Assembly (NCBI GenBank): GCA_949282265.1
Contig: CASDOZ010000007.1
Span: 62,001 to 126,000, forward strand
Reading direction: 5' to 3'
Length of the DNA: 64,000 bases
Source: an uncultured Bacteroidales bacterium
GTDB lineage: Bacteria > Bacteroidota > Bacteroidia > Bacteroidales > Paludibacteraceae
This document shows positions 1-64,000 of this stretch, piece after piece. The notes under the pieces are model-generated. The model was not told the origin of the DNA and did not search any database. It saw only the letters and a list, made by a program, of their open reading frames with translations. Position numbers and translations under genes: made by a program. Within the stretch, counting starts at the first letter, position 1. Each line of letters opens with the position of its first letter.

Positions 1-477
1 ATTTTGAAAGGTGTTATGGATCGTATCGAACAAGGCCCGCTGACCGGTTCGTATGCGCGTGATGTACGTGTTATTGTGTATGACGGAAAAATGCATCCGG
101 TGGATTCCAATGAAATTTCGTTCCGCTTGGCAGGACGCAACGCATTTGCTGCCGCCTTCAAAGAGGCCGGCCCAAAGATTCTGGAACCGATTTACGATTT
201 GGAAATCATGGTGCCGTCCGACAAAATGGGTGATGTCATGAGCGACTTGCAAGGGCGCCGCGGTATTATCATGGGTATGCACAGTGAAAAAGGTTTTGAA
301 AAACTGACCGCCAAAGTTCCTTTGAAAGAACTGAGCAGCTATTCCACGACATTGAGTTCCATAACCGGCGGACGTGCCTCGTTCGTAATGAAGTTTGCAA
401 GCTATGAGCTTGTGCCGGCCGATGTCCAGGAAAAACTGTTGAAGGAATACGAGGCAACCCAACAGGACAAAGAATAA
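1..477 (+). CDS. Elongation factor G-type GTPase, C-terminal part
   Basis: Only the last 158 codons are in the window; the gene begins upstream. The residues match EF-G domain IV (the stretch around GPLTGSYARDVRVIVYDGK) and domain V (EPIYDLEIMVPSDKMGDVMS, then LQGRRGIIMG). EF-G drives translocation or ribosome recycling on the ribosome. The tail EYEATQQDKE resembles the shorter-type Bacteroidales EF-G paralogue rather than a canonical str-operon fusA, and no rps/tuf genes follow, so I infer a stand-alone paralogue. The nucleotide-binding G domain cannot be inspected. A strong terminator follows 37 bases after the stop. Confidence 0.85.
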   Translation: MLKGVMDRIEQGPLTGSYARDVRVIVYDGKMHPVDSNEISFRLAGRNAFAAAFKEAGPKILEPIYDLEIMVPSDKMGDVMSDLQGRRGIIMGMHSEKGFEKLTAKVPLKELSSYSTTLSSITGGRASFVMKFASYELVPADVQEKLLKEYEATQQDKE

Positions 478-513
478 AACCGGAAACAGCCTGTTTGTTT
501 GCAGGCATATTGG

Positions 514-550
514 AAAAGCAAACGAATTCATAAGGGATTCGTTTGCTTTT
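514..550 (+). terminator. Rho-independent terminator of the EF-G-type gene
   Basis: A perfect 14-bp inverted repeat (AAAAGCAAACGAAT at 514-527 and its complement at 537-550) with a 9-base loop runs into a T tract that continues to 553. It separates the EF-G gene from the TonB-receptor cluster. Confidence 0.9.
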
Positions 551-635
551 TTTGTGGGAGGGCTGTCGGCAGACGCATGTTGGGACGGACAGCCTGATGC
601 CGTAACTTTTTTGAAACATGTTTTACAACCGAATA

Positions 636-679
636 TAATACGATTGTCCTATTTTCGTAACATGACACCTCTACTTTTG
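636..679 (+). promoter_or_regulatory. Promoter of TonB-dependent receptor gene with upstream element
   Basis: A Bacteroidota -7 element TACTTTTG lies at 672-679. Upstream at 659-664 is AACATG and at 636-645 TAATACGATT. The same three blocks with identical spacing (13 and 7 bases) occur before the gene at 5249, so they look like a shared activator site. No good -33 TTTG is visible, in line with an activator-dependent promoter (inference). Confidence 0.7.
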
Positions 680-706
680 CCCCCGAAAAAAATAGAGTAA
701 CGAAAT

Positions 707-3391
707 ATGGGATTGAGAAACGCTCTCCTCGCTATTTTAATAGCAACCTGCGCCGGTCGTGCATGGCCGGCCGTGCTTTCCGGGACGGTGACGGACAAGC
801 AAACCACCGAACCCCTGATAGGCGCATCCGTGCAAATTATAGGAACTACGCTTGGTACGATTACCGATTTTGATGGTAATTTCATTTTGTCCGGATTGTC
901 GGATGGTACCTATGATCTGGAAGTCCGTTATATCAGCTATAATACAGTCATCCAGCGCGAAGTCCGCATTTTTGGCGAAACCGTGCTACATTTTGAGTTG
1001 GAACCAGCGGATCTGGCTTTGCAGGATGTGGAAGTGGTAGCGAAGCGCAACCGCGAAAGCGAGAATATCCTGCTGCTGGAGCAGAAACAAAGTCTGTTGG
1101 CGGTGCAGGCAATCGGAGCCAAGGAAATGTCGCGCAAGGGTGCCGGCGATGCGGAAGCGGCGGTGACGCAGATTTCTGGTATATCCAAGCAGGAAGGTGT
1201 AAAAAACGTGTTTGTACGGGGATTAGGTGACCGTTATAATGCTACGACACTGAACGGTTTCCCGATTCCATCGGAAGATCCGGAGTATAAAAATGTGGCC
1301 CTTGACTTTTTCGGTTCGGACATGATTCGGAATATCGATGTCAATAAGGTATTCGATGCGTCCACAAACGGCGATGTCGGTGGTGCGGCCATCAATATCA
1401 ATTCCAAGGAACTATTAGGCGAATCGGCGTTTGGTGTGGAAATCGAAGGCGGCTTAAACAGCGAAATACCGGGGACAACGTTTTTGAGCCAGGATGGGGT
1501 CAATTATCTGGGTATGGCCAATGCAGTCCGCCCGACAGATGGGAAGTTCGATTTCCCGAACAGCCTTGACCCGTCTGTTGTTGCTTTGCCTGTAAATCAT
1601 AGTTTTGCGCTTTCCGGCGGCAGGCAGTTCCGTTTGGGTGCGGCAGGTAATCCGCTTTCGGTTTTTGTCGTGGCATCGCATTCCACGGATTATGCCTATA
1701 CGCAGGAAACTGTACGCAGTGCGACAGCCGATGGGACGGTTTACCAGGACCAGGCCGGCAACAAATATTCCATCAGCACAAACCAGCTTGTGCTGGCCAA
1801 TGTGGATTTTGGCATGGGCAACAAACACGGGCTGTCATATAATTTCATGCTGCTCCATGTGAACGATGAATATGTAGGCGACTACGCCGGTATGCATACC
1901 GAAAAATTCCAGGCTGCCGATGATTATTACGGTTTTTCGCGCCGCCAGCAGAACAATGACAACTTGCTGCTTACGCAACAGTTGCTGACCGAATGGACGC
2001 TTGCCGAACGATGGAAGTTGGATGCGGGCGTTTCGTACAACAATATGAAAGGCTTGGAACCCGACCGTCGGGAAAATTACCTCACCCGCCGCTCCGATGG
2101 CACTTATAATCTGACGGGAAGCAACCGGCAAAAACGTTTTTTCTCCGAATTGCACGAAAACGATTTCAATGCAAAACTGAATGTGCGCTATAAATTGAGC
2201 AAGAAACTCGATATGGAGCAGTCGAACATTGCTTTCGGTTACAGCGGCCGGTTTATAAATGACCGATTCGAGGCCGTGGAATATAATTTTGGAGCCTATC
2301 CGGGAACCTATGTGTTGGATGGCCTGAGATTGGACAGCTTGTATAATTCCGCGAATTATGATGCCGGCAGATTCAGCATGGTCAAGGGTGACTTGAATAC
2401 GTACCGTGTTTCCAAATATATCAATTCCGGCTATGTGGAAGCGACGCATCGTTTCACCAAAGCCTTGACCGCCAATGTGGGACTGCGTGCGGATTATGTG
2501 AACATGACGGTGGACTACCGCGTGCAGCATGTCAGTCCCGGCAGCGAGGAATTGGACAAACTCTACTGGTTGCCAAGCCTGAACCTGCGCTATGATTTCA
2601 ATGACAAACACAGCCTGCGTTTCGGGGCAAGCAAAAGCTATACGCTACCGCAGTCCAAGGAAATATCGCCTTACCAGTATGTGAATATCGGTTTTGCCAG
2701 CCAGGGAAACCCGAATATCAAGCCATCGGACAATTATAATGTTGATTTGAAATGGGATTTTTACCTGAGCGCGTCGGAGCTGTTTTCCGTATGCGGTTTC
2801 TACAAACATATCGTTAACCCGATAGGTCGTGTGGACCAAGGAAACTCAGCCGGCTTGCTGACGTATGACAATATCGGCAAATATGCCACGGTGGCCGGCG
2901 CGGAAGTTGAATTGCGCAAAAACCTGCTGAATATTACCGATGAAAACGGCAATCGCGGCAATAAGTTGTCGTTGGGTTGGAACGCTTCCTATATTTACAC
3001 GAATTTGTTGCTTGATATTGCCAATACGGAACAGCGGAACAGCCGCCTGGAAGGGGCATCGCCATTCATTACGAATCTGGATTTGTCGTACAGCTTGACG
3101 GCGGGCGAGCGGAACCTGACGGCCTCGGTAGTGCTGAATTATTTCAGTGACCGTATCCACACAATCGGTACGCGGCAATATAACGACATTATTGAAAAAG
3201 GCGTCGTTACGCTGGATGTGGTTGCTTCTTTTGCGCTGGGCAACCATATCACGTTGAAGCTGAAAGCAGCCAATTTGTTGAATCCAGTCCATCGCCTGGT
3301 TCGTGAAATTGGCAATGGTGCGGGGACGGTTGTCCTGAATGAATATCGGAATGGCATGAATGCCAGTTTTGGAGTTGTCTTTGATTTGTAG
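707..3391 (+). CDS. TonB-dependent outer-membrane receptor with carboxypeptidase-regulatory-like N-domain
   Basis: An 894-residue outer-membrane receptor for energised import of an unknown ligand. A short signal peptide (about residues 1-22) is followed by a carboxypeptidase-regulatory-like beta-sandwich (about 24-105, with TDFDGNFILSGLSDGTYDLE), a plug domain (about 125-235, with VFVRGLGDRYNATTLNGFPI) and a long 22-strand-type barrel ending in an aromatic/hydrophobic strand (NASFGVVFDL). It lacks the SusC hallmark neighbour SusD; instead a beta-helix lipoprotein follows 73 bases later. The two-component pair at 5773-7718 and a shared promoter element suggest induction by a nutrient limitation. 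The ligand cannot be read from sequence; phosphate or a metal chelate are possibilities only. Confidence 0.9.
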   Translation: MGLRNALLAILIATCAGRAWPAVLSGTVTDKQTTEPLIGASVQIIGTTLGTITDFDGNFILSGLSDGTYDLEVRYISYNTVIQREVRIFGETVLHFELEPADLALQDVEVVAKRNRESENILLLEQKQSLLAVQAIGAKEMSRKGAGDAEAAVTQISGISKQEGVKNVFVRGLGDRYNATTLNGFPIPSEDPEYKNVALDFFGSDMIRNIDVNKVFDASTNGDVGGAAININSKELLGESAFGVEIEGGLNSEIPGTTFLSQDGVNYLGMANAVRPTDGKFDFPNSLDPSVVALPVNHSFALSGGRQFRLGAAGNPLSVFVVASHSTDYAYTQETVRSATADGTVYQDQAGNKYSISTNQLVLANVDFGMGNKHGLSYNFMLLHVNDEYVGDYAGMHTEKFQAADDYYGFSRRQQNNDNLLLTQQLLTEWTLAERWKLDAGVSYNNMKGLEPDRRENYLTRRSDGTYNLTGSNRQKRFFSELHENDFNAKLNVRYKLSKKLDMEQSNIAFGYSGRFINDRFEAVEYNFGAYPGTYVLDGLRLDSLYNSANYDAGRFSMVKGDLNTYRVSKYINSGYVEATHRFTKALTANVGLRADYVNMTVDYRVQHVSPGSEELDKLYWLPSLNLRYDFNDKHSLRFGASKSYTLPQSKEISPYQYVNIGFASQGNPNIKPSDNYNVDLKWDFYLSASELFSVCGFYKHIVNPIGRVDQGNSAGLLTYDNIGKYATVAGAEVELRKNLLNITDENGNRGNKLSLGWNASYIYTNLLLDIANTEQRNSRLEGASPFITNLDLSYSLTAGERNLTASVVLNYFSDRIHTIGTRQYNDIIEKGVVTLDVVASFALGNHITLKLKAANLLNPVHRLVREIGNGAGTVVLNEYRNGMNASFGVVFDL

Positions 3392-3464
3392 CGGAACGTT
3401 TTTTTGACAGATAAGAAATAAGCATAATTGCATAAACCCAAGTTTAATTTAATTGAACAGAAAA

Positions 3465-4619
3465 ATGAAAAAGTATTTTTTGAATCTTATGGCTGCGGCC
3501 ATGATGGTTGCAACGGCAACATTCGTATCGTGTGATAACAGCGGTAATGACGCTCCTGAGGTGACGGAAAACACCCTGAGCGGCAGCATTACGGAAACCA
3601 AAGTGCTCGATGCCAACACGGTTTACACCATTACTGGGCCGGTTATTGTGGAAGATGGAGGTGTGCTCGACATTCCTGCGGGAACGACGATTAAAGCCCA
3701 GAAAGGTTTCAGCAATTACATTTTGGTTTTGCAGGGCGGCAAAATTTACGTTCGTGGAACTGCTTCACAGCCGGTTCGCATGACGGCCGATGTGGACAAT
3801 GCGCAACAAGGCTATTGGGGTGGTCTGATTATCAACGGTAAAGCTCCGATTTCGGGCAATGGTACTGGTTCTACCGAAATCAACTCCGCTTATGTGTACG
3901 GAGGAGATGATGCCGCCGACAACTCCGGGGAAATCACCTATTTGATTCTGGAATATACCGGCGCGCGTTCCAGTGCCGATGTGGAACATAACGGGCTTAC
4001 GTTGAACGGCGTAGGCAACGGGACCAAAATCGAGAACGTATTTGTGCCGAATGGTGCGGACGATGCCATCGAGTTTTTCGGCGGTACGGTAAACGTGAAA
4101 AACTTCCTGGCTGTAAACCCGGATGATGACATGTTCGATTTCACGCAGGGTTACAGCGGAACGCTGGAGAATGCTTACGGTATCTGGGATGCCGATTATG
4201 CCAGCACGGAGGAAGACCCGCGCGGCATAGAAGCGGATGGCAATTTGGACGGCCTCTCGCCCGATGAAGCCGGCCAATCCGATTTCAAGGTGCTGAATGT
4301 AACGTTCGATTTGCGTTTGGCCGCAAGCCAGGAGGAAGGTTTCTATATGCACGACGTGATTAAAGTGCGCCGTGGAGCCAAAGCGACCATAACGAATGCG
4401 CTCGTGACAGGAAAAGGACAGGCCAAAGACTTGATTGACCTGACTGACGGCAAAGGTAATGGCAATACGGCATCGGTTATCAGCCTGACCAACAATTTGG
4501 AAGCGGCTGTTTCCGGCAAGGAAATCAATCCGGCTGATGGTTATGCCGATGTGAAGGTGAAAGCAGGCAATACCGGTTGCCCGACAGACATATTCAGCTG
4601 GACAGGTTATGCCTTTTAA
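3465..4619 (+). CDS. Beta-helix-like surface lipoprotein paired with the TonB receptor
   Basis: 384 residues. A lipoprotein signal (hydrophobic segment, then FVSC with the acylated Cys at about residue 23, followed by the acidic DNSGND stretch) argues for outer-membrane, probably surface, anchoring. The body is rich in Gly/Asn/Asp/Val short repeats of the kind that form right-handed parallel beta helices (for example around NGLTLNGVGNGTKIENVFV). I chose ATG 3465 over an in-frame TTG at 3453 because the signal peptide starts there. Its position right behind the receptor, with a terminator behind it, suggests a two-gene transcription unit and a role as ligand-capturing partner (inference). Confidence 0.75.
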   Translation: MKKYFLNLMAAAMMVATATFVSCDNSGNDAPEVTENTLSGSITETKVLDANTVYTITGPVIVEDGGVLDIPAGTTIKAQKGFSNYILVLQGGKIYVRGTASQPVRMTADVDNAQQGYWGGLIINGKAPISGNGTGSTEINSAYVYGGDDAADNSGEITYLILEYTGARSSADVEHNGLTLNGVGNGTKIENVFVPNGADDAIEFFGGTVNVKNFLAVNPDDDMFDFTQGYSGTLENAYGIWDADYASTEEDPRGIEADGNLDGLSPDEAGQSDFKVLNVTFDLRLAASQEEGFYMHDVIKVRRGAKATITNALVTGKGQAKDLIDLTDGKGNGNTASVISLTNNLEAAVSGKEINPADGYADVKVKAGNTGCPTDIFSWTGYAF

Positions 4620-4643
4620 GGCTTCAACCGACTAAAAAACATG

Positions 4644-4673
4644 CGACCGGGAATCTGTTTCCGGTCGTTTTTT
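4644..4673 (+). terminator. Rho-independent terminator after receptor-lipoprotein pair
   Basis: Stem 4644-4653 / 4658-4667 (CGACCGGGAA with its complement, one G-T wobble), 4-base loop, then TTTTTT. It lies only 14 bases before the next gene, so the MORN protein may be read mainly by readthrough or a weak overlapping promoter. Confidence 0.85.
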
Positions 4674-4686
4674 AACTTTACCGAAA

Positions 4687-5163
4687 ATGAAGAAATTTGT
4701 TGCTATTACGTTGTTGCTCACGCTTTGGTCCGTGCAGGCGCAACAGCCGGCGGGTATCACGCAAGTGGATGGATTGTTTTTTACCGACCAGACCCAAACG
4801 CATTTGTATTCAGGAGAATATCGTGAATATTATGACAACGGCGCGTTGAAAACGGAAATCTATTTGCACGAAGGCAGGCCGGAAGGTTCGTATGTCATTT
4901 ATTTTCCCAACGGGAAACCACAGGAAGTGCGTGCCTACCGCAACGGGAAGTTCCACGGAATCTGGCGCACCTACAACGAGGCAGGGACGCTGGTGTCCGA
5001 AGCATCTTATGAAAATGACCTTAAACACGGTGCGTGGTATGTCTGGGACGATACGGGCATTATGCGTTATGAAATGCATTATGACAAAGGGCGGAAGTCC
5101 GGAACGTGGTATATGTGGGATGAAAAGGGGAAACTCATTTCAGAGAAAAAATACTCCGATTGA
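4687..5163 (+). CDS. MORN/YwqK-type repeat protein, exported
   Basis: 158 residues. Signal peptide of about 19 residues (ends WSVQAQ). The rest consists of MORN-like repeats with the pattern G-x-W/Y...NG/DxG, for example YDNGALKTEIY, PNGKPQEVRAYRNGKFHG, YENDLKHGAWYVWDD and YDKGRKSGTWYMWDEKGK. This matches the family annotated as YwqK-type toxin-antitoxin immunity proteins, but such repeats occur widely as envelope scaffolds in Bacteroidota and no toxin gene is adjacent, so an antitoxin role is not supported here. Likely periplasmic or outer-membrane associated. Confidence 0.75.
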   Translation: MKKFVAITLLLTLWSVQAQQPAGITQVDGLFFTDQTQTHLYSGEYREYYDNGALKTEIYLHEGRPEGSYVIYFPNGKPQEVRAYRNGKFHGIWRTYNEAGTLVSEASYENDLKHGAWYVWDDTGIMRYEMHYDKGRKSGTWYMWDEKGKLISEKKYSD

Positions 5164-5178
5164 ATCTTAACAGGTTTG

Positions 5179-5222
5179 TAATACGATTCACATACGGCTG
5201 CAACATGGCCAGCCTACTTTTG
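5179..5222 (+). promoter_or_regulatory. Promoter of the carboxypeptidase-regulatory-like protein gene
   Basis: TAATACGATT at 5179-5188, AACATG at 5202-5207 and the -7 element TACTTTTG at 5215-5222. All three blocks and both gaps (13 and 7 bases) match the receptor promoter at 636-679. Confidence 0.7.
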
Positions 5223-5248
5223 CGGCGTAAAACAAAAAGACATAGAAG

Positions 5249-5599
5249 ATGAAAAAAACGATTGTTTTCCTGATGTTTTTCCTTCCGGCCCTGTTGGCCA
5301 AAGCTGAGCCGGAACCCGTATCGGAACCCGCTCCTGCGGCTACTGTTGTTGAACTGCCTGCACAAAAAACGCTGTCGGGTGTCGTTTATGACATGGATTC
5401 CGCCGAAACCTTGGCAGGCGTGAGCATTACGGCCAACGGGCAGAAAGTCTATACCGACCTGGATGGCAGGTTTTGTCTGGATAATTTGTGCGAGGGCACA
5501 TGTACATTGACTGTCAGCTTGATTTCCTACCAGGAACAAACCTTGGAAATAGATTTGGATAAAACCGGTACGCTTGACATAAAACTGGCGCAACGTTAA
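5249..5599 (+). CDS. Small exported carboxypeptidase-regulatory-like domain protein
   Basis: 116 residues: signal peptide (about 1-19), an Ala/Pro/Glu linker (about 20-45) and a single carboxypeptidase-regulatory-like beta-sandwich (about 48-116; LSGVVYDMDSAETLAGVSI, then DLDGRFCLDNLCEGTCTLTV). The same domain type forms the N-terminus of the TonB receptor at 707, and the two genes share a promoter architecture, so a role in the same envelope complex is an inference. Two cysteines (in RFCLDNLCEGTC there are three) could form a disulphide. It has its own terminator. Confidence 0.7.
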   Translation: MKKTIVFLMFFLPALLAKAEPEPVSEPAPAATVVELPAQKTLSGVVYDMDSAETLAGVSITANGQKVYTDLDGRFCLDNLCEGTCTLTVSLISYQEQTLEIDLDKTGTLDIKLAQR

Positions 5600-5629
5600 G
5601 CTACTTGAAAATCAATCTTACTATAAGAG

Positions 5630-5666
5630 AGCAACTTTCCCCGAACCGGGGCAGGTTGCTTTTTTT
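5630..5666 (+). terminator. Rho-independent terminator
   Basis: Stem AGCAAC...CCCC (5630-5642) against GGGG...GTTGCT (5648-5660) with one internal mismatch and a short loop, followed by TTTTTT. It ends the 5249 transcript. Confidence 0.8.
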
Positions 5667-5685
5667 GTGCTTTTTGAAACGAAAG

Positions 5686-5709
5686 TGTAACATATATTAC
5701 ATACCTTTG
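5686..5709 (+). promoter_or_regulatory. Promoter/operator of the two-component operon
   Basis: -7 element TACCTTTG at 5702-5709. AACATA at 5689-5694 sits at the same 7-base distance from the -7 element as in the promoters at 636 and 5179. An overlapping inverted repeat TGTAA-N6-TTACA spans 5686-5701, a candidate operator for autoregulation. Confidence 0.6.
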
Positions 5710-5772
5710 CAACACGGGAGTGCTTATTTTGCAGCCGTAAAAACGCAGTTATTAACTTTTAGGAATACGTTT

Positions 5773-6456
5773 ATGAAGATTCTGGTAGTGGACGATGAGG
5801 AGGATTTGTGCGAGATTTTGCAGTTCAACCTCGAAACCGAAGGTTATGAAACCGATGTGGCATATTCTGCCGAAGAAGCCCTGCAACATCACTTGCCGGA
5901 TTATGATTTGCTTTTGCTTGATGTGATGATGGGTGAAATGTCCGGCTTCAAAATGGCTAAAATCGTGCGTTCCAATCCGGAAACGGCCGATATCCCCATT
6001 ATTTTTCTGACGGCCAAAGACACGGAAAACGATGTGCTTACGGGTTTCAACATGGGGGCTGATGACTATATTTCCAAGCCTTTTTCGCTGAAAGAGGTTT
6101 TGGCACGTGTCAAAGCTGTTTTGCGCCGCCGTTATGGACGGGACAATCGTGGTAATCAAGAAAATACCGTTTTGTCGCATGAGCGTTTGCAGTTGCATGT
6201 CGGCAATAAGAAGGTGTTGCTCGACGGGCAGGAAATACCTTTCACCAAAAAGGAATTTGAAATGTTGAAACTCTTCCTTGAAAACAAGAACCGTGTATTC
6301 AGCCGCGATGAAATCCTGTCGCATGTCTGGACGGATGAGGTTTGCGTGCTCGACCGTACGGTCGATGTGAACATAACGCGCCTGCGCAAGAAAATAGGCC
6401 CTTACGGCAAAAACATCGTAACCCGCTTGGGCTACGGATATACTTTTGAAGCATGA
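5773..6456 (+). CDS. OmpR/PhoB-family response regulator
   Basis: 227 residues. Receiver domain at about 1-120 with the acidic pocket DDEED and phospho-acceptor Asp50 (LLLLDVMMGEMSG), conserved Thr (IIFLTAKD) and Lys (YISKPFSLKE); winged-helix DNA-binding domain at about 135-227 (LTKKEFEMLKLF type core, then RTVDVNITRLRKKIG). The sequence gives FTKKEFEMLKLF. Start at 5773 is preferred because an in-frame upstream extension runs through the promoter. It overlaps the kinase gene by 4 bases (ATGA), so the pair is co-translated. Likely regulates the neighbouring receptor cluster (inference from shared promoter element). Confidence 0.93.
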   Translation: MKILVVDDEEDLCEILQFNLETEGYETDVAYSAEEALQHHLPDYDLLLLDVMMGEMSGFKMAKIVRSNPETADIPIIFLTAKDTENDVLTGFNMGADDYISKPFSLKEVLARVKAVLRRRYGRDNRGNQENTVLSHERLQLHVGNKKVLLDGQEIPFTKKEFEMLKLFLENKNRVFSRDEILSHVWTDEVCVLDRTVDVNITRLRKKIGPYGKNIVTRLGYGYTFEA

Positions 6457-7718
6457 AAAATATGAAGCTAAACAAACGCTTGTTTTGTTATTTTTCCAGC
6501 ATTTTTTTGCTGTTGATGACGGTTATTGTCCTTTTCCAATATCAGCGTGAAAAAAAATACCGTGTTGGGCAATTGGAAGCGCAGCTGGAAACCTGTAACC
6601 GACTGATCCATAATTTTGCGGTCGATACGGATTTGCATGAGTCAGGGGGTTATGCTGGCCTTTGCCGTCTGTTCCCCGACACGGCATTGCGAATTACGCT
6701 GGTTGCACTTGACGGGCGTGTCCTTTTCGACTCGACGGCCGACACCATCCAGTGGGAAAACCATCTGACCCGGCCGGAAATACAGGAGGCGCGCAAAAAA
6801 GGGAGCGGGCGGAGCATACGCATGTCCGGTTCAGTCAACCGTTCCTTTTACTATCTGGCACATGCTTTTCCGGACATGTATGTCCGTACGGCGTTGCCTT
6901 ATACGCTGACGTTGCGCAATACGCTCGGTGCCAATATGGGATTCCTATACCTAATGGCGGCATTGTTTGTCGTGGTGATTATTGTGGTTTATATCATTGC
7001 CGCACGGTTTACAAGCAGTTTGCAGAACCAGGAAATACAAATGCGCCGCCAGCTGACACAGAACATTTCCCACGAATTACGCACGCCAGTGGCGGGTATC
7101 TCCGGCTATTTGGAAAGCATTTTGTCCAATCCGGGCTTGCCGTCCGAAAAGCAACATTTCTTCATTGAACGTTCCTACCAGCAGGCGCAGCGGCTTACGG
7201 CACTTATACAGGACATTTCCACCCTGAACAAACTCACCGAGAACCAGGATTTGTATGAGAAGGCCGATTGCGATTTGTCGCGTATCATTGCGGCCGTATT
7301 GCAGGATGTGCAGCCGCAAAAGGAGGCTCATCATGCGGAAATCGTCGTGGACATTCCCGACCGTATGCCCATACGCGGCAACCGTAATTTGCTGTATTCC
7401 GTTTTCAGGAACATGATAGACAATGCCTTGGCCTATGCGGGCGACGGCTGCACTACAACGGTGAAACTTTTGTGCGATGACCATAAGTTTTATTATTTCA
7501 GCATAGCCGACAATGGTACGGGTGTGCCAGAAGAACATCTCAGCCGGCTGTTCGACCGTTTCTACCGTGTGGACAAAGGCCGCAGCCGCAAGTCCGGCGG
7601 TACCGGATTGGGATTGTCCATTGTGAAAAATGCCGTGCTGTTCCACAAAGGCATTATCACCGTGGCCAACAGGGCTTCCGGTGGTCTGGAATTTACTTTC
7701 TCGCTCAGGAAGCGTTGA
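6453..7718 (+). CDS. PhoR-like membrane histidine kinase
   Basis: 421 residues. Two membrane segments (about 9-26 and 163-187) flank a periplasmic sensor region of about 135 residues with no recognised fold. HisKA follows with the phospho-acceptor motif ISHELRTPVAGI (about residue 208), then HATPase_c with the N box (RNMIDNALAYA), G1 box (ADNGTGVPEEHL) and G2 box (GGTGLGLSIV). No HAMP or PAS domain is evident. It forms the partner of the response regulator that overlaps it. A terminator follows 20 bases downstream. Confidence 0.93.
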   Translation: MKNMKLNKRLFCYFSSIFLLLMTVIVLFQYQREKKYRVGQLEAQLETCNRLIHNFAVDTDLHESGGYAGLCRLFPDTALRITLVALDGRVLFDSTADTIQWENHLTRPEIQEARKKGSGRSIRMSGSVNRSFYYLAHAFPDMYVRTALPYTLTLRNTLGANMGFLYLMAALFVVVIIVVYIIAARFTSSLQNQEIQMRRQLTQNISHELRTPVAGISGYLESILSNPGLPSEKQHFFIERSYQQAQRLTALIQDISTLNKLTENQDLYEKADCDLSRIIAAVLQDVQPQKEAHHAEIVVDIPDRMPIRGNRNLLYSVFRNMIDNALAYAGDGCTTTVKLLCDDHKFYYFSIADNGTGVPEEHLSRLFDRFYRVDKGRSRKSGGTGLGLSIVKNAVLFHKGIITVANRASGGLEFTFSLRKR

Positions 7719-7738
7719 TGTGTTGTACTTTTTGGTGG

Positions 7739-7768
7739 AATCCCGTCCGTGTTGGCATGGACGGGATT
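7739..7768. terminator. Bidirectional terminator between kinase and aroK
   Basis: Perfect 10-bp stem AATCCCGTCC / GGACGGGATT (7739-7748, 7759-7768) with a 10-base loop. T-rich sequence follows on the plus strand; it lies between two convergent genes. Confidence 0.8.
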
Positions 7769-7785
7769 TTGTTTTGTGCGTGGTC

Positions 7786-8337
7786 TTATTTCTTTTCGCC
7801 GAGCAGCCGCATCAGCTTGTCAAGCAGCACGTAGTCATTCTGGCTGTCGCAGTCAAGGGTTTGGGTTGCCTGGTTGTAAAACGGTTCACGTTCCGACAGT
7901 TGCCGTGCAATGTGTCCGCGCAGTTCGTGGCTACTTTTCCCGCGGAGCATGGGGCGCGTGGCTATGTCGGTCTGCTCTAAACGCAATGCTAGGTCTTCCA
8001 CCGTCCATTTCAGATAGACGGTCATGCCGTGCCGGTTCATGGTCTGCATGTTGTCGTGGAAACAGGGCATTCCGCCGCCGGCGCCGACAATCGCGGTCGG
8101 ATAATCCTGCACAATATGCTGGAGTGTTTTCCGTTCCGCCAGCCGGAAATACGTTTCGCCTTTTTGCTTCATGATTTCGGCGCAGGTCATGCCTTCCGCC
8201 GCTTCCAGCAGTTCGTCCGCATCGACGAAAGTCCGGCCTGTACGTGCAGCCAGCATCCGCCCCAAAGTCGTTTTGCCGCTTCCCATGTAGCCGACAAGGA
8301 AAATCGGGCAGTTAGGTATGTTTCCGGGTTTATTCAT
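7786..8337 (-). CDS. aroK: Shikimate kinase
   Basis: 183 residues; phosphorylates shikimate at the 3-hydroxyl with ATP in the chorismate pathway. P-loop GYMGSGKTTLGRMLA at about residues 17-31, shikimate-binding FVDADELLEAAEG, the GGGMP loop and a lid region with TRPMLRGKS. Length is normal for the family. Its start overlaps the stop of the upstream deacylase gene by 8 bases, so it is the last gene of an argB-deacylase-aroK operon. Confidence 0.95.
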   Translation of the reverse strand: MNKPGNIPNCPIFLVGYMGSGKTTLGRMLAARTGRTFVDADELLEAAEGMTCAEIMKQKGETYFRLAERKTLQHIVQDYPTAIVGAGGGMPCFHDNMQTMNRHGMTVYLKWTVEDLALRLEQTDIATRPMLRGKSSHELRGHIARQLSEREPFYNQATQTLDCDSQNDYVLLDKLMRLLGEKK

Positions 8338-9421
8338 GGCATTTCGGGAAAGAAAGTTGGTTCAGCCATTGCACATACAGCTCGATGGCGTCGTCTATTT
8401 CCTGCAACAGGACATATTCGTTGGCCGTATGCGAGCGCGCGGAGGCTCCCGGCCCGATTTTCAGCGTAGGGAACGGCATTTGTGCCTGGTCGCTGAGTGT
8501 CGGCGAGCCGAAAGGCGTGCGCCCGCTGTCCAATATGCGTTGCACAATGGGATGCTCCATGGGCGTCGCGCTCGAATTGAGGCGGGTGGAGCGGGCTTTC
8601 ACCTCGCACGAGATGTGCGGGATGATTTCTTCCAACAGGCCGGCGTTGGAGTAACATTCGTTGGTGCGGATGTCCACCACGAAGCTGCATTTGTCAGGAA
8701 TCACGTTGTGTTGCGTGCCGGCCTGGATTTGCGTTACGTTCATCCGGACTTCGCCCAGCAGTGGCGACACTTTCGGAAAACGGTATTGCCTGAACCATTC
8801 AATGTCTTTCAGGCATTTGTAAATGGCATTTTCGCCTTCATTCCGGGCGGCATGTCCGGCTTTGCCGTATGCGGTTACATCGAGCACCATCAGCCCTTTT
8901 TCGGCAATGGCCGGTTGCATGTCCGTCGGTTCGCCGACAATGGCGAAATCTATTTGCGGCATATCTTTGAGCAGGGCTTCCACGCCGTTCCGGCCGGAAA
9001 CTTCTTCCTCGCATCCGGCGGCGAAAATCAGGTTGTAGGGCTGCGCGGTTGCCGAAAGGCGCATGTAGGCATACAGCAATGAAACCACGCATCCGCCGGC
9101 GTCGTTGCTGCCTAAGCCGTATAGCCTGCCGTCCTGTATTTCCGGTGTGAACGGGTCGCGTGTCCAGCCACTGACAGGCTTCACAGTGTCGATATGCGAG
9201 TGCAGCAGCAGGGTCGGTTTGGCCATGTCGAAGCCCGGACTCATCAGCCAGACGTTGTTGCCGCTCCGGTTCACGGAGTAGCCTGCCTCTTCCAGGAAGT
9301 GTTGCAGGTAGTCGGCAGCGGCGGTTTCTTCGCGCGATACGGATGGAATCTTGATCAGGTTCCACAACAAGCCGGCGGCACCGGCCGGTGGAGCGGAAAA
9401 TATGTCTAATTGTTGCGGCAT
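8330..9421 (-). CDS. argE: M20 family ArgE-like deacylase (N-acetyl/succinyl-ornithine or -citrulline)
   Basis: 363 residues. Zinc ligands and catalytic residues of the M20 family are visible: LLHSHIDTVKP, GSNDAGG, the EEE triplet in AAGCEEEVSG, GEPTDMQ and a C-terminal RSHTANEYV. I set the start at 9421 (MPQQLDIF) because the longer frame runs into argB; this leaves 13 bases after the argB stop. In Bacteroides the arginine route uses succinylated intermediates (known for the B. fragilis transcarbamylase), so the real substrate may be N-succinylcitrulline or -ornithine rather than N-acetylornithine. Adjacent to argB, supporting an arginine role. Confidence 0.85.
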   Translation of the reverse strand: MPQQLDIFSAPPAGAAGLLWNLIKIPSVSREETAAADYLQHFLEEAGYSVNRSGNNVWLMSPGFDMAKPTLLLHSHIDTVKPVSGWTRDPFTPEIQDGRLYGLGSNDAGGCVVSLLYAYMRLSATAQPYNLIFAAGCEEEVSGRNGVEALLKDMPQIDFAIVGEPTDMQPAIAEKGLMVLDVTAYGKAGHAARNEGENAIYKCLKDIEWFRQYRFPKVSPLLGEVRMNVTQIQAGTQHNVIPDKCSFVVDIRTNECYSNAGLLEEIIPHISCEVKARSTRLNSSATPMEHPIVQRILDSGRTPFGSPTLSDQAQMPFPTLKIGPGASARSHTANEYVLLQEIDDAIELYVQWLNQLSFPKCHE

Positions 9422-9434
9422 AGTACAAATTTTG

Positions 9435-10211
9435 TTAAAACGAAACGGTAGTTCCTCCGCCGGTGTGTATGCTGTCGGCACGTGTAATGACCACTTCATG
9501 GACACCGGCACGCAAGGCATCGAATGCATTTTCCAGTTTGGGTATCATGCCGCCCTGTATGATGCCTTGTGCGGCATAGTTGCGGAAATCGTCCGGCCCG
9601 ATATGCGGAATAACGCTGTTGTCATCGTTTTCGTCGCGCAGCACACCCGGTTTTTCGAAACAGAACATCAGCCTGACTTGGAAAAACGGCGCCAGCGACT
9701 TGGCGGCTTCACCGGCGATGGTGTCGGCGTTCGTGTTGAGGAGCGAACCTTGCCCGTCGTGCGTGAGCGGCGCCAATACGGGAACAATCCCTTTTTCTAT
9801 CAGGAATTTCAATTTACGCCCGTCGGTCTGCTTCACGTCGCCCACGAAGCCGTAGTCCACCTCACCGGCAGGCCGTTTGGTGGCGCGCATGTAGTCCATG
9901 TCTGCACCTGTAATTCCTAAGGCATCAATCCCGACAGCTTGCAGGCCGGCCACGATGTTCTTGTTCACCAGGCCGCCGTAAACCATGGTTACTATTTGCA
10001 GCATGTCGGCATCGGTGATGCGCCGGCCGTTCACCATCTTGGTCTCTATGCCGAGGCGCGTCGCCATGGCTGTGGCCGAACGTCCGCCGCCGTGCACCAA
10101 AGCCTTGAATCCTTGGATTTGCGCGAAGTCGTGCAACAGCCGTTGCAGGGTGGCGGGTTCTTCAACAATCTTGCCGCCAACCTTGACAATCGTCAGACGA
10201 GGTTTCTCCAT
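9435..10211 (-). CDS. argB: Acetylglutamate (succinylglutamate) kinase
   Basis: 258 residues from the ATG at 10211; an alternative ATG at 10220 would add three residues. Phosphorylates the N-acyl-glutamate gamma-carboxylate, second step of arginine synthesis. Conserved TIVKVGGKIVEE at the N-terminus, ALVHGGGRSATAMATRLG, the ITGADMDYMRATKR region and the C-terminal GGGTTVSF. The family is the amino-acid kinase fold. It heads the argB-argE-aroK operon with a -7 element 35 bases upstream. Confidence 0.93.
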   Translation of the reverse strand: MEKPRLTIVKVGGKIVEEPATLQRLLHDFAQIQGFKALVHGGGRSATAMATRLGIETKMVNGRRITDADMLQIVTMVYGGLVNKNIVAGLQAVGIDALGITGADMDYMRATKRPAGEVDYGFVGDVKQTDGRKLKFLIEKGIVPVLAPLTHDGQGSLLNTNADTIAGEAAKSLAPFFQVRLMFCFEKPGVLRDENDDNSVIPHIGPDDFRNYAAQGIIQGGMIPKLENAFDALRAGVHEVVITRADSIHTGGGTTVSF

Positions 10212-10245
10212 TGTTCCCATATTGTTCCTCCATTGTTACCGGCTG

Positions 10246-10253
10246 CAAAGATA
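10246..10253 (-). promoter_or_regulatory. -7 element upstream of argB
   Basis: Minus strand reads TATCTTTG, the Bacteroidota -7 consensus, 35 bases before the argB start. No clear -33 TTTG is seen at 19-21 bases. Confidence 0.55.
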
Positions 10254-10303
10254 CGCAAACTCGCCCACATACGGATGGATTTCAGAGGAATAACGCAAAG
10301 TGT

Positions 10304-10349
10304 TTGCAATCGATATCCACATTACGCTATATGGGAATATCGATTGCAA
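10304..10349. repeat. Long inverted repeat between argB and the kdp operon end
   Basis: TTGCAATCGATATCC at 10304-10318 pairs with 10334-10349 except for one extra base, with a 15-base centre. No T tract follows in either direction, so it may be an operator for argB or a [14 protein letters not shown] 3' end of the kdp transcript. Confidence 0.5.
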
Positions 10350-10426
10350 GGGCGTGTCATGTTTGGACTTCCTTGTGATTTGGCGCGATTCGTTTATGCA
10401 AATTGGGATGGGACCGATTAAAAAAG

Positions 10427-11170
10427 TTAGAGAAATCCAATCCCTACACCTGCCACAAGATACACATGATCGTTGACCGGTGAGGCAATGATCTGCACGA
10501 ACAGCGGTATCGAGATTTTATCGGGAATGGTAGCGTTTTTAGTTGCTTTCAGCGATATATCAGTGAAAGCCGCCTTTTCGTGATAGTATCCCTTCCACGG
10601 TGTGAAGCCAATGGAAGGGCTTAACATGATATCATTGAGGCAGGTGATGTTATATGACGCGCTGATATAGGTTGAGTAACATCTCTTGTCTGTGGAAGTG
10701 TGTAGGTCTGCTCCAGCGAACCATGTGGACCAACTGAGGGAAAGGGGTACTTTCTCGCCGAAGTTGTAAGCAACTGTCGCCTCGAAGTGGTGGCCGCCAT
10801 CGACAGGGTTATCGGCTGGGCCATGCTTATAGTAACCGTACGGATTGTGCAATCCGCCCCACCAGTAATCGGTGATGGTGATGGAGATGCCATTGATGGA
10901 GTAACCGAGATTAATATCCAGTTCCTGCACATCTCGGTCAGCATTGTTGGTGAGGCTTTGGCTTCCCCATGCCGACAATGAGAAACCTTTGTAGGTGAAT
11001 CCCAACATCGGCTGCACGGAAAAACCGGAATTTTGATCCATACCGCGCCATACATAGTTGTTAACCAAGTCAATGTTACCGTTGACTGTAAATTTATCTT
11101 GTGCAGATATGCTTGCCGGGAGCGTCATAGCTCCCAATGCAAGTATAAGTATTAAATCGTTTTTTTTCAT
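10427..11170 (-). CDS. Outer-membrane beta-barrel protein of the kdp operon
   Basis: 247 residues. Signal peptide (about 1-23, ending ISAQ) and then alternating amphipathic strands with many aromatic residues (NNYVWRGMDQ, FSLSAWGSQSL, ISITITDYWWGG) and a C-terminal barrel-like strand (VYLVAGVGIGFL). It resembles putative porins of the TorF-like type. Start overlaps the kdpC stop by 4 bases, which ties it tightly to potassium uptake; I infer a potassium-permeable pore or barrel that feeds the inner-membrane pump. No characterised homologue is recognised. Confidence 0.7.
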   Translation of the reverse strand: MKKNDLILILALGAMTLPASISAQDKFTVNGNIDLVNNYVWRGMDQNSGFSVQPMLGFTYKGFSLSAWGSQSLTNNADRDVQELDINLGYSINGISITITDYWWGGLHNPYGYYKHGPADNPVDGGHHFEATVAYNFGEKVPLSLSWSTWFAGADLHTSTDKRCYSTYISASYNITCLNDIMLSPSIGFTPWKGYYHEKAAFTDISLKATKNATIPDKISIPLFVQIIASPVNDHVYLVAGVGIGFL

Positions 11171-11751
11171 TGCCTTTTTTTGTTGTCGAGCTCGTCAAGG
11201 GCAATGTTCAGTTTCAGCACGTTGATCTTTTCCGTACCGAACAGTCCGAGAAATGGGCGCTGTATTGAATTTTCCACAAGGCTTGCTATCTGCTGTTCAT
11301 TCATGCCTCGGGCCGCCGCCACGCGCTTCACCTGCACACGGGCGCATTGCGGAGTGATGTCCGGGTCGAGCCCCGAACCACTTGCCGTTACCATTTCTGC
11401 TGGTACATCTTTGCGTGTCAGGTATGGGTGATGCACGAGGAACGTGTCAATGCGTGCCTCTACTTCGGCAAGATATTCGGGATTTGTGGCTCCCTTGTTG
11501 CTGCCGCTGGAACTTGTGGCATCGTAGCCGTCACCGGCACATGAGGGACGCCCCCAGAAATAGATGTTTTGATTAAACTGTTGTCCAACATTAGCTGCTC
11601 CTACTACCTTTCCGTCCAGTGTCGCTACTTCGGCATTTCCACCGTTAGGCCCTGCTACCTTGGCGAACAGCCATAAAACCAATATATATGTAATAGACAG
11701 GAACACGCAGAATACGAGTGTCAGCCTGAGTGCTTTTACAAAATTTTTCAT
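11167..11751 (-). CDS. kdpC: Potassium-transporting ATPase subunit C
   Basis: 194 residues. One N-terminal membrane helix (about 10-32) and a periplasmic domain with family features: QNIYFWGRPSCAGDGYDATSSSGSN, the NPEYLAEVEARID region and ITPQCARVQVKRVAAARG. KdpC stabilises the KdpFABC complex and contacts KdpA/KdpB. It lies 14 bases after kdpB and overlaps the outer-membrane gene by 4 bases. Confidence 0.95.
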   Translation of the reverse strand: MKNFVKALRLTLVFCVFLSITYILVLWLFAKVAGPNGGNAEVATLDGKVVGAANVGQQFNQNIYFWGRPSCAGDGYDATSSSGSNKGATNPEYLAEVEARIDTFLVHHPYLTRKDVPAEMVTASGSGLDPDITPQCARVQVKRVAAARGMNEQQIASLVENSIQRPFLGLFGTEKINVLKLNIALDELDNKKRQ

Positions 11752-11765
11752 ATCTGTATTGTCTT

Positions 11766-13796
11766 TTAGAAGAATAATCCGATTAATAAATCAATGAGTT
11801 TGATGCCCACAAACGGGGCAATGATGCCGCCTACGCCATAGATGAGCAAGTTGCGGCGCAACAAGGCACTCGCACCTATTGGTTTGTACTGCACACCACG
11901 CAAAGCCAGCGGAATCAGCAACGGTATGATGATAGCGTTGAAGATGACTGCTGACAGTATCGCGCTCTCCGGTGAATGAAGTTTCATAATGTTCAGTGCT
12001 GCCAGTTCGGGAATGGAAACCATGAAGAGTGCGGGCACGATGGCAAAATACTTGGCCACATCGTTAGCGATGGAGAATGTGGTGAGTGTACCGCGTGTCA
12101 TTAGCAGCTGTTTGCCGATTTCCACGACCTCGATGAGCTTTGTCGGGTCGTTGTCGAGATCGACCATATTGCCGGCTTCTTTGGCTGCTTGTGTCCCACT
12201 GTTCATCGCCACGCCTACATCGGCTTGTGCCAGTGCAGGTGCATCGTTTGTTCCGTCGCCCATCATGGCGACGAGCTTGCCGTTCTGTTGTTCTGCCTTG
12301 ATATAGTTCATCTTATCTTCTGGCTTCGCTTCGGCGATGAAGTCATCCACACCGGCTTTTTCAGCGATATATTTTGCGGTGAGCGGATTGTCGCCAGTCA
12401 CCATCACGGTCTTCACTCCCATTTTGCGCAGGCGCTCGAAGCGTTCGCGGATGCCTGGTTTGATTATGTCCTGCAATTCTATAACACCTGTTACCTTTTT
12501 GTTCACGGACACGACGAGCGGCGTGCCTCCGTTGGAAGTAATTGTTTTGACTAGTTCCATTACACTGTCGGGGAAATCATTGCCTGCCGATTCAATGATG
12601 TGACGGATGGCCTCGTAAGCGCCTTTGCGGATTTCCGTGCCGTCCTTCAAATTAATGCCTGACGATTTGGTTTCGGCAGTGAACTTGATCATGCGTGTGC
12701 CGTTGATGTTGAGGTCTCTTATTCGCACCCCGTCTTTGTTGGCCAATTCGACGATTGATTTACCTTCGGGTGTATCATCGGATACTGATGACAGCAGACA
12801 GTACTTGATGAACTCCTGTTTGTCAACACCTTTCACAGGATGGAATTCTGTCGCCTTGCGGTTGCCGATAGTGATAGTACCTGTTTTGTCAAGTAGGAGG
12901 GTGTCAATGTCGCCTGCCGTCTCGACTGCCTTTCCGCTCTTGGTAATGACATTAGCCCGCAGGGCACGGTCCATGCCGGCGATGCCGATGGCCGAAAGCA
13001 AACCGCCGATGGTGGTTGGTATCAGACAGACGAATAGCGAGAGGAACGAGGCGATGGTGATGACCGTGCCTGTGTAGTCCGCGAACGGTTTCAACGTAAT
13101 GCAGACAATCAGGAACACTAAAGTGAACACTGCCAGCAGAATGGTCAGCGCGATTTCATTAGGCGTTTTTTGGCGCGATGCACCTTCCACGAGTGCAATC
13201 ATCTTGTCCAAAAAGCTCTCGCCCGGCTGTGTAGTAACAACTACACGGATGTGGTCGCTCAATACCTTTGTGCCGCCTGTCACACTGCTTTTGTCACCGC
13301 CTGCCTCACGTATTACGGGGGCGGATTCACCCGTTATGGCACTCTCGTCAATGGAGGCTAATCCTTCTACTATCTCGCCGTCGGCAGGAATCACGTCGCC
13401 AGCCTCGCAGACAAACTCGTCGCCTTTTTTTAATTGCGAACTGCTTACGGTTTTGATTTCTCCGTTTACATAAAGTTTTGCCGGTGTTTCTTCGCGTGTC
13501 TTGCGCAGGCTGTCGGCTTGTGCCTTGCCTCGTGCCTCGGCGATGGCTTCAGCGAAATTGGCGAAGAGCAGGGTGATGAAAAGGATGACAAAAACCAAGG
13601 TATTGTAGGCGAACGAACCTTGCGTGTTGTTGAATGCCGAATAGACGGTCACGGGCAGCATGATGGCTGTGCATACCTCCACCGTGAACATGATAGGGTT
13701 TTTAACCATTTGGCGTGGGTCAAGTTTTATAAATGACTGCCTGACGCTTTCTATAACTTGTTCCCTCTCGAAAAGGGATGAACTTTTATTACTCAT
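11766..13796 (-). CDS. kdpB: Potassium-transporting P-type ATPase, catalytic subunit B
   Basis: 676 residues, close to the 682 of E. coli. Shows the actuator motif ITGESAPV, the phosphorylation site [11 protein letters not shown] (about residue 305), the KGA motif (RKGAYEA) in the nucleotide domain, and the hinge [21 protein letters not shown] with [23 protein letters not shown] hydrolysis here drives high-affinity K+ uptake through KdpA. Nine bases separate it from kdpA. Confidence 0.98.
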
Positions 13797-13805
13797 AGTT
13801 TTTGT

Positions 13806-15512
13806 TTATAATGTTAAGTGTTCTGCAATTGTGCTCAATGCATGAACTGGGAAGAATGACAGGGCCGCTACGATGAAAATGACTGCAAACGTCATCACGC
13901 CGAATGTGGCTGTGTCGGTTCTAAGCGTACCTGCACTTTCGGGGATGTATTTCTTTTTGGCAAGAATACCGGCTATCGCCACCTGGCCCACAATAGGCAC
14001 GAAACGTCCGAGGATCAGCACGATGCCGCAGGAATAATTCCAGAACCATGTGTTGTCGCTTAGTCCTTCAAAGCCAGAACCGTTGTTGGCGGCGGAGGAT
14101 GTGAATTCGTAGAGCATTTCGCTCAGCCCGTGGTAACTGGGATTATTGAGCCAGCCGCCTTCCTGTGCCACAAAGCCGGGAGCATGGACGAAGAGGTAAG
14201 CAGCCAGTGCCGTGCCCACAAGAATTATGAACGGGTGGAGCAATGCTATGATGGACGCTATCTTCATTTCACGTGCCTCAACCTTATGTCCGAGGAACTC
14301 AGGCGTTCGTCCTACCATCAGTCCACTGATAAAGACGGCGATGATGATAAAAGTGAAATAGTTCATCCAGCCCACACCTACACCTCCGAACCATGTGTTT
14401 ATCTGCATATTGAGCATCTCAATCATTCCTGACAGAGGCATGGTGGAATCGTGCATTGAATTGACCGATCCGTTGGAGGTCACAGTGGTTGTCACGCTCC
14501 ACAACCCTCCGGCGGCCGAACCGATACGTACTTCCTTTCCTTCCATCGCTCCACCGTCCTGTGCTATGCCCATGGCATCAATACGTGGGTTGCCATTCAT
14601 TTCCTGATATACGTTGATGCCCACCCCCACAAGATAAGCAAAGAGCATTACGCCGAATATTGTGTAACCCAATTTACGGCGTTTCAGGTAGAAACCGAAA
14701 GCAAAGGCAAGTGACATCGGGATGATGAGAATGCTCCAGCACTCCACCATATTGGTCAGATAGGTAGGATTCTCCAACGGGTGGGAGGAATTTGCACCGA
14801 AATATCCTCCACCGTTTGTTCCAAGTTGCTTGATGGCCACGATAGCGGCGGCAGGACCTTGTGAAACCATCTGGGTCTGGCCTTCAAGAGTGCTCACTTC
14901 CATCTTTCCGTCGAAACCCATCGGGACACCTTCTGCAACCAGTATAAAACCGACTATGAGCGAAAGTGGCAACAGGATACGGGTGACGCTTAGGATAAGG
15001 AATTGCCAGAAGTTCCCGATTGTCTTGGTCGTTTTTGCTGCCAGTGCTTTCATGACACCGGCCATCGCAGCCATACCGGTTGCTGCGGTGATGAATTGGA
15101 ACAGCATGATGACGAACAGTTGTGTAAAATAGGTCAATCCGCTCTCGCCGCTATAATGTTGCAGATTGCAGTTCACCATAAACGAAATACAAGTGTTGAA
15201 CGCCTGATGGCATGTCTGCCCGATGTTGCCGTCGGGATTAAGAGGCAATATGCCTTGTATCACTAAAAGCACCATGCCCCACACGAACCAGAAGAGGTTC
15301 ACCACAAGTAGCGCACGTAGGAATTGTTTCCAGTCCATCTCTTCATCGGGATTCACACCACTCAATTTGTATATCCATCGCTCCACCGGTTTCACGAAGT
15401 CGAGGCACGTTTTCTCTCCCTTATACACCTTGGCGATGTATTTCCCGAGTGGCCAAGCGAGGACTATCATGAGGACTATTTGGAGTATCACTCCTAAAAT
15501 TTCTGTATTCAT
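13806..15512 (-). CDS. kdpA: Potassium-transporting ATPase subunit A (K+ channel-like)
   Basis: 568 residues, polytopic membrane protein of the superfamily of K+ transporters, with about ten helices. Selectivity-filter-type segments are visible: CISFMVNCNLQHYSGESGLTY cannot be quoted in full here, but the NCNLQHYSGE core, LGTNGGGYFGANSSHP and SAANNGSGFEG are the characteristic loops. It binds and conducts K+ in the KdpFABC complex. It lies 6 bases after kdpF. Confidence 0.97.
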   Translation of the reverse strand: MNTEILGVILQIVLMIVLAWPLGKYIAKVYKGEKTCLDFVKPVERWIYKLSGVNPDEEMDWKQFLRALLVVNLFWFVWGMVLLVIQGILPLNPDGNIGQTCHQAFNTCISFMVNCNLQHYSGESGLTYFTQLFVIMLFQFITAATGMAAMAGVMKALAAKTTKTIGNFWQFLILSVTRILLPLSLIVGFILVAEGVPMGFDGKMEVSTLEGQTQMVSQGPAAAIVAIKQLGTNGGGYFGANSSHPLENPTYLTNMVECWSILIIPMSLAFAFGFYLKRRKLGYTIFGVMLFAYLVGVGINVYQEMNGNPRIDAMGIAQDGGAMEGKEVRIGSAAGGLWSVTTTVTSNGSVNSMHDSTMPLSGMIEMLNMQINTWFGGVGVGWMNYFTFIIIAVFISGLMVGRTPEFLGHKVEAREMKIASIIALLHPFIILVGTALAAYLFVHAPGFVAQEGGWLNNPSYHGLSEMLYEFTSSAANNGSGFEGLSDNTWFWNYSCGIVLILGRFVPIVGQVAIAGILAKKKYIPESAGTLRTDTATFGVMTFAVIFIVAALSFFPVHALSTIAEHLTL

Positions 15513-15518
15513 ACTTCT

Positions 15519-15599
15519 TTAGAATTTTTCGGGCTTGACAAGCACGTACATTAGGTACGCGAAAATAATCAAGCTTACAATAAACAATGCTGTGTACAT
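15519..15599 (-). CDS. kdpF: KdpF, small potassium-ATPase subunit
   Basis: A 26-residue protein read directly from the minus strand. It begins MYTALFIVSLIIFAY and ends MYVLVKPEKF, a single hydrophobic helix with the family-typical basic C-terminus (KPEKF). Size, composition and position directly before kdpA match KdpF, a lipid-like stabilising subunit. The gap to kdpA is 6 bases, and 15 bases to the preceding 32-residue ORF. Confidence 0.88.
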   Translation of the reverse strand: MYTALFIVSLIIFAYLMYVLVKPEKF

Positions 15600-15614
15600 A
15601 ATCTCTGCCTCCGT

Positions 15615-15713
15615 TTAGATTTTCTCGAACCAGTCGATACATTTGAAGAATAGCCAAAAGCAGCCTATGCCGCTCAACAGGCAAATGACAAAACCGATTG
15701 TAAATAAATCCAT
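15615..15713 (-). CDS. 32-residue membrane protein at the head of the kdp operon
   Basis: Reads MDLFTIGFVICLLSGIGCFW then LFFKCIDWFEKI. One transmembrane helix with two in-membrane cysteines and an amphipathic acidic/aromatic tail. First ORF of the operon, about 46 bases after the predicted sigma54 start site. It is not KdpF, which follows. I recognise no characterised family; a second small accessory subunit of the Kdp pump is the natural inference. Confidence 0.65.
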   Translation of the reverse strand: MDLFTIGFVICLLSGIGCFWLFFKCIDWFEKI

Positions 15714-15769
15714 TTTCTAATCTTTTTTAGAATTAAACATTATTGTTATCTCATATCGCTTATTTATGT

Positions 15770-15785
15770 TGCAAAGCATTTGCCA
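15770..15785 (-). promoter_or_regulatory. Sigma54 promoter of the kdp structural operon
   Basis: Minus strand TGGCAAATGCTTTGCA matches the -24/-12 consensus TGGCAC-N5-TTGCW: GG and GC are separated by exactly 10 bases, with TTGCA at -12. It lies 57 bases before the first small ORF. The regulator encoded upstream is a sigma54 activator, which supports the call. Confidence 0.82.
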
Positions 15786-15857
15786 TAAGCGCAAGAATGT
15801 TTATAATATATTGGTTGTGAATGGATTATGACAATGGAATAGAATATAATGGAAACG

Positions 15858-15900
15858 AAAAACCCTTCCAAAATGAATGGAGATTTTCATTTTGGAAGGG
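15858..15900 (-). terminator. Rho-independent terminator of the regulator operon
   Basis: Perfect 15-bp inverted repeat (15863-15877 with 15886-15900), 8-base loop, followed on the minus strand by TTTTTCGTTT. It begins 31 bases after the stop of the response-regulator gene. The stem is made of the two enhancer-like half copies described separately. Confidence 0.85.
15863..15900 (-). promoter_or_regulatory. Enhancer-like paired palindromes upstream of kdp
   Basis: Two sites of the form TTTCA-N3-TGRAA: 15885-15897 (TTTCATTTTGGAA) and, reading the other strand, 15866-15878 (ATTCATTTTGGAA). Centres are 19 bp apart and lie about 101 and 120 bp from the -12 GC of the sigma54 promoter, the usual range for enhancer-binding proteins. 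The same motif pair precedes the regulator operon at 20026-20059. Confidence 0.72.
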
Positions 15901-15931
15901 TGAGATGTACAGTGATGTTATTCAGGAAGAG

Positions 15932-17287
15932 CTATATTGTAATGCCGTATTCTTCAATCTTGCGATAGAGGGTAGTCAAACCTATCTTGAGCAAACGGGC
16001 GGTTTCGGTTTTGTTGCCTTGTGTATAGATGAGCACCTTGATAATGTGGCTACGCTCCATGCTTTTTAAATCTAAGGACGTGTCAGCGGTCGTGTATGAA
16101 TTGTTATTGGTCAGGATGTCTATTGGCAAGTCGCTGGGGGTGATTTCCTTGTCGCAAACGATAAGCGCATGTTCAATTGCATTCATCAACTCGCGTACAT
16201 TGCCTGGCCACGAATAAGTCGAAATTATTTTTTCCGCATCAACCGTAAGGGGGACGGCTGTACGCCCGATACGTTTGCAGCACCTTTCAATCAAATGTTG
16301 TACAAGAAGAGGAATGTCGTCACGGCGTAAACGTAGAGGGGGAAGCTCGATGCGGAATACGGACAGACGGAAATAGAGATCCTCGCGGAAGTGGCCTTTA
16401 ACTATCTCTTCTTTCAGGTTACGGTTGGTGGCCGAGAGAATACGCACATCTACTTTGAACGTTTTTGTGTCACCGATTTTCATGAACTCGCCGGTTTCTA
16501 TCACTCGCAATAGTTTGGACTGCAATTCTATCGCCATTTCACCTATCTCGTCAAGGAACAATGTGCCGTGGTTGGCTTCCTCAAGCAGCCCTTTTTTGTC
16601 TTTGACTGCACCGGTAAAAGCACCAGCTTTGTAGCCGAATAGCTCACTCTCAAGTAATTCACGGCTAAATGCCGAACAGTTGAGGGCGACGAATGGTTGG
16701 TTGTTGCGTGTGCTGCCGTTGTGGATGGCATGAGCGAATACCTCTTTGCCAGTTCCGGTTTCGCCGTTGATGAGCACCGGTACATCAATGGGAGCTACTT
16801 TTTGTGCCTGACGTATCGCTTCGGTTATAAGCGGGGATTTGCCAACAATTTTTTCAAAACTATATGATGCTGTTTTATCGCCCGGAACAGTGGATTTCCC
16901 GCTGTTTTTCTTACGTTCGGCGGCAATGGCATCCATGGCGCGACTCACAATCGGTATGATTTTACGATTGTCATCACCTTTTACTATATAGTCAAAAGCC
17001 CCGTTCTTAATGGCTTGTACACCGTCAGGAATGTTTCCATGGGCCGTGAGGAGAATGATTTTTGCCGCAGGTGCCAGTCTTTGCAACTCTTGTACCATAT
17101 CAACACCGTTTCCGTCGGGAAGGAAAACATCACAGAGCACTATCTGCACATCGTTTTTTTTCAATGTGTCGAGTGCCGAGATCCTGTCTTTGGCTTTCAA
17201 GACTTCGTAGCCTTCCAATTCCAGTATGCGTCCGAGAAGCATCCGGATTGTTGATTCATCGTCTATAATCAATATATTATTCATCAT
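15932..17287 (-). CDS. NtrC-family sigma54-dependent response regulator of kdp
   Basis: 451 residues from the first ATG of MMNNILIIDDE. Receiver (about 1-120) with phospho-acceptor Asp at about 52-53 (VLCDVFLPDG), AAA+ domain with Walker A GETGTGKEVFA, the sigma54-contacting loop GAFTGA (YKAGAFTGAVKDK), Walker B TLFLDEIGEM and arginine-finger region, then a Fis-type HTH (ETARLLKIGLTTLYRKIEEY). A TTG at 17305 would extend it but overlaps the kinase stop and precedes the conserved start. It replaces the OmpR-type KdpE used in E. coli. Likely activates both sigma54 promoters here. Confidence 0.93.
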   Translation of the reverse strand: MMNNILIIDDESTIRMLLGRILELEGYEVLKAKDRISALDTLKKNDVQIVLCDVFLPDGNGVDMVQELQRLAPAAKIILLTAHGNIPDGVQAIKNGAFDYIVKGDDNRKIIPIVSRAMDAIAAERKKNSGKSTVPGDKTASYSFEKIVGKSPLITEAIRQAQKVAPIDVPVLINGETGTGKEVFAHAIHNGSTRNNQPFVALNCSAFSRELLESELFGYKAGAFTGAVKDKKGLLEEANHGTLFLDEIGEMAIELQSKLLRVIETGEFMKIGDTKTFKVDVRILSATNRNLKEEIVKGHFREDLYFRLSVFRIELPPLRLRRDDIPLLVQHLIERCCKRIGRTAVPLTVDAEKIISTYSWPGNVRELMNAIEHALIVCDKEITPSDLPIDILTNNNSYTTADTSLDLKSMERSHIIKVLIYTQGNKTETARLLKIGLTTLYRKIEEYGITI

Positions 17288-17301
17288 CTTTTTATATTTT
17301 A

Positions 17302-18774
17302 TCAAGCAGGCAATGCCACTATAAATTTGCTGCCCTTGCCCAATTCACTTTCCACTGTCAGCGTCCCGTTGTGTGCTTCTACAAAATCGCGGGAAATTGA
17401 CAAACCAAGCCCGCTGCCTTGCACCTTTATACCAGGTACACGGAAATAGCGCTCGAAGATACTTTCATGATATCGGGGGTCGATACCGCGTCCGAAATCT
17501 TGTACATAAAGTATTACCTGATGTTTGTCATTCTGTTGTGCGCCTATAATAACACGCCCGTTTTCTGACGAGTACCGGATAGCGTTGTTGAGCAGATTGG
17601 TCAATACCCATGCTATCTTTTCGCTGTCTATATAAAGTTTTGAAATCTTTTCTTTCGGATAATCCACTTCTATGTTGATATTGAACTTGTCTGCCTGTAC
17701 CTGATTGGCTTTGATGGCATATTCGATAAGTTTGATGGGTTTAGTTATATGTGGTTTCAATTGAAGCGCACCGCTTTCCACTTGTGTCATGTTAAGCAAT
17801 TCACTGGTAATGCTGAGCAAGCGCTCCCCGTTCTTTTTGATGCTGTCGGAGAGTTCTTTCTGTTCCGCGTTCAATACACCCACGCGATTGTCGGTAAGCA
17901 ATTGCTGGCTCATGAGAATGGCAGAGATAGGGGTCTTCAATTCATGGGATATTGTCGAGATTAAAGTTGTCTTTGCCACATCAAGTTTATGGAATTCAGT
18001 AATGTTTTTCAGCATCACAACTGTGCCGCGTTCCGTAATATTCCCATCTGCGTCTGCCATTTTTACCGGAAGATACTTCACTTGGAAATAGCTTTCCTTA
18101 TTGTCTGCATAAATTTTCAGCGATTCGGTTTTCTTCTCGGCGGCATCTCCGTATTCCTTTTGCTCGTTATTTCCATTCAACAATCGACGCAACAAGTCGT
18201 TGTGCATGGCAATCTCTTGTGCTGATTTGCCCAAGACCTCATCCCGTTTCAGGTTGAGTATGTCAAGCGCTTCGTTATTGATGAAATAGAACGTCAGCTC
18301 TTGGTCAATACAAATCATTGGCTCGTCGATAGAGTCAATGATAGTCTCTATGTACTGCTTCGACACCCTAAGTTTTGAAAGCGAGGAGTTGTAGTAATCA
18401 CGAAGGCAATGGGACATACGGTTGAAGTTTAAAGATAGTTGCTCCATTGCCACACTGCCCTGGAGATGCAGTTCTGTATCGTAATTGTGGTTGGCAATCT
18501 CATTGATACCTTCCGACAGTTCCTTAAACGGACGATTTATGGAATCAGGCAACCATATCAATATCCATATCCCGACAATGACACTAAGTGTGCCAAATGT
18601 CAGCAAAAGTGCCAAAGCTCTTGACAGTCCATAATCCGCCACGGGCGAAGTCGGTTCTGTAGCAGTAAGAATTTGTAAACTTATGACGGATAGGGCTACC
18701 AGTCCGACAATTAGGGCTACCAGCACTCCCACATAGAGTGTTAGTTTCTCTTTTATGCTCATGTTATATTTCAT
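17302..18774 (-). CDS. Histidine kinase with HAMP and PAS domains (kdp partner)
   Basis: 490 residues. Two membrane helices (about 10-33 and 50-75) enclose a very short extracytoplasmic loop, so sensing is probably intracellular or intramembrane. HAMP (about 76-128), PAS (about 140-260; ETIIDSIDEPMICIDQELTF), HisKA with ISHELKTPISAIL (about residue 280), HATPase_c with NLLNNAIRYS, DFGRGIDPRYHESIF and GSGLGLSIS. It lies between the KdpD-like sensor and the response regulator. I infer that it supplies the kinase half missing from that KdpD protein. Confidence 0.92.
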   Translation of the reverse strand: MKYNMSIKEKLTLYVGVLVALIVGLVALSVISLQILTATEPTSPVADYGLSRALALLLTFGTLSVIVGIWILIWLPDSINRPFKELSEGINEIANHNYDTELHLQGSVAMEQLSLNFNRMSHCLRDYYNSSLSKLRVSKQYIETIIDSIDEPMICIDQELTFYFINNEALDILNLKRDEVLGKSAQEIAMHNDLLRRLLNGNNEQKEYGDAAEKKTESLKIYADNKESYFQVKYLPVKMADADGNITERGTVVMLKNITEFHKLDVAKTTLISTISHELKTPISAILMSQQLLTDNRVGVLNAEQKELSDSIKKNGERLLSITSELLNMTQVESGALQLKPHITKPIKLIEYAIKANQVQADKFNINIEVDYPKEKISKLYIDSEKIAWVLTNLLNNAIRYSSENGRVIIGAQQNDKHQVILYVQDFGRGIDPRYHESIFERYFRVPGIKVQGSGLGLSISRDFVEAHNGTLTVESELGKGSKFIVALPA

Positions 18775-18785
18775 GTTTATAAATT

Positions 18786-19907
18786 TTATGCGAAGATAAC
18801 CAAATCTATGCTCATTGCTTTCAGTTCGAGCAATAAATTTCTATAATCCTTGGCTCGTGTGAGCAGACGCGGCAGCGTGAGCGAGGGTTGTCCCATGCAG
18901 AGCGTGGTGATATATTCCTCCCGGCAGATGATGGCGATGGTCTGTGCGATATTGTCCGACACGACTTTTCTGATGCGCCCTCCGAGTTGCACCACCAGTT
19001 CCAGATGGCTCATTAGATGCCGCTGCGTGTTCAGTTGGATGCGATCGTTGTTTTCTTTCGGGGTCTGCACATACAGGGCGACAAACTCGGCATTGTGGAA
19101 GTCCGCAAGACGCGCTGCCTTGCGGATAATGCGCTGCTGGGTTTCGCTGTTGCTGCTTACGCATACAAGCAGCCTTGACTGTCCCTTGCCATTCTTTACG
19201 ATAGGATTTACCTCGCTTGCTACTTTTTTGCTTACACGGAAGGCAACCTCTTTCAGTGCTAACTCACGCAGCTGAAGTATATTGTCTGTCTTGAAGAAAT
19301 TGTCAAGTGCCGTCTGTATCTTTTCTTTGGCATATATTTTTCCTGCTTTCAGACGGTCAACGAGCTCCTCCGCTGTGAGGTCGATATTGACCACCTCGTC
19401 AGCTTCCTGGAGCACAAGGTCGGGGATGCGCTCCTTCACGTTTATGCCCACTATATTCCGCACTTCGTCATTGAGGCTCTCAATATGCTGGATATTGACA
19501 GCTGAAAGAACATTGATGCCCGCATCGAGCAGTTCCATTACATCCTGCCACCGTTTGGCGTTACGGCATCCCTCCACGTTGGAGTGTGCCAGTTCATCGA
19601 CTATCACTATCTCAGGATGGATTTGCAGGATGGCATCCAAGTCCATCTCTTCAACCTCCTTCCCCTTATAAAATATTTTTTTGCGAGGTATGACGGGCAA
19701 ACCTTTCAGAACTTTTATCGTATCGGGACGACCGTGTGTTTCCACATAGCCAATCTGCACATCTGTACCGCCTTGCAGCATTGTTCTCGCATCCTGCAAC
19801 ATGCGGTAGGTCTTGCCCACACCGGCTATCATTCCGATATATACCTTGAAGCGTCCCCTGCGTGAACGCTTTATGAGGTCGAGGAAATATTGTGAATTAT
19901 CTTCCAT
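18786..19907 (-). CDS. kdpD: KdpD N-terminal sensor protein without kinase
   Basis: 373 residues, matching only the cytoplasmic N-terminal part of KdpD. KdpD domain (about 18-225) with Walker A GMIAGVGKTYRML, the ETHGRPDT segment and Walker B-like IVIVDELAHSNVEG; universal-stress-protein-like domain (about 248-373; RLLVCVSSNSETQQRII). The four membrane helices, GAF and histidine-kinase domains of E. coli KdpD are absent. The reading frame is intact with its own promoter, so this is a split architecture, not a pseudogene. Eleven bases separate it from the kinase gene. Confidence 0.9.
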   Translation of the reverse strand: MEDNSQYFLDLIKRSRRGRFKVYIGMIAGVGKTYRMLQDARTMLQGGTDVQIGYVETHGRPDTIKVLKGLPVIPRKKIFYKGKEVEEMDLDAILQIHPEIVIVDELAHSNVEGCRNAKRWQDVMELLDAGINVLSAVNIQHIESLNDEVRNIVGINVKERIPDLVLQEADEVVNIDLTAEELVDRLKAGKIYAKEKIQTALDNFFKTDNILQLRELALKEVAFRVSKKVASEVNPIVKNGKGQSRLLVCVSSNSETQQRIIRKAARLADFHNAEFVALYVQTPKENNDRIQLNTQRHLMSHLELVVQLGGRIRKVVSDNIAQTIAIICREEYITTLCMGQPSLTLPRLLTRAKDYRNLLLELKAMSIDLVIFA

Positions 19908-19934
19908 ATATTCTAAATTGGGGTATATGAAACA

Positions 19935-19950
19935 TGCAATTAATAGGCCA
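19935..19950 (-). promoter_or_regulatory. Sigma54 promoter of the kdp regulator operon
   Basis: Minus strand TGGCCTATTAATTGCA: GG and GC separated by 10 bases, TTGCA at -12. Predicted start about 17 bases before the KdpD-like ORF. Confidence 0.78.
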
Positions 19951-20025
19951 GAAGCAGATTTTTTATAAATAGTTGTAAATATGTAATTTGCAACAAACGG
20001 TAGGTCAAAGATCTATATCTGACCA

Positions 20026-20059
20026 TTTCATTTTGAAACGGTGTATTTTCATTATGGAA
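20026..20059 (-). promoter_or_regulatory. Enhancer-like paired palindromes upstream of the regulator operon
   Basis: TTTCATTTTGAAA (20026-20038, a perfect TTTCA-N3-TGAAA palindrome) and TTTCATTATGGAA (20047-20059, one mismatch). Centres 21 bp apart, at about 96 and 117 bp from the -12 GC. Motif and distances nearly duplicate those upstream of kdp at 15866-15897, implying autoregulation by the NtrC-type protein. Confidence 0.72.
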
Positions 20060-20662
20060 TTGGTCTGGCGTTTGCCGGGAGCATTATAAATGTTAAATTG
20101 TATCCGTTGCTGGACTTAAATCAACTCATATTTGATCCTGCAATGGGTTTGTTGTTTCTGCAGTTAATATGTTGCATAAAGGTTGCTCATACGATGAACG
20201 TAATTTAATTGTTCGGTATTTTCTAATTTGTTAAATATCAATAACATGGACAGCTTTTGTGTATATGTTTATTGGTTTAATTCCACCAATGCATTAATCT
20301 AATTAATGCGTATATCAGAACATCATCAACAAAATATGAAAGCAGCAATCAAAGGTATAGGTTATGAAGATTTGATTGATGAGAGACCTGCGAGGTTCAG
20401 ATCCGGGCTGTTTTATCGGAGGGTTGGCATGAATTTAGGAGTTGTCCAGACTTACTGTCTAAAATTTTATGTAAATAGGAGCGGGATTCAGTTATAAATT
20501 CTTCTTGTATCTGGATTTTGTTTTCAAAAATAAACATTTTGACAGAAAAAACACGGATAGTCGTGTGTTTATGCAGGACATCGGAAACACTGTTGTTGGA
20601 AAAAGGTATATCGGGGCGATTGTGTTGGTTTTACATTTTATTACAAGCCCGTTGGAATATAG
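20060..20662. other. Gene-free stretch between kdp regulators and secA
   Basis: AT-rich and without a convincing gene. A perfect 8-bp palindrome with 3-base centre (GCATTAAT-CTA-ATTAATGC) lies at 20291-20309. A 63-codon frame at 20306-20497 starts inside it; it has no recognised domain and no convincing context, so it may be a degenerate remnant. I see no RNA gene signature. Confidence 0.4.
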
Positions 20663-20693
20663 TTGTAGAAGCCGAAGAAAAAAAGTATCTTTG
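20663..20693 (+). promoter_or_regulatory. Promoter of secA
   Basis: -33 TTG at 20663-20665, 20-base spacer, -7 element TATCTTTG at 20686-20693; about 80 bases before the secA start. Confidence 0.7.
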
Positions 20694-20774
20694 CGCGCAT
20701 TTTAAAAATAGTATAAACTCTTGGAAATGGCGGTGCTTTTGTCAGCCGTTTTCCAGAAAAATCATCAAGATAAT

Positions 20775-23700
20775 ATGGGATTTACCGATGTTTTAAGCAA
20801 ACTGTTCGGAAACAAGGCGCAACGCGATTTAAAGGAAATCACGCCTTATATCGACAAAATCAAGGCAGTTTACCCTGAAATACAGAAACTTACCAATGAC
20901 CAGTTGCGTGAGCGCACGGAGCAGCTCAAAACGCGCATTGCAGAATATGTGGCTGCTGAAAAGAAGCGGATTGCAGAACTGAAAGCATCCGTGGAATCCA
21001 CGGAGATAGATGAGCGCGAGAAAATCTATCAGGAAGTGGACAAACTGGAAAAAGAGATTACTTCCAAGTACGAAGACGTCTTGCTGGAAGTCCTGCCGGA
21101 GGCTTTCGCCATCATGAAAGATACGGCACGCCGTTTCAACGAGAATGAGATTGTGGAGGTTACGGCCACGCAGTTCGACCGCGACCTGGCAGCCGTGCAT
21201 GATTTTGTGGAAATCGATGGCGACAAAGCCCTGTACCACAACCACTGGGTAGCCGGTGGCAATGAAATCAAATGGGACATGGTGCACTACGATGTGCAGC
21301 TCATAGGTGGCGTGGTGCTCCATCAAGGCAAGATTGCCGAGATGGCGACCGGTGAAGGAAAAACGCTGGTGGCGACCCTGCCGGTATTCCTGAACGCGCT
21401 GACGCACAATGGCGTGCATGTCGTTACCGTGAACGATTACCTGTCCAAGCGTGACTCGGAATGGATGGGACCGCTCTACATGTTCCACGGGTTGAGCGTG
21501 GACTGCATAGACAAGTACCGCCCAAATTCGGACGAACGACGCAAGGCATACGCTGCCGACATTACTTTCGGGACGAACAACGAGTTTGGTTTCGATTACC
21601 TGCGCGACAACATGGCGACCAGTCCGCTTGATTTGGTGCAGCGCACGCACAACTACGCTATTGTCGATGAGGTGGACTCCGTGCTGATTGACGATGCGCG
21701 CACGCCGTTGATTATTTCCGGCCCAGTGCCCAAAGGCGAGGACCAGTTGTTCGATGAATACAAGCCGCGTGTGGAGCGTCTGGTGAAAGAGCAGAACGCC
21801 ATGGCTACAAAGCTGTTGGCCGAAGCCCGCGCCAAGCTGCATTCGGAAGACAAGGCCGTGCAGGACGAAGGCGCGCTGGCTTTGTTCCGTTCCTACAAGG
21901 CCATGCCTAAAAACAAGGCGTTGATAAAATTCCTCAGCGAACAGGGCGTGAAAGTGCAGATGCAGAAAACCGAGGAGTTCTACATGCAGGAAAATAGCCG
22001 GCACATGCCTTTCGTTTACAACGACATACGTGATGAAGATTACGAAAAGGAGAAGAAAGAAAACCAGAAACGTATTGCCGAAGGCCTGGAACCCTTGCCC
22101 ATAAAAACTTATGGCCCGAATGCCTTGCTGTTCGTCGTGGACGAGAAAAACAAGTCCATTGAGCTGACCGAAAAAGGTATCGAGATTTTGACGGGCAGCA
22201 CCGAAGACCCGAACTTCTTCGTCTTGCCGGATGTGGGTGCCGAGGTGGCCGAACTGGAAAAACAAACGGGCCTGGACGCTGAAGAAAAACGGCAGCGCAA
22301 GGACGAAATCTTGCAGAACTATTCCATCAAATCGGAGCGCGTGCACACGGTGAACCAGTTGCTGAAAGCCTACACGCTGTTTGAAAAGGATGTGGAATAT
22401 GTGGTTATCGACAACAAGGTGAAAATCGTGGATGAGCAGACCGGCCGTATCATGGAAGGCCGCCGCTATTCGGATGGTTTGCACCAGGCCATAGAAGCCA
22501 AGGAACATGTGCAGGTGGAAGCCGCCACACAGACATTCGCCACCATCACCTTGCAGAACTATTTCCGCATGTACCACAAACTGGCCGGCATGACTGGTAC
22601 GGCCGAAACGGAAGCCGGTGAGTTCTGGGACATTTACAAGCTCGATGTGGTGGTCATCCCGACCAACCGCCCGGTTGCACGTATCGACATGAACGACCGC
22701 GTGTACAAGACCAAACGCGAAAAATACAATGCGGTCATTGAAGAGATTGTCAGCATGGTGGAGCAGGGACGTCCGGTGCTGGTCGGCACGACATCCGTGG
22801 AAATATCGGAATTGCTGAGCCGCATGTTGACGCTCCGCAAGCTCAAACACAACGTATTGAACGCCAAGTTGCACCAGCGCGAGGCCGACATCGTGGCCGA
22901 AGCAGGGCGCAAGGGCACTATCACCATAGCCACCAACATGGCCGGCCGTGGAACGGATATCAAGCTGACGCCGGAAGTCAAGGAAGCGGGCGGTCTGGCC
23001 ATTATCGGTACGGAACGCCACGAAAGCCGCCGTGTGGACAGGCAGTTGCGTGGACGTTCGGGACGTCAAGGAGACCCGGGTTCATCCGTGTTCTTCGTCT
23101 CGTTGGAAGATGACCTGATGCGACTGTTCGGTTCCGACCGCATTTCCGGCCTGATGGACAAAATGGGCTTTGAAGAAGGTGAAGTCATAGAGCACAAAAT
23201 GATTTCCAACTCCATAGAACGTGCCCAAAAGAAAGTGGAGGAAAACAACTTCGGTATCCGCAAACGCTTGCTGGAATACGATGACGTGATGAACTCGCAG
23301 CGTAACGTGATTTACGCGAAGCGTCGCCACGCCTTGATGGGCGAACGTATCGGTGTGGACATAATCAACATGATTTACGACACGGCTGAGGCAATTGTGG
23401 AAGCCAGCCACGATGTAATGGATTACGAAGGCCTGGACATGGAACTGATGAAAGTGTTCGCCATCGAGGCGCCGTTTACAGAAGAGGAATTCCGCCGCGG
23501 TAAGGCCGAAGTCTTGTCGGAACAAGTGGCCGAGGCCGCTATCGAAAGTTTCAAGCGCAAGACGGAGAAAATGGCGCAGGTTACATATCCGGTCATCAAG
23601 CGTGTATATGAAGTCCACGGCTCGCAGTATGAAAATATCCTGATTCCGATTACCGATGGGAAACGTGTGTATAACGTTGTCGTGCATTTGGAAACCGCTT

Positions 23701-24182
23701 ACAATACAGAAGGTAAGGAAGTTATCAAATCGTTTGAAAAACAGACGCTTTTGTATGTTATTGACGATGAATGGAAAGAACATTTGCGCCAGTTGGACGA
23801 ATTGCGCCAGTCGGTGCAGAATGCCAGCTATGAGCAGAAAGACCCGCTGTTGATTTACAAGCTGGAATCGTTCAACCTGTTCAAGGAAATGGTGGACACC
23901 ATCAACCGCAGGGTGATGGCCATTCTGATGCGCGGCCAGATTCCTGTGCGCGAGCCGGAGCAGGTGCGTCAGGCGCAGCAGGCACACCGTCAGGATTTCA
24001 GCAAATACCGGACGCAGAAAGACAGCACGAATCCGCCGGCAGGCAATGACCCGACCAAGCAGGACACACGCGAACAGCAGCGCCCCGAGCCTATCCGGGT
24101 GGAGAAAAAAATCGGGCGGAACGACCCGTGCCCGTGCGGCAGCGGCAAGAAATATAAGAACTGCCACGGCAGGAATGTATAA
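20775..24182 (+). CDS. secA: Preprotein translocase ATPase SecA
   Basis: 1135 residues from ATG 20775 ([14 protein letters not shown], the conserved N-terminus); an upstream in-frame ATG at 20721 is rejected for that reason. Motor that pushes unfolded preproteins through SecYEG. Walker A ATGEGKT at about 191-197, [14 protein letters not shown], the [23 protein letters not shown]-like box, AGRGTDIKL in the second nucleotide domain and a C-terminal zinc/SecB-type motif [14 protein letters not shown]. Longer than E. coli SecA (901), through inserted charged segments near 65-100 and around 360-460, as is usual in this phylum. Confidence 0.98.
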
Positions 24183-24199
24183 TTTGTAATAGGAATTTT

Positions 24200-25087
24200 A
24201 TGTTGGCTTATATCACATGGAATGTCAATCCGGAACTTTTTTCCATCGGTCCGTTGACCATCCGATGGTACGGCTTGCTGTGGGTCATTGGTATCTGGCT
24301 GGCTTGGAAAACGCAGCAGAAAATTTACAAGAACGAGAAATGCCCGGACAGTTGGGTGGACAGTTTGTTTCTTTACATGGTTGTGGGTGTGATTGTCGGT
24401 GCGCGGCTTGGCCATTGCTTTTTCTATGAGTGGCATTTGTTGCCCGAGCCGGTGAAATTCCTCGGCATGACGTTCCGCTACGGCAATCCGTATCTGACAC
24501 ACCCGTGGGAACTGCTTTACATCTGGCACGGCGGATTGTCCAGCCATGGCGGCGCGTTCGGTTTGCTTATCGCCGGATATTTCCTCAACAAGAAAGTGTT
24601 CAAAAAAGGCTACATCTGGATTTACGACCGTTTGGTCATTGGCATTTGCTTGTGCGGCGCGTGTATCCGCCTGGGCAACCTAATGAACTCGGAAATATAT
24701 GGAAATCCGACCACTTTGCCATGGGGATTTTTTTTCGAACGCAACGGTGAAACTCAACCCATGCATCCAACGCAGATATATGAAATGCTCTATTGCTTGG
24801 TTACATTTGCCATTGTGTGGTGGATGTATTGGAAAAAGCAGGCTTATAAAACCTCCGGGCTTATTTTCGGTGTTTTCCTGATTTGTATTTTTGGTACTCG
24901 TTTCATTCTGGAGTTTATCAAACTTGACCAGGAAGCATTTGAGGCTAATCTGTTTCTCAATATGGGACAGATATTGAGTGTGCCGTTTATTGTTTGGGGA
25001 ATATGGTTGCTCGTTCGCGCCAGGAAAAGGGCAACTGGTATGCCGGAAAAATTATCCTCGAACGGTCCGGAAAAACGGAAAGGATGA
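24200..25087 (+). CDS. lgt: Prolipoprotein diacylglyceryl transferase
   Basis: 295 residues, about seven membrane helices. Transfers diacylglyceryl from phosphatidylglycerol to the lipobox Cys of prolipoproteins. Signature motifs: IWHGGLSSHGGAFGLL and RLGNLMNSEIYG (with the catalytic-region Arg and Asn), plus HPTQIYEML. It starts 17 bases after secA and probably shares its transcript, pairing export with lipoprotein modification; several lipoproteins encoded in this window are its likely substrates. Confidence 0.97.
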   Translation: MLAYITWNVNPELFSIGPLTIRWYGLLWVIGIWLAWKTQQKIYKNEKCPDSWVDSLFLYMVVGVIVGARLGHCFFYEWHLLPEPVKFLGMTFRYGNPYLTHPWELLYIWHGGLSSHGGAFGLLIAGYFLNKKVFKKGYIWIYDRLVIGICLCGACIRLGNLMNSEIYGNPTTLPWGFFFERNGETQPMHPTQIYEMLYCLVTFAIVWWMYWKKQAYKTSGLIFGVFLICIFGTRFILEFIKLDQEAFEANLFLNMGQILSVPFIVWGIWLLVRARKRATGMPEKLSSNGPEKRKG

Positions 25088-25301
25088 CAATTAATTATTC
25101 AACACTAGCAAACAAGATATACTGCCGGCCTTTCGTGGCATGATTGTGCGGCCATGCAAAATGCAGGACGCTGACGTGATATGTTTGCATCCGATTTGCT
25201 CTTTCCAAAATTGAGTATCTTCTCCATCGTTTTCATTCTTGGACTCTCGTAGATGATGGGTCAGGAATTTACGGAGGCACGTTGTAAAAGGTGCAAATAT
25301 A

Positions 25302-26570
25302 CTATTTCAGCGCTTGGTAAGTTACGTTGTGCATCAATGTTTTGAAATTGACACCTGTCTGGTTGGGTTGCAGATTTACGTACATCAGGACAATCAAGTC
25401 CTCTGCAGGGTCGATAATATAATCCGTACCGAACATTCCTCCCCAACGCATACTGCCTTCCGACACAATCGTGTTGTGGGCATTCTCCGGTCGGAGTACA
25501 TCCCAAGCCATGCCGAAACCGATTTCACCACGTAAGTCACCCACACCATTCTGTTGCATCATTTCCAATGTTTTGCGTCCCAAAATACGGTGTCCATTAA
25601 ACTCGCCGCCGTTCAATACCATTTGGCAAAATTTGGCATAGTCTTCTATCGTGCCGCTCATGCCTGCCCCTGTGCAGTACAACGTTTTCGCGCCCGCAAC
25701 AGGATAAGTCTGATATAACACATTGTTGCTTGGTCTTAGTGGTCCACCTACCGGATACTCGTATAATGTTACCAAGCGGCTCGCTTTGTCATCCGGCAAA
25801 TAGAAGTATGTGTCATACATGCCGAGCGGATCCAAAACCCGTTCTTTCAGGAACGTGTAAACATCCTGTCCCGACAATATTTCCGCTAATCGTCCCAACA
25901 CGTCTATATTCATGCTGTATGTGAATTGTTCACCTGGGTCATGTTGCAGAGGTAATTTGGCGAGACGATCCACCATTTCTTCCAATGTTATGGAATCCAA
26001 AGAATTGAGCGGTGGTACTCCAGCTTTTTGGGCAATATCCCAATGCACTCCATTGTAGGATATACCAGATGTATGCGTGATCAGATGTCGTATGGTTATG
26101 TCGCATTTAGCTGGCCGCGTTGTATATTGGCCGTTTTTTTTATCGTAAGAAACTAACACTTGCGGATTTTCAAAGGCTGGGATGTATTTTTTTATAGGTT
26201 CATCCAACTGGAAACGCCCTTCTTCAAACAAGGTCATCAATCCTACAACAGCGATTGCTTTGGTTTGTGAGGCTATCCGGAAAATGTCGTCTTTATGGCA
26301 AGGAATATTTTTTTCTTTATCGCGCCAGCCATAGGCTTTGTAATGTACCACTCGTCCTTTATGTGCGACGAACGTTACGGCATGAGGCATCAATCCGGCA
26401 TCTACCACGTGTTGGAAAGCACTGTCGATACGGCTTAGGCGTTTTGTGTCGAACGCATCCGAGATGTCCGTGTCATATAAAAATTGTTGTGGTGTTTTTT
26501 CGGTGGTTGGTTGCGGAACACATGCGGGTAAACATAGTACCACGAGTAGTAGTTGGAAAATGTTTTTCAT
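25302..26570 (-). CDS. Beta-lactamase-family serine hydrolase, lipoprotein
   Basis: 422 residues from ATG 26570 (the longer frame reads through a hairpin). Lipobox LPAC within the first 18 residues indicates a lipid anchor. Class-C/DD-peptidase fold: nucleophile Ser in IASQTKAIAV (SxxK), a Tyr motif in FTYSMNIDVLG, HTSG in LITHTSGISY, and a C-terminal domain (MRWGGMFGTDYII). The Tyr-x-Asn motif reads YSM-N rather than YSN, a variant also found in esterase-like members, so beta-lactam hydrolysis is not implied. Substrate unknown; peptidoglycan peptides or small esters are possible. Confidence 0.85.
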   Translation of the reverse strand: MKNIFQLLLVVLCLPACVPQPTTEKTPQQFLYDTDISDAFDTKRLSRIDSAFQHVVDAGLMPHAVTFVAHKGRVVHYKAYGWRDKEKNIPCHKDDIFRIASQTKAIAVVGLMTLFEEGRFQLDEPIKKYIPAFENPQVLVSYDKKNGQYTTRPAKCDITIRHLITHTSGISYNGVHWDIAQKAGVPPLNSLDSITLEEMVDRLAKLPLQHDPGEQFTYSMNIDVLGRLAEILSGQDVYTFLKERVLDPLGMYDTYFYLPDDKASRLVTLYEYPVGGPLRPSNNVLYQTYPVAGAKTLYCTGAGMSGTIEDYAKFCQMVLNGGEFNGHRILGRKTLEMMQQNGVGDLRGEIGFGMAWDVLRPENAHNTIVSEGSMRWGGMFGTDYIIDPAEDLIVLMYVNLQPNQTGVNFKTLMHNVTYQALK

Positions 26571-26595
26571 AGAGTATGTGGGTTTTGTAAGATGC

Positions 26596-26633
26596 AACAA
26601 GCCACCTGACAGACTATCATCAGGTGGCTTGTT
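26596..26633. terminator. Hairpin between tonB and the serine hydrolase gene
   Basis: Perfect 14-bp inverted repeat AACAAGCCACCTGA / TCAGGTGGCTTGTT with a 10-base loop, 15 bases past the tonB-like stop and 25 before the hydrolase start. No T tract follows on the minus strand, so it may be a partial terminator or a processing site in a shared transcript. Confidence 0.6.
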
Positions 26634-26648
26634 AAAAAATATATAGTA

Positions 26649-27332
26649 TTATTGTAATCTGAAGTTAACAGGCACAGTGAATTTTACACGTACGGCCTTT
26701 CCGCGTTGTTTACCGGGTTTCCATTTTGGCATTGACTCAATAACGCGTACAGCTTCTTTATCCAAACTGGCGTCGCCTGCGCTGCGGACAACTTCAATAT
26801 CAACGATAGAACCGTCCTTGTTTACTGTAAATTGGCAGATAACACGTCCTTGGATTCCGTTCTCTTGTGCAATGACGGGGTATTTGATGTTTTCTGACAA
26901 GTATTTGAACAACTCAGCCTGTCCGCCAGGAAATTCCGGCATGGTCTCTACAATCTGGAATACAACCTGGTCCTCTTCTTCTTCAATAGGAGCAGCTACC
27001 GGCGGTTGAACCACGATGGCGGTTTGTTCATCTATTTCAGAAGTGAATTCCACGCTCTTGGTTTCAACTTCGTTTTCAACTACGTTTAATTCCACAACAA
27101 CTTCCGGAGCTGGAGGTGGTGGAGGGGGCGGTGGTGTCTCTTGTGATGTCTGGATAACATCTAATTCTTCCTCAAAGTCCATCTCTACATCGACAACTTC
27201 GTGCTTCGTTACTTCCTGTTGTGACCATTCCAGAGCCACAAAAATAACAGCGAGTGCCACGACAAGTCCCATCAATAAAAAGATGAGCTTTTTGTCTTCC
27301 AAGTTTGCTTTCGGCGATTTCTTTAAATCCAT
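26649..27332 (-). CDS. TonB-family energy transducer
   Basis: 227 residues. One N-terminal membrane helix (about 17-36; LIFLLMGLVVALAVIFVALE), an acidic and proline-rich periplasmic linker (TPPPPPPPPAPEV, then several Glu runs) and the C-terminal TonB domain (about 135-227; MPEFPGGQAELFKYLSENI, YPVIAQENGIQGRVICQF, then PKWKPGKQRGKAVRVKFTVP). Couples the proton-driven ExbB/ExbD motor to outer-membrane receptors such as that at 707. Several TonB paralogues per genome are normal here. ExbB/ExbD genes lie at 38045-40462, not adjacent. Confidence 0.93.
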   Translation of the reverse strand: MDLKKSPKANLEDKKLIFLLMGLVVALAVIFVALEWSQQEVTKHEVVDVEMDFEEELDVIQTSQETPPPPPPPPAPEVVVELNVVENEVETKSVEFTSEIDEQTAIVVQPPVAAPIEEEEDQVVFQIVETMPEFPGGQAELFKYLSENIKYPVIAQENGIQGRVICQFTVNKDGSIVDIEVVRSAGDASLDKEAVRVIESMPKWKPGKQRGKAVRVKFTVPVNFRLQ

Positions 27333-27474
27333 ATTACTTTTATTATCTTCGTTATTATTAGATTTAACTATTTTTGAGATATGCCTTTTGGCAAAAATGT
27401 GTTTCCCTGACGATGGTATTTCCGGCTTCTATATGCTCGGACTATACTGTTCCGTCTTTTATTGTTTGAACGCA

Positions 27475-27482
27475 CAAATGTA
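27475..27482 (-). promoter_or_regulatory. -7 element of tonB-like gene
   Basis: Minus strand TACATTTG fits TAnnTTTG, giving a leader of about 135 bases before the tonB-like start. No clear -33 element. Confidence 0.45.
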
Positions 27483-27647
27483 CACTTTTTTTTTTATGTT
27501 TCATCCATGCATTAAAAAAAACTGTGTTTTTATCGTTTTTTTATATTGTATCTGGCTTTTTTCTATATTCATTATCTCCTTATTTGAAGTTTGCCGTGAT
27601 AAAAAGCGAAAAATTGTTGATTTTTTTTCCGCGCCATAAAAATAATG

Positions 27648-27655
27648 TACCTTTG
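27648..27655 (+). promoter_or_regulatory. -7 element of porQ operon
   Basis: TACCTTTG, 72 bases before the porQ start; preceded by a T-rich tract rather than a clear TTTG. Confidence 0.55.
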
Positions 27656-27727
27656 GGCAATTTTTGTATTCTTGCTAATCTGCTGCCTTGTTTTTGTGAC
27701 AATGGTGTGTGGGAGATTCTGTAAACA

Positions 27728-28741
27728 ATGAAACGAATAGCACTTGCAGTTTTTATACATTTAACAGTTCCTGTTGCCCTTTTTTCGCAGGCAGGATCCA
27801 GTGTGTTCCAATTCTTGAATTTACCGGTTTCTTCCCGTTTGGCAGCTTTGGGAGGAACAAATGTTTCTTTGCGGGATGATGACTTGAATTTTGCATTCCA
27901 GAATCCAGCCTTGCTAACTGAAAATACGCATAACAACATTAGTTTAAATTACGCCCTTTATTTGGCGGACATTATGTTCGGTTCGGCAGCGTACAGCTAC
28001 AATTACGGGAAAAACTATTTCGCGGCAGGCATCCATTATATAAATTATGGTAAATTCGACTACGCCGACGAGGTGGGCGAGTTGTCCGGCGAGCAGTTTA
28101 CGGCCAAGGATTTTGCCATGAACCTCATGTATGCGCGCCAATTGAACGATTATTTTACGGCAGGTGCGACGTTGAAACCGATATATTCGGTTTACGAGCG
28201 TTACACGAGTTTTGCGATGGCCTTGGATATGGGTGTTCATTTCCAGAGTAAAAACAAGTTGTTCATGGCTGGCCTGGTTTTCAGGAACATGGGTGTGCAA
28301 CTGAAAGGCTATTATGACACGGCAGAAGGGCAGCACAGGGAAAAATTGCCTTTTGATATCCAATTGGGAGTTAGCCAGAAATTTGCACATGCACCGTTGC
28401 GCTTGTCGTTAACTTTACATGATTTGCAACGTTGGGATTTAGGTTACCAAACTTATAACATAGATGCCAAAGACATTAAATGGGTCGATATGGCATTCCG
28501 CCATGCAATTATCAGCATGGAATTTATTCCGACCAAAAACTTTTATGTGGCTTTATCATATAATCATCGGCGACATCAAGAAATGACAATGAGCACCTTC
28601 AAAAGTCTGGCCGGTTTTGGCGTGGGAGCCGGTGTGAAAATCTATAAGTTCCATGTCGGATTCGGCATGGCGCAATACCAGCTGGGGAATTACACTTATC
28701 AATTTTCCATAACGACGGCATTGGACGAATTCAAACTATAA
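27728..28741 (+). CDS. porQ: Type IX secretion system outer-membrane protein PorQ
   Basis: 337 residues. Signal peptide (about 1-20, ending LFSQ), then a FadL-like barrel with the PorV/PorQ family start (SSRLAALGGTNVSLRDDDL, then FAFQNPALL) and a beta-rich remainder ending FSITTALDEFKL. In Porphyromonas gingivalis porQ is needed for type IX secretion and, as here, is followed by cmk and ispH. The endonuclease at 43886 carries a tail that such a system would recognise. Confidence 0.85.
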   Translation: MKRIALAVFIHLTVPVALFSQAGSSVFQFLNLPVSSRLAALGGTNVSLRDDDLNFAFQNPALLTENTHNNISLNYALYLADIMFGSAAYSYNYGKNYFAAGIHYINYGKFDYADEVGELSGEQFTAKDFAMNLMYARQLNDYFTAGATLKPIYSVYERYTSFAMALDMGVHFQSKNKLFMAGLVFRNMGVQLKGYYDTAEGQHREKLPFDIQLGVSQKFAHAPLRLSLTLHDLQRWDLGYQTYNIDAKDIKWVDMAFRHAIISMEFIPTKNFYVALSYNHRRHQEMTMSTFKSLAGFGVGAGVKIYKFHVGFGMAQYQLGNYTYQFSITTALDEFKL

Positions 28742-28755
28742 AACATAACCTATTT

Positions 28756-29448
28756 ATGAAAATAATTGTTGCCATAGATGGTTTTTCATCATGCGGCAAA
28801 AGTACCATGGCAAAAGAATTGGCTACTTATGCTGGTTATACTTATGTTGATACGGGTGCCATGTACCGTGCAGTGGCTTTGTTCTGCCTTCGCAACGGCT
28901 GGATGACGGAAAACGCTATTGATGAAACGCAGCTGCAAGCCCATATCCACGAATTGACCGTTGGATTCCAGCTCCGACCAGATGGAGGGCAGGACACGAT
29001 GCTCAACGGTGAGAACGTTGAAGCCCTGATACGCACGCTCGAAGTCGGCAACGGCGCAAGCAGGGTTAGCACTATCGGCTTTGTCCGCCGCGAGCTGGTG
29101 AGGCAGCAGCAAATCATGGGTAGGCGCAAAGGCATTGTTATGGATGGCCGTGACATAGGCACTGTCGTTTTCCCAGATGCGGAATTGAAACTGTTTGTTA
29201 CGGCACGGCCGGAGGTGCGTGCACAACGCCGTTACCAAGAATTGCTTGGCAAAGGGGAACAGATCACATTTGATGAAGTGCTTGCTAACGTGAAAGAGCG
29301 TGATTACCGCGATACCCATCGGGCGGAAAGCCCGCTTAGACAGGCGGAAGATGCCATCCTGTTTGACAATTCCGACCTGACACGCGCGGAACAAATGGAA
29401 AAGTTGAAGCGGATATTTGACGAGGCCGTGGGGCGGTGTCAGCATTGA
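28756..29448 (+). CDS. cmk: Cytidylate kinase
   Basis: 230 residues. Phosphorylates CMP/dCMP with ATP. P-loop AIDGFSSCGKSTMAKELA at the N-terminus, YVDTGAMYRAVALF, and MDGRDIGTVVFPDAELKLFV with RAQRRYQEL. Starts 14 bases after porQ; the stop overlaps the ispH start as TGATG. Confidence 0.96.
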   Translation: MKIIVAIDGFSSCGKSTMAKELATYAGYTYVDTGAMYRAVALFCLRNGWMTENAIDETQLQAHIHELTVGFQLRPDGGQDTMLNGENVEALIRTLEVGNGASRVSTIGFVRRELVRQQQIMGRRKGIVMDGRDIGTVVFPDAELKLFVTARPEVRAQRRYQELLGKGEQITFDEVLANVKERDYRDTHRAESPLRQAEDAILFDNSDLTRAEQMEKLKRIFDEAVGRCQH

Positions 29449-30335
29449 TGTCCCAAGAAGCTTGTCCATGCAAAAATTCGGTTATGGTTACGATTGACAA
29501 AAAATCCGGTTTCTGTTTCGGAGTCGTGAACGCCATCAAGAAAGCGGAAGAAGAATTGGCCAAAGGTGAAACCCTGTATTGTCTCGGTGATATTGTACAC
29601 AACGGGCAGGAAGTGGCACGTCTGGAAAAAATGGGCTTGATTACCATTGATTACGAACAGTTTGCACAACTGCATGATGTAAAAGTATTGTTGCGCGCAC
29701 ACGGCGAGCCTCCTTCCACTTATGAGATTGCCCGGAAAAACAACATTACGATAATTGATGCATCTTGTCCGGTCGTATTGCGTTTGCAGTCTGATATCAA
29801 GAAGAAGTACGAAGAACGTAAGGACGGTACGCAAATTGTCATTTATGGGAAAAAGGGACATGCGGAAGTTATTGGTTTGGAAGGCCAGACGGACAATACG
29901 GCCATCGTTGTGGAAAACGAAGACGACTTGCGCAAGATAGATTTTAAGAAGGATATTTGTCTGTTTTCCCAAACGACCAAGTCGGTAGATGGCTTCAATG
30001 TGTTGGTGGAAAAAATAAGCACGCAATTTCAAGGAAACACATTTGAAAAATTCGATACAATTTGCCGGCAGGTAGCCAATAGAATTCCAAATATTCGTAA
30101 CTTTGCAACGCAGAACGATGTGGTGTTTTTCGTCGGCGGAAAGAAAAGTTCAAACGGTAAAGTGTTGTATGAACATTGCAAGGAGGCAAACCCACAGACT
30201 TTTTTTATATCCGATGCAAGCGAAATAACACCAGAACAAGTGGCTTTTTGCCAAGACAAGAAAGTAGGAATATGTGGTGCGACTTCCACGCCCTATTGGC
30301 TGATGGAAGCTTGTGCTGAAAAAATTAATAAATAG
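29448..30335 (+). CDS. ispH: 4-hydroxy-3-methylbut-2-enyl diphosphate reductase
   Basis: Last step of the MEP isoprenoid route, an iron-sulphur enzyme. Cluster cysteines are in [19 protein letters not shown] and [23 protein letters not shown] and the [11 protein letters not shown] segment are also present. The ATG at 29448 overlaps the cmk stop and gives 295 residues; an internal ATG at 29484 gives 283 and begins exactly at the conserved [12 protein letters not shown]. Either is possible, and coupling favours the first. Confidence 0.93.
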
Positions 30336-30339
30336 GATT

Positions 30340-31323
30340 ATGGAGTATAAAATTAGATGTGTGGGACTTCTTACCTCAGGCGGTGATGCTCCCGGAATGA
30401 ATGCGGCTATCCGTGCGGTAACGCGGACGGCAATTTTCAACGGAATTCGCGTAAAAGCCATTTACCGTGGCTACAAGGGACTGATTACAGGAGAAGTCAA
30501 GGAATTCCGGACACAAGATGTCAGCAATATTATCCAGCATGGCGGCACGATCTTGAAAACCGCCCGTTGCATGGAATTCAAAACGCCGGAAGGCCGCAAA
30601 ATAGCCTACGACACCATGGTGCGCGAAGAAATCGATGCGCTTGTCGTTATCGGCGGCGACGGCACGTTTACCGGGGCGCGTATTTTCGCGCAGGAATATA
30701 ACATTCCGATTGTGGGCTTGCCCGGCACGATTGACAACGATTTGTGGGGGACGGACTCCACAATCGGCTATGACACGGCTTTGAATACCATTATGGAAGC
30801 CGTTGATAAGATCCGCGACACGGCAACTTCGCACGAGCGTCTGTTCTTCGTCGAAGTGATGGGGCGTGATGCCGGTTTCCTGGCATTGAACAGCGCGATT
30901 GCCGCTGGTGCCGAGGCTGCTATCATCCCAGAGCGGGAAACGCACGAAGACCAGTTGGAGGCGCTTATCAAAAACGGCTTTCGCAAATCGAAAAACAGCA
31001 GTATTGTGCTTGTGGCCGAAAGTGAAACGACCGGAGGCGCACAAGGGCTAGCAAATCGTATGCGTGAGGAACATCCTGAATATGATGTGCGCGTAACGAT
31101 TCTCGGGCATATCCAGCGCGGTGGCTCTCCGACTGCCTATGACCGCATCTTGGCGAGCCGCATGGGAGTGGCGGCCATCGATGCCCTGCTGGACGAGCAA
31201 CGTAATATAATGATTGGTATCCAGAATGATGAGATTGTGCACGTTCCTTTCACTAAAGCCATCAAGGACGACAAACAGATAAATCCGGAAAAAGTTTCCG
31301 TTTTGCAGATATTGTCCATCTAA
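30340..31323 (+). CDS. pfkA: 6-phosphofructokinase, ATP-dependent type
   Basis: 327 residues from ATG 30340, 4 bases after the ispH stop; an upstream in-frame start lies inside ispH. Commits fructose 6-phosphate to glycolysis. ATP site [18 protein letters not shown] and [12 protein letters not shown], catalytic [20 protein letters not shown], and the effector/substrate residues in [12 protein letters not shown] and [16 protein letters not shown]. The Gly after GGDG supports ATP rather than pyrophosphate as donor. Confidence 0.96.
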
Positions 31324-31349
31324 ACAAGGACAATCCATGGATAAAACAC

Positions 31350-31379
31350 CCCCGAAAGCCAGGCAAAAAACTTTCGGGG
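31350..31379 (+). terminator. Terminator after pfkA
   Basis: 9-bp stem CCCCGAAAG / CTTTCGGGG with a 12-base loop, followed by TTCGTTTT. Ends the porQ-cmk-ispH-pfkA unit. Confidence 0.8.
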
Positions 31380-31401
31380 TTCGTTTTACTATACAGAATC
31401 T

Positions 31402-31602
31402 TCATTCTTGTTTGCTATATGCCGGCGGCATAACGATACATAATATGATATATAGCAACAAACCGGGGAATCCTGCCGTGAAAACGGACAGGAAAGCATA
31501 GGCGGCACGTACGACGGTTATGTCCCACCCTAAAAATTCGGCAATCCCGGCGCATACGCCGGCTATCATTTTGTCGTTTGACTTGCACAGTTTCTTGTTC
31601 AT
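31402..31602 (-). CDS. PspC-domain small membrane protein
   Basis: 66 residues from ATG 31602 (MNKKLCKSNDKMIAGVCAG). Nearly all of it is one PspC domain: basic start, IAGVCAGIAEFLGWD, then a long hydrophobic helix (about 35-58). PspC-like proteins act in envelope stress responses; here it stands alone, with no pspA or pspB near. Short C-terminal tail PPAYSKQE. Confidence 0.88.
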   Translation of the reverse strand: MNKKLCKSNDKMIAGVCAGIAEFLGWDITVVRAAYAFLSVFTAGFPGLLLYIILCIVMPPAYSKQE

Positions 31603-31634
31603 GATGAAAAAATCTTGTTTTCTTATTTGGCTGC

Positions 31635-31665
31635 CAAAGGTAGAAAAAAACATAATTGCAGGCAA
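31635..31665 (-). promoter_or_regulatory. Promoter of the pspC-like gene
   Basis: Minus strand -33 TTG (31663-31665), 20-base spacer, -7 TACCTTTG (31635-31642), 33 bases before the start codon. Confidence 0.65.
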
Positions 31666-31689
31666 GCGTTCCAATCCGCAAATTATTCG

Positions 31690-31697
31690 TATTTTTG
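31690..31697 (+). promoter_or_regulatory. -7 element of the asparaginase gene
   Basis: TATTTTTG fits TAnnTTTG, 33 bases before the ATG. It is divergent to the pspC-like promoter. Confidence 0.55.
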
Positions 31698-31730
31698 CAA
31701 CGGTTTTTTTGCACTTTCTATCTTAATCGT

Positions 31731-32774
31731 ATGCAAGACAGAAAAAAAGCTGTTTTAATTATCCTTACAGGCGGAACTATTTGCATGGCCGAAGATTCCC
31801 AAACGGGAGCGTTACGTCCTATTGATAGTTTGCGCCTGAAAGATTTGCTGCCCGAATTGACGACTATGGGCTTGCGTGTTGATACGATTCCCTTTGACCC
31901 ACTTATCGATTCATCGGATGTGCATCCGCCAGTGTGGAGCCAACTTTCTCATATTATTTATGATAATTATGACATGTATGATGGTTTCGTCATTCTCCAT
32001 GGGACAGACACAATGGCTTATACGGCTTCTGCACTGAGCTTTATGTTGGAAAATCTGGGCAAGCCGGTTATCTTTACGGGTGCCCAGCTCCCGATTGGCA
32101 TGTTGCGTTCCGACGCGAAAGAAAATTTGCTGACGGCTATAGAAATTGCTTCCGCACAGGAGGACGGGCGTGCTATCGTTCCGGAAGTTTGCATCTTTTT
32201 TGAAGATACGCTATTCCGCGGTAACCGCACGACGAAAAAGAATGCAGAACATTTCAATGCGTTCGATTCTTACAATTATCCGCCTTTGGGAAAATCGGGC
32301 GTACATTTGAAGTATTTCAAGTCGGCAATTCACTATCCCGATTACTCGAAACCGTTGCGCCTGCGCACGAAAATAGACCAAAACGTGGTCATTCTCAAAC
32401 TTTTTCCAGGTATTACGGAGCAAATCGTACAGACCATTTTGCATATTCCCGGATTACGGGCTGTCGTGTTGGAAACATTCGGTTCTGGCAATGCACCCCG
32501 CCGTATATGGTTGCACAATGCGTTGAAAGATGCAACAAAACGTGGAATCATTATTGTCAATAAAACGCAATGCAGCATTGGTTCCGTGGAAATGGGGCGC
32601 TATCAGACGAGTCTGAATCTGCTTGATGCCGGAGTCATCAGCGGTTACGACATAACCACGGAGGCTATAGTTGTGAAGTTGATGTATTTGCTTGGTGAGC
32701 AGCAGGACACGGAACGTGTGAAGAAAATGCTGACACAAAGCCTGTGTGGCGAAATGACTGTTGAAAAAAACTAA
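31731..32774 (+). CDS. ansA: Type I L-asparaginase
   Basis: 347 residues from ATG 31731 (the longer frame crosses the promoter). Hydrolyses asparagine to aspartate and ammonia. First catalytic Thr in LIILTGGTICMAED, second in FVILHGTDTMAYTASAL, plus FTGAQLPIG and SDAKENLLTAIEIA. No signal peptide, so cytoplasmic type I. Its stop overlaps the stop of the convergent glycosyltransferase gene by 4 bases. Confidence 0.94.
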   Translation: MQDRKKAVLIILTGGTICMAEDSQTGALRPIDSLRLKDLLPELTTMGLRVDTIPFDPLIDSSDVHPPVWSQLSHIIYDNYDMYDGFVILHGTDTMAYTASALSFMLENLGKPVIFTGAQLPIGMLRSDAKENLLTAIEIASAQEDGRAIVPEVCIFFEDTLFRGNRTTKKNAEHFNAFDSYNYPPLGKSGVHLKYFKSAIHYPDYSKPLRLRTKIDQNVVILKLFPGITEQIVQTILHIPGLRAVVLETFGSGNAPRRIWLHNALKDATKRGIIIVNKTQCSIGSVEMGRYQTSLNLLDAGVISGYDITTEAIVVKLMYLLGEQQDTERVKKMLTQSLCGEMTVEKN

Positions 32775-33724
32775 ATCAGTGTTTTCAGATAATTGGCCAG
32801 ATATTCTTGCTCGGTTTGTCCGGGGGTTGGTATCAATTCGGCTTTGTATAGGACACCGAGGGTAGCTAAATCCATAAGGGTGCTATACCCGCTCCGCGCA
32901 ATGATTTTTTTTGCAGCCAGCAGTTTGCTGCACAATTCATAATCGTCCATGTTTTGCATGATGCGGATGTTGGGCGCAATAGCCGCTCTGGCAGGAACGT
33001 TCTTGGAATTTATTTTCCCCTCTACCAGCAATAACGGCTGTTTGTTGCTTGCATAACGTGCCAATATTTCTTTTTCAAACAGTGTGCGCTGTGGTTCCGG
33101 CCCGGAAAGTACGGCTACGGTCAGATTTTCTTTCTTGGGGTCGGACTGCCTGCCGGAATTTTCGAAACGCGAGAGGATTCCGATATATTCCGCGTTGCGG
33201 GGCAAGGCTTTTGGATGGCTCAACTCGCCGGCTAAGCCGTTTTCTTGTCGGTCAGGAATCCAGCAACGGTCATATTTTTCAATAAGCCGATAATGCATTA
33301 TGCGTACTAATGGTTCTGCCCATTTTAGCCCTTTGGGCATTTTGATGGTGAGTTGATGCGTCATGTAAATACAATAGGCCTGTTTGTTATGCAAGCAAAA
33401 GCGGTTATCGGAAACTACTTGGTCGAAATGTTCTTCGCGGAGCAGTCTTTTCAGGTAATGGTAGTCGGCAAGACAATATGCGATAAGTTTGGGTAATTGC
33501 AGGAACAGGCTTATTATCTGATTATTCGAGGCGGAGTAATGAATGTCGAGTCTGGGCAATTCCCTGAATGGCAATTCAGGAAAATGTTTTTTTAGCACTT
33601 CCAATGACATGCCATCGCCGCCTAGGATGACATCGTGCCCTTCTGACAGAAAACGCCTGATGAGTGGGATACAACGCGTGGCATGTCCTAATCCCCAATT
33701 GAGTGGTGCTACCAGAATTCTCAT
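32771..33724 (-). CDS. MurG-like glycosyltransferase family protein
   Basis: 317 residues from ATG 33724 (MRILVAPLNWGLGHATR), which fits the GT-B N-terminal loop of the MurG/UDP-sugar transferase type; the longer frame lies in the upstream gene. C-terminal half has the donor-site pattern AAKKIIARSGYSTLMDLATLG and a PGQTEQEYLA stretch. Acceptor and sugar are unknown. It lies 10 bases after the radical SAM gene, so they form one operon. Confidence 0.82.
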   Translation of the reverse strand: MRILVAPLNWGLGHATRCIPLIRRFLSEGHDVILGGDGMSLEVLKKHFPELPFRELPRLDIHYSASNNQIISLFLQLPKLIAYCLADYHYLKRLLREEHFDQVVSDNRFCLHNKQAYCIYMTHQLTIKMPKGLKWAEPLVRIMHYRLIEKYDRCWIPDRQENGLAGELSHPKALPRNAEYIGILSRFENSGRQSDPKKENLTVAVLSGPEPQRTLFEKEILARYASNKQPLLLVEGKINSKNVPARAAIAPNIRIMQNMDDYELCSKLLAAKKIIARSGYSTLMDLATLGVLYKAELIPTPGQTEQEYLANYLKTLI

Positions 33725-33734
33725 ATCCGTGTGG

Positions 33735-34502
33735 TCAGGAGGCGACAGAAACCAGGAAGCCTTCCGCTCTGGCCATATCCGCGATGTTCTCCAATTCTGT
33801 TTTGCCGATTTTTTCCAGGTCGTGGACGGGCGTGGCGCGATCAATGGCATAAATCATGATGTTTTTGGGCCGTATCTGTTTCAAGGCGTTTATCCATGCT
33901 CTGACTTCTTCCTCTGTCGTGTTGTCTATGTTTTTTCCCAAATAGGAGCCACGCAGGAAAATGGTTTGTATAGTCAAATTTCCCTCAAAATCGCACAATT
34001 GTTTGGTCAAGCTTGAGACCGTGAATTTTTCGCTGACAGGTTGGTCTATCAGGCGCATGGTCTGCTCTATGGCCGAATCGAATTTCAGCAAGCGGTTGTC
34101 TGCTTTCAGCAGGCCGCTGACCACATCAGGGCGATGCAGTTGCGTGGAATTGGTCAATACGGTTACCTTCGCTTGTGGGAAATAATGGTTCCGCAAGGTA
34201 ATTGTGTCATCTATTATGGTCTCAAAATCAGGATGCAAGGTGGGTTCCCCGTTGCCAGAAAAGGTGAAAACATCCGGAGATATGCCTTGCGTTTTCAGTT
34301 CTTCCAGTTTTACATGCAACGCGTTTTTTACTTCATCGCGCGTGGGAATATGCGGTTCGTGCGTTTTCGTGTTGAATCCGCATTCGCAATATATGCAATT
34401 GAACGTGCATATTTTTGCTTTGGCCGGCATGAGATTGATGCCTAGCGAGCAACCGAAACGGCGGCTATGAATCGGCCCGTAAATGATCTGTTCGAATAAC
34501 AT
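33735..34502 (-). CDS. Radical SAM protein (AstB/MoaA-like)
   Basis: 255 residues from ATG 34502. The 4Fe-4S motif CTFNCIYCECG (Cx3CxxC) is near residue 35, preceded by SRRFGCSLGINLMPAKAKIC and followed by FSGNGEPTLHPDFE, the SAM-binding GGE-type motif. Ends without a SPASM domain. The family is often annotated as radical SAM protein of unknown function. It is co-transcribed with the glycosyltransferase. Confidence 0.85.
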   Translation of the reverse strand: MLFEQIIYGPIHSRRFGCSLGINLMPAKAKICTFNCIYCECGFNTKTHEPHIPTRDEVKNALHVKLEELKTQGISPDVFTFSGNGEPTLHPDFETIIDDTITLRNHYFPQAKVTVLTNSTQLHRPDVVSGLLKADNRLLKFDSAIEQTMRLIDQPVSEKFTVSSLTKQLCDFEGNLTIQTIFLRGSYLGKNIDNTTEEEVRAWINALKQIRPKNIMIYAIDRATPVHDLEKIGKTELENIADMARAEGFLVSVAS

Positions 34503-34530
34503 GAAATTGTTTTTATGATTACAGGTTTTG

Positions 34531-34561
34531 CAAAGGTACAAATACTCAGCAAAAAAAGCAA
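34531..34561 (-). promoter_or_regulatory. Promoter of radical SAM-glycosyltransferase operon
   Basis: Minus strand TTG (34559-34561), 20-base spacer, TACCTTTG (34531-34538); 29 bases from the start. Confidence 0.7.
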
Positions 34562-34654
34562 TGTTTAATGCTTCTGGCTTCTTGTTTTGATGCCTTGATT
34601 TATACTGAATTTCAGTTAAAAAAGCGGCATGCAGGAAGAAAAACTTATCAACAG

Positions 34655-34685
34655 TTTGTTGTTTCAGAAATTTTATCTACTTTTG
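34655..34685 (+). promoter_or_regulatory. Promoter of rpmH
   Basis: -33 TTTG at 34655-34658, 19-base spacer, -7 TACTTTTG at 34678-34685. Among the best matches to the Bacteroidota housekeeping consensus in the window, as expected for a ribosomal protein gene. Confidence 0.82.
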
Positions 34686-34731
34686 CAGTCCCAAAAATCA
34701 TGGAAATAAAATAAGATTAAATTATACGGCA

Positions 34732-34890
34732 ATGAAAAGAACGTTTCAACCCTCAAAAAGAAAAAGAAGAAATAAACACGGATTCCGTGAAAGAATGGCA
34801 ACCGCAAATGGTCGCCGCGTATTAGCTGCCCGTCGTGCAAAAGGTCGTGCTAAATTAACTGTTGCAGACGAAGGACGCCATAAAAAATAA
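34732..34890 (+). CDS. rpmH: Ribosomal protein L34
   Basis: 52 residues, very basic: [20 protein letters not shown] then [20 protein letters not shown] and a short acidic/His tail. The KRTFQPSxRKRxxxHGFRxRM core is diagnostic of L34. Shares no operon with rnpA or dnaA here; it has its own promoter and terminator. Confidence 0.98.
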
Positions 34891-34923
34891 TGAATAAAGT
34901 TATTTTCATACGTTTTGGTTTGG

Positions 34924-34954
34924 AAAAGTAAAGGTTTCGGCTTTTACTTTTTTT
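34924..34954 (+). terminator. Terminator after rpmH
   Basis: 11-bp stem AAAAGTAAAGG / CTTTTACTTTT (one G-T pair) with a 6-base loop, running directly into TTT. Confidence 0.85.
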
Positions 34955-34990
34955 GTTTTTATAAATGACTGTCAAATACAAGATTTGTTC

Positions 34991-34998
34991 TATCTTTG
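34991..34998 (+). promoter_or_regulatory. -7 element of the PASTA-rluD-tatD operon
   Basis: TATCTTTG, 47 bases before the PASTA gene; -33 element not clear. Confidence 0.55.
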
Positions 34999-35044
34999 TC
35001 CCGTCAAGTAGTGAAATTGTTCCATCCCTAATAGGAGATATGAT

Positions 35045-35872
35045 ATGAAATTCAACCTGAAAAAATTCTGGAAAGAAAGTGTTTTCGCTTTTTTCCTTAA
35101 AAATATTGTTTTGGCGGTCGTTATTTTTGTAGTCATGGCCAATATCGTTTTATTTGCCATAGATGGATATACACGTCACGGTGAAGCAGAAACAGTTCCT
35201 GACTTGCGGAATATGTATGTGGAGGAAGCGGAAGTTGTTCTTGCCTCCCAAGGATTGAGTTTGCAGGTTATTGATTCTATGTATGACCGTCAAAAGACAC
35301 TTGGAGCAATTGTAGAACAAACGCCGCCAGCTGCTTCCACCATAAAGAAAGGCCGTTCGGTTTATGTGATTATCAATTCCACCACGGTACGTAAAGTGCC
35401 AGTTCCCGATGTCCGCGATGTGTCGTTGCGTCAGGCAGAAGCAACGCTGGGGATTATTGACTTGAAAGTTGGGCGTATAGAATACAAGCCTTCTGAATAT
35501 AAGGATCTTGTGTTGGACATGTTGTTGGATGGGAAATCAATTCCTGCCGGACAGCGTGTACCGGAGGGTACAGCCATTACGTTGGTTGTTGGCCAGGGTA
35601 GTGGGATGGATGCCGTATTTGTTCCTGATTTGATAGGTTTGCCGTTGTCGCTTGTCAGGGACAAGGTGCGTGAGGCGAATTTGGTGCTCGGTGCCATTGA
35701 TTACGATGTCCAGCCCGTTGGTAATGAAGCCGATTATGTCATTATTTCACAGCAACCGGTAGCCGGTTCGTGGCAAATAGCAGGTTCCCGCATTGATATT
35801 TGGTTGTCAACCGACAAAAACAAGGTGGCCAATCCACAACAAAAAGTTGTCGACGAGGACAATTTCTTTTAA
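35045..35872 (+). CDS. Membrane-anchored PASTA-domain protein
   Basis: 275 residues. Short cytoplasmic basic start, one membrane helix (about 18-40), then three PASTA repeats (about 50-112, 114-188, 193-262), each with the VPDLRN/VPDVRD/VPDLIG start and the QTPPAAS or QQPVAGS core. There is no kinase or transpeptidase domain. PASTA repeats usually bind peptidoglycan. It lies 17 bases before rluD in an apparent operon. Confidence 0.9.
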   Translation: MKFNLKKFWKESVFAFFLKNIVLAVVIFVVMANIVLFAIDGYTRHGEAETVPDLRNMYVEEAEVVLASQGLSLQVIDSMYDRQKTLGAIVEQTPPAASTIKKGRSVYVIINSTTVRKVPVPDVRDVSLRQAEATLGIIDLKVGRIEYKPSEYKDLVLDMLLDGKSIPAGQRVPEGTAITLVVGQGSGMDAVFVPDLIGLPLSLVRDKVREANLVLGAIDYDVQPVGNEADYVIISQQPVAGSWQIAGSRIDIWLSTDKNKVANPQQKVVDEDNFF

Positions 35873-35889
35873 ATGTATTGCACTCACGC

Positions 35890-36954
35890 ATGCAACAGGA
35901 TTTTTTTGACAATATCGAAGATTCGGACGATTTGTTCGTGCCAGACCAACCTGAAAAGCATGAGCATTTCCGATGTGAAGTGGATAAAGGGCAAAGTTTG
36001 ATCCGTATCGATAAATATTTGGTCAATGTCATGGCCGGTATTTCTCGTAATCGTATCCAGGAAGCCGCTGATGCGGGCAATATTCTTGTGAACGGTCAGC
36101 CGGTCAAGTCGAATTACCGTGTCAAGCCGCGTGATGTCATTTCTATAGTGTTGGGCTATCCGCCCAACGAATATACCATAGTTCCACAAGAAATGCCTTT
36201 GAATATCGTATATGAAGACGAGGATATTATTGTTGTTAATAAACAGGCGGGGTTGGTGGTACATCCCGGTTTCGGAAATTTTGAAGGAACGTTGTTGAAT
36301 GGTATTGCGTGGCATTTAAAAGATATGCCCGGCTTTGACCCAAACGACGCAAGCATTGGTCTGGTCCACCGTATTGACAAGGATACCTCTGGCTTGCTTT
36401 TGATTGCCAAAACGCCGGATGCGAAAAGTAATTTGGGGAAGCAATTTTTTGAAAAGACAACGAAACGTACTTACAATGCACTTGTATGGGGTGTTATAAA
36501 GGAAGATGAAGGCACGATTGTCGGTGCTTTGGCACGTAATCCGCAAGACCGTTTGCAGTTCCGCGTATTTGATGAAGCAGAAAACCCGAATGCCAAATAT
36601 GCCGTAACACACTACAAGGTATTGGAACGCTTTGCCTATTGCACTTTGGTGGAATGCCGGCTCGAAACCGGCCGGACTCATCAAATCCGCGTACATATGA
36701 AGCATATCGGGCATACTTTGTTCAATGATGAACGCTACGGCGGGAATGAGATATTGAAAGGCTTGACAACGGCCAAGTACAGGCAGTTCGTCAAAAATTG
36801 CTTCGAGATATGTCCCAGGCAGGCCTTGCATGCAAAAACATTGGGTTTTGTGCATCCTCGAACAGGACAAGAAATGTTTTTTGACAGCGATTTGCCGGCC
36901 GATATGACTGCATTACTTGACAAATGGCGAAAATACAATCCTGCGGAACAATAA
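35890..36954 (+). CDS. rluD: 23S rRNA pseudouridine synthase RluD-type
   Basis: 354 residues from ATG 35890; the longer frame overlaps the PASTA gene. N-terminal S4 RNA-binding domain (about 25-85; IRIDKYLVNVMAGISRNRIQ) and the RluA-family catalytic domain, with the nucleophile Asp in GLVHRIDKDTSGLLLIAKT and the RTHQIRVHMKHIGH motif. Modifies helix 69 uridines of 23S rRNA in the best-known members. Confidence 0.93.
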   Translation: MQQDFFDNIEDSDDLFVPDQPEKHEHFRCEVDKGQSLIRIDKYLVNVMAGISRNRIQEAADAGNILVNGQPVKSNYRVKPRDVISIVLGYPPNEYTIVPQEMPLNIVYEDEDIIVVNKQAGLVVHPGFGNFEGTLLNGIAWHLKDMPGFDPNDASIGLVHRIDKDTSGLLLIAKTPDAKSNLGKQFFEKTTKRTYNALVWGVIKEDEGTIVGALARNPQDRLQFRVFDEAENPNAKYAVTHYKVLERFAYCTLVECRLETGRTHQIRVHMKHIGHTLFNDERYGGNEILKGLTTAKYRQFVKNCFEICPRQALHAKTLGFVHPRTGQEMFFDSDLPADMTALLDKWRKYNPAEQ

Positions 36955-36962
36955 GAACAGAC

Positions 36963-37754
36963 ATGATAGATACTCATTCGCATATTTATTTGGAAGAGTT
37001 TGACCAAGATAGGGATGCTGTGGTGCAACGCGCACGAGATGCAGGTATAGAACATATTATTTTGCCGAATGTGGATGCTGGATCTTTGCCACGTATGTTG
37101 GCTTTGGAAGCTGCATATCCTGATTATTGTCATGTAGCTATTGGTTTACATCCGACTAGTGTTGCGGCCAATTACAAACAAGAGCTTTTGATGGTTCATG
37201 CGGAATTGGAGCGACGCAAATGGATTGCGGTCGGTGAAATAGGATTAGATTTTTATTGGGATCAAACTTTTCGGCAAGAACAAGAGCAGGCTTTCCGACG
37301 TCAAGTGGAATGGGCAATACTGTACGACTTACCAGTAATTATTCATACGCGTTCTTCTTTGAAAGAAACATTGGCTATTTTGGCTGATTACAAAACAGAT
37401 AAGCTCAGAGGCGTATTTCATTGTTTTTCCGGAACCTTGGAAGATGCAGAAGCTATTTTGAGTTATGGAGGTTTTAAATTAGGAATTGGTGGTACAGTAA
37501 CATTTAAAAAATCTAAAACTCCTTGTGTGTTACGTCAAATTGCGTTAGAACATTTAGTGCTTGAAACGGATGCGCCATATTTAGCGCCTGTTCCGTTCAG
37601 AGGCAAGCGCAATGAAAGTGCTTATGTCTATTATACAGCGCTTTTCCTATCGGAATTGTATGGTTGTTCTTTGTCGGATATTCAAAAGGCGACAATCCAT
37701 TCTACTTATGAGATATTTCGTTTAAATAATGAGAAAATGGGCTATATATTTTGA
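36963..37754 (+). CDS. tatD: TatD-family metal-dependent hydrolase/DNase
   Basis: 263 residues from ATG 36963 (MIDTHSHIYLEEF), 8 bases after rluD; the longer frame lies within rluD. Metal ligands: HSH near the start, Glu in AVGEIGLDFYWD, His in PVIIHTRSS and FHCFSG, Asp in LETDAPYLAP. TatD proteins are 3'-5' exonucleases linked to DNA repair or RNA quality control. This gene is more AT-rich than rluD in front of it. Confidence 0.92.
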   Translation: MIDTHSHIYLEEFDQDRDAVVQRARDAGIEHIILPNVDAGSLPRMLALEAAYPDYCHVAIGLHPTSVAANYKQELLMVHAELERRKWIAVGEIGLDFYWDQTFRQEQEQAFRRQVEWAILYDLPVIIHTRSSLKETLAILADYKTDKLRGVFHCFSGTLEDAEAILSYGGFKLGIGGTVTFKKSKTPCVLRQIALEHLVLETDAPYLAPVPFRGKRNESAYVYYTALFLSELYGCSLSDIQKATIHSTYEIFRLNNEKMGYIF

Positions 37755-37885
37755 GTTTTGAAAAATTATAGCGTTATTTGCAAAACGTTTTGAGAAAGCT
37801 GCCAATAAATCCTAATTTGTCCATGACAAAGGGGAACGGGCTATAGTGTAGTTCGTATTTTTTTTGTAAATTGCGGCCGTTTTTT

Positions 37886-37973
37886 GGAGAGGTGCTCGAG
37901 TGGTTGAAGAGGCACGCCTGGAAAGCGTGTATACCCCTAAAGGGTATCACGGGTTCGAATCCCGTCCTCTCCG
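37886..37973 (+). tRNA. tRNA-Ser (GGA)
   Basis: 88-base cloverleaf. Acceptor stem GGAGAGG (37886-37892) pairs with CCTCTCC (37966-37972), with G as discriminator. The anticodon loop reads CTGGAAA (anticodon GGA, for UCC/UCU), followed by a long variable arm (TACCCCTAAAGGGTA) as in class II tRNAs and a GGGTTCGAATCCC T arm. CCA is not encoded; GCCG follows, so it must be added by the CCA enzyme. Confidence 0.96.
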
Positions 37974-38044
37974 CCGTTTTTAAGAAGAAGAACTAAAAAC
38001 ACAAACTTAATAATCTAATTTTCAAATCTTAAAAAACAAACAAA

Positions 38045-38842
38045 ATGAAAAAAGTATTTGCGTTATTGTCAATCGTTGCGATTTTCAATCTTGGAATCCC
38101 CGTGTATGTAGCGGCTCAAGAACAACAACCTGCTGCAACAGAACAAGTAAGCGAACCTGCTGCTGTGGAAGAAACTGCTGAAGCCGAAGTTGTAACTGAA
38201 GAAGTTGGTATCCACAAAGTTTTGAAACAGAAATTTATTGAAGGTGGTGCCGGTTTTATGGCATTGATAGCACTCTGTTTGATTTTTGGTTTGGCATTGT
38301 GCATTGAACGTATCATTTATTTGAGCCTTTCTTCTACCAACACCAAGAATTTGCTGAAAAACGTAGAGAAAGCATTGAACGAAGGTGGTGTTGAAGCCGC
38401 TTTGGAAGTTTGCCGCAATACCCGTGGTCCTGTTGCTTCCATTTTCTACCAAGGCCTTTCCCGTTATGACGAAGGCGTTGACGTAATTGAAAAGTCCGTA
38501 TCTTCTTACGGTGGCGTTCAATTGGGTTCGTTGGAAAAGAACTTGAGCTGGATTACCTTGTTTATCTCCATTGCCCCGTCCTTAGGATTTATGGGAACTG
38601 TAATCGGCATGATTCAGGCGTTCGATAAAATCCAACAAGTAGGTGATATTTCTGCAACCGTAGTTGCTGCCGGTATTAAAGTTGCCTTGTTGACCACTTT
38701 GTTCGGTTTGGTTGTTGCTATTATTCTGCAGATTTTCTACAACTATATCCTTTCGATGGTTGAAAATTTGGTCAACAAAATGGAAGATGCTTCTATTTCT
38801 TTGTTGGATATCATTGTAAAATACAACGCATCGAAAAAATAA
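38045..38842 (+). CDS. exbB: ExbB/TolQ/MotA-family proton channel
   Basis: 265 residues. A signal-like first helix (about 1-24), a Pro/Glu/Val/Ala-rich periplasmic stretch, then the membrane region with three helices (about 72-95, 165-185, 215-240). Family motif SIAPSLGFMGTVIGMIQAFDKI in part (for example PSLGFMGTVIGM) and AAGIKVALLTTLFGLVVAI. It forms the pentameric stator with ExbD that powers TonB. First gene of a four-gene unit. Confidence 0.92.
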   Translation: MKKVFALLSIVAIFNLGIPVYVAAQEQQPAATEQVSEPAAVEETAEAEVVTEEVGIHKVLKQKFIEGGAGFMALIALCLIFGLALCIERIIYLSLSSTNTKNLLKNVEKALNEGGVEAALEVCRNTRGPVASIFYQGLSRYDEGVDVIEKSVSSYGGVQLGSLEKNLSWITLFISIAPSLGFMGTVIGMIQAFDKIQQVGDISATVVAAGIKVALLTTLFGLVVAIILQIFYNYILSMVENLVNKMEDASISLLDIIVKYNASKK

Positions 38843-38922
38843 GGATTTCGATGAAATGATGGCAGCACATGTGGATAAGCTGTCTGTAACAAAATATTCA
38901 TCTTTCAAAAAAAGAAAAACTT

Positions 38923-39402
38923 ATGAATAATGCATTAGATAAAATTCCGAGAATCCTTCTTTATGTGCTGATGGCAATATGCATCGTGTGCGGGCTTATG
39001 TTCTACGCAGGTGGCACGGAGGGTTCACTTGAAGTAGCCGGTGACTTTTTGGATATTCCCCGCTTTACAGATTTGTTCTTGTATTGGTGCTATATTTTGG
39101 TCGTATTGGCTTTGGTGATTACTTTGGTAGTCGTATTGACCAGTTATATATTCTCGTTCAAATATACACCCAAAAGAGCGATACGTACACTTAGCTATGT
39201 ATGTGTATTTGTTCTGATACTTGTTGTATCGTGGTTCTTGGGAAGTCCGGAAGAACTTCCTATCGTAGGGTACGAAGGCACGGATAACGTTGGTTTCTGG
39301 GCACAATGTACCGATATGATTATCTATTCTGTTTATGTATTGGTAGTAGCAGTTGTTGCAACAATTATTGGGGCAGCTATCTACGTTAAATTCAGAAAAT
39401 AA
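38923..39402 (+). CDS. Conserved membrane protein of the ExbBD operon
   Basis: 159 residues with four predicted helices (about 9-29, 52-76, 86-107, 130-152) and a loop with GTEGSLEVAGDFLDIPRFTD. I do not recognise a domain. It sits between exbB and exbD, 3 bases from the latter, so it probably serves the same stator complex; E. coli has no counterpart. Confidence 0.72.
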   Translation: MNNALDKIPRILLYVLMAICIVCGLMFYAGGTEGSLEVAGDFLDIPRFTDLFLYWCYILVVLALVITLVVVLTSYIFSFKYTPKRAIRTLSYVCVFVLILVVSWFLGSPEELPIVGYEGTDNVGFWAQCTDMIIYSVYVLVVAVVATIIGAAIYVKFRK

Positions 39403-39405
39403 ATT

Positions 39406-39990
39406 ATGGCAAAGAGGAAAATACCGGAGATAAATGCCAGTTCTATGGCTGACATTTCATTCTTGCTGCTTATTTTCTTCCTTGTATCAACGTCAATGTC
39501 TGTTGATAAAGGTTTGTCGCGCAGGCTTCCGCCACCGTTGCAACCAAACCAGAAAGTAGAAGATATGGATATTAACAAACGGAATATCTTCGTGGTCAAA
39601 ATCAACAGTATGAATCAATTGTTGGTACAAGGCAAGGAGTTGGACATTAAGCAGTTGCGTGCTAAAACGAAAGAGTTTATCGACAATAAAGCCAATGATC
39701 CTGAATTGCCTGTCAAAGTTGCTGAAGAAATTGAAGGACTGGGACTTGTGGAATACACCAAAGACCATGTAATTTCGGTACAGAATGACGTAGATACCCA
39801 ATATCAGGCTTATTTGGAAGTCCAGAATGAATTGGTAGCCGCATATAACGAATTGCGTGACGAATATGCAAGGAACCGTTTCGGCGTTTCGTATGCCGAA
39901 TTGGATGAAGATATGCAGAAAGCTATCCAGAAAGTGTATCCGCAGAAGATATCGGAAGCAGAACCCAAAAACTACGGAGGAGGAAAATAA
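39406..39990 (+). CDS. exbD: ExbD/TolR-family protein (first copy)
   Basis: 194 residues. Basic start (MAKRKIPEINASSMADISF), one membrane helix (about 15-34) with the functional Asp in MADISFLLLIFFLV, then a periplasmic domain, here longer than E. coli ExbD by about 50 residues with a helical insert (DVDTQYQAYLEVQNELVAAY). Anchors ExbB to the cell wall side and to TonB. Confidence 0.9.
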   Translation: MAKRKIPEINASSMADISFLLLIFFLVSTSMSVDKGLSRRLPPPLQPNQKVEDMDINKRNIFVVKINSMNQLLVQGKELDIKQLRAKTKEFIDNKANDPELPVKVAEEIEGLGLVEYTKDHVISVQNDVDTQYQAYLEVQNELVAAYNELRDEYARNRFGVSYAELDEDMQKAIQKVYPQKISEAEPKNYGGGK

Positions 39991-39991
39991 T

Positions 39992-40462
39992 ATGGCACAG
40001 ATTAGAAAAAACGAAAAAAAGGAAATGCCGGCTATCAACACGGCATCGTTGCCCGATATTATTTTCATGTTGTTATTCTTCTTTATGTCTGTAACATCTC
40101 TGAAAGAGGTTACTTATAAAGTAAGAATAACACCTCCGGAAGCAACGGAACTGGTAAAATTGGAGAAGAAGTCATTGGTGCGCTATATATATGTAGGAAC
40201 TCCTACGGAAGAGTATCGTAAGGCTTTCGGTTCTGAAACACGTATCCAATTGGATGATGCCTTTGCTGATGTTGCTCAATTGGAAGATTATGTAGTTCGT
40301 GAGCGCAGTGCTATGAGCGAAGATGAGCAAAATCTAATGACTATTTCAATTAAGGCGGATAAAGACACGAAAATGGGTATCATTGCAGATATCAAACAGG
40401 CTTTGCGTCGTGCTTATGCTTTGAAGATCAGTTATGCTGCCGTACAGCGTACGTCTTATTAA
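39992..40462 (+). CDS. exbD: ExbD/TolR-family protein (second copy)
   Basis: 156 residues from ATG 39992, right after an unusually strong ribosome site (GGAGGAGG at 39977-39984) that lies within the end of the first exbD; such strong Shine-Dalgarno sequences are rare in this phylum. Helix about 24-40 with the Asp in TASLPDIIFMLLFFFM. The periplasmic part is of normal length. The two ExbD copies could form heteromers with ExbB. A terminator follows. Confidence 0.9.
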   Translation: MAQIRKNEKKEMPAINTASLPDIIFMLLFFFMSVTSLKEVTYKVRITPPEATELVKLEKKSLVRYIYVGTPTEEYRKAFGSETRIQLDDAFADVAQLEDYVVRERSAMSEDEQNLMTISIKADKDTKMGIIADIKQALRRAYALKISYAAVQRTSY

Positions 40463-40485
40463 TTAAAATGCTTTTTTCAACAAGA

Positions 40486-40516
40486 AACAGGGTGTCCCGA
40501 AAGGCATCCTGTTTTT
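40486..40516 (+). terminator. Terminator of the exb operon
   Basis: 9-bp stem AACAGGGTG / CATCCTGTT (one G-T pair), 10-base loop, T tract. Confidence 0.8.
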
Positions 40517-40854
40517 GTTTATAGCTAATTAAGGAATAGGATTCTTCTATCATTTTATTTTACTAGACAGAATAAAAACAAATACGGTTAATAAACAAAT
40601 CGTCTATTACCGTATTCTTGTCATTTGCTGATGGGAATCCAGCCTTTAAGTGTCTGTGGCTTTCCTTTGCTTCATGCTGAATAAATTTGTTTCTTATCCT
40701 AAAATTCTCTATTATATATTTTAGGATTGTAACTTGCAAATTATTATTTTATACCGAATATCTCTTATTTGCCGATTAATTTTGGATTTGGATAGGGGAT
40801 CTTTCTAATAGAAAGGCATGGGATGCGAACAATGGCAAAAAGTTTTGATTTAAT
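40517..40854. other. Structured intergenic stretch between exb and ABC operons
   Basis: No gene seen. Two inverted repeats: AATACGGT at 40581-40588 with 40609-40616 (plus four more pairs after a bulge), and a perfect 10-bp repeat ATCCTAAAAT at 40696-40705 with 40718-40727. Neither has a T tract. They may assist 3' ends of the convergent operons. Confidence 0.4.
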
Positions 40855-42180
40855 TTACTTCGCTTGATAGGTCAGCCATTTCCATATTTCTTTCCATGAA
40901 TTTTTCTTACCATACATTAAAATACCTGTCCGGTAAATTTTTCCAGCCATCCAAGTAGTGCCGGCAAACGACAGTACCAATATGGTGAACGACAAGATTA
41001 ACTGCCAAACGGGGACGCCGAACGGAATACGTACCAACATGACTATGGGTGACGTGAACGGAATCAGTGAGCACCAGAAAGCCAACGGGCCATCCGGATT
41101 CTGGGCACTGTATATAGCCGCATAGAGGGCGAAAATGATTGGAATAGATAACGGTAATGAAAATTGGTTGGTATCCGTTTCGCTTTCCACTGCCGAACCG
41201 ACAGCAGCAAACAGTGAAGCATAAAGCAAATATCCGCCTAAGAAATAGAGCACAAACATGACAAGTAATTGTATAAAATCATAGCCGGATAGCATGCCGT
41301 ATATTTCGGCAGCCATGTTGTCGCTCATTGGAGGCATGGACTGGCCTGCCGACATGGCAGCCATGTTTTGCAATTCACCCATGTCGGAGGGGGCAAAAAG
41401 GCTGCCGCCCAGAATTGTGCTTAGCCCGACGGTCAATACAACCCACAATAGCATTTGTGTCAGCCCGACCAGGGCGATGCCTACAATCTTACCCATCATC
41501 AATTCAAATGGTTTGACGGAAGCCACAATGACTTCTACAATGCGGTTAGTTTTTTCCTGAATGACGCCGCTCATGACTTGCCCGCCGTAAATCAGGATAA
41601 ACATGTATATGACGAAAGCAGAAAGCATCCCGATTATGAGTGCCAGCTCGGCCGAACTTTCTTGTTCCTTGCCGTCTTCATCCCATTTTACGGTCGTTAT
41701 CTTTATGTCCGTGCGTGAGTTTTCCACCATTTCCCGTAAGTTAGGAATGTTGTAGGCGGCTATTTTTTGGTCCTCCACATATTTGTCCAGCAATCCGGAT
41801 AGATAACTCACAGTTTCCATTTTGGCCTGTTTGTCTGAATAGAGGATGACTTGTGCTGTATCGGTCGCCAGATTGCCGCTAATGTACAGGATGCCGGTCA
41901 GTTCGCTCGTTTCCTGCACGTTGTTGCGGATTGTATCAATCGGACGATTTGTAAACTCGAATGTGTACAAATCGTTACTTTTTAGGGCGGATTCGTATAA
42001 TCCAGACTTATCTATGACAACAATATGTTGCTTTGTGTCAGCTTTTATGGTGGACAACCACAATGGGACAAGTATCAGTGCAACCAGCAAAACCGGAGTC
42101 AGCAAGGTCAGCAGGATAAATGATTTTTTGAGTACGCGGGTTTTGTATTCGCGTTCTATGATAAGTCCTATTTTGCTCAT
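40855..42180 (-). CDS. ABC-2 type transporter permease (NatB-like)
   Basis: 441 residues. One helix near the N-terminus (about 20-42), a long extracytoplasmic domain (about 45-175), then five to six helices in the C-terminal half (for example around ALIIGMLSAFVIYMFILIYG and LLVMFVLYFLGGYLLYASLF). The form is that of NatB/YhaP Na+ or drug exporters. It overlaps the ATPase gene by 4 bases. Substrate cannot be told. Confidence 0.88.
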   Translation of the reverse strand: MSKIGLIIEREYKTRVLKKSFILLTLLTPVLLVALILVPLWLSTIKADTKQHIVVIDKSGLYESALKSNDLYTFEFTNRPIDTIRNNVQETSELTGILYISGNLATDTAQVILYSDKQAKMETVSYLSGLLDKYVEDQKIAAYNIPNLREMVENSRTDIKITTVKWDEDGKEQESSAELALIIGMLSAFVIYMFILIYGGQVMSGVIQEKTNRIVEVIVASVKPFELMMGKIVGIALVGLTQMLLWVVLTVGLSTILGGSLFAPSDMGELQNMAAMSAGQSMPPMSDNMAAEIYGMLSGYDFIQLLVMFVLYFLGGYLLYASLFAAVGSAVESETDTNQFSLPLSIPIIFALYAAIYSAQNPDGPLAFWCSLIPFTSPIVMLVRIPFGVPVWQLILSFTILVLSFAGTTWMAGKIYRTGILMYGKKNSWKEIWKWLTYQAK

Positions 42181-43079
42181 TTCGATACGGTTTTGATAAA
42201 GATTTCGTTCATGGTCGGCAGGATTTCTTCAAAAGAAGTGATGGTGCAAATACCCAATAACCGGCTTAACAACTCATTGTTGGTCATGCTTGCCGGCTTG
42301 CCGATAATGTATTCCTGCAACTTGTTTCTGCCGGCTTGCGGGGTTATGGCGACATTGCAATCGGCCAGGCAGCTTTCTGCCAGCGTATCGTGGGTGCGCA
42401 GCAGGAAGGTGTTGGTGGAATGTGCCGTGCGTATTTTTTCTACATTACCTTGCAGCACAATATGTGACTGGTTTATCAGCGAGATATTCTCGCAAAGTTC
42501 CTCCACAGAGGCCATATTGTGGGTAGAAAGGATAATGGTGGTGCCTTTTTCGCGTAAAGCCAATATTTCTTTCTTGACAAGTTCTGCGTTGACGGGATCA
42601 AAGCCGGAAAACGGTTCATCCAGAATAAGCAATTCCGGCTCGTGCAGCACGGTGGTAATGAATTGCACTTTTTGCGCCATGCCTTTGGATAGTTCTTCCA
42701 CTTTTTTATTCCACCAGGATTGTATTTCAAACTTCTCGAACCAGAATTTCAGCGCTTTCAAGGCATCGTCCTTGCCCATGCCTTTGAGGCGTGCCAGGAA
42801 CAACGCCTGTTCGCCCACTTTCATTTTCTTGTACAAGCCGCGTTCTTCGGGCAGATAGCCAATATGGAGCGCGTCTTCGGGCGTGATGCGTTTGCCGTTC
42901 AGGAGCACTTCCCCGCTGTCGGGGCCGGTAATGGTGTTGATTATGCGTATCAAGGTTGTCTTGCCGGCACCGTTGGGGCCGAGCAGGCCGTAGATGCTGT
43001 GTGCCGGGACATGCAAGCTGACATCGTCCAGGGCTTTATGCCCTGCATATTGCTTGCTGACGTGGTTTATCTGTAACAT
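42177..43079 (-). CDS. ABC transporter ATP-binding protein (NatA-like)
   Basis: 300 residues. Walker A LLGPNGAGKTTLIRII near residue 35, Q-loop region GYLPEERGLYKKM, signature LSKGMAQKVQF (variant of LSGGQ), Walker B LLILDEPFSGFDP and the H-loop STHNM. C-terminal domain of about 80 residues as in exporter ATPases. A -7 element lies 48 bases upstream. Confidence 0.93.
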   Translation of the reverse strand: MLQINHVSKQYAGHKALDDVSLHVPAHSIYGLLGPNGAGKTTLIRIINTITGPDSGEVLLNGKRITPEDALHIGYLPEERGLYKKMKVGEQALFLARLKGMGKDDALKALKFWFEKFEIQSWWNKKVEELSKGMAQKVQFITTVLHEPELLILDEPFSGFDPVNAELVKKEILALREKGTTIILSTHNMASVEELCENISLINQSHIVLQGNVEKIRTAHSTNTFLLRTHDTLAESCLADCNVAITPQAGRNKLQEYIIGKPASMTNNELLSRLLGICTITSFEEILPTMNEIFIKTVSK

Positions 43080-43126
43080 GTTTGTCTTTGAGGTTAGCAG
43101 AACTCATTTTGATGTTTCTCTGCCTG

Positions 43127-43134
43127 CAAAGATA
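43127..43134 (-). promoter_or_regulatory. -7 element of the ABC operon
   Basis: Minus strand TATCTTTG; -33 element not clear. It separates the ABC operon from radC upstream. Confidence 0.55.
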
Positions 43135-43173
43135 CTTCTTTTTTTTCGTCCCCGAAACAGTGCAACGGGATTG

Positions 43174-43875
43174 TTACAGCAAATTGTTGTCAGTGAAACT
43201 GTATCGTTCATTTCCCGCAATGATGATATGGTCAAGCAGGTTTATGTCGAACAATTTACAGGCTTCTTTCAGTTTTGTTGTCAATGCCATGTCTTCGTGG
43301 CTTGGGGTGGGGTTGCCGGAAGGGTGGTTATGCGACAAAATCAGGCGTGTGGCGTTTTTGTCGAGCGCGGCTTTGACAATCAGCCGGATGTCTACCACCG
43401 TGGCCGACAATCCGCCTTGGCTGATTTTCTGCAATTCGATTACGTGGCTGGCCTGGTTGAGCAGGGCCATCCAGGTTTCTTCATGGGAAAGGTCGCCCAA
43501 CAGCGGCGCGAACAATTCGCCTGCATCTTGCGAGTTTTTTATCTGTGTTCGTTTGACAGCGGCATTACGTCGTCTGCGGCCAATTTCAAGCGCCGCCACT
43601 ATGGCCACCGCTTTGGCCATGCCGATGCCTTTGAAACGCTTGCACAACTGCTGCACATTGAGCCGCGCAAGTTCGTCGAGGCTATTCTGGTTCTCTTTCA
43701 GAATACGCCGTGCCAGTTCGACTGCGGTTTCTTCCGTGTTGCCAGAGCCGATCAATATGGCCAGCAGTTCCGCATCGCTGAGGGCACTCGTACCTTTGGC
43801 TATCAGTTTCTCGCGCGGACGATCCTCGGCAGCCCACTGCTTTATGTTCAGCCGGTTTATGGTCGGTTCTTCCAT
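43174..43875 (-). CDS. radC: RadC-family (JAB/MPN) protein
   Basis: 233 residues. N-terminal helix-hairpin-helix region (about 60-95; LARLNVQQLCKRFKGIGMAKA) and the MPN domain with metal motif HxH-x7-S-x2-D in ILSHNHPSGNPTPSHEDMAL. Despite the name the biochemical role is unsettled. It begins 10 bases after the secreted endonuclease gene and could be read from the same promoter. Confidence 0.93.
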   Translation of the reverse strand: MEEPTINRLNIKQWAAEDRPREKLIAKGTSALSDAELLAILIGSGNTEETAVELARRILKENQNSLDELARLNVQQLCKRFKGIGMAKAVAIVAALEIGRRRRNAAVKRTQIKNSQDAGELFAPLLGDLSHEETWMALLNQASHVIELQKISQGGLSATVVDIRLIVKAALDKNATRLILSHNHPSGNPTPSHEDMALTTKLKEACKLFDINLLDHIIIAGNERYSFTDNNLL

Positions 43876-43885
43876 GATATATTCT

Positions 43886-45703
43886 TTATGGAATCAGCAA
43901 TTTATGGACATCACAATGGCCACCAGCACGCGCCTGCAACAAATACAGGCCTTGTCCGAACCTGTTCGTCAAGATTTCGGCCTGCCCGCGGAAGCTACCT
44001 TGCAACATTCGTTTCCCATCTATGCCGTAAATGGTATATTCTACGGTTTCATCCGTGTCGGTTGCCAGTGAGATTCGTCCATTTGAGATGGTAATTTGCG
44101 AAAGTATTTCGCGGTTATTGGCGGTGGAAGTAACAATGCCCGTGCCCGACATGTGCCATGTTTCACCTTTGTTCGTCCCCCAAATGTATTCGGCCAGTTC
44201 CGGATAGTCCACAAATGGGTTCCGGTTACCTTGTACGTCCTCAATGCCGTCGTTCCGGTCTTTTTCCTTTTCCGAAACGGGATCTTCCCGATGCCACTTG
44301 AGCAACAGGTTTGTCGCGTAGGTGGTCAGGCCGGCCGTGCCGCTGGAATAGGTGAACATGGCCCTGCCCCCTTCTTCTTGCGTAAAATTGATGTTGCGGT
44401 AGCGTGTCATCATGTAGAAGTAAATCCGTGCAAAATCGCCCTTGTATTCATCCGCCGGTTCGAAAACCTTGCCTGAATAGCCGCTGAAATTAGATGAGCC
44501 GAGTTTGCTGCCGTTGTCGGATGTATAAGTCGCGTTGCCAACCTCGCCAAACGGATAGTTGCTGCGCATACCGTTCACCTTGCCGTCGGTCGGGATTAAA
44601 TGCACAATGTCCGAGTACATAGGTTTGGCATCGTTGAACCAACTTTTGGGCACACTGTGTTCGCGGTTGTAGCAATCGCATTCATCGCGATAGTTTCCAC
44701 ATTGGTCGCTGCCCCACGTAAAAGTACAGTTGGAATACATGTCCCAAACGCGCCCGTTAGCCGTGTTGTCCGTCTGACGGAAAGCCGTCCACAGGCCGTC
44801 GTACGAAACGACTTGGTGTCCATTGGTGATAATACTCTGCAAAGCTTTTATAAGGTCAGTTCCTGCGCGCCCATCCGCCGATGTGTAATAAGGATTGCCC
44901 GCCGTATTGCCCGCCGTGGTTACGGTGATGGTGTTCGAGGGTTGCGAAGTGGTATATCCGCTTGCACTGGCCGTGGTGTTGTAGTAGTAGGTCGTGTTGC
45001 TTGCTAGTCCCGTAACCGTGTAGTTGGTCGCGGAGGTGTTGTAAGGCGAAGCATCTATTTCCTGGTCGTTCCCGGCCTGCCATACGAAAAGGCTGTAGCT
45101 TGTCGCGTTTTGTACTGCGCTCCAGTTGGCCGTAAAACCGTTTGTGCTGACATTGGTAGCGGCAGCGGCCATAGGTGCGGTCAGCGTGCCGGGATCGGGC
45201 TGCGTGCCGCCGGAGTAGGCTGTCCATTCCAAGTCATCAATGGTTACACGCGCACTCGTTGTGTTTTCAAGTATGATGGTCGTGCCCGAAGGCGCGTTTA
45301 CGGGAAAATTGCTGACTTCGTACACTTTGCCTTGTTCCAACATAGCTGCATTGACGGCGTTTACACTCGTGCCGCCCACCGTGATGGACAAGGTTATTTT
45401 TATTTTAGCATCGGAAAATGGGATGGAATATTTGAACGACACCGTGCCTACACCGGCAGCCTGTTGTGCGCTGGTCAGGTTACCGGTTATTTTACCTTTT
45501 CTTATGCATACAGCTTTGCCGTTGATTTCCTGGTCGCTCCTCGCATCGGTAGCTGTCCAGGTCTGTCCGTTGTCGCCAATCCATGAAATAGATTCGTAGG
45601 AATCGTTGGTATTTTCGTTATTTGAAAATGTCTCAATGCCTTGCGCCTGTATGCCGGATACGATAAACATCAGCACTATCACGGTGGTAAAAATATTTTT
45701 CAT
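43886..45703 (-). CDS. Secreted endonuclease I with fibronectin III domain and type IX sorting tail
   Basis: 605 residues. Signal peptide (about 1-20, ending IQAQ); a beta-rich module (about 22-165); a fibronectin type III domain (about 172-270, with TNGFTANWSAVQNATSYSLF); an EndA/NucM-type nuclease domain (about 275-515) with catalytic-site segments CDCYNREHSVPKSWF and YSDIVHLIPTDGKVNGMRSN; and a C-terminal domain (about 530-605) ending GLYLLQARAGGHCDVHKLLIP, whose core matches type IX sorting tails. I infer release or surface anchoring by the type IX system for use of extracellular DNA. It has a -7 element upstream. Confidence 0.88.
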   Translation of the reverse strand: MKNIFTTVIVLMFIVSGIQAQGIETFSNNENTNDSYESISWIGDNGQTWTATDARSDQEINGKAVCIRKGKITGNLTSAQQAAGVGTVSFKYSIPFSDAKIKITLSITVGGTSVNAVNAAMLEQGKVYEVSNFPVNAPSGTTIILENTTSARVTIDDLEWTAYSGGTQPDPGTLTAPMAAAATNVSTNGFTANWSAVQNATSYSLFVWQAGNDQEIDASPYNTSATNYTVTGLASNTTYYYNTTASASGYTTSQPSNTITVTTAGNTAGNPYYTSADGRAGTDLIKALQSIITNGHQVVSYDGLWTAFRQTDNTANGRVWDMYSNCTFTWGSDQCGNYRDECDCYNREHSVPKSWFNDAKPMYSDIVHLIPTDGKVNGMRSNYPFGEVGNATYTSDNGSKLGSSNFSGYSGKVFEPADEYKGDFARIYFYMMTRYRNINFTQEEGGRAMFTYSSGTAGLTTYATNLLLKWHREDPVSEKEKDRNDGIEDVQGNRNPFVDYPELAEYIWGTNKGETWHMSGTGIVTSTANNREILSQITISNGRISLATDTDETVEYTIYGIDGKRMLQGSFRGQAEILTNRFGQGLYLLQARAGGHCDVHKLLIP

Positions 45704-45738
45704 AACGGGTATAATGAATATTTTTTGAAAAAGGGGAG

Positions 45739-45746
45739 CAAATATA
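45739..45746 (-). promoter_or_regulatory. -7 element of the endonuclease gene
   Basis: Minus strand TATATTTG, 36 bases from the start codon; no clear -33. Confidence 0.5.
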
Positions 45747-45840
45747 ACAAAAAAACGAGAAATGTTATTCCAACCACATAAAATTGTGCAATAAATTTGT
45801 CTGCCGGCCAGTTTTTGTGCGAATTTCTGGGGTTATAAAC

Positions 45841-45882
45841 GAAACCGTCCGCTTGCGCAAGAATGCACCGGCGGACGGTTTC
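45841..45882 (-). terminator. Terminator hairpin after the lipocalin gene
   Basis: Perfect 12-bp inverted repeat GAAACCGTCCGC / GCGGACGGTTTC with an 18-base loop, 20 bases past the stop. The following T content is weak. Confidence 0.6.
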
Positions 45883-45902
45883 TACACCATGTTTAACCCT
45901 TT

Positions 45903-46439
45903 TTATTCACCTTTCTGTTCTACCCAGATCAGTTCATTTGTATTGTAACCTCGGTTTTGCGCGCTTGTCAGCACATAATCCAAATCCACGTCGTTCATTC
46001 TTGGCGTGCGGCTCAATATCCAGAGGTATTTGCTCTTTTTGCTACCAATCAAAGCATAGCGGTAATCGTCGGCAAGCTCCAGCACATAATAGGGCGCGTA
46101 GAAGTTCCAGAAAAAGGCCACTTCCAGTTTGCCGGGTTCGGCATCGTTCGGACGGCGTGCCTTGCCGATGGCTTCATCGTATTTACCATCGAACGAATCT
46201 TTGTAACCGGCATTGACTACCTTGATTGTACCGTCGCTGTTCAGCGTGTAAGTGGCGGTGCAACCCACCAGTCCACGTTCAAAGCTGTGGTCGAATCGCG
46301 CTATTTCATACCATTGCCCCGCATAACGGTTCAGATCGAGTTCTTGTACCGTGCTTGTGTTTATGTTATCGTTGCTACAAGCTGAAAGGCCGATAGCGCA
46401 CAGCATCATGCTGCAAATTGAATTGAAAAGTTTGTTCAT
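45903..46439 (-). CDS. blc: Lipocalin family lipoprotein (Blc-like)
   Basis: 178 residues. Lipobox GLSAC with the acylated Cys near residue 21, then the lipocalin fold: RYAGQWYEIARFDHSFERG (GxW motif), YTLNSDGTIKVVNAGY and the third motif region ILSRTPRMNDVDLDYVLTSA. Bacterial Blc proteins bind fatty acids or lysophospholipids at the outer membrane. Transcribed divergently from vsr. Confidence 0.92.
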   Translation of the reverse strand: MNKLFNSICSMMLCAIGLSACSNDNINTSTVQELDLNRYAGQWYEIARFDHSFERGLVGCTATYTLNSDGTIKVVNAGYKDSFDGKYDEAIGKARRPNDAEPGKLEVAFFWNFYAPYYVLELADDYRYALIGSKKSKYLWILSRTPRMNDVDLDYVLTSAQNRGYNTNELIWVEQKGE

Positions 46440-46575
46440 TTTATAATCTTTTTATATATAACAAATGATATCTGGAAAAGTTCTGGAATATGGGATCTTT
46501 TTTTTGATTTGATGGTAAAAGATTCTTTACGACGGATTTCTGATGCCATGTTTTCCATTTCTTTCACGAAATTAT

Positions 46576-46594
46576 TACATTTGCTCCAAAGATA
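46576..46594. promoter_or_regulatory. Overlapping divergent promoters of lipocalin and vsr
   Basis: Plus strand TACATTTG at 46576-46583 lies 17 bases before the vsr ATG; minus strand TATCTTTG at 46587-46594 lies about 147 bases before the lipocalin start. The two -7 elements are 3 bases apart, so the polymerases would compete. Confidence 0.6.
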
Positions 46595-46600
46595 TGCAGC

Positions 46601-47143
46601 ATGGATATTTGGGACAAAGAAAAACGATCGGCCGTCATGGCTAGGATCAAAAGCAAGGACACGAAGCCTGAACTTATCGTCCGCCGCTACTTGTACCACA
46701 GGGGCTACCGCTACCGTAAGAACGTGAAAGGACTGCCGGGTACGCCCGACATTGTATTGCGCAAATACGGCATCGTGATCTTCATCCATGGCTGTTTTTG
46801 GCATGGGCATGGGGCCGACGGGCATATTCCACATAGCAACACGGACTTTTGGAAAAAGAAAATCGAACGGAACAAGCAACGGGATGAACACAACAAAGCA
46901 GAGTTGAAGAAAATGGGCTGGCGGGTAATGACTATTTGGGAATGCCAACTGAAACCTGCCGCACGCGAACAGACCTTGTTGGAAATGGAATATTGGATTA
47001 ACCACGTTTATTTGGAACGTTTTAAACCAAAGCCGCTTAAAGCCTACAAAATGGAAGAAAAATCCCCCAGCCTGGCAGCCGAGGGAGAAATGGGGTATGG
47101 GAAGTCAAAGGCTTTCAATGTCGTTGAAAAGCCGGATGAGTGA
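46601..47143 (+). CDS. vsr: Very short patch repair endonuclease (Vsr)
   Basis: 180 residues; E. coli Vsr has 156. Nicks at T:G mismatches created by deamination of 5-methylcytosine. Conserved MDIWDKEKRSAVMARIKSKD, TKPELIVRRYLYHRGYRYR, GTPDIVLRKYGIVIFIHGCFWHGH (zinc and catalytic region in GCFWHGH) and the WKKKIERNKQRD segment. About 25 extra residues at the C-terminus are translated from sequence that overlaps the convergent methylase gene by 39 bases. Confidence 0.95.
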   Translation: MDIWDKEKRSAVMARIKSKDTKPELIVRRYLYHRGYRYRKNVKGLPGTPDIVLRKYGIVIFIHGCFWHGHGADGHIPHSNTDFWKKKIERNKQRDEHNKAELKKMGWRVMTIWECQLKPAAREQTLLEMEYWINHVYLERFKPKPLKAYKMEEKSPSLAAEGEMGYGKSKAFNVVEKPDE

Positions 47144-48334
47144 ACGGCCAATGGCATAAGCCAAATTGACAGGTACAGCATTCCCTATTTGTTTATATTG
47201 CGAACTAAGTGTGCCAGCAAATTTCCATTCATCAGGGAATGTCTGTATGCGGGCATATTCTCTCACAGTCAACGGACGGGTTTCCGTTGGATGGCAACGT
47301 TCGGTTTGCTTTTGGGCAGGAGCGCAAGTCAATGTCAAACTTGGTTCGTCCAAAGAAAGCCTTCTGGCCATTCCTGTTTTTCCCCCTTCCAATTCAAAAC
47401 TACCACCCATATATTCTTTTTGTACATCAAGAGGCAGGTCGCGCCAATATCCACCCATCGGCACAAGTTCCATCACCTTTTGCTTTTTAGGAGGATATGT
47501 TTGTCCCTCTGAAGGTGGTACATCGGTATCATACAATTCACCTTTGAAAAAAGCATCCCGCAAAGTCATGATCCTATAATAGGGATCCGGCCATTTAAAC
47601 TGAACTTTATCAGCAATATCATTTCGGATAGCGACCAGTATCAATCGCTCTCGCTTCTGAGGTACTTGATAAAAAATGGCTTTTAGCACCTGGGGTTCTA
47701 TCAAGGTATAACCTAATTCTGCAATTGTGTTCCTTATCGTTTTCAATGTACGTCCACCGTCATGGGCGGCAAGGCCTTTGACATTCTCACCCATGAAAAC
47801 TTTGGGTTGTATTTCTTTTACGGCACGAGCTAATTCAAAAAATAAAGTTCCTCTCGTATCGTTGAATCCACCTTGTTTGCCAGCATAAGAAAATGCTTGA
47901 CAGGGGAAACCACCAGAAAGAAAATCAACTTTGCCATTGAATTGTTTGAAAGAAATGCTTCTGACATCTTGCTCCACAACTCGCCATTCGGGACGATTGT
48001 ATTGTAATGTCACACAAGCATCATGATCTATCTCATTCAGCAAGATATGGGAAAAGCCAGCTTTTTCCAAACCCAAAGCAAGACCTCCGGCGCCAGCAAA
48101 CAGTTCAATGGACGTATAAGGACGAAGTGCTTTCACTTGCATTTCCTTTTCCCAAGAGGACAGTACCATATTATTGATTTCTGGTACATTGAGCAAATTT
48201 TCTATATAAAAGATTTTTTGACCTGCCTGATTAACCGAAGGAACGAAAGAACCATTTGTTTCCCACTTCTGCAAAGTGGCTTTCGATACACCCATAATAT
48301 CGGCAAAATTAGAGGCTGTTATTGTTTTTTCCAT
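47105..48334 (-). CDS. dcm: HTH-fused DNA cytosine-5 methyltransferase
   Basis: 409 residues. N-terminal MerR/HTH-like segment (about 1-55; ITASNFADIMGVSKATLQKWE), then the C5-methylase domain: motif I ELFAGAGGLALGLEKAGF, motif IV with catalytic Cys in GGFPCQAFSYAG, motif VI ENVKGLAAHD, motif VIII QKRERLILVAIR, and motifs IX-X (REYARIQTFPDEW, QIGNAVPVNLAYAIG). Partner of the nuclease encoded just upstream (3-base gap). By analogy with M.SsoII/M.EcoRII type enzymes the HTH may repress the R-M promoter (inference). Target probably GGNCC if the nuclease call holds. Confidence 0.93.
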   Translation of the reverse strand: MEKTITASNFADIMGVSKATLQKWETNGSFVPSVNQAGQKIFYIENLLNVPEINNMVLSSWEKEMQVKALRPYTSIELFAGAGGLALGLEKAGFSHILLNEIDHDACVTLQYNRPEWRVVEQDVRSISFKQFNGKVDFLSGGFPCQAFSYAGKQGGFNDTRGTLFFELARAVKEIQPKVFMGENVKGLAAHDGGRTLKTIRNTIAELGYTLIEPQVLKAIFYQVPQKRERLILVAIRNDIADKVQFKWPDPYYRIMTLRDAFFKGELYDTDVPPSEGQTYPPKKQKVMELVPMGGYWRDLPLDVQKEYMGGSFELEGGKTGMARRLSLDEPSLTLTCAPAQKQTERCHPTETRPLTVREYARIQTFPDEWKFAGTLSSQYKQIGNAVPVNLAYAIGRSLIRLFNDIESL

Positions 48335-48337
48335 GTG

Positions 48338-49075
48338 TCATAAGTTTTGGAATCCATCATAAGTTTTGAATGCAAGCAGATAAAGGCTCTTAGACATGTC
48401 AGGAGACAGTTGATTAAGTTCTTCATAAACATTGTTCTCTATGGAACCACATTGCAATTCTGCTATAGCATCATCCAAAATATCAGGTAAGGCACGGCAT
48501 AATTTAAAAAAGGCTTCACTGTCGCCAAATACGATTTCATAGAATTTATCAATGGAAATCCTGCGAATCCGATCATGCGAGAAAACTTTTCCATCCACGG
48601 TAGTTGTCCATTTGACGTTTTGTGATTTCTTGGCGATAACTTCCACCAACATGCAAACCGCCCGGTCATCCTGCAAAAGTTTTTCTTGCATCTTCATATA
48701 AGTTTTTTGAGAAGATGCAGAATTCATCGTATTGTGTTTATTTTTTAACTCAGCATAAATATGTAACTCATCATTTATCACATCAAATCCTGCAATAGGC
48801 ACATTCCAACCATTGCCAGCATATTTAAACAGATTCTGATGAAAATAACCGATACGATTAGAATTTGTCTTGTCTATTTGCCGGATACATTCGGATTCTA
48901 TAATTTCTTCAAAAGTTTTTCCGTATACTTTTGCATCAAATGTCAATTTTATAGGATCTACAATATTCTCATTGAAACTTTTCAAATCAATGAACGTGCG
49001 GTATAATGCGACTGTTTCTTTCACATGGTTGAAAATGTCCGCATTGGATATGAACCCTAATTGATAATCCTTCAT
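48338..49075 (-). CDS. Type II restriction endonuclease, Eco47II-like family
   Basis: 245 residues from ATG 49075 (MKDYQLGFISNADIFNHVKE); the longer frame has no family similarity. Core: TFDAKVYGKTFEEIIESECI, RIGYFHQNLFKYAGNGW, and the likely PD-(D/E)xK site in GFDVINDELHIYAELKNKHNT, followed by SSQKTYMKMQ. This pattern is that of the Eco47II/Sau96I family (GGNCC). It is more AT-rich than flanking genes, which suggests acquisition. It precedes and is co-transcribed with the methylase. Confidence 0.85.
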   Translation of the reverse strand: MKDYQLGFISNADIFNHVKETVALYRTFIDLKSFNENIVDPIKLTFDAKVYGKTFEEIIESECIRQIDKTNSNRIGYFHQNLFKYAGNGWNVPIAGFDVINDELHIYAELKNKHNTMNSASSQKTYMKMQEKLLQDDRAVCMLVEVIAKKSQNVKWTTTVDGKVFSHDRIRRISIDKFYEIVFGDSEAFFKLCRALPDILDDAIAELQCGSIENNVYEELNQLSPDMSKSLYLLAFKTYDGFQNL

Positions 49076-49183
49076 TTTGTCTATAATTTGATGGTGTTTA
49101 TATATTTTGGATCGTTGTATAGTAATCAACAGATTTTCTGCAAGTATTTCAAATCTCCAATATTTACGACCGAATACCAGCCA

Positions 49184-49191
49184 CAAATATA
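49184..49191 (-). promoter_or_regulatory. -7 element of the restriction-modification operon
   Basis: Minus strand TATATTTG, 108 bases before the nuclease start. A long AT-rich leader follows. No clear -33 element. Confidence 0.45.
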
Positions 49192-49261
49192 CAATAAAGT
49201 ACTGAATTCTGGAAATAAAAACGCAAGCCTTGTCTTTCCTTTTATGGCTTTTGCCATGCAA

Positions 49262-49293
49262 AAACCCCCGTCCGGTTATGCGGGCGGGGGTTT
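49262..49293 (-). terminator. Terminator of the methylmalonyl-CoA mutase operon
   Basis: 13-bp stem (AAACCCCCG-T-CCG with one G-T pair) and 6-base loop; minus-strand T run follows. A second small hairpin CGGGC-N6-GCCCG lies at 49303-49318, directly after the mutB stop. Confidence 0.88.
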
Positions 49294-49328
49294 GCTGTCA
49301 TGCGGGCGTTTTTGCCCGATGCGGTCGC

Positions 49329-51458
<2,130 letters not shown>

Positions 51459-51513
51459 ATTGTCTGTTCAATATTAAGCCGCAGGCAGGCCTGCAACTTG
51501 ATTTATTGTTTTT

Positions 51514-53376
51514 TTATTTGTTTATCAGCTGCTTGTTGAAGGCCTGCAGGGTTTCCAGCACGTTTACTTTTACGTGTATGAAGTTTTCTATGCCTGCAGC
51601 TTTCAGGTCGTCCATGCATGCGGGCGCACCTGCAACCACGAAAATCTGCTTGCCTCCGATGGCCTTGTAAGCAGCGGGTGCCAACTCGGCATATTCGTCA
51701 TCACTGGAGCAGAGCACAACAATGTCCGCATTGGCTTTTTGCGCGGCGGCAACGCCTTCTTCCACGGTCTGGAAGCCGAGGTTGTCAATCACTTCGTAGC
51801 CTGCGCAGGCAAAGAAGTTGCAGGAGAACTGCGCGCGTGCCAGTCGCATGGCCAGGTTTCCAATGGTGAGCATGAAGGCTTTGGGACGTTTGCCGGAGGC
51901 TTCGGTAGCGAGACGCAGTGCTTCGAACTGTTCGGCGGCACGTGCGGTCGGCAAGGTGTCTGTGCCCGTTTCGGTGGAGCATCCGCAGTTGCATTGGCAG
52001 GATTCCTTGGTTATTTTGTCGCCGGCCACTTCGTTGAAGTTCGGGAACTGGTTGGTGCCGACATAGATTTCCTTGCGGCTGGCCACGTCTTTCTGGCGTT
52101 TTTCCGAGGTGGCTCTGATGGCGGCCTGCACGGTGCCGTTTTCCACGGCAGCAAAGAATCCGCCGGTGTTTTCAATGTCAAGGAATATTTTCCAGGCCTG
52201 TTCGGCTATCTTGGCAGTGAGGTTTTCCAGATAATAGGAGCCTGCTGCCGGGTCAACAACCTTGTCGAAGTGCGATTCTTCCTTCAGCAGGAGTTGCTGG
52301 TTGCGTGCAATGCGCTCGGAAAAGTCGTCGGATGCCTTGTAGGTAATGTCGAAGGGGTTCACGGTGAGTGAATCGACGCCGCCGAGGGTTGCGCTCATGG
52401 CTTCCGTCTGTGTGCGGAGCAGGTTTACGTGCGCATCGAAGATGGTTTTGTTGAACAGAGATGTTTCCGCGTGTACGTGCATCTTGGCGGCGCAGTCGCA
52501 TGCGGGATTGTAGGCTTTTACAATGTCGGCCCAGAGCATGCGTGCGGCGCGGAACTTGGCAATCTCGAAGAAGTAGTTTCCGCCTATGCCGAAGTTGAAC
52601 TTGATGGCTTTGGCGGCTTCGTCGGCTGTCAGTCCGGCTTCGGTGAGCATGGTCATGTATTGTGCTCCCCAAGCCAGTGCATAGCCCAGCTCCTGGGAAA
52701 CGTATGCGCCTGCATTGTTCAGGCTTACGGCGTTGACGCCGAGCATGCGGTAGTTGGGCAGGGCCTTGCCGGCTTCCACGGTTTGTTTTACGAGGTTGCC
52801 GACCATGTCCGCATCCAGTTTTTTGCCTTTCAGCAGCATGCGGTTAATGGGGTCGCAGTTGATGGAGCCGTTCAGTTTTGAGAGGTCGTAGCCTTTTTGG
52901 GTGAAGTAGTCGGTCAGCAGCGTGGCCAGTTCGGCGCACTTGCGGATGCAGACGGTGAAGTTCAGCTCTACGCAGTCGGCATAAATGCCGTTGAGCAGGG
53001 TGGCAATGTAATCGGCGCTCAGTGCTTTCTTGTTCAGCTTGAAGCCAATGGAGTCAATGCCTTTGTCGAGGATTTCCAGCGCTTTGGCATTGGCAGCCGC
53101 GGCATCCGAGGCGTCAATGTTCTGGCGTATGTACCAGGTGTTGTTGTCTTTGGTTCCGCGGACGTATGGGAATTTTCCCGGTGCGGAATCTTTGGTTTCC
53201 AGGCCTTCCAGGTTTTCGGCGCGGTAGAAAGGCATCACGTCGAAACCTTCCGTCGTGCGCCATACGAGCTTCTTGTTGAAGTCGGCGCCTTTCAGGTCGG
53301 CAATGATTTTATCCATCCATTCCTGTGTGGAAATGGCCGGAAAATCAGCCAGTAAATTCAATTTTTTTTCTGCCAT
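51514..53376 (-). CDS. mutA: Methylmalonyl-CoA mutase small (beta) subunit
   Basis: 620 residues. Same fold as the large subunit, but catalytic and cobalamin residues are missing: the DxHxxG site is replaced (region around AGYEVIDNLGFQTVEEG) and the barrel segments read HVHAETSLFNKTIFDAHVNL. It forms the stabilising half of the heterodimer. First gene of the operon, with a good -33/-7 promoter 68 bases upstream. No meaB or epimerase gene is adjacent. Confidence 0.96.
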   Translation of the reverse strand: MAEKKLNLLADFPAISTQEWMDKIIADLKGADFNKKLVWRTTEGFDVMPFYRAENLEGLETKDSAPGKFPYVRGTKDNNTWYIRQNIDASDAAAANAKALEILDKGIDSIGFKLNKKALSADYIATLLNGIYADCVELNFTVCIRKCAELATLLTDYFTQKGYDLSKLNGSINCDPINRMLLKGKKLDADMVGNLVKQTVEAGKALPNYRMLGVNAVSLNNAGAYVSQELGYALAWGAQYMTMLTEAGLTADEAAKAIKFNFGIGGNYFFEIAKFRAARMLWADIVKAYNPACDCAAKMHVHAETSLFNKTIFDAHVNLLRTQTEAMSATLGGVDSLTVNPFDITYKASDDFSERIARNQQLLLKEESHFDKVVDPAAGSYYLENLTAKIAEQAWKIFLDIENTGGFFAAVENGTVQAAIRATSEKRQKDVASRKEIYVGTNQFPNFNEVAGDKITKESCQCNCGCSTETGTDTLPTARAAEQFEALRLATEASGKRPKAFMLTIGNLAMRLARAQFSCNFFACAGYEVIDNLGFQTVEEGVAAAQKANADIVVLCSSDDEYAELAPAAYKAIGGKQIFVVAGAPACMDDLKAAGIENFIHVKVNVLETLQAFNKQLINK

Positions 53377-53443
53377 AACTTATATTTTAGTTTGATTTAG
53401 TGAATTGAAAAATCCGTCTTTACATGTGTTTTTCTCAACCCGG

Positions 53444-53474
53444 CAAAGGTAAACATTTTTTATGAAGTTATCAA
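53444..53474 (-). promoter_or_regulatory. Promoter of mutA-mutB
   Basis: Minus strand TTG (53472-53474), 20-base spacer, TACCTTTG (53444-53451). Confidence 0.7.
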
Positions 53475-53514
53475 GCAGAAAAATCGGGCGGGAAAATCGG
53501 GGATTTTGGAGTTT

Positions 53515-53955
53515 TTATAAGAACAGCCCGTTGAAATACATCCAGATGACGTAGCGTATGAATTTGCCTGCAAGCATGGAACCCGCCACGACATAGAAAT
53601 TGCAGCGGAAAAAGCCGGAAGCGACGGCGATAATGTCGCCAATGCCGGGCAGGAAAGAGAAAAATGCAAACCAGTCTCCGTATTTGTGTATCTTCTCCTG
53701 AAACCGGTCAATTTTTTCTTTTTTTATGCGCATATATTTTTCTATCCATTCTATTTTCCCCAGCAAGCCAAGCCAGTAGCAGGTTAATCCGCCGAGCCAG
53801 TTGCCGAGCGTGGCCGCAATAACGCATCCCCAAGGGTCAAGGCCGGCAAACAGCACGCCGGTGAATACGACCTCGGAACTGAACGGGAGTATGGTTGCCG
53901 CAAGAAATGCGGCCAGGAACAGTCCGAAATAACCAAGAGTGATAAGTGAATCCAT
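53515..53955 (-). CDS. YqaA/DedA-type (SNARE-associated) membrane protein
   Basis: 146 residues with about four helices. Conserved start FGLFLAAFLAATILPFSSEVVFTG in part (AATILPFSSEVV), GNWLGGLTCYWLG, and FFSFLPGIGDIIAVASGFF with Arg-rich loop. DedA-family members act in lipid carrier or membrane homeostasis. Last gene of the dcp-membrane protein-yqaA unit, 4 bases from the next. Confidence 0.87.
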   Translation of the reverse strand: MDSLITLGYFGLFLAAFLAATILPFSSEVVFTGVLFAGLDPWGCVIAATLGNWLGGLTCYWLGLLGKIEWIEKYMRIKKEKIDRFQEKIHKYGDWFAFFSFLPGIGDIIAVASGFFRCNFYVVAGSMLAGKFIRYVIWMYFNGLFL

Positions 53956-53959
53956 AAAC

Positions 53960-54931
53960 TTACAGAATAAGCCATGCGGCTATGTTAACAGTGAGCATGA
54001 ACAAGAACCATACGGAACGCGATACTGTTTGCCCCGACAAGCAAAGGTAAGCACCGTGTATGCTAACCCACAACGCCAGTAGCGGAAAAACAGACAAACC
54101 GTTTGATGCAGGGAACGCCAATAGCGGAACGGTGGCAAAAGAACACAATATCGTAACGGCAACAATAGCGCGCGTAGAAGTGGATTCACGGTATATGTTG
54201 GAGTAATAGCTGATAATGCCGAAACTGCCACAAAAAAGGAGCAGAAGAAAATAGATAGGTTGCGAATAATCGTTGGCCAGATCGGGCAATGTGCGGCGGT
54301 ACATGCCGGTCAATGCGTCTGCAAAAAGGTCGAAACAGTGGTACCATGCCAGATAGGCCATCCAAAATACGAGGACAGTACACACCCCGATCAGCGAAGC
54401 GAGCAACACACGTAATGAGAAAGCGCGTTCCAGCATAAAGGCTATCCACATTACGGGTATAAACCAGAGCATATCGGGCATGAACATGGCAGCTACGGTG
54501 GCCAGCAGGGTAGCCAGATAGGCTTGTTCAACACTCCAAATGTCTTTGAACATGGTTCTGGTTAGTGCAAGTATGCCCGTGAAGAGCAGTACGGACAATT
54601 GGGCTTCGAGGGCATAGCGTCCGGCAGGACAGGCACTAATAAAAAGAGCGTAGAGCAACAAGGGCACAATGCTCCATTTGCGTTGTATGCCGAATTTGAG
54701 CAATAGCCCGGAAATGGAAAAGCCGTTGAGCAATGTCATGCCCAGAGTGGCGGCAAGTTGCAGGTAGATATTGATGTGGAATGTATAGCTTATGGGCAGG
54801 CTGATGGTCAGGGAACCTGTTCCGGCGGCCGGCATCAGGAAATCAGGCAGCCACATGGCCAAACAGCCCATCAGCAGCAGAATGCTGACGGGCGTGTTCG
54901 GTCGTGCTATATTCACAAAGGCATTTTTCAC
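53960..54931 (-). CDS. Polytopic membrane protein of unknown function
   Basis: 323 residues with eight to nine hydrophobic helices and few charged residues, for example ILLLMGCLAMWLPDFLM and ALWVSIHGAYLCL. I recognise no domain; the pattern resembles hypothetical Bacteroidales membrane proteins. Its start overlaps the M3 peptidase stop by 4 bases and its stop lies 4 bases from the YqaA gene. Confidence 0.7.
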   Translation of the reverse strand: MKNAFVNIARPNTPVSILLLMGCLAMWLPDFLMPAAGTGSLTISLPISYTFHINIYLQLAATLGMTLLNGFSISGLLLKFGIQRKWSIVPLLLYALFISACPAGRYALEAQLSVLLFTGILALTRTMFKDIWSVEQAYLATLLATVAAMFMPDMLWFIPVMWIAFMLERAFSLRVLLASLIGVCTVLVFWMAYLAWYHCFDLFADALTGMYRRTLPDLANDYSQPIYFLLLLFCGSFGIISYYSNIYRESTSTRAIVAVTILCSFATVPLLAFPASNGLSVFPLLALWVSIHGAYLCLSGQTVSRSVWFLFMLTVNIAAWLIL

Positions 54932-57027
54932 AGCAAGCCTCGTTTTTCAAGCAGGTATTTGGGGTCGGGCTGTTTGCCGCGGAAGCGGAGATAGAGCGTC
55001 ATGGGGTCTTCCGTATTGCCACGTTCGAGCACGTTTTTGCGGAACGAAGTGGCCACAACCTGGTTGAACAGGTTGCCGGTTTCGCGGAACGCTTCGAACG
55101 TGTCGCTGTCCAGCACGGCCGCCCACGTGTAGCTGTAATAGCCTGCGGCGTATCCGGTTGTGAAAATATGGTTGAAATAAGTGCTCCGGTAGCGCACGAT
55201 GATTTGCGGAATCATGCCCATTTTGTCAAGCGATGCTTTTTCAAAGGCATTGACATCCACTTCATCGGTTGTGCTGAGCATGTGCCAGTCCATATCCAGA
55301 ATGGAAGCGGACAACAACTCGGTCATGACAAAGCCCTGGTTGAACTTGCGGGCATTCTGTATTTTCTCTATCAGGCTGTCGGGAATGATTTCGCCGGTCT
55401 CGTAATGTTTGGCGTAGGTGCGCATCACTTCCGGCTCGTAACACCAATTTTCCATCAACTGCGATGGCAACTCCACAAAGTCGCGGGCCACATTGGTGCC
55501 GGACAGGCTCTTGTAGGTGCATTGGCTTAACAAGCCGTGCAGGGCGTGCCCGAACTCGTGGAACATGGTTTCCACTTCATCCATGGTGAGCAACGAAGGC
55601 TTGCCTGCCATGGGTTTGGTGAAATTGCCCACATTGATAATGACAGGGCGATGGTTCACGCCGTCGCGGACATATTGGTCGGTCAGGTTGCTCATCCAGG
55701 CACCGGCGCGTTTCCCCGGACGCGGGAAATAGTCGGTGTAGAGCACGCCTATGAGCGAACCGTCCGCATCGGTTACTTCAAACACTTCCACATCGGGATT
55801 ATAGACCGGCATGTCATCTAATTGGCGGAATTGCAGGCCATAAAGTTTGTTGGCCAAGCCGAACACGCCGGCGCGGACATTTTCAAGCTGGAAATAAGGT
55901 TTCAAATCTTCTTCATTCAAATCATATTTTTGCTTGCGCAGTTTTTCGGCATAGAACCACCAGTCCCACGGTTCCAGCTTTTCGCCTTTGCCTTCGGCAT
56001 CCATGAGTTTCTGCAATTCGGCAGCTTCGGCCTTGGCACATTTCAGCGCAGGCGTCCATACGGAAGCCAGAAAATCATTGACAGCCTTGGGTGTCTTGGC
56101 CATAGTGTCGTCCAGGATATAGGCAGCCGGCGTATCAAAGCCGAACAGTTGTGCCCGCTCCACGCGCAGTTGCATGATGCGGTTGATAACGGCTTTGTTG
56201 TCGTTTTCGTTGTCATGGTTGGCGCGGGTGGTGTAGGCCATCAGCAGGTCGCGGCGCAAATCGCGGTTCTCCGCGTATTGCAGCACGGGAATGTAGCTCG
56301 ACTGTTTGGGCGTGAAGAGCCATTTGCCGGGTTGTCCGGCGGCAGCGGCTTCTTCGGCGGCAGCCTGTTTGACGTTTTCCGGCAAACCGGCCAAATCGGC
56401 TTCGTTGTCCACGAATTTCTGATAGGCGTTTGTTTCGGCCAATACGTTCTGCCCGAATTGCAGTTCGGCAAGGCCCAGTTCCTTGTTTATCTCGCGCAAG
56501 CGGGCTTTCTTTTCATCATCGAGGTCGGCTCCTTGCCGGATGAATTGCCGATAGGTCTCTTCCAGCAGGCGCAACTGCTCGGCGTTCAGCCCGAGTGCGT
56601 CGCGTTTCTCGTGCAAGGTCTTGATGCGCGCAAAAAGTTTTTCGTTCATGGTGATGTTGTCGCTGTGTTCTGACAGCAGGGGCGACACTTCGACGGCAAT
56701 TTGTTCCAGTTCGTCGTTGGTGTCGGCCGAATAAAGGTTGAAGAACACGGAAGCGACTTTGTTGAGCGTTTCGCCGCTGTATTCCATTGCTTCAATGGTG
56801 TTGGCGAACGTCGGTTCCTCCGGATTTTCGGCTATGGCTTCGATTTCAGCCGTCTGTTGTTTCATGCCTTCAACAAAGGCAGGCATGTAGTGTTCTGTAC
56901 GGATTTTGTCAAAGGGCGGAACGCCATAAGGCGTGTTGTAGGTTTCAAAAAACGGGTTTTTACCGTTTTGATTACAAGCGGTCAGCATAAGTGCGAATAC
57001 TGAAATGGTTAAAAGTTTCGTCTTCAT
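54928..57027 (-). CDS. dcp: M3-family zinc metallopeptidase, dipeptidyl carboxypeptidase type
   Basis: 699 residues from ATG 57027 (MKTKLLTISVFALMLTACNQ). Lipobox LTAC at about residue 16-19 predicts a lipoprotein, so the enzyme works in the periplasm or at the envelope. Catalytic motif TMFHEFGHALHGLLS with a third ligand Glu downstream (around ARDFVELPSQLMENW). C-terminal part follows the M3A oligopeptidase/Dcp family. Removes C-terminal dipeptides from peptides in known members. -7 element 37 bases upstream. Confidence 0.93.
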   Translation of the reverse strand: MKTKLLTISVFALMLTACNQNGKNPFFETYNTPYGVPPFDKIRTEHYMPAFVEGMKQQTAEIEAIAENPEEPTFANTIEAMEYSGETLNKVASVFFNLYSADTNDELEQIAVEVSPLLSEHSDNITMNEKLFARIKTLHEKRDALGLNAEQLRLLEETYRQFIRQGADLDDEKKARLREINKELGLAELQFGQNVLAETNAYQKFVDNEADLAGLPENVKQAAAEEAAAAGQPGKWLFTPKQSSYIPVLQYAENRDLRRDLLMAYTTRANHDNENDNKAVINRIMQLRVERAQLFGFDTPAAYILDDTMAKTPKAVNDFLASVWTPALKCAKAEAAELQKLMDAEGKGEKLEPWDWWFYAEKLRKQKYDLNEEDLKPYFQLENVRAGVFGLANKLYGLQFRQLDDMPVYNPDVEVFEVTDADGSLIGVLYTDYFPRPGKRAGAWMSNLTDQYVRDGVNHRPVIINVGNFTKPMAGKPSLLTMDEVETMFHEFGHALHGLLSQCTYKSLSGTNVARDFVELPSQLMENWCYEPEVMRTYAKHYETGEIIPDSLIEKIQNARKFNQGFVMTELLSASILDMDWHMLSTTDEVDVNAFEKASLDKMGMIPQIIVRYRSTYFNHIFTTGYAAGYYSYTWAAVLDSDTFEAFRETGNLFNQVVATSFRKNVLERGNTEDPMTLYLRFRGKQPDPKYLLEKRGLL

Positions 57028-57063
57028 GTGGACAAGTTTTTCTGTTTTTTGGTTATTGAACGG

Positions 57064-57071
57064 CAAAGGTA
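57064..57071 (-). promoter_or_regulatory. -7 element of the M3 peptidase operon
   Basis: Minus strand TACCTTTG; no clear -33 element. Confidence 0.55.
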
Positions 57072-57180
57072 ATACAAAAAAGTGAGAAACCGACGGGCGC
57101 ACTATCTTTTTGGCTGCCGTGCCGGCGAAAAACAACTATTGGGAAGCAGGTCTGACGCATTTTGTTTAATATCTGAAACA

Positions 57181-57312
57181 GGATGCGCTCGGCAAAAGTT
57201 GAAAATAAATTTTCACTTTTGCGCTCGCTTTCACGTACTTTGGCTGACGCCCAAGATAGGATGCACTCGGCAAAAGTTGAAAATAAATTTTCACTTTTGC
57301 GCTCGCTTTCAC
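57181..57312. repeat. Tandem 78-bp repeat with internal hairpins
   Basis: Two copies of a 54-base unit (57181-57234 and 57259-57312) that differ at one base, separated by 24 unlike bases. Each copy holds an inverted repeat, GCAAAAGTTGAAAAT against ATTTTCACTTTTGC with one bulged base. The second copy ends directly at the -7 element of the next gene. Confidence 0.85.
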
Positions 57313-57320
57313 TATCTTTG
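57313..57320 (+). promoter_or_regulatory. -7 element at the end of the repeat
   Basis: TATCTTTG only 5 bases before ATG 57326, so the transcript would have almost no leader. Confidence 0.6.
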
Positions 57321-57325
57321 CAGCG

Positions 57326-58012
57326 ATGGAAAATGTGGAATACATATACAATTCGCGTATCCGTTTGTTGCGTATCAGCATCAGCGCGACGCAAATCCGC
57401 GTGTCGGTACCCACAGGGATGCGGTTGTGGGCTGCCGAACAGTTTGTGGCGGAACACGCGAAAGAAATAGAAGCCAAACAGCAGCGTTTGCAAAAACGTA
57501 TGGTAACTGTCCCGATAATAGAACCCGGACAGCCTTTGCACACACTGACTTTTGTGGCGGAAGTCCAGCCCGATACAAGTATAAAGTCGGTGTTTTTCCG
57601 CTTTACAGGCGACCGCCTGCTGATTTTTTACTCGCCGTTGCTGTCCGTGTCCAATTTGCAACCCGCTTTCTGGAAAGGCATAAACCATTTTCTCCGGAAG
57701 GAAGCCAAACGTATCTTGCCGGCACGTGTGGCAGAACTGGCGGCCCTGCACGGATTTCATTATACCGAACTGAAAATACGGTCATCGCATAGCCGCTGGG
57801 GCAGTTGCTCGACGCGGAAAAGCCTGAATCTGTCATTCTACCTGCTGCTCCTGCCGGAGCATTTGATAGACTATGTCATCCTGCACGAACTGTGCCACAC
57901 GGTGGAGATGAACCACGGCCCGCGTTTCCATGAATTGCTTGACCAGGCAACTGGCGGCAAAGACAAATTGTTGCACGAGGAGCTAAAACGTTATCATATT
58001 CCTGACAAATAG
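57326..58012 (+). CDS. YgjP-type M48 metallopeptidase (DUF45)
   Basis: 228 residues. N-terminal beta-rich region (IYNSRIRLLRISISATQIRVSVP) and the zincin motif HELCHTVEMNHGPRFHELL with GluHis ligands near residue 183; SHSRWGSCSTRKSLNLSFYL is the strongly conserved family block. Function of the family is not established. The start is fixed by the conserved N-terminal strand pattern. Confidence 0.9.
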   Translation: MENVEYIYNSRIRLLRISISATQIRVSVPTGMRLWAAEQFVAEHAKEIEAKQQRLQKRMVTVPIIEPGQPLHTLTFVAEVQPDTSIKSVFFRFTGDRLLIFYSPLLSVSNLQPAFWKGINHFLRKEAKRILPARVAELAALHGFHYTELKIRSSHSRWGSCSTRKSLNLSFYLLLLPEHLIDYVILHELCHTVEMNHGPRFHELLDQATGGKDKLLHEELKRYHIPDK

Positions 58013-58024
58013 CGGATTTTTTTG

Positions 58025-58032
58025 TATCTTTG
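58025..58032 (+). promoter_or_regulatory. -7 element of the small ORF-dgt operon
   Basis: TATCTTTG, 20 bases before the ATG at 58053. Confidence 0.6.
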
Positions 58033-58052
58033 CGCGATTTTTAGCGCAAATA

Positions 58053-58232
58053 ATGGAAATAGAAGACCTCATACAAAACGGGATGGTGTTCAAAAACGGG
58101 CCATCCGCACCCCAACAAGGCAAGCGTAAAAAGAAAAAGCTGTCGGGCGCACAACAGATGCGTGCCGACTACAAAGCCCGTGTGGCCGCCCGTGCCGCGG
58201 CGCGCGAACGCCGGAAAGGAGAACGCCTATGA
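58053..58232 (+). CDS. 59-residue basic protein coupled to dgt
   Basis: Begins MEIEDLIQNGMVFKNGPSAP and turns very basic (QGKRKKKKLSGAQQMRADYK, then RVAARAAARERRKGERL). Its stop overlaps the dgt start as ATGA. No known domain; a possible RNA or nucleotide-binding accessory. It has its own -7 element, which supports it as a real gene. Confidence 0.6.
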   Translation: MEIEDLIQNGMVFKNGPSAPQQGKRKKKKLSGAQQMRADYKARVAARAAARERRKGERL

Positions 58233-59551
58233 ACTGGCGAACGCTCTTGTCGGCCAAGCGTTTCGGCATGGAGAAATACCATAACCTCCACGAGGACATC
58301 CGTAACGAGTTCCAGCGCGATTACGACCGCCTGATTTTTTCCGCGCCGTTCCGGCGGTTGCAGAACAAGACGCAGGTTTTCCCGTTGCCGGGCAATATTT
58401 TTGTGCACAACCGTCTGACGCACAGCTTGGAAGTGAGTTGCGTGGGACGCTCCATAGGCCGCAAGGTGGCGGGACTGCTCCAAAACAAGACCGATGTGCC
58501 GGCACTCTACATGGACGAAATCGGTTCCATCGTGTCAGCGGCCTGCCTCGCCCATGACATGGGCAACCCACCTTTCGGACATTCCGGCGAAAAAGCCATC
58601 GAGACCTATTTTTCGGAAGGCAAAGGCGCGGAGTGGAAAACACTCCTGACACCCGGCCAATGGCAAGATTGCGTCTGTTTTGAGGGCAACGCCAATGCTT
58701 TCCGCCTGCTGACGCACCAGTTCAAAGGCCGCCGCACCGGCGGATTCGCACTCACATACAGCACATTGGCTTCCATTGTGAAATATCCTTATGCTTCCAT
58801 ACATGCCGGCGGCAAAGGCAAGTTCGGTTTCTTTTCCTCGGAGGCGGAGGCCTACGGCCGTATTGCCGACGAGTTGGGCATTGCCCGCCGTGCCGACAAG
58901 CCGGATTGTTATGCCCGCCATCCGTTGGTGTTCCTTGTGGAGGCGGCCGATGACATCTGCTACCAGGTAATGGACTTGGAAGATGCCCACAAACTCCGCC
59001 TGCTCACCACGGAGCAGACCATCGATTTGCTGATGCAGTTCCTGACGCCGGACAACCAGGCGCACAAACGCAATGTGATGCAGGTCGTGCAGGACCGCAA
59101 CGAACAGATAGCGTATTTACGTTCGGCGGTTATCGGTGAATTGGTCGATGCCTGCGCGCAGACTTTTGTCGAGCACGAAGCGGAACTGTTGGCGGGCACG
59201 TTCGACACGCCCCTTATCAAATGTATGGACAGCCGCCTGCGGACAGCCTACGAGGCATGTTCCAAAGTGGCTTTCGAGCGTATTTACCGCTCGCAGGAAG
59301 TGCTGGACGTGGAACTGGCGGGTTATAAAATCATATACATGCTGCTGGAAGAACTGATGCAAGCCGTGTTCAATCCGCAAAAGGCCTATTCCAAACAATT
59401 CCTGATGCGCATACCCGAACAGTATGACGTGCAGGCCGACTCGCCTTTCGGCAAAATACAGGCGGTTTTGGACTATATCTCCGGCATGACGGACGTGTAT
59501 GCGCTTGATTTATACCGCAAAATAACCGGAATGAGTTTACCAACCCTTTAG
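58229..59551 (+). CDS. dgt: Deoxyguanosinetriphosphate triphosphohydrolase
   Basis: 440 residues. HD-domain enzyme that cleaves dGTP to deoxyguanosine and tripolyphosphate. Metal motif: FVHNRLTHSLEVSCVGRSIG, AACLAHDMGNPPFGHSGEKA and the later EAADDICYQVMDLEDAHKL. Starts with ATG overlapping the 59-residue ORF. Keeps the dNTP pool balanced; 14 bases before rimO. Confidence 0.94.
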   Translation: MNWRTLLSAKRFGMEKYHNLHEDIRNEFQRDYDRLIFSAPFRRLQNKTQVFPLPGNIFVHNRLTHSLEVSCVGRSIGRKVAGLLQNKTDVPALYMDEIGSIVSAACLAHDMGNPPFGHSGEKAIETYFSEGKGAEWKTLLTPGQWQDCVCFEGNANAFRLLTHQFKGRRTGGFALTYSTLASIVKYPYASIHAGGKGKFGFFSSEAEAYGRIADELGIARRADKPDCYARHPLVFLVEAADDICYQVMDLEDAHKLRLLTTEQTIDLLMQFLTPDNQAHKRNVMQVVQDRNEQIAYLRSAVIGELVDACAQTFVEHEAELLAGTFDTPLIKCMDSRLRTAYEACSKVAFERIYRSQEVLDVELAGYKIIYMLLEELMQAVFNPQKAYSKQFLMRIPEQYDVQADSPFGKIQAVLDYISGMTDVYALDLYRKITGMSLPTL

Positions 59552-59565
59552 ACAACGGAAAAACA

Positions 59566-60855
59566 ATGATGACGGTCGATTTGATAACCATGGGCTGCTC
59601 CAAAAACCTGGTGGATACGGAACATTTGATGCGCCAGTTGCAGGCGGCAGGTTATCGGGTGCGGCACGATGCCGAGCGTCCGGATGGCGAAATCGTTGTA
59701 GTGAATACCTGTGGCTTTATCGGCGACGCCAAGGAAGAAAGTATTGAGACAATTCTGCATTTTGCCGAACGCCGCAAACGCGGCAAGGTGAAGCAGCTTT
59801 TTGTCATGGGCTGCCTGTCGGAACGCTACCTGAAAGAGCTGAGCATTGAAATTCCCGAAGTGGACAAGTTTTACGGCAAATTCAACTATACCGAACTGGT
59901 GAGCGACCTGGGCAAGGTTTATCGCCCCGACTTGCAGCTGGAGCGCGTGCTGACCACGCCACGGCATTACGCCTACGTGAAAATATCGGAAGGATGCAAC
60001 CGCACATGTTCCTACTGTGCCATTCCGATTATCACCGGCCGCCACAAAAGCCGTCCGATGGAAGATATTCTGGACGAAACCCGCTGGCTGGCCGGCCAGG
60101 GCGTGAAGGAATTCCAGATTATCGCGCAGGACTTGTCCTATTACGGACTGGATTTGTACAAGCAAATGAAGTTGCCGGAGTTGGTCAGCCGCCTGTCCGA
60201 TATTCCGGGCGTGGAATGGATAAGGTTGCACTATGCCTATCCAGCAGGATTCCCGTTTGATTTGTTGCCGGTCATGCGTGAGCGCGATAACGTGTGCAAA
60301 TACTTGGACATCGCCTTGCAGCACATATCCGACAACATGCTCGCCAAAATGCGCCGCCACATCACATCGGCACAGACCTACGACCTGCTGGAGCGCATTC
60401 GCGCCGAAGTGCCGGGCATACATTTGCGCACCACGCTGCTGCTCGGCCATCCCGGCGAGACGGAAGCGGATGTGGAAGAACTGAAACAGTTCGTGCGCGA
60501 AATCCGCTTTGAGCGTCTGGGCGCGTTCGCCTATTCGGACGAGGACGGCACTTATGCCAACCTGCACTACAAGGACGACATCCCGTATGAAACCAAACAA
60601 CAGCGCGTGGATGAAATCATGTCCATTCAGGAAACGATAGCCGGCGAAGTGAATGAAGCCAAAGTCGGACAGACAATGCGCGTCATTATCGACCGCGAAG
60701 AGGATGAATATTTTGTTGGACGCACTGAATTCGATTCACCCGAGGTAGATGGTGAAGTACTTATAGGCAAAGAAAAACCGTTGCAGCCCGGCGGGTTCTA
60801 TCCGGTACGCATTACGGGCGCGGAAACATTCGATTTATATGGAGAAACGGAATAG
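59566..60855 (+). CDS. rimO: Ribosomal protein S12 methylthiotransferase RimO
   Basis: 429 residues. N-terminal MTTase domain (LITMGCSKNLVDTEHLM, VVNTCGFIGDAKEES, MGCLSERY: three cluster Cys), radical SAM domain with SEGCNRTCSYCAIPIITGRHK (CxxxCxxC), and C-terminal TRAM domain (about 365-429). It modifies Asp of S12. The start at 59566 is a double ATG. Confidence 0.96.
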   Translation: MMTVDLITMGCSKNLVDTEHLMRQLQAAGYRVRHDAERPDGEIVVVNTCGFIGDAKEESIETILHFAERRKRGKVKQLFVMGCLSERYLKELSIEIPEVDKFYGKFNYTELVSDLGKVYRPDLQLERVLTTPRHYAYVKISEGCNRTCSYCAIPIITGRHKSRPMEDILDETRWLAGQGVKEFQIIAQDLSYYGLDLYKQMKLPELVSRLSDIPGVEWIRLHYAYPAGFPFDLLPVMRERDNVCKYLDIALQHISDNMLAKMRRHITSAQTYDLLERIRAEVPGIHLRTTLLLGHPGETEADVEELKQFVREIRFERLGAFAYSDEDGTYANLHYKDDIPYETKQQRVDEIMSIQETIAGEVNEAKVGQTMRVIIDREEDEYFVGRTEFDSPEVDGEVLIGKEKPLQPGGFYPVRITGAETFDLYGETE

Positions 60856-60883
60856 ACAAAAAAAACTAAAATAATAGAATGAT

Positions 60884-62542
60884 ATGACAGAAAAAATGAC
60901 TTTAAGGGACAATGCCGCCATCCGGTGGATTGCCTTGTTGCTGCTTGCGCTGGCCATGTTTTGCTCTTACATTTTCATGGACATCTTGTCGCCAATCAAG
61001 GACTTGATGCAATCCACGCGCGGGTGGGACTCCACGGCTTTCGGAACGATGCAAGGTTCTGAAACATTCCTGAACGTGTTTGTGTTCTTCCTGATTTTTG
61101 CAGGAATCATTCTGGACAAAATGGGCGTGCGGTTCACGGCCTTGCTGTCCGGCACGGTCATGCTGGTCGGTGCCTGCATTAAATGGTATGCGGTTTCCGA
61201 AGCCTTTATGGGCAGCAGCCTGGAAACATGGTTTACCGAACATCTGAATTATATCCCGGTGTTCCACGAACTGGGCATTTCCCCGTTTTATGAAGGAATG
61301 CCGGCATCGGCCAAGGTGGCGGCCGTGGGCTTCATGATTTTCGGTTGCGGCGTGGAAATGGCCGGCATCACGGTTTCGCGGGGTATTGTCAAGTGGTTCA
61401 AAGGCCGCGAGATGGCGTTGGCCATGGGTTCCGAAATGGCATTGGCACGCCTGGGTGTGGCAACCTGCATGATTTTCTCGCCTTTCTTCGCCAAGTTGGG
61501 CGGCGTGGTGGATGTTTCCCGCTCGGTTGCCTTCGGGGTTGTGCTGTTGCTGATTGCCCTTATTATGTTTATCGTCTATTTCTTCATGGACAGGACGCTG
61601 GATGCGCAAACCGGCGAAGCCGAGGAAAAGGACGACCCGTTCAAGGTGTCCGATATTGGCAAAATACTGGCGAGCGGCGGTTTCTGGCTGGTGGCCTTGC
61701 TGTGCGTGCTCTACTATTCGGCCATATTCCCGTTCCAGAAATATGCCGTCAACATGCTGCAATGCAACTTGGTGTTCACCGAGGTTGAGCCTGGCTCGTT
61801 CTGGGCATCCAATGCGGTTACGATTGTGCAATACGTCATCATGTTAGTAGTTGCGGCAACATCGTTCGCCAGTAACTTCTGCGAAAATAAGGTTTGGAAA
61901 TACAGCCTGCTTGTCTGTTCGGTGATATGCCTTGTGGTGTTCTGTTACATGGGCTACATGCGGCAGTCGGCGGAAACCATTTTCGCGGTATTCCCCTTGT
62001 TGGCCGTAGGCATTACGCCCATATTGGGCAAGGTAGTTGACCACAAAGGCAAGGCGGCCACCATGCTTATTTTCGGTTCCGTCCTGCTGATTTTGTGCCA
62101 CTTGACTTTTGCGTTTATTCTGCCGCAAATGAAGGGTACGCAGGTGGGCGGTGTCATTGTGGCTTACGTTACCATTTTGGTGCTGGGCGCATCGTTCTCG
62201 CTTGTGCCGGCATCGTTGTGGCCGAGTGTGCCCAAGTTGGTGGACCAGAAAGTCATCGGTTCCGCCTATGCACTGATTTTCTGGATACAGAATATCGGTT
62301 TATGGCTTTTCCCCTTGCTTATCGGCAAAATCCTTGACAAGACCAACCCGCAATTAGTCAGCGACTTGAAGAATGAACTGATTACGGCAGAGGAGGCAGC
62401 CGTTTCCTACGACTACACCGCTCCGTTGGTCATGTTGGCTTGTTTGGGCATAGCCGCTTTGGTGCTTGGCCTTGTCTTGAAAGTGGTCGATAAGAAGAAA
62501 GGTTTAGGGTTGGAGCTGCCCAATATCCAAGAAACAGAATAA
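60884..62542 (+). CDS. Major facilitator superfamily transporter
   Basis: 552 residues, about twelve helices. The loop KMGVRFTALLSG after helix 2 and a conserved DILSPIKDLMQ near the start. A large loop with SDIGKILASGG sits mid-protein. Family and substrate cannot be named; it resembles Bacteroidota MFS proteins annotated as nitrate/nitrite or oxalate-like transporters, which I cannot confirm. Start follows rimO by 28 bases. Confidence 0.85.
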   Translation: MTEKMTLRDNAAIRWIALLLLALAMFCSYIFMDILSPIKDLMQSTRGWDSTAFGTMQGSETFLNVFVFFLIFAGIILDKMGVRFTALLSGTVMLVGACIKWYAVSEAFMGSSLETWFTEHLNYIPVFHELGISPFYEGMPASAKVAAVGFMIFGCGVEMAGITVSRGIVKWFKGREMALAMGSEMALARLGVATCMIFSPFFAKLGGVVDVSRSVAFGVVLLLIALIMFIVYFFMDRTLDAQTGEAEEKDDPFKVSDIGKILASGGFWLVALLCVLYYSAIFPFQKYAVNMLQCNLVFTEVEPGSFWASNAVTIVQYVIMLVVAATSFASNFCENKVWKYSLLVCSVICLVVFCYMGYMRQSAETIFAVFPLLAVGITPILGKVVDHKGKAATMLIFGSVLLILCHLTFAFILPQMKGTQVGGVIVAYVTILVLGASFSLVPASLWPSVPKLVDQKVIGSAYALIFWIQNIGLWLFPLLIGKILDKTNPQLVSDLKNELITAEEAAVSYDYTAPLVMLACLGIAALVLGLVLKVVDKKKGLGLELPNIQETE

Positions 62543-62551
62543 CATACAACT

Positions 62552-63184
62552 ATGAGAAAAGTAAAACAAGGAATTGTTCTCTTGGGTATAATGCTGCTTT
62601 GTTTCTCTTGGCAGTTACAGGCTCAAGGACAGGTTACAGAGGCTTTCCCGCACCATCACGTGCAAGTGGCTATTGGTGACCCTATTTTATTGGCCCTTAC
62701 TTCCAACCTGCTGCTGACTGGCCATTATGGTTTGTTGTCCAGCGATTTGTCGGTTGATAGCAATGTGTCCTTGCCGGTATTTTCGGTGAGTTACTACTAT
62801 GCGTTCAACAAGTGGTTGCAGGTGGGCGGCGATTTGTTCTATTCAGGAGTCTTCAAGCAGGCATCCAGCAAGGACACCGGACGCGCATACGGTTCGTATG
62901 CAGCCCATGCGTTGTGCATCCAGCCCGTTGTCCGCTTCGAGTACATTAACCGCGAACGCTTTGGCATGTATTCCAGCCTGGCCACCGGCCTCTTTATCCA
63001 AAGCGACCACGGGGAATACTTCCACGATGACCAGGCAGATAAACCGGCACGATATGTAACGATTTTGCCCACGTTCCAGGTTACTTGTGCCGGCTTCCGG
63101 TTTGGAAACAAAGTGTACGGACTGCTGGAACTGGGTGTCGGAAGTAAAGGTTTTGTTACAGCTGGCATTGGTTCACGTTTTTAG
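62552..63184 (+). CDS. Exported outer-membrane beta-barrel-like protein
   Basis: 210 residues. Signal peptide (about 1-25, LQAQ) and alternating beta strands (VSYYYAFNKWLQVGGDLFYSG), ending in a C-terminal FVTAGIGSRF barrel-like strand. Function unknown; 9 bases after the MFS gene and 27 before cstA. Confidence 0.65.
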   Translation: MRKVKQGIVLLGIMLLCFSWQLQAQGQVTEAFPHHHVQVAIGDPILLALTSNLLLTGHYGLLSSDLSVDSNVSLPVFSVSYYYAFNKWLQVGGDLFYSGVFKQASSKDTGRAYGSYAAHALCIQPVVRFEYINRERFGMYSSLATGLFIQSDHGEYFHDDQADKPARYVTILPTFQVTCAGFRFGNKVYGLLELGVGSKGFVTAGIGSRF

Positions 63185-63211
63185 ACAGTAAAGTTTTTTA
63201 GAAGGATTGAT

Positions 63212-64000
63212 ATGTACTCATTTGTCATTGCTTTGGTTTTGCTTGTCGTGGGTTACTTCCTGTACGGTAAGTTAATGGAGAAAGTTTTCGGTGTCGAGCC
63301 ATCGCGTACCACGCCTGCCGTGGCCAATCCCGACGGCGTGGATTATGTGCCGCTGCCCTGGTGGCGCATTTTTCTGATACAGTTCCTGAATATCGCGGGT
63401 CTGGGCCCTATCTTTGGTGCCATTATGGGTATCATGTTCGGACCGGCGGCTTTTCTGTGGATTGTGTTCGGGACAATTTTTGCCGGCGCGGTGCACGATT
63501 ACCTGTCCGGCATGATGTCTATTCGCGCTAACGGCGCGAGTCTGCCGGAACTTATAGGCCAGGAACTGGGCAACGGAGTCAAACAAGCCATGCGCGTATT
63601 CTCGCTTTTCCTGATGATACTGGTGGGAGCTGTGTTCGTGTCGGGACCGGCAGGCCTGTTGGCAGGTTTGACACCGAAAATCAGTGTCACGGTTTGGATT
63701 GCCATCGTTTTTGCATATTATGTACTTGCAACCCTGTTGCCTATCGACAAACTGATTGGCCGTATTTATCCGATATTCGGAGTTGCGTTGCTGTTCATGG
63801 CGGTCGGTATTCTGGTGGCATTGTTCGTGAATAATGCCCCTATACCGGAAGTGTTCGATGGCTTGGAAAACAAGCAGCCGGGCAATCTGCCCATATTCCC
63901 GATGATGTTCGTGTCGATAGCCTGCGGCGCCATTAGCGGCTTCCATGCCACACAGTCGCCTTTGATGGCGCGCTGCGTGCAAAACGAACGCTACGGACGG
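63212..64000 (+). CDS. cstA: Carbon starvation protein CstA-type peptide transporter (partial)
   Basis: 263 codons visible; the window ends within the gene. Many helices (about eight so far), starting MYSFVIALVLLVVGYFLYGK. The CstA core includes NIAGLGPIFGAIMG and AGAVHDYLSGMMSIRANGAS, plus GAISGFHATQSPLMARC. CstA family members import pyruvate or peptides in starvation. Downstream part is unseen. Confidence 0.93.
   Translation, partial: MYSFVIALVLLVVGYFLYGKLMEKVFGVEPSRTTPAVANPDGVDYVPLPWWRIFLIQFLNIAGLGPIFGAIMGIMFGPAAFLWIVFGTIFAGAVHDYLSGMMSIRANGASLPELIGQELGNGVKQAMRVFSLFLMILVGAVFVSGPAGLLAGLTPKISVTVWIAIVFAYYVLATLLPIDKLIGRIYPIFGVALLFMAVGILVALFVNNAPIPEVFDGLENKQPGNLPIFPMMFVSIACGAISGFHATQSPLMARCVQNERYGR

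Follow-up and report, generated by a model that had tools for sequence, protein, structure and literature searches.

The Kdp potassium pump of E. coli is controlled by KdpD, a sensor with a fused kinase, and by KdpE, an OmpR-type response regulator, and its transcription uses sigma70. Response regulators of the NtrC family, in contrast, belong to systems with paired enhancer sites upstream. A sigma54-dependent regulator has been linked to kdp in Desulfovibrio vulgaris, where, according to published descriptions, the GAFTGA response regulator DVU3334 is among the listed sigma54-dependent regulators and targets kdp and its own operon, and the sensor kinase is encoded by two ORFs, one for KdpD/Usp and one for the kinase (PMC3333781, PMC4641369). 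Promoters of the -24/-12 type have been described in a species of the Bacteroidota, Flavobacterium psychrophilum, one of them confirmed with a reporter; the sigma54 targets named there concern protein quality control, envelope stress and gliding, and the main text of that paper does not contain the term kdp (PMC9723704).

We analyzed a kdp locus in a window of DNA, a whole stretch of 64,000 nucleotides, from an uncultured Bacteroidales bacterium. The locus shares with E. coli the kdpFABC target and a homologous KdpD sensor domain, but the regulator is of the NtrC type rather than the OmpR/PhoB type, sensor and kinase are two ORFs instead of a single KdpD chain with a fused kinase, and the promoters are of the -24/-12 type. 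A first-pass annotation had set the locus against E. coli with its sigma70 and OmpR-type KdpE. The regulator does differ, but this contrast alone overstates the novelty, because the DVU3334 precedent exists. As in the published descriptions of D. vulgaris, a GAFTGA response regulator is linked to kdp and KdpD is split; unlike D. vulgaris, in which kdp and the regulators are described in one operon, the window has two operons, each with a promoter-operator module. Further differences on the Bacteroidales side are that trkH joins in relatives and that an operator pair doubles as a hairpin. F. psychrophilum shares the promoter type, whereas the targets named for it differ from kdp. The receiver-AAA+-Fis HTH layout of the regulator is that of NtrC, ZraR and AtoC, but operator and target are different.

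Results

Genes of the kdp locus

The features of the locus are listed in Table 1. All four subunits of the KdpFABC pump are encoded, and the kdp cluster of the window was probably acquired horizontally. The operon begins with a short ORF, ORF X, whose C-terminal motif was found in 78 of 81 kdp loci. The best NCBIfam match of the sensor, NF038185, scored 349.5 bits, below its cut-off of 550 bits. The regulator carries GETGTGKE and the GAFTGA and Fis HTH ascribed to it in the first pass, with GLTTLYRK as its recognition helix; its best NCBIfam matches were AtoC and NtrC, and the best 25 of 121 were all below cut-offs. The genome encodes RpoN (PF04552, E 2.2e-53). Because rpoN sits on another contig, the circuit is not self-contained, as it had been called.

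Table 1. Genes, predicted promoters, putative operators and hairpin of the kdp locus (window positions)
Feature	Positions	Strand	Description
Gcw_chp/TorF-like putative porin gene, 3' of kdpC	10427..11170	-	PF09694 above cut-off; TIGR02001 below cut-off
kdpC	11167..11751	-	PF02669; TIGR00681 above cut-off
kdpB	11766..13796	-	TIGR01497 above cut-off
kdpA	13806..15512	-	TIGR00680 above cut-off
kdpF	15519..15599	-	26 aa; PF09604 above cut-off; TIGR02115 slightly below cut-off
ORF X, first in kdp operon	15615..15713	-	32-aa predicted membrane peptide
kdp operon promoter, sigma54-type -24/-12	15770..15785	-	TGGCAAATGCTTTGCA (reverse complement of + strand); GG-N10-GC
Perfect hairpin with T run	15862..15901	-	16 bp; arms are both kdp-side operators; -23.7 kcal/mol, z -7.6
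Proximal operator, kdp side (putative)	15866..15878	-	ATTCATTTTGGAA; starts 93 bp upstream of -24 element; one mismatch to TTTCA-N3-TGRAA, two when scored against TTTCA-N3-TGAAA
Distal operator, kdp side (putative)	15885..15897	-	TTCCAAAATGAAA (+ strand TTTCATTTTGGAA); starts 112 bp upstream of -24 element; exact
NtrC-type response regulator	15932..17305	-	Response_reg, Sigma54_activat (PF00158), HTH_8 (Fis HTH)
Separate histidine kinase	17302..18774	-	weak HAMP, PAS, HisKA, HATPase_c
KdpD-like sensor without kinase domain	18786..19907	-	PF02702 E 4e-92; Usp slightly below cut-off (weak)
Regulator operon promoter, sigma54-type	19935..19950	-	TGGCCTATTAATTGCA (reverse complement of + strand); GG-N10-GC
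Proximal operator, regulator operon (putative)	20026..20038	-	TTTCAAAATGAAA (+ strand TTTCATTTTGAAA); starts 88 bp upstream of -24 element; exact
Distal operator, regulator operon (putative)	20047..20059	-	TTCCATAATGAAA (+ strand TTTCATTATGGAA); starts 109 bp upstream of -24 element; exact

Predicted promoters and operators in the window

The two -24/-12 elements with exact GG-N10-GC spacing that had been proposed are present, one 273 bp from kdpA and the other 43 bp from the sensor ORF. They account for two of the four matches to TGGC-N7-TTGCW on both strands of the 64 kb. Of four TTTCA-N3-TGRAA palindromes claimed upstream, three are exact and the proximal one at kdp deviates. The spacing agrees with the claim: operator centers lie about 100 and 120 bp from the GC at kdp, and 96 and 117 bp at the regulator operon. 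The GG-N10-GC elements, RpoN, an AAA+/GAFTGA activator and upstream sites at a fixed distance are together consistent with sigma54-dependent promoters.

Across the whole 2.47-Mb draft genome, TTTCANNNTGRAA was matched at 51 distinct places and TGGC-N7-TTGCW at 88. Only three pairs of the two lay within 300 bp of each other, all at the kdp and regulator operon promoters, and the genome-wide match lists held no additional operator-promoter pair within that distance. Two exact matches with an A/T-only center (C7:54375 and C14:45494), considered as further regulon members, were dropped; both lie inside coding frames.

Conservation of the module among Bacteroidales

A search upstream of kdp in relatives, as the first pass had proposed, showed that the module recurs at a fixed distance. 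Under a looser promoter rule, 68 of 78 Bacteroidales loci had the palindrome core upstream of kdpA with TGG[CT] 90-95 bp downstream of the core, against 1/78 in the backward control. The 78 loci include the window, which is itself among the ten that fail the strict rule of this count; three others of the ten (L053, L054 and L058) have no regulator match in the locus, and L058 also lacks the palindrome. A promoter score based only on the consensus had left out 25 of the 78, many with GT at -12 or with Rikenellaceae-type promoters, and the looser rule regained most of them. The family and genus searches yielded few genomes, and the analysis covered loci other than L171-L173.

The -24/-12 element is kept in the relatives, some with GT at -12, and lies between -300 and -261 relative to kdpA in 43 of the 53 loci in which a promoter was scored (10-bp bins). 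A palindrome with at most two mismatches stood at -95 to -90 in 46 of these 53, compared with a mean of 0.7 and a maximum of 2 in 20 shuffles, and in 30 of 37 after clustering of loci. In Phocaeicola vulgatus ATCC 8482 (L009), for example, TTTCATTTTGAAA stands at -92 before TGGCACACTATTGGCA. Of the palindrome pairs expected in related loci, the first site is conserved, but just 19 of the 53 loci have the second (at most two mismatches).

A scan of 81 loci returned 53 promoter-operator modules and none in the backward control. Forty-seven precede kdpA; the remaining six stand ahead of the potassium-sensor gene or of a trkH(-like) gene preceding it, and two weaker sensor-side modules were spotted by eye. 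Most relatives thus have no separate module at the regulator operon, as would be expected if the regulator controlled kdp while the promoter of its own operon were independent of it, with no feedback loop. We consider this unlikely: in the second module of the window, the spacing of both operators (-88 and -109) is roughly as expected, and the remaining five modules belong to other lineages, where sensor genes or trkH(-like)-sensor genes follow them.

Covariation of the operator with the recognition helix

The genome holds three further strong matches to sigma54 activators besides the kdp-linked regulator, and one might ask whether another protein binds the palindromes. We typed the operators and compared them with the recognition helix of the regulator encoded near kdp. 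In the first typing, all core palindromes from 560 to 240 bp before kdpA were used, at any position; the repeat typing was restricted to palindromes 88-97 bp before TG[GA][CT]. Of 18 new regions, seven were kept, four were identical to earlier loci (L206, L209, L211 and L212), and the others were left out for want of a core operator in the scanned stretch (L215-L217), of a regulator match (L218) or of an NtrC-type regulator match (L219-L221).

Position 2 of the operator followed the helix. Loci with an Ala helix had a placed site of the TATCA/TCTCA type in 21 of 21 cases, and among 44 loci with a Thr helix the placed site was of the TTTCA type in 30, had mixed half-sites in 13 and was of the opposite type in one. 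Agreement at the placed site was thus 21/21 and 43/44, 13 of the 43 being mixed. The exception, L078, which the repeat typing exposed, carries a site of the opposite type where the operator is expected, and its TTTCA-type site lies at -69; no operator was placed in four regulator-bearing loci (L044, L060, L062 and L072). On the tree, helix and operator switched independently only twice, and because there are just two switches the sign test (p 0.5) is underpowered. Since the operator tracked the helix in both switches and the sites sit in the regulator's own gene neighborhood, binding by a different protein is very unlikely. The module is probably controlled by one activator protein.

The putative kdp-side operators can form a hairpin

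The two kdp-side operators are the arms of a GC-containing perfect hairpin that lies right after the regulator gene and is followed by TTTTCG. This is the arrangement of an intrinsic terminator, and the hairpin is probably the terminator of the regulator operon. The hairpin role of these palindromes had been overlooked in the first pass. A long T-tailed hairpin was also seen more often when the end of the regulator gene lies just upstream (15 of 19 loci, versus 8 of 34 when it does not; rows L064 and L075 of this count rest on a scored promoter that the looser rule puts elsewhere).

These observations raise the question of whether the palindromes are merely terminator arms to which no protein binds. 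We rejected this reading as highly improbable: the palindrome stays at -90 to -95 in most loci in which the regulator gene is not adjacent, it recurs before the sensor operon, where there is no T run, and it covaries with the regulator helix. Equally improbable is that the primary Bacteroidota sigma factor, whose consensus is TAnnTTTG, reads these promoters and the -24/-12 matches are decoration: two TAnnTTTG matches lie 450 and 625 bp upstream of the sensor gene and E. coli-type sigma70-like matches are close to both promoters (27 in the 11-kb region, unremarkable against 19.6, sd 4.9, in shuffles), but TAnnTTTG is absent between kdpA and the regulator gene, the -24/-12 position is conserved relative to both kdpA and the operator across Bacteroidales, and the activator is a GAFTGA protein.

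Discussion

Judged from the DNA, both operons are very probably under an NtrC-type, sigma54-dependent potassium-starvation switch with positive autoregulation. The conserved module and the helix-operator covariation support the first-pass reading that the NtrC-type protein would act through the palindromes on both operons. We propose that at low potassium the regulator would be phosphorylated by the split KdpD sensor together with the kinase that partners it. It would then bind a 13-bp palindrome, which in this lineage has the form TTTCA-N3-TGRAA and precedes the -24/-12 promoter by about 90 bp, and often another site roughly 20 bp farther upstream. By analogy with its family, the regulator would oligomerize and its GAFTGA ATPase would open sigma54 RNA polymerase. 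With one module at the kdp operon and another at the sensor-kinase-regulator operon, the result would be positive autoregulation. Several relatives have the second module ahead of a trkH(-like) gene, which it may drive jointly with the sensor genes.

At kdp, the two operators would also shape the hairpin that probably ends the regulator operon. A more tentative possibility, which we think doubtful at present, is that selection has made enhancer and terminator a single DNA element. The activator would bind the terminator DNA of its own operon, so that enhancer occupancy and read-through of the regulator operon interact; the whole module would move between families as a unit, its specificity twice re-set by a Thr/Ala change at one helix position.

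The locus offers an example of an enhancer pair that doubles as a hairpin and, for regulators of the NtrC type, a naturally occurring specificity pair of helix and operator. A single sigma54 switch would govern Kdp and, in some lineages, also TrkH. The prediction names an operator, a promoter and a regulator, which makes it open to testing in type strains, Phocaeicola vulgatus among them. The switch would be a mechanism of potassium homeostasis for the Bacteroidales, which are major gut bacteria, that is distinct from the textbook case of E. coli.

Predicted promoters and operators, and the genes of the kdp cluster

The first-pass annotation had proposed that an NtrC-type response regulator drives kdp and its own operon from two sigma54 promoters, each preceded by a pair of palindromes. 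We found both -24/-12 sites where it had placed them, and the regulator indeed carries GAFTGA and a Fis helix-turn-helix (HTH), together with Walker A. Three of the four palindromes were exact; the fourth, nearest the kdp promoter (15866-15878), departs from TTTCA-N3-TGRAA at a single position. Across the draft genome (2.47 Mb), TTTCANNNTGRAA matched at 51 distinct places and TGGC-N7-TTGCW at 88, but the two occurred within 300 bp of each other only at the kdp and regulator-operon promoters. The genome encodes RpoN, on a different contig from the kdp cluster, and four strong sigma54-activator domains, including that of the kdp-linked regulator.

Coordinates of genes in the window and of modules (operator plus -24/-12 promoter) at relatives' loci (L-numbers)
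Feature	Position	Strand	Location
Sensor, histidine kinase and response regulator genes	19907-15932	-	upstream of kdp operon
ORF for 32-aa predicted membrane peptide (..CFWLFFKCIDWFEKI)	15615-15713	-	between kdp promoter and kdpF
Gcw_chp/TorF-like putative porin gene	10427-11170	-	downstream of kdpC
trkH/trkH-like modules	L019:11502, L022:14303, L069:13667, L003:2968		ahead of kdp sensor genes

The sensor gene product has a KdpD domain and a weak Usp match without a kinase domain, and the histidine kinase is encoded by a gene of its own on the minus strand. The kdp operon, on the same strand, runs 32-aa ORF, kdpF, kdpA, kdpB, kdpC and the Gcw_chp-type gene; similar genes recur 3' of kdpC in many relatives. 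The 32-aa ORF differs from those of four relatives mostly at third codon positions, and its C-terminal motif was present in 78 of 81 loci. Three versions gave no Pfam match at E <0.05 and no NCBIfam match; the ORF possibly encodes an unrecognised Kdp-associated small protein.

One operator near -92 is the rule before kdpA

From a KdpA pattern scan we kept the best 80 of 123 relatives' loci, all from Bacteroidales by record title, which with the window made 81; in 78 of these at least 560 bp of upstream sequence was available. A consensus-scored promoter was present in 53/78, and in 46 of these 53 a palindrome with at most two mismatches started 90-95 bp before the -24 element. In 20 shuffles the corresponding count averaged 0.7 and never exceeded 2, and in other 6-bp windows, the second-site region excepted, it reached at most 6. 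A second palindrome, at -117 to -110, was found in 19/53 loci. When loci were clustered at 70% identity, the first site was retained in 30/37 and the second in 13/37. Under a looser promoter rule combined with a strict operator rule, the module was detected in 68/78 loci (backward control, 1/78), failing in L006, L044, L053, L054, L058, L060, L062, L072, L078 and the window, the last having an A at position 1 of its operator. Thus, one site near -92 is the rule at related kdp loci, and the expected pair is frequent but not universal.

Upstream of kdpA in L033, L056, L066, L068, L070 and L076, the -12 element has GT instead of GC (e.g. TTCGTA, TTGGTA). These elements keep the right distance from the operator, and may be a variant -12 element of sigma54 promoters in Bacteroidales.

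Directly 3' of the regulator gene, the two kdp palindromes also pair as the arms of a hairpin of 16 bp followed by a T run, so they could have been a terminator only. The fold of the regulator-operon pair is weaker (z -2.8), with no T run after it in the sequence. The comparison of relatives, in which the palindrome keeps its distance from the promoter, decides against a terminator alone. Among loci whose regulator gene ends immediately upstream in the same orientation, the operator stretch contained a stem of 10 bp or longer with four or more T in its tail in 15/19, vs 8/34 of the other loci (Fisher p 1.4e-4; cluster representatives 9/13 vs 5/24, p 0.006; both optimistic, the loci being related). 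We read this difference as an operator that came first, with a terminator built on it later; functional coupling of the two is speculation.

Regulator helix and operator change together

The recognition helices were GLTT (GHTT once), the T helix, or G[LIV]AT, the A helix; the L070 regulator had no readable helix. Operators were typed only from palindromes 88-97 bp before TG[GA][CT], which four loci lacked. All 19 A-helix loci had a TATCA/TCTCA-type operator, and the 39 T-helix loci had the TTTCA/TTCCA type in 27, a mixed type in 11 and the opposite type in one (L078). Among seven loci new to the comparison, both A-helix loci agreed, and the five T-helix loci had the TTTCA type (three) or a mixed type (two). 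On a tree of 69 regulators, with the HTH left out of the alignment, helix and operator switched twice each, at matching places; two switches are too few for significance (sign test p 0.5). Using all core palindromes of the stretch, and scoring mixed types as T-type, gave concordance in 66/66 rows.

A second module at sensor and trkH genes

Scanned on both strands, the 81 loci (2,861,196 bases) contained 53 modules in which a core operator precedes a scored promoter by 88-97 bp, 47 before kdpA and six ahead of the sensor gene (backward control, 0). Sensor-side modules lay 43-117 bp before the gene in the window, Prevotella bivia (L013) and Odoribacter laneus (L053), and 1.6 kb before it in L019, L022 and L069. 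In the latter, the interval holds a TrkH gene (L019 and L069, by Pfam) or a similar-looking ORF (L022), and the modules of these A-helix loci are likewise of the TATCA/TCTCA type. By eye, two weaker modules were seen, one in front of the sensor gene in L006 and one in Hallella L003, in front of the trkH-like ORF that precedes the sensor gene. In L003 the promoter is of the GT type, and TGGTACTCCATTTGTA has two palindromes upstream, at 92 and 113 bp. The module at trkH and trkH-like genes suggests a wider potassium regulon. In 62/81 loci the sensor gene lies no more than 4 kb 3' of kdpC, on the same strand; in 9/81, including the window, it is placed elsewhere, and in 10/81 it was not found in the locus stretch examined.

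Origin and precedent

The kdp and regulator cluster (window 10427-20059) looks horizontally acquired, because KdpA is 91% identical to that of Hallella/Hoylesella, whereas SecA, whose gene adjoins the cluster, is only 65-70% identical. KdpA identity to L006 is also 91%, with SecA at 58-63% (SecA compared in two matched stretches). The closest SecA among 15 genomes tested was that of L021 (78-82%), whose KdpA is 82% identical. The sensor had no match at E 1e-40 in one other genome of the genus, and matches in 27 of 358 genomes of the family. In 23 of these 27 (L146-L168) the match is a longer frame of 661-911 aa with 39-43% identity; Paludibacteraceae thus hold two kinds of Kdp regulation in one family, with the short sensor or with the longer frame.

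Desulfovibrio vulgaris DVU3334 is reported to regulate its own operon with kdpFABC, in a Kdp system whose kinase is split in two ORFs (PMC3333781), and is listed elsewhere as a regulator with GAFTGA that controls potassium uptake (PMC4641369). The accessible portion of PMC3162934 mentions kdp for E. coli only, and kdp or potassium did not occur in the main text of PMC12316311. Among the matches listed, no title or abstract described sigma54 control of kdp in Bacteroidota, which leaves its absence unproven.

Taken together, the relatives' loci support the first reading, at the level of sequence, that kdp and the regulator operon are under putative sigma54/NtrC-type control. The regulator would bind the operators and act with sigma54 in response to low potassium, with feedback on its own operon. 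Sigma54-type kdp regulation has a precedent in D. vulgaris.
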